A stretch of 8,009 bases of DNA. It comes from Caulobacterales bacterium. Lineage in GTDB: Bacteria > Pseudomonadota > Alphaproteobacteria > Caulobacterales > Caulobacteraceae. The stretch is from NCBI GenBank assembly GCA_947480815.1, contig CANKEA010000047.1:1-8009 (forward strand), given 5' to 3'. Below are positions 1 to 8,009 of this stretch, piece by piece (position 1 is the stretch's first letter; each line of letters begins with the position of its first letter). The notes below the pieces were generated by a model that was not told where the DNA came from, ran no database searches, and saw only the letters and a program-made list of their open reading frames with translations. The position numbers and the translations under genes are program-made.

Positions 1-42
1 GCCCTGCCGCACGTCAAGGAAGTGCGAGCGCTGAGCTTCTAA
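1..42 (+). CDS. serA: C-terminal end of an upstream gene, probably D-3-phosphoglycerate dehydrogenase (partial)
   Basis: Only the last 13 codons and the TAA stop are in the window, reading ALPHVKEVRALSF. The pattern of a short helix ending in 'LP.V..V' followed by a strand ending in 'ALxF' is what I expect at the end of the C-terminal ACT domain of alphaproteobacterial SerA, the first enzyme of serine synthesis. A perfect-stem terminator 28 bases after the stop shows that this is the true end of a transcription unit. From memory, serA lies near the imuA-imuB-dnaE2 cassette in Caulobacter, which fits the remnant just downstream. Thirteen residues cannot prove the identity; another ACT-domain protein is possible. 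Confidence 0.5.
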   Translation, partial: ALPHVKEVRALSF

Positions 43-69
43 GCGCAGTCCTGCGTCAGAAACGGACGT

Positions 70-109
70 AATCCAGGAGAGTCTGACTGACTCTCCTGGA
101 TTCAATTTT
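70..109 (+). terminator. Intrinsic terminator after the serA-like gene
   Basis: A perfect 14-bp inverted repeat (70-83 pairing with 89-102) encloses a 5-base loop, TGACT, and is followed by CAATTTT. It lies 28 bases after the TAA stop at 40-42. The stem is long and fully paired, but the T-run is short. It separates the upstream gene from the SOS box that begins at 111. Confidence 0.85.
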
Positions 110-110
110 A

Positions 111-125
111 GAACAAAAGAGGAAC
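111..125 (+). promoter_or_regulatory. LexA/SOS box (GAAC-N7-GAAC)
   Basis: The bases GAACAAAAGAGGAAC match the alphaproteobacterial LexA operator, a direct repeat GTTC-N7-GTTC seen here as its complement, with the A-rich spacer usual for strong sites. It lies 25 bases before the ATG of the ImuA-like stub, in the place expected for the promoter of an imuA-imuB-dnaE2 operon. LexA would repress here and release on DNA damage. The operator looks intact although the genes it should control are gone. Confidence 0.8.
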
Positions 126-150
126 AATTATTAACGCTGGGAACATCGCC

Positions 151-205
151 ATGCCGGGCGCATCACGCCTGCAGACCCTTCGCCGTCAGATCTCCGCGCT
201 GCGCG
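151..205 (+). pseudogene. imuA: ImuA N-terminal remnant
   Basis: An ATG at 151, preceded by GGGA about ten bases upstream, opens a frame reading MPGASRLQTLRRQISALRG. The pattern 'L..LR..I..L.G' at the extreme N-terminus is typical of ImuA, the RecA/SulA-like accessory factor of the ImuA-ImuB-DnaE2 mutasome. The resemblance stops after about 19 residues, where sequence belonging to DnaE2 begins in another frame. The stub's own frame runs on to a TGA at 250-252, giving a 33-residue product without ImuA's ATPase-like fold. The identification rests on this short match plus the LexA box upstream and DnaE2 downstream; the stretch alone would not be enough. Confidence 0.55.
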
Positions 206-570
206 GAAGATTACCGCACCACGCGCCTGTCGCTCAAACGCCATCCTTGTGAATTCTTCCGCACGCTGCTGACCTCGCGCGGCGCTGTGGCGGCCAAGGG
301 CGTGGTGTTCTCGACCCTGGAGGACGAGACCAGCCCAGCCAATATCTTGGTCTGGAAAGATTTGTTCGAGGCCAACCGGCGCCTGGTGATGACCGCCTCC
401 CTACTGGTCGTGCACGGCAAGCTGCAGCACGCCGAGGGCGTCACGCACCTGGTCGCGCAAGGGTTCGAGGATCTCAGCGACCGCCTTGTAGACCTTAAGT
501 ACGAGGGGCCTGCACCAAAATCCGCTCACGCGTCAGCGGACGCCTGACGCGCAGTCGAGATTTTCATTGG
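206..570 (+). pseudogene. dnaE2: DnaE2 C-terminal remnant (error-prone DNA polymerase III alpha-type)
   Basis: From 206 in frame 2 the sequence reads EDYRTTRLSLKRHP, the block that precedes the OB-fold in DnaE2, and continues with GVVFSTLEDETSPANILVW, the OB-fold signature. The frame stays open to a TGA at 545-547. DnaE2 normally has about 1,050-1,100 residues; only about 110 codons remain, with no polymerase or PHP domain. Two further lesions are visible. The segment between 'RTLLTSRGAV' and 'AAKGVVF' lacks roughly 25 residues, including the usual GLVLVRQRPG strand. The terminal SRDFH of DnaE2 is present at 553-567 but in frame 1, followed by TGG where a stop belongs. A GTG at 287 could open an 86-residue ORF, but it starts inside the OB-fold and has no clear ribosome binding site. 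This is a decayed gene. Confidence 0.85.
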
Positions 571-576
571 AGCACC

Positions 577-2487
577 CTACGGCATGCGAGGCCGGCGCAG
601 CGGCGTGACGTTTTCGGTCATTGGCAGGTCTATGCCGGAGCGGATCCGTTCGATCAGGCCAAACAGGGTGTCGCGTGCCCTGATCTGGTCCCCAGCCATC
701 GCTTCAGCGCGCAGGCGGTCAAGATCGTCGGCGTTGATCAGCGGCGGCACCAGGCGGGGCGAGGCTTCGACGACACCCGGCGCCCGCATACGCTGCTCCT
801 CGTTCACGTCGACGAGTTCTTCGGTGATTTTCTCCCCGGGGCGCAGGCCGATGATGCGGATCTCGATATCCTTATCGGGAACCAGGCCCTGGAGTTCGAT
901 CATGCGGCGGGCGAGGTCGACGATCTTAACCGGCTCGCCCATTTCCAGGGTCAGCACACCGGGTTCAGGCTCGGATCGCGCCGCAGACATGGCCACGGCG
1001 CGCAGTACCAACTGCACAGCCTCCGGAATAGTCATGAAGTAGCGTTCCATGTCCTCGTGCGTCACGGTGACCGGGCCGCCCCGCTCGATCTGCTGCTGGA
1101 AGACCGTTGCGACGGAACCCGCCGAGCCCAGCACATTGCCAAAACGCACGATCGAGAACCGCGTTTTGCCCTTCGCGCCGGCCTGGCGGATCAAGATCTC
1201 AGCCAAGCGCTTGGTCGCCCCCATCACACTGGACGGATTGACCGCCTTGTCCGTGGAGATGAAGGCCATGTGGGTGGCCCCAATGTTGCGCGAAGCCTCC
1301 GCCACATTGAGCGCGCCGAACACATTGGTACGAATGCCCTCGCAGGGATGGGCCTCGACCAGGGGCACATGTTTGAGGGCCGCGGCGTGGAACACCAGGT
1401 CGGGCTTTTCATCTCCGAACACTTCTTTCAGACGCTCATTATCGCGGATGTCGCAGAGCACATCCGAGCGCAAGGTTTTAGGCCAGTATTCCTCGATCTC
1501 GCGGCTAACGCGGAACAGGGCGGCTTCGGAGCTGTCGAGCAAGGTCAGGTGTGAGCAGCCGCAGGCGGCGATCTGACGGCTGATTTCCGAACCGATACTG
1601 CCGCCCGCGCCGGTGATCAGCACTCGGCGTCCGGCCACCAGGATGCGGCCGGGCTCAAATTCCAGCCCGACAGGCGGACGTGTCAGCAGCTCCTGCAGGC
1701 TGATTTCGCGCAGGTCCCCGGCAGAAACGCCGTAGGACAGCTCGATCACGGCCGGTTGGCGCAGCAGGCGAATGCCTTCGCCCTTCAATCGCCCCAGGCG
1801 TTCGGCACCCAGCGCGGTGATCGCGGCCGGCTGAACTAGGAACAGTACGGCTGCCGGACCAAGGCCGCTCTCGCGCAGGCGGGTCAACACCGCATCGAAC
1901 CTCTTAAAATCGCCCAGCACGCAGACCCCGCGTAGCTCTTCGCCAATCTCGTGTTCCTGCGGCGAAATGATGCCGACGGTGGTGTAGCGATGCAGTAGGC
2001 CACTGGGCGTTGACCGCAGGAAGGCGTCGGATTCACTGGCGGAGCCAACGATCAGCAGGCGACCGCGCGAGGTAGAAGGCCCCTTCGAGGGGCGCAGACG
2101 CAGCAGGGAATCGGTAAGCGATCCCTCGTTTAGCGCCCGGCGGGCAATGCGCAGGCTGGCCAAGAAAACGAAGTCCAAAATCATGGCCAGCAATATGGCG
2201 CGGGGTGCGCTGGTGATGGTCAGGTGTGTCACGATGGCCGTCGGGATGAACAGGGCGGTAGTTGCGGCGGCGGACCGGGCAAGACGCACCATGTCTCCGA
2301 CCGACAGGAACCGCCAGGGCGCGCGCTCGACCTGCAGAAACAGTTCAGCGACAAGGGCGCAGGCACTAAAAACCAGGGCCAGTTTGAGACTTGGGCCGCT
2401 GAGTCTGCCATTGGCCAGCGTCTCGCCGGCGACCCAGGCAAGCATGGCAAGCAACAGGTGAACCGTAATTTTGCTCGTTCTGCCCAT
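577..2487 (-). CDS. Membrane-bound nucleoside-diphosphate-sugar 4,6-dehydratase (FlaA1/WbpM/CapD family)
   Basis: This 636-residue protein has the full layout of the long, membrane-anchored dehydratases that act on UDP-GlcNAc-type sugars at the start of surface-glycan synthesis. About four hydrophobic segments lie in residues 8-115. A first Rossmann-like domain follows (LLIVGSA, 144-150), then the catalytic extended SDR domain with GAGGSIG (293-299) for NAD(P), HAAALKHVPLVE (367-378), STDKAVNP (411-418), MGATKR (422-427) and RFGNVLGS (448-455). GEKITEEL (551-558) marks the C-terminal part. Met422 replaces the usual catalytic Tyr of the YxxxK motif, as is normal in the WbpM/PglF branch, where the Thr-Asp-Lys of STDK is also important. 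The exact substrate cannot be read from sequence. The start at 2487 has only a weak AAGG upstream; Met15 is an alternative, but it would cut the first membrane segment. The gene lies downstream of moeA on the same strand, 124 bp apart, so co-transcription is possible but not shown. Confidence 0.93.
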   Translation of the reverse strand: MGRTSKITVHLLLAMLAWVAGETLANGRLSGPSLKLALVFSACALVAELFLQVERAPWRFLSVGDMVRLARSAAATTALFIPTAIVTHLTITSAPRAILLAMILDFVFLASLRIARRALNEGSLTDSLLRLRPSKGPSTSRGRLLIVGSASESDAFLRSTPSGLLHRYTTVGIISPQEHEIGEELRGVCVLGDFKRFDAVLTRLRESGLGPAAVLFLVQPAAITALGAERLGRLKGEGIRLLRQPAVIELSYGVSAGDLREISLQELLTRPPVGLEFEPGRILVAGRRVLITGAGGSIGSEISRQIAACGCSHLTLLDSSEAALFRVSREIEEYWPKTLRSDVLCDIRDNERLKEVFGDEKPDLVFHAAALKHVPLVEAHPCEGIRTNVFGALNVAEASRNIGATHMAFISTDKAVNPSSVMGATKRLAEILIRQAGAKGKTRFSIVRFGNVLGSAGSVATVFQQQIERGGPVTVTHEDMERYFMTIPEAVQLVLRAVAMSAARSEPEPGVLTLEMGEPVKIVDLARRMIELQGLVPDKDIEIRIIGLRPGEKITEELVDVNEEQRMRAPGVVEASPRLVPPLINADDLDRLRAEAMAGDQIRARDTLFGLIERIRSGIDLPMTENVTPLRRPRMP

Positions 2488-2611
2488 GCCCTAAAACCTT
2501 AAAGCCCCAAAAATTTTGCTAAAATATTGGGATTACACCTTCATTATTGACGTCTAACACGTCGATTTCGCCTAGTCGCCTCCCCATGCGACCTTGAGGC
2601 GTGCATAATGT
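2488..2611 (-). promoter_or_regulatory. AT-rich leader between moeA and the dehydratase gene
   Basis: This 124-bp gap probably carries the dehydratase promoter, but no clear -35/-10 pair stands out. On the minus strand, 11-35 bases after the moeA stop, a 6-bp hairpin (2577-2582 with 2596-2601) has no T-run and is at best a weak terminator. A 5-bp inverted repeat, GACGT-CTAAC-ACGTC, lies at 2549-2563. An imperfect AT-rich palindrome at 2506-2531 stands out from the GC-rich surroundings. Confidence 0.35.
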
Positions 2612-3832
2612 TTACGTAGGCCTATCCAATCGAAGAATGGGAACCACGGTCCCCGCCTGTAGTTTTGGCGCGCTCGCCGCCCGCGGCAAAAGCGCGCCGG
2701 CCTTGGCAAACACGCCAATCAGTGACGAATCCTGCTGTTCGAACGCGCGCACCTGAGCATGGCCTGCCTCACCCCGCGTGAATTCCGCGCGCAGCCAGGT
2801 CTCGCGCGGGCCGTTTGCCTCCAGATCGGCCTGAAGCACCGCCGCCTCCAGGTAGGGCAGCGGCTCCGCGCCGAGCATGGCCAGGATGAGCGGCCGCAGG
2901 AAAAGCTGGGCGCAAACAAAAGCTGAGGCCGGGTTACCGGGCAGGCCGAGCACGCGCCGCCCGTCGCCTAGAAGGCCAAACCAGGTCGGCTTGCCGGGCC
3001 GGACATTGATCGTTTCGACCCGCAGACGCAGTCCCAGCCTTACCAGGGCAGGCTTGACCAGGTCGTGATCGCCGACTGAGGCTCCGCCAATCGTGACGAT
3101 GAGGTCGGCCGTAGTCCCCGCGATCGCGCCGGTGATGGCGGCGGAATCATCGCCCACCTGCGGCAGGCGTACCGGAGCGCCGCCCCAGGATTCAATGAGC
3201 CCCCCCAACCCCGGGCCCGCGCTGTCAGAAATCTGCCAAGGCTGTAGAGTTTGTCCTGGTCGCGCCAGTTCCTCGCCATTGACCAGTATGGCCACGGATG
3301 GACGACGGGCCACAGCCACGGTTTCGTAACCGGCCGCCGCCGCCAGGGCTAACCGCCAGGGATCCAGTCGTTCGCCCGACGATAGAACGATCGTTCCCGC
3401 GGCCAGGTCGCCGCCGCGCGGACGGATATGGTCAGAGCCGTTTGCCGCCTTGATCGACAGTTCTTCGCCCTCGCGAACCGCCTCCTCTTGGATGATGACG
3501 CGTTCGGCACCGTCAGGGATGGGAGCGCCGGTCGATATGCGCACGGTCTGGCCGGGTTCAATGCGATCGACAAAAGGATGGCCCGCCGCGCTCTCGCCGA
3601 CGATTTTTAATCTTGCGCCAGATACGGCATCGGCGCGCCGCACCGCCCAGCCGTCCATGGCCGAGGCGTCGAAGGGTGGCTGGTCGCGTTTTGCGATCAA
3701 CGCTTGCGCCAGGGTGCGGCCCAGACCCGCGCCCAGCGGCACGGGTTCTTGCCCCAGGAATGCGGTCGCATCCAGCATGCGGGCGCGGGCGTCGAGGACG
3801 CTGAGGTTGCGGAGGGTGTCTAGGGGGTTCAT
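2612..3832 (-). CDS. moeA: Molybdopterin molybdenumtransferase MoeA
   Basis: MoeA inserts molybdate into adenylylated molybdopterin, releasing AMP, in the last step of basic molybdenum cofactor synthesis in the cytoplasm. The 406 residues match the family's usual length of about 400. Family blocks appear in order: PPFDASAMDGWAVR (52-65, Asp60 corresponding to the active-site Asp of E. coli MoeA), TGAPIPDGAERVIIQEE (101-117), RPRGGDLAAG (137-146), NGEEL (185-189), ISDSAGP (201-207), GGASVGDHD (249-257), RPGKP (278-282) and GLPGNPASA (296-304). NGEEL stands where many members have TGDEL, a conservative change. The C-terminal beta-barrel domain (about 325-406) is complete. The ATG at 3832 has only a weak AAGAG ribosome binding site. 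No other cofactor gene is in the window; the gene diverges from tRNA-Trp. Confidence 0.95.
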   Translation of the reverse strand: MNPLDTLRNLSVLDARARMLDATAFLGQEPVPLGAGLGRTLAQALIAKRDQPPFDASAMDGWAVRRADAVSGARLKIVGESAAGHPFVDRIEPGQTVRISTGAPIPDGAERVIIQEEAVREGEELSIKAANGSDHIRPRGGDLAAGTIVLSSGERLDPWRLALAAAAGYETVAVARRPSVAILVNGEELARPGQTLQPWQISDSAGPGLGGLIESWGGAPVRLPQVGDDSAAITGAIAGTTADLIVTIGGASVGDHDLVKPALVRLGLRLRVETINVRPGKPTWFGLLGDGRRVLGLPGNPASAFVCAQLFLRPLILAMLGAEPLPYLEAAVLQADLEANGPRETWLRAEFTRGEAGHAQVRAFEQQDSSLIGVFAKAGALLPRAASAPKLQAGTVVPILRLDRPT

Positions 3833-3989
3833 CTATCGACTCTTGCGGACAACGATCACTCGCCACCCTCCGCTGGACCTGTCAACCGGACCCTGCTAAA
3901 CGACCCGCTTCTCAAGCAACAGATTGAGCCTACTGGCGAACTTTCCGCCGCCTGGTTCCCTGTCTGGAAATCGCCTGAGAGGAAGGTCT
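3833..3989. other. Divergent intergenic region between moeA and tRNA-Trp
   Basis: These 157 bp must hold promoters for moeA (leftward) and for the tRNA-Trp-secE-nusG unit (rightward). I see no convincing -35/-10 pair in either direction. GCTAAAC at 3894-3900 loosely resembles the Caulobacter -10 element but has no good -35 partner. No coding sequence is supported. Confidence 0.4.
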
Positions 3990-4065
3990 AGGAGTGTAGC
4001 TCAGCTGGTAGAGCATCGGTCTCCAAAACCGAGGGTCGTGGGTTCGAGTCCCTCCACTCCTGCCA
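3990..4065 (+). tRNA. trnW: tRNA-Trp (anticodon CCA)
   Basis: A complete cloverleaf of 76 bases can be drawn. The acceptor stem AGGAGTG (3990-3996) pairs with CACTCCT (4055-4061), followed by discriminator G and an encoded CCA. The D stem is GCTC/GAGC (3999-4002 with 4011-4014). The anticodon stem TCGGT/ACCGA (4016-4020 with 4028-4032) encloses loop CTCCAAA with anticodon CCA at 4023-4025. The T stem (4038-4042 with 4050-4054) carries the TTCGAGT loop and has one T-T mismatch (4039/4053). tRNA-Trp directly before secE-nusG is a widespread bacterial arrangement, which supports the call. Confidence 0.97.
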
Positions 4066-4070
4066 CCAAC

Positions 4071-4086
4071 CGCCGGTTCGCCGGCG
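4071..4086 (+). other. GC-rich hairpin with TTCG loop between tRNA-Trp and secE
   Basis: CGCCGG and CCGGCG form a perfect 6-bp stem around a TTCG tetraloop, five bases after the encoded CCA and 27 bases before the secE ATG. No T-run follows, so it is unlikely to terminate transcription. A stable hairpin here could mark the tRNA/mRNA processing boundary or protect the 5' end of secE mRNA; that role is inferred. Confidence 0.6.
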
Positions 4087-4113
4087 AAAAGAAGAGACGA
4101 TAGAGAACGGTCT

Positions 4114-4446
4114 ATGGCGAAGAAATCGGGGTCTTCCCCGTCAGCGATTAAGAGCAGGGCGGCCAAGACAGCCGCCGCGCTCAATGCCGCCAGGCCTGCT
4201 GGCTCGGCCGTGGCTGATTCCGCCACAGCCCCAGCGCCGCCAAAGAAAAAGACCAACCCTATGCAGTTTCTGCGCGAAGTGCGCGCAGAGGCCCGCAAGA
4301 TCAGCTGGACCTCCCGCAAGGAGACCTGGATCACCTCGGTGATGGTGCTGATCATGGTGGTGATCACCGCGATCTTCTTCATGATCGTCGACTGGGGCCT
4401 CGGAACCGCCGTGGCCCAAATCCTGAAATTCGCCACCCCTGGGTGA
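4114..4446 (+). CDS. secE: Preprotein translocase subunit SecE
   Basis: SecE is the small clamp subunit that stabilises SecY in the inner-membrane SecYEG channel. The family core is clear: an amphipathic helix, REVRAEARKISWTSRKE (54-70), then one transmembrane segment at about 72-93 (ITSVMVLIMVVITAIFFMIV). This is the single-span form, not the three-span E. coli type. Single-span alphaproteobacterial SecE is usually about 60-70 residues; this one is 110 because of an Ala-, Lys- and Ser-rich N-terminal tail of about 45 residues without predicted structure. The ATG at 4114 has a weak GAGA-type ribosome binding site. Starting at Met50 (4261) would give a 61-residue protein but would cut the KKKTNP lead-in. 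The position between tRNA-Trp and nusG is the normal one. Confidence 0.93.
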   Translation: MAKKSGSSPSAIKSRAAKTAAALNAARPAGSAVADSATAPAPPKKKTNPMQFLREVRAEARKISWTSRKETWITSVMVLIMVVITAIFFMIVDWGLGTAVAQILKFATPG

Positions 4447-4454
4447 TTGAAAAA

Positions 4455-5024
4455 ATGTCCGTCGAACCCGCCCCCGCCGCGCCGTCCAACCCGCGCCACA
4501 AGTGGTACATTGTCCACGCCTACTCGAACTTCGAGAAGAAGGTGAAGGACTCGATCCTCGAACAGGCCAAGTCTCACGGCCTATCGGAGAACTTCGGCGA
4601 CATCTTGGTCCCGACCGAAGATGTGGTGGAAATCCGTCGGGGTCGTAAGGTAAACGCCGAACGCAAGTTCTTCCCCGGCTATGTGCTGGTGAAGATGGAG
4701 ATGACCGACGAGGCCTATCACCTGATCAAGAATACCCCGAAAGTGACGGGCTTCCTTGGCAGTGGCTCCAAGCCCATGCCGGTGTCGGAAAAAGAAGTGG
4801 CCCGTATCATCGGTGCCATCGAGGAGGGAGTCGAGCGCCCAAAGACCACGATCCGCTTCGAGATTGGCGAGCAGGTCCGCGTCACCGACGGTCCCTTCGC
4901 CAGCTTCAACGGTTCGGTCGAGCGGGTGGACGAGGAGCGCGAGCGCCTGTTTGTCACCGTCTCGATCTTCGGCCGCGCCACCCCGGTGGAGCTCGAATAC
5001 ACCCAGGTCGAAAAGACGAGCTGA
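4455..5024 (+). CDS. nusG: Transcription termination/antitermination protein NusG
   Basis: NusG binds RNA polymerase, suppresses pausing, aids Rho-dependent termination and links transcription to translation. The NGN domain runs from about 16 to 125 (KWYIVHAYSNFEKKV at 16-30, the signature FFPGYVLVKMEM at 72-83, NTPKVTGFLG at 93-102). A linker leads to the KOW domain (GEQVRVTDGPFASFNG, 138-153). Its 189 residues match the family. I chose ATG 4455 because GGTGA at 4442-4446 is a good ribosome binding site eight bases upstream. An in-frame GTG at 4443, overlapping the secE stop, would add four residues (MIEK) but has no ribosome binding site. The close secE-nusG coupling indicates one transcript, probably with the tRNA. 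The gene ends 13 bp from a convergent minus-strand gene. Confidence 0.96.
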   Translation: MSVEPAPAAPSNPRHKWYIVHAYSNFEKKVKDSILEQAKSHGLSENFGDILVPTEDVVEIRRGRKVNAERKFFPGYVLVKMEMTDEAYHLIKNTPKVTGFLGSGSKPMPVSEKEVARIIGAIEEGVERPKTTIRFEIGEQVRVTDGPFASFNGSVERVDEERERLFVTVSIFGRATPVELEYTQVEKTS

Positions 5025-5037
5025 GGCTGGGCCGCGG

Positions 5038-5388
5038 CTAGAGCCGCAACCCAAACCGAGGCCCGATCCACAGCATCGCCGAATAGAGCGCGATCGTCAG
5101 CAGGCAGCCCGCGCCAAGCGACGGCCAGAAGCCTGAGCCACGCTTGAGCATCAGCGGGATCAACTGGAACATCGGCAGGGACGGCAGAACGAACCAAAAG
5201 GTTCCCGTTGCATGGGCTGCCATTCGCTGGGGATCATTGGTGTCGTGCCAGAACCAGATCATGCCCAGCACCGAGATCAGCGGCAGGGAAGCCACCAGCC
5301 CGCCCAGGCCGGGCCAACGCTTGGCGATCTCAGAGGCGGCGGCAATTAGGGCCCCAGAGATCATGGCCTTGAACAGGAGGTAAAGCAT
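5038..5388 (-). CDS. Small integral membrane protein, DUF3147-like
   Basis: This 116-residue, very hydrophobic protein resembles the DUF3147 family of uncharacterised bacterial membrane proteins. Recognisable pieces are YLLFKAMISGALIAAASEIA (3-22), GLVASLPLISVLGMIWFW (30-47), TFWFVLPSLPMF (63-74) and GFWPSLGAGC (86-95). Four hydrophobic segments are visible at about 5-22, 28-47, 62-81 and 88-109, with no signal peptide and no catalytic motif. The function is unknown. The ATG at 5388 is chosen because family similarity begins there and AAGG lies close upstream. The frame stays open to 5568, but the extra 60 residues are Arg/Pro-rich, overlap the start of rplK and look non-coding. The gene lies head-on to nusG and back-to-back with rplK, inside what is usually a continuous nusG-rplK cluster. 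Confidence 0.8.
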   Translation of the reverse strand: MLYLLFKAMISGALIAAASEIAKRWPGLGGLVASLPLISVLGMIWFWHDTNDPQRMAAHATGTFWFVLPSLPMFQLIPLMLKRGSGFWPSLGAGCLLTIALYSAMLWIGPRFGLRL

Positions 5389-5428
5389 CCGCCTTGGTAG
5401 CGCGCCGTCATGCGATTGAGTAGGGCGC

Positions 5429-5456
5429 TTGAGCAGGGGCGGGCTATCTGCTACAC
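5429..5456 (+). promoter_or_regulatory. Candidate promoter for rplK-rplA
   Basis: TTGAGC (5429-5434) and GCTACAC (5450-5456) resemble the Caulobacter housekeeping -35 (TTGACG) and -10 (GCTANAWC) elements at acceptable spacing, about 105 bases before the rplK ATG. A separate promoter is expected because a minus-strand gene separates rplK from nusG. Neither element is a full match. Confidence 0.35.
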
Positions 5457-5466
5457 GCCGCGGCTC

Positions 5467-5542
5467 GCCAGACCATTGGCGTAAACAAATCCGTGGGAGG
5501 GGCTGCCCGAACCACGGCTCATAGGCGGTATTAAATTGCCGC
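5467..5542 (+). promoter_or_regulatory. rplK leader hairpins, possible L1 autoregulatory region
   Basis: Three short inverted repeats lie in the rplK 5' leader: GCCA/TGGC (5467-5480), CCGTGG/CCACGG (5491-5496 with 5512-5517, with a further GGG/CCC inside) and GCGG/CCGC (5525-5528 with 5539-5542). In E. coli and others, L1 represses the rplK-rplA mRNA by binding its leader. The region is in the right place for that, but I cannot match it to a defined L1 site by eye. Confidence 0.3.
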
Positions 5543-5560
5543 TGCTGAATGGAGAGACAG

Positions 5561-5992
<432 letters not shown>

Positions 5993-5996
5993 GCAC

Positions 5997-6686
5997 ATGG
6001 CCAAGCAACCCAAGCGCATCAAGGCCTGGACCGGCGACCGCAATGCGGCCCTCTCCATTGACGCCGCTGTTAAGCTGGTGAAAGAAAACGCCAAGGCCAA
6101 GTTCGACGAGTCGATTGAGATCGCCGTCAATCTAGGCGTCGACCCGCGTCACGCTGACCAGCAGGTCCGTGGCGTGGTCGCCCTGCCGTCAGGCACCGGC
6201 CGTGACGTCCGCGTAGCCGTTATCGCCCGCGACGCCAAGGCCGCTGAAGCCACGGCCGCCGGGGCCGAGATTGTCGGCGCCGAAGACCTGGTCGAAAGAA
6301 TCCAGGGCGGCTTCATGGACTTTGACCGGGTAATCGCGACCCCGGACATGATGGCTCTGGTCGGTCGCCTTGGTAAGGTGCTGGGCCCGCGCGGCCTAAT
6401 GCCTAACCCCCGCGTCGGCACGGTCACGCCGAATGTCGGCGAGGCCGTCAAGGCCGCTAAGGGCGGCGCGATCGAGTTCCGCGTTGAAAAGGCCGGCATC
6501 GTCCACGCCGGAATCGGCAAGGCCAGCTTCACCGAAGCGGCGCTGAAGGCGAACGTTGTGGCTCTGATCGACGCCCTCAACAAGGCTAAGCCTACCGGCG
6601 CCAAGGGCATGTACATCAAGCGTGTCAGCCTCTCTTCGACCATGGGTCCGGGCTTCAAGCTGGATGTGAACAATCTCGCGGTCTGA
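5997..6686 (+). CDS. rplA: 50S ribosomal protein L1
   Basis: L1 forms the mobile stalk that moves deacylated tRNA out of the E site and commonly acts as translational repressor of its own rplK-rplA mRNA. The 229 residues match the family. Conserved blocks are [20 protein letters not shown] (36-55), [20 protein letters not shown] (114-133) continuing [16 protein letters not shown] (174-178) and [17 protein letters not shown] (203-219), the last being the usual C-terminal signature. Its ribosome binding site, GGAGG at 5983-5987, lies within the last codons of rplK nine bases before the ATG, suggesting translational coupling. A strong terminator follows 25 bases after the stop, so this transcript ends here. 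Confidence 0.97.
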
Positions 6687-6711
6687 TCGTTTCAGCGCCG
6701 TAGAAATACAG

Positions 6712-6746
6712 ATGGGCGGGCCTTTGCGGGCCCGCCCATTTTGTTT
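6712..6746 (+). terminator. Intrinsic terminator after rplA
   Basis: A perfect 11-bp GC-rich stem (6712-6722 pairing with 6729-6739) encloses a 6-base loop, TTTGCG, and is followed by TTTGTTTG. It lies 25 bases after the rplA stop and should end the rplK-rplA transcript efficiently. Confidence 0.93.
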
Positions 6747-6772
6747 GTGTCAAGTCCTGACCATTGCGCCGC

Positions 6773-6778
6773 AGGAGG
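6773..6778 (+). promoter_or_regulatory. Strong ribosome binding site that fixes the alcohol dehydrogenase start
   Basis: AGGAGG is a full match to the core anti-Shine-Dalgarno sequence and lies seven bases before ATG 6786. This favours 6786 over the upstream TTG at 6741, which is inside the terminator T-run, and over the family-like ATG at 6819. Confidence 0.8.
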
Positions 6779-6785
6779 CTATCTT

Positions 6786-7871
6786 ATGGCAGCGACGCTT
6801 GCAGCCGGGATGCCCCTCATGACCAAACTCATAGCCTTCGCCGCCTTTTCGGCCGCGACTCCGCTTGCGCCCTTTTCCTTTGATCGCCGCGCGCCGGATG
6901 AGGAGGATGTGGTCATCGACATCCTCTATTGCGGCGTCTGCCATAGCGATCTGCACACCGCCCGCAACGAATGGGGTCGCACGACCTACCCCTGTGTGCC
7001 GGGACACGAGATTGTCGGTCGGGTAACGGCAGTCGGCTCAAGCGTTTCGAGGTTCAAGGCGGGCGATCTGGTCGGGGTCGGCTGTATGGTCGACAGCTGC
7101 CGTCAGTGCGTGAACTGCAACGATGGCCTGGAACAGTACTGCATCAGCGGTATGACCGGCACCTACAATGGCAAGGATCGCAAGGGCGGTGCCACCACCT
7201 ATGGCGGCTATTCCAGCGCCATCACTGTGTCTGACCGCTATGTGGTGCGAATTCCATACGGGATGGACCCGGCCGCTGCCGCCCCACTGCTCTGCGCCGG
7301 CATCACCACCTATTCGCCTTTGCGACACTGGAAAGCTGGGCCGGGCAAGACGGTCGGTATCGTCGGGCTTGGCGGTCTGGGCCATATGGGGGTCAAGCTG
7401 GCCCATGCCATGGGGGCCAAGGTCGTGCTGTTCACGACCTCACCGGACAAGATCGCTGACGGTAAGGCCTTGGGTGCCGATACGGTGGTGATCTCTACTG
7501 ACGCGGACGCCATGGCCGCTTACGCCAATAGCCTCGACCTGATCATCAACACCGTGGCGGTGAGCCACGATCTCAATGTCTATCTTCGCCTGCTGAAACG
7601 CGATGGGACCATGGTTTTGGTCGGCGCACCCGAGCATCCGCATGGGCCGCTGCAGATCTTCACCCTGCTGATGGGGCGCCGCTCGCTGGCAGGGTCTGGC
7701 ATTGGCGGTATGCCGGAGACACAGGAGATGCTCGATTTCTGCGCCGAACACGGCCTGACGGCCGATATCGAGGTTATCCCAATCCAGCAGATCAATACGG
7801 CCTACGCGCGGATGCTCAAGGGCGAGGTGAAGTATCGGTTTGTGGTTGACATGGCGACTCTGCAAGCCTGA
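6786..7871 (+). CDS. Zinc-dependent NAD(P)-dependent alcohol dehydrogenase (YahK/cinnamyl alcohol dehydrogenase group)
   Basis: This medium-chain dehydrogenase of 361 residues probably reduces a range of aldehydes to alcohols in the cytoplasm. Catalytic zinc ligands are Cys52 and His53 in GVCHSDLH, His74-Glu75 in PGHE, and Cys170 in LLCAGITTYSPLRHW. The structural zinc site has four cysteines at 105, 108, 111 and 119 (DSCRQCVNCNDGLEQYC). The cofactor site is GLGGLGHMG (194-202), and TTSPDK at the end of the second strand favours NADPH as in YahK. EVIPIQQINTAYARMLKGEV and a 'RFVVDM' ending are typical of this group. AGGAGG at 6773-6778, seven bases upstream, fixes the ATG at 6786; most relatives begin at the equivalent of Met12 (6819), so the first 11 residues are an extension. 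Only 46 bp separate the gene from the rplA terminator, and no promoter is obvious. The natural substrate is unknown. Confidence 0.93.
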   Translation: MAATLAAGMPLMTKLIAFAAFSAATPLAPFSFDRRAPDEEDVVIDILYCGVCHSDLHTARNEWGRTTYPCVPGHEIVGRVTAVGSSVSRFKAGDLVGVGCMVDSCRQCVNCNDGLEQYCISGMTGTYNGKDRKGGATTYGGYSSAITVSDRYVVRIPYGMDPAAAAPLLCAGITTYSPLRHWKAGPGKTVGIVGLGGLGHMGVKLAHAMGAKVVLFTTSPDKIADGKALGADTVVISTDADAMAAYANSLDLIINTVAVSHDLNVYLRLLKRDGTMVLVGAPEHPHGPLQIFTLLMGRRSLAGSGIGGMPETQEMLDFCAEHGLTADIEVIPIQQINTAYARMLKGEVKYRFVVDMATLQA

Positions 7872-7917
7872 CCCGCGTCATCGGCTGATCCGACGTGCCG
7901 TCACTTCATCGGCCGGC

Positions 7918-7944
7918 TTGAGTCGGCGGCGGCTTCGTTATATA
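7918..7944 (+). promoter_or_regulatory. Candidate promoter near the right edge
   Basis: TTGAGT (7918-7923) and TATATA (7939-7944) are separated by 15 bases, one short of the common spacing. The AT-rich -10 stands out in GC-rich sequence. It lies about 47 bases after the dehydrogenase stop and points rightward, towards a gene outside the window. Confidence 0.45.
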
Positions 7945-7954
7945 CGCCCCTCTC

Positions 7955-8000
7955 TGTTCTCGAGGTGGCTTGGCCTTTTGGCTGTTGGCATTTGAGAACA
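7955..8000 (+). promoter_or_regulatory. Structured leader RNA candidate at the right edge
   Basis: TGTTCTC (7955-7961) and GAGAACA (7994-8000) are exact inverted complements and could close a stem-loop of 46 bases. Inside it, GCC-TTTT-GGC (7973-7982) forms a small hairpin. The start lies about ten bases after the candidate -10, so it would be at the very 5' end of a transcript. By gene order this could be an rplJ (L10) leader, but the downstream gene is not visible and I have not matched it to a known RNA family. Confidence 0.35.
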
Positions 8001-8009
8001 ATCCTGTCC

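Follow-up and report, generated by a model that had tools for sequence, protein, structure and literature searches.

The window, by which we mean the whole stretch of 8,009 nucleotides that was analysed, opens with the 3' end of an upstream gene. Between this and a convergently transcribed dehydratase gene, it carries a LexA-type box, the start of imuA and the end of dnaE2, in that order and on the same strand. The features are as follows, with L118 denoting contig 121 (9,181 bases) of the genome G092, the nearest colinear relative in which the operon is intact.

1-42, plus strand: 3' end of the upstream gene, putatively serA (so named in the preliminary description of this DNA from its last residues); left flank
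111-125, plus strand: LexA-type (SOS) box of the form GAACN7GAAC, at a position conserved in relatives
151-201, plus strand: first 17 codons of imuA, by alignment to relatives; the open frame continues beyond these to a stop, giving 33 codons in total
200-203, no strand: junction of the first deletion, by alignment to L118; the rest of imuA, the whole of imuB and most of dnaE2 are gone
203-514, plus strand: 3' fragment of dnaE2, from the OB-fold region; the native frame is kept for 103 codons from 206
291-299, plus strand: scar of the second deletion, a single copy of a 9-bp repeat that L118 has in two copies
515-568, plus strand: C-terminus of dnaE2, out of frame; the frameshift lies between about 515 and 531, and the normal stop is lost
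577-2487, minus strand: convergent gene for a polysaccharide-biosynthesis nucleotide-sugar dehydratase (636-codon open frame); right flank

The assignment of the dehydratase is supported by a match to PF02719 with an E value of 3e-102. At 70-102, after the stop of the upstream gene, there is a perfect inverted repeat (arms of 14 bp, loop of 5 bases); it is perhaps the terminator of that gene, and a terminator scan made no call there. At some distance from the locus, a tRNA-Trp gene (anticodon cca) occupies 3990-4065, directly before secE-nusG.

The sequence of the box is GAACAAAAGAGGAAC, and it is the sole GAACN7GAAC or GTTCN7GTTC site within the window. By itself, such a site could be due to chance, given that 0.20 are expected per window and that 38 of 200 shuffles contained at least one; the evidence lies in its place, not in the motif alone. 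We fetched 14 relative loci around the cassette or its flanks and found a dnaE2 frame in 12 of them; exactly one such box is present in 11 of these 12, its first base lying 25-41 bp ahead of the imuA ATG, compared with 40 bp in the window. The twelfth locus, L050, has no box, and its contig seems to break off within imuB. The box of L118 reads GAACAAAAAAGGAAC. GTTCN7GTTC-type sites are the motif recognized by Caulobacter LexA; binding of LexA to the site ahead of imuA is predicted.

The ATG at 151 opens the peptide MPGASRLQTLRRQISAL, the 17 codons of which align with the ImuA N-termini of relatives. The fragment of dnaE2 is matched by the NCBIfam error-prone polymerase model PRK05672 (E 6.5e-22) across profile positions 971-1039 of 1047, with a score far below the whole-protein cut-off, as a fragment must have, and it shares up to 64% identity with the whole DnaE2 proteins of genus relatives; the Pfam OB-fold model falls just short of its cut-off (26.1 versus 27 bits). 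The preliminary description had identified the SOS box, the ImuA N-terminus and the DnaE2 end, and each of these identifications is upheld: the first by the place of the box in 11 of the 12 dnaE2-bearing relative loci and in L118, the second by the alignment of 151-201 and the third by the profile match. It had set the start of the DnaE2 segment at 206; the segment is there, but its homology begins earlier, at about 203. It had also put the two coding pieces in different frames, and indeed, the imuA frame stops after its 33 codons, while the dnaE2 frame has no ATG, GTG or TTG before 287.

Comparison with the intact operon

In L118, the end of the upstream gene is followed by the box, imuA, imuB, dnaE2, the dehydratase gene and moeA. 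Its imuB frame has 513 codons, and its dnaE2 frame is open over 1,186 codons and gives a single match of 1,100 columns with the DnaE2 of L046. Positions 1-200 of the window align with 149-342 of L118 (reverse strand, as throughout) at 82.7% DNA identity (E 2e-51), positions 203-299 align with 5258-5354, and from 291 on, the window aligns with 5424 on. Therefore, window 200 corresponds to L118 342, and window 203 to 5258, such that two bases in the window occupy the place of 4,915 in L118, and the net loss is 4,913 bp. Comparison of the window with L118 shows no clear microhomology at this join. The missing length is equally apparent from other relatives: in 11 of them, 4,977-5,562 bp separate the imuA ATG from the dnaE2 EDYR codon, versus 55 bp in the window. 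On the right flank, the dehydratase is colinear with, and 85% identical to, that of L118, whereas the moeA-like protein beyond it (2612-3832) is only 63% identical to its colinear L118 copy.

Additionally, the surviving end of dnaE2 is itself damaged. The L118 gene contains CGGCCAAGG twice, 78 bp apart; in the window, a single copy remains, at 291, and the 78 bp are missing, corresponding to 26 codons lost in frame between 9-bp repeats, which looks like the product of repeat-mediated slippage. Near 515-531 there is a frameshift, after which the conserved DnaE2 C-terminus, VSGRLTRSRDFH, is encoded at 532-567 in a different frame, and the stop that follows this motif in L118 is not retained. The small lesions and the large deletion could have arisen in any order; nevertheless, more than one event is needed because the internal deletion, the frameshift and the lost stop are present as well.

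The preliminary description had attributed the locus to the removal of about 5 kb in one deletion, with early imuA joined to late dnaE2 near 196-206. The position of the join is confirmed (200-203), as is the loss of imuB and of nearly all of imuA and dnaE2 between these positions, and the size is close to the net 4,913 bp seen against L118. However, a single deletion as the sole event is rejected by the three further lesions in the dnaE2 fragment, which had been missed; the nature and location of the remnant, and its main cause, are borne out.

How far this comparison can be extended depends on the behaviour of the cassette across the genus. A first search found the DnaE2 end in 34 of 36 other genus genomes (all but G015 and G016), and a query with an intact DnaE2 C-terminus (P0002) matched in 72 of 75 genus genomes, the remnant itself included, but not in G015 (70% complete), G016 or G075 (93% complete). 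A second loss in G016 is rejected, as its contig breaks inside imuA. In many relatives, dnaE2 and the convergent dehydratase gene adjoin or lie a few kb apart. The end of the upstream gene, which shares 81-94% DNA identity with its counterparts, is directly upstream in L118, beside imuA in G016, and on the contig of dnaE2 in G001, G003, G007, G013, G023 and G024, where it precedes that gene by 6-12 kb or less; in others, such as G005, G010, G020 and G022, it lies far away or on a separate contig, and in G021 (contigs 4 and 122), one contig carries both flanks, some 3 kb from each other, and the other carries the cassette. Hence, an intact cassette between the same flanks, as the preliminary description had anticipated in close relatives, is found in L118 and several others but not across the whole genus. 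The cassette site is not fixed, and the inference of a deletion, therefore, rests mainly on L118. The relatives that bear names (21 loci) are mostly Phenylobacterium and other Caulobacteraceae, and their best segments are 37-53% identical, which made them of little value for the comparison.

Two further observations concern dnaE2 in the genus. Second, more distant copies (about 44-51% identical at the C-terminus) occur in, for example, G005, G012, G013 and G030. In G036 (contig 20, near 535,400) and G070 (contig 63, near 8,600; L120), a break near the 3' end divides dnaE2 between two frames, reflecting either sequencing errors or early decay.

We regard as demonstrated the pieces and their order, the missing length, the second missing segment of 78 bp, the frameshift and the lost stop. 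Both ends of the operon are present, in order, at the place where a relative carries it intact, and the dnaE2 end bears additional inactivating lesions. By contrast, little of a working cassette is left behind the box: 17 codons represent imuA and imuB together, and a broken C-terminal fragment stands in place of the DnaE2 polymerase core. We are, thus, confident that 111-568 is what remains of an imuA-imuB-dnaE2 operon, most likely through one large deletion, and we predict that it makes no mutasome, since a net 4,913 bp that are present in the nearest colinear relative are absent. A single event would have removed this DNA from early imuA to late dnaE2, with the smaller lesions presumably added to it. 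The box may still bind LexA, in which case it would drive a short and meaningless transcript.

Polymerases and SOS genes elsewhere, and variant copies

The source bin comprises 1,477,905 bases in 246 contigs and is 74.6% complete, which scales to a genome of about 2.0 Mb. G015, a sister with 95-99% protein identity in all six comparable genes, scales to about 2.1 Mb, and genus members that are at least 90% complete have 3.2-6.0 Mb. The genus is probably Caulobacter or one near it, and the source bacterium is, thus, likely to be a relative of Caulobacter with a small genome. No ImuB was found in the 74.6%-complete source bin, the sole Y-family match being a UmuC; the search is able to see ImuB, as it returns weak ImuB-type matches in most relatives. 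Likewise, the DnaE polymerase core (PF07733) is missing from the source bin and present in the other 60 genomes searched. The genome search proposed in the preliminary description, thus, revealed neither imuB nor a full-length dnaE2 in the assembled three quarters.

An intact cassette in the unassembled quarter would be compatible with a dead copy here. Some relatives do carry a second DnaE2, and the bin lacks even dnaE1, which must exist, and hence large parts are missing. Against this, the sister bin G015, of which 70% is available, has no ImuB-type match and no DnaE2 end; it gives one Y-family match, scoring like the main copy of relatives and probably DinB-like, and one DnaE match, which is probably dnaE1. 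On balance, we consider a hidden intact copy unlikely, and the imuA-imuB-dnaE2 route of damage-induced mutagenesis has likely been lost in the source bacterium.

This does not mean that the organism must be devoid of mutagenic polymerases. A full-length UmuC of 423 residues is encoded at 27-1298 of L097, the 3.6-kb bin contig C201; it scores 428 bits against a cut-off of 431 for the NCBIfam UmuC model, with residues 4-421 covering profile positions 2-422 of 422. The contig begins 26 bp before umuC and, thus, ends ahead of any umuD or promoter. Its GC content (0.620) and the third-position GC of umuC (0.761) fit the bin, although a contig of only 3.6 kb could be mis-binned. Relatives of this UmuC (at 42-48%) occur in 11 other genomes among 199 of the family (its own included), two of them, G008 and G084, within the genus; in G008, an S24 peptidase match lies directly upstream of UmuC, as umuD would. 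After umuC, at 1491-2077 of L097, there is a HigBA-like toxin-antitoxin pair, in which HigA is assigned by TIGR02607 and HigB by position and size only. This UmuC could supply damage-induced mutagenesis. Consequently, the reduced SOS mutagenesis that had been predicted is favoured by the lack of ImuB and of a whole DnaE2 in the assembled 75% but is weakened by the presence of a full-length UmuC.

No S24 peptidase, and hence no UmuD, was found in the assembled bin (among 11 genomes, it is missing in the source, G000, and in G015), nor was a LexA domain, which is present in 58 of 61 genomes and missing in the source, G014 and G015. Also not found in the bin are trpC, the neighbour of lexA in G009, and dnaE1, which several relatives carry 25-28 kb away from lexA. 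The absence of LexA, S24, TrpC and DnaE1 means little, because the region around lexA is unassembled, and loss of lexA as a companion event is, therefore, unsupported. G015 similarly lacks LexA, S24 and trpC, yet has its dnaE1-type match. Genome-wide decay of SOS boxes was also considered and proved uninformative: against a reversed control, the numbers of sites are 43 versus 51 in the source and 44 versus 42 in G015, and some relatives are enriched (69 versus 23 in G035, 101 versus 47 in G006), whereas others are not (65 versus 78 in G024).

The join at 200-203 is seen in the assembly only, and in a bin of 246 contigs, it might have been created by joining two distant parts of an intact cassette of a normal strain; a close relative of this DnaE2 end that is free of the internal deletion does exist (P0005, a protein of 120 residues, 90% identical to the fragment, that keeps the 78-bp segment and the normal end, encoded on a contig of 1,172 bp that covers the dnaE2 end, with the upstream part outside). 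A mis-join would not, however, also leave this fragment with a repeat-bounded deletion of 78 bp, a frameshift and a lost stop, and no further dnaE2 or imuB pieces were found in the bin. Moreover, the shifted tail recurs in a variant, P0003, which matches the fragment at 98% identity and has a single internal residue change. P0003 comprises five sequences on three contigs, with the protein of the window itself marked as a cluster member; the longest contig is of 6,295 bp and so is not the 8,009-bp contig of the window, although these contigs could come from related samples. As the same shifted tail is found in this variant on other contigs, an assembly slip is most likely not its origin, and we judge an artefact to be very improbable as an explanation of the locus.

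Age of the loss and the fall in GC

Pseudogene status is proven by the lesions, and substitution rates add no independent proof; they do, however, bear on the age of the loss. Relative to L118, 20.4% of residues differ in the fragment and 14.6% in the dehydratase. When the differences were split between branches using the window, L118 and 11 further relatives, the window branch measured 0.117 for the fragment and 0.087 for the dehydratase, a ratio of 1.34 (95% interval 0.76-2.05), with the corresponding ratio on the L118 branch being 1.46. The fragment breaks 1 of 24 columns that are invariant in 31 other sequences; in a smaller set, it breaks 2 of 44, and L118 breaks none of 42. Compared with L118, differences at codon positions 1 and 2 versus 3 number 27:37 in the fragment and 119:249 in the dehydratase (p = 0.15), and changed codons with and without an amino-acid change number 21:27 and 92:202, respectively (p = 0.10); both tests lean towards relaxation, and neither is significant. 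In pairwise comparison with L118 (NG86), dN/dS is 0.13 in the dehydratase, 0.25 in the fragment and 0.32 in moeA. Neither the branch ratio nor the codon tests give a significant signal of faster evolution in the fragment. Most of its divergence seems to date from the living gene, and as relaxation is not significant in the codons that remain, the loss looks recent on this scale of divergence.

The rate is also compatible with selection on the fragment itself, which may count against its being a remnant. Nonetheless, a new small gene at 287-547, that is, an 86-codon OB-fold fragment controlled by LexA and having an independent function, is hardly credible: the frame is open, gene-like in third-position composition, highly conserved, preceded by the box and retained in P0003 with a single internal residue altered, but it has lost 26 codons of the OB-fold region, has its C-terminus out of frame and lacks an in-frame start codon of the three types sought ahead of 287, and its conservation is equally explained by recent loss.

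Third-position GC in the source genome and its sister G015 is below that of the five other sampled genus members. In the source, overall GC is 63.4% in sampled contigs and third-position GC 0.758 (100 frames), with similar values in G015 (62.9% and 0.753; 69 frames); the third-position values in other genus members are 0.867 (G092), 0.854 (G071), 0.846 (G009), 0.881 (G005) and 0.793 (G003, from 13 frames only), all derived from unfiltered frames of at least 200 codons in sampled contigs. The same holds at the locus, where third-position GC in the dehydratase is 0.772 versus 0.874-0.973 in 19 rows from 14 genomes, and that in the dnaE2 fragment is 0.806 versus 0.952 in L118. With L118 as the reference, 18 third positions of the fragment have changed from GC to AT and one in the opposite direction. 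The codons affected by these AT-ward changes still seem constrained with respect to the amino-acid sequence, and the fall in GC of the clade therefore probably predates, for the most part, the loss of dnaE2.

This timing bears on a reported link: of the genes for DNA replication and repair, DnaE2 is reported to show the strongest positive correlation with genomic GC (PMC9927291). Loss of a known operon is in itself an ordinary type of event, and it is the timing relative to the fall in GC that merits a second look. Tentatively, and with more doubt than confidence, we suggest that a Caulobacter-like clade with reduced genomes has exchanged its mutasome, having recently lost ImuA-ImuB-DnaE2 and come to rely on Pol V after its GC content had fallen. 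If this were true, the scar would represent a dated natural knock-out, in which loss of DnaE2 follows the fall in GC and does not drive it.

Relation to known systems

To judge by titles and opening lines of abstracts, none of the papers found on loss, pseudogenes or streamlining is about a scar of this kind. The nearest described system is the imuA-imuB-dnaE2 (imuABC) SOS mutagenesis operon of Caulobacter crescentus (imuA, CC3213; imuB, CC3212), as presented in PMC1839093 and PMC7198004. The window resembles this operon in having a LexA-type box, the start of imuA and the end of dnaE2 in the same order and on the same strand; it differs in that imuB is missing, as is almost the whole of both imuA and dnaE2, and in the three extra lesions in the dnaE2 end. 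With respect to Pol V (UmuDC), the full-length UmuC of the source bin offers a possible alternative mutagenic polymerase but is not part of the locus, as umuC is on a separate 3.6-kb contig, and umuD was not seen in the bin. The source bacterium provides a natural case without ImuABC at the usual place, and with UmuC as a possible stand-in.

Finally, PMC9927291 describes parallel losses of DnaE2 and ImuB in bacterial lineages of lower GC, and the present case is akin to these in that a mutasome has been lost in a lineage of reduced GC. It departs from those cases in that the loss looks recent, the scar is readable and the genus otherwise mostly keeps the cassette. A readable and seemingly recent loss, beside a relative with an intact operon, would render the order and effect of the DnaE2-GC link testable.
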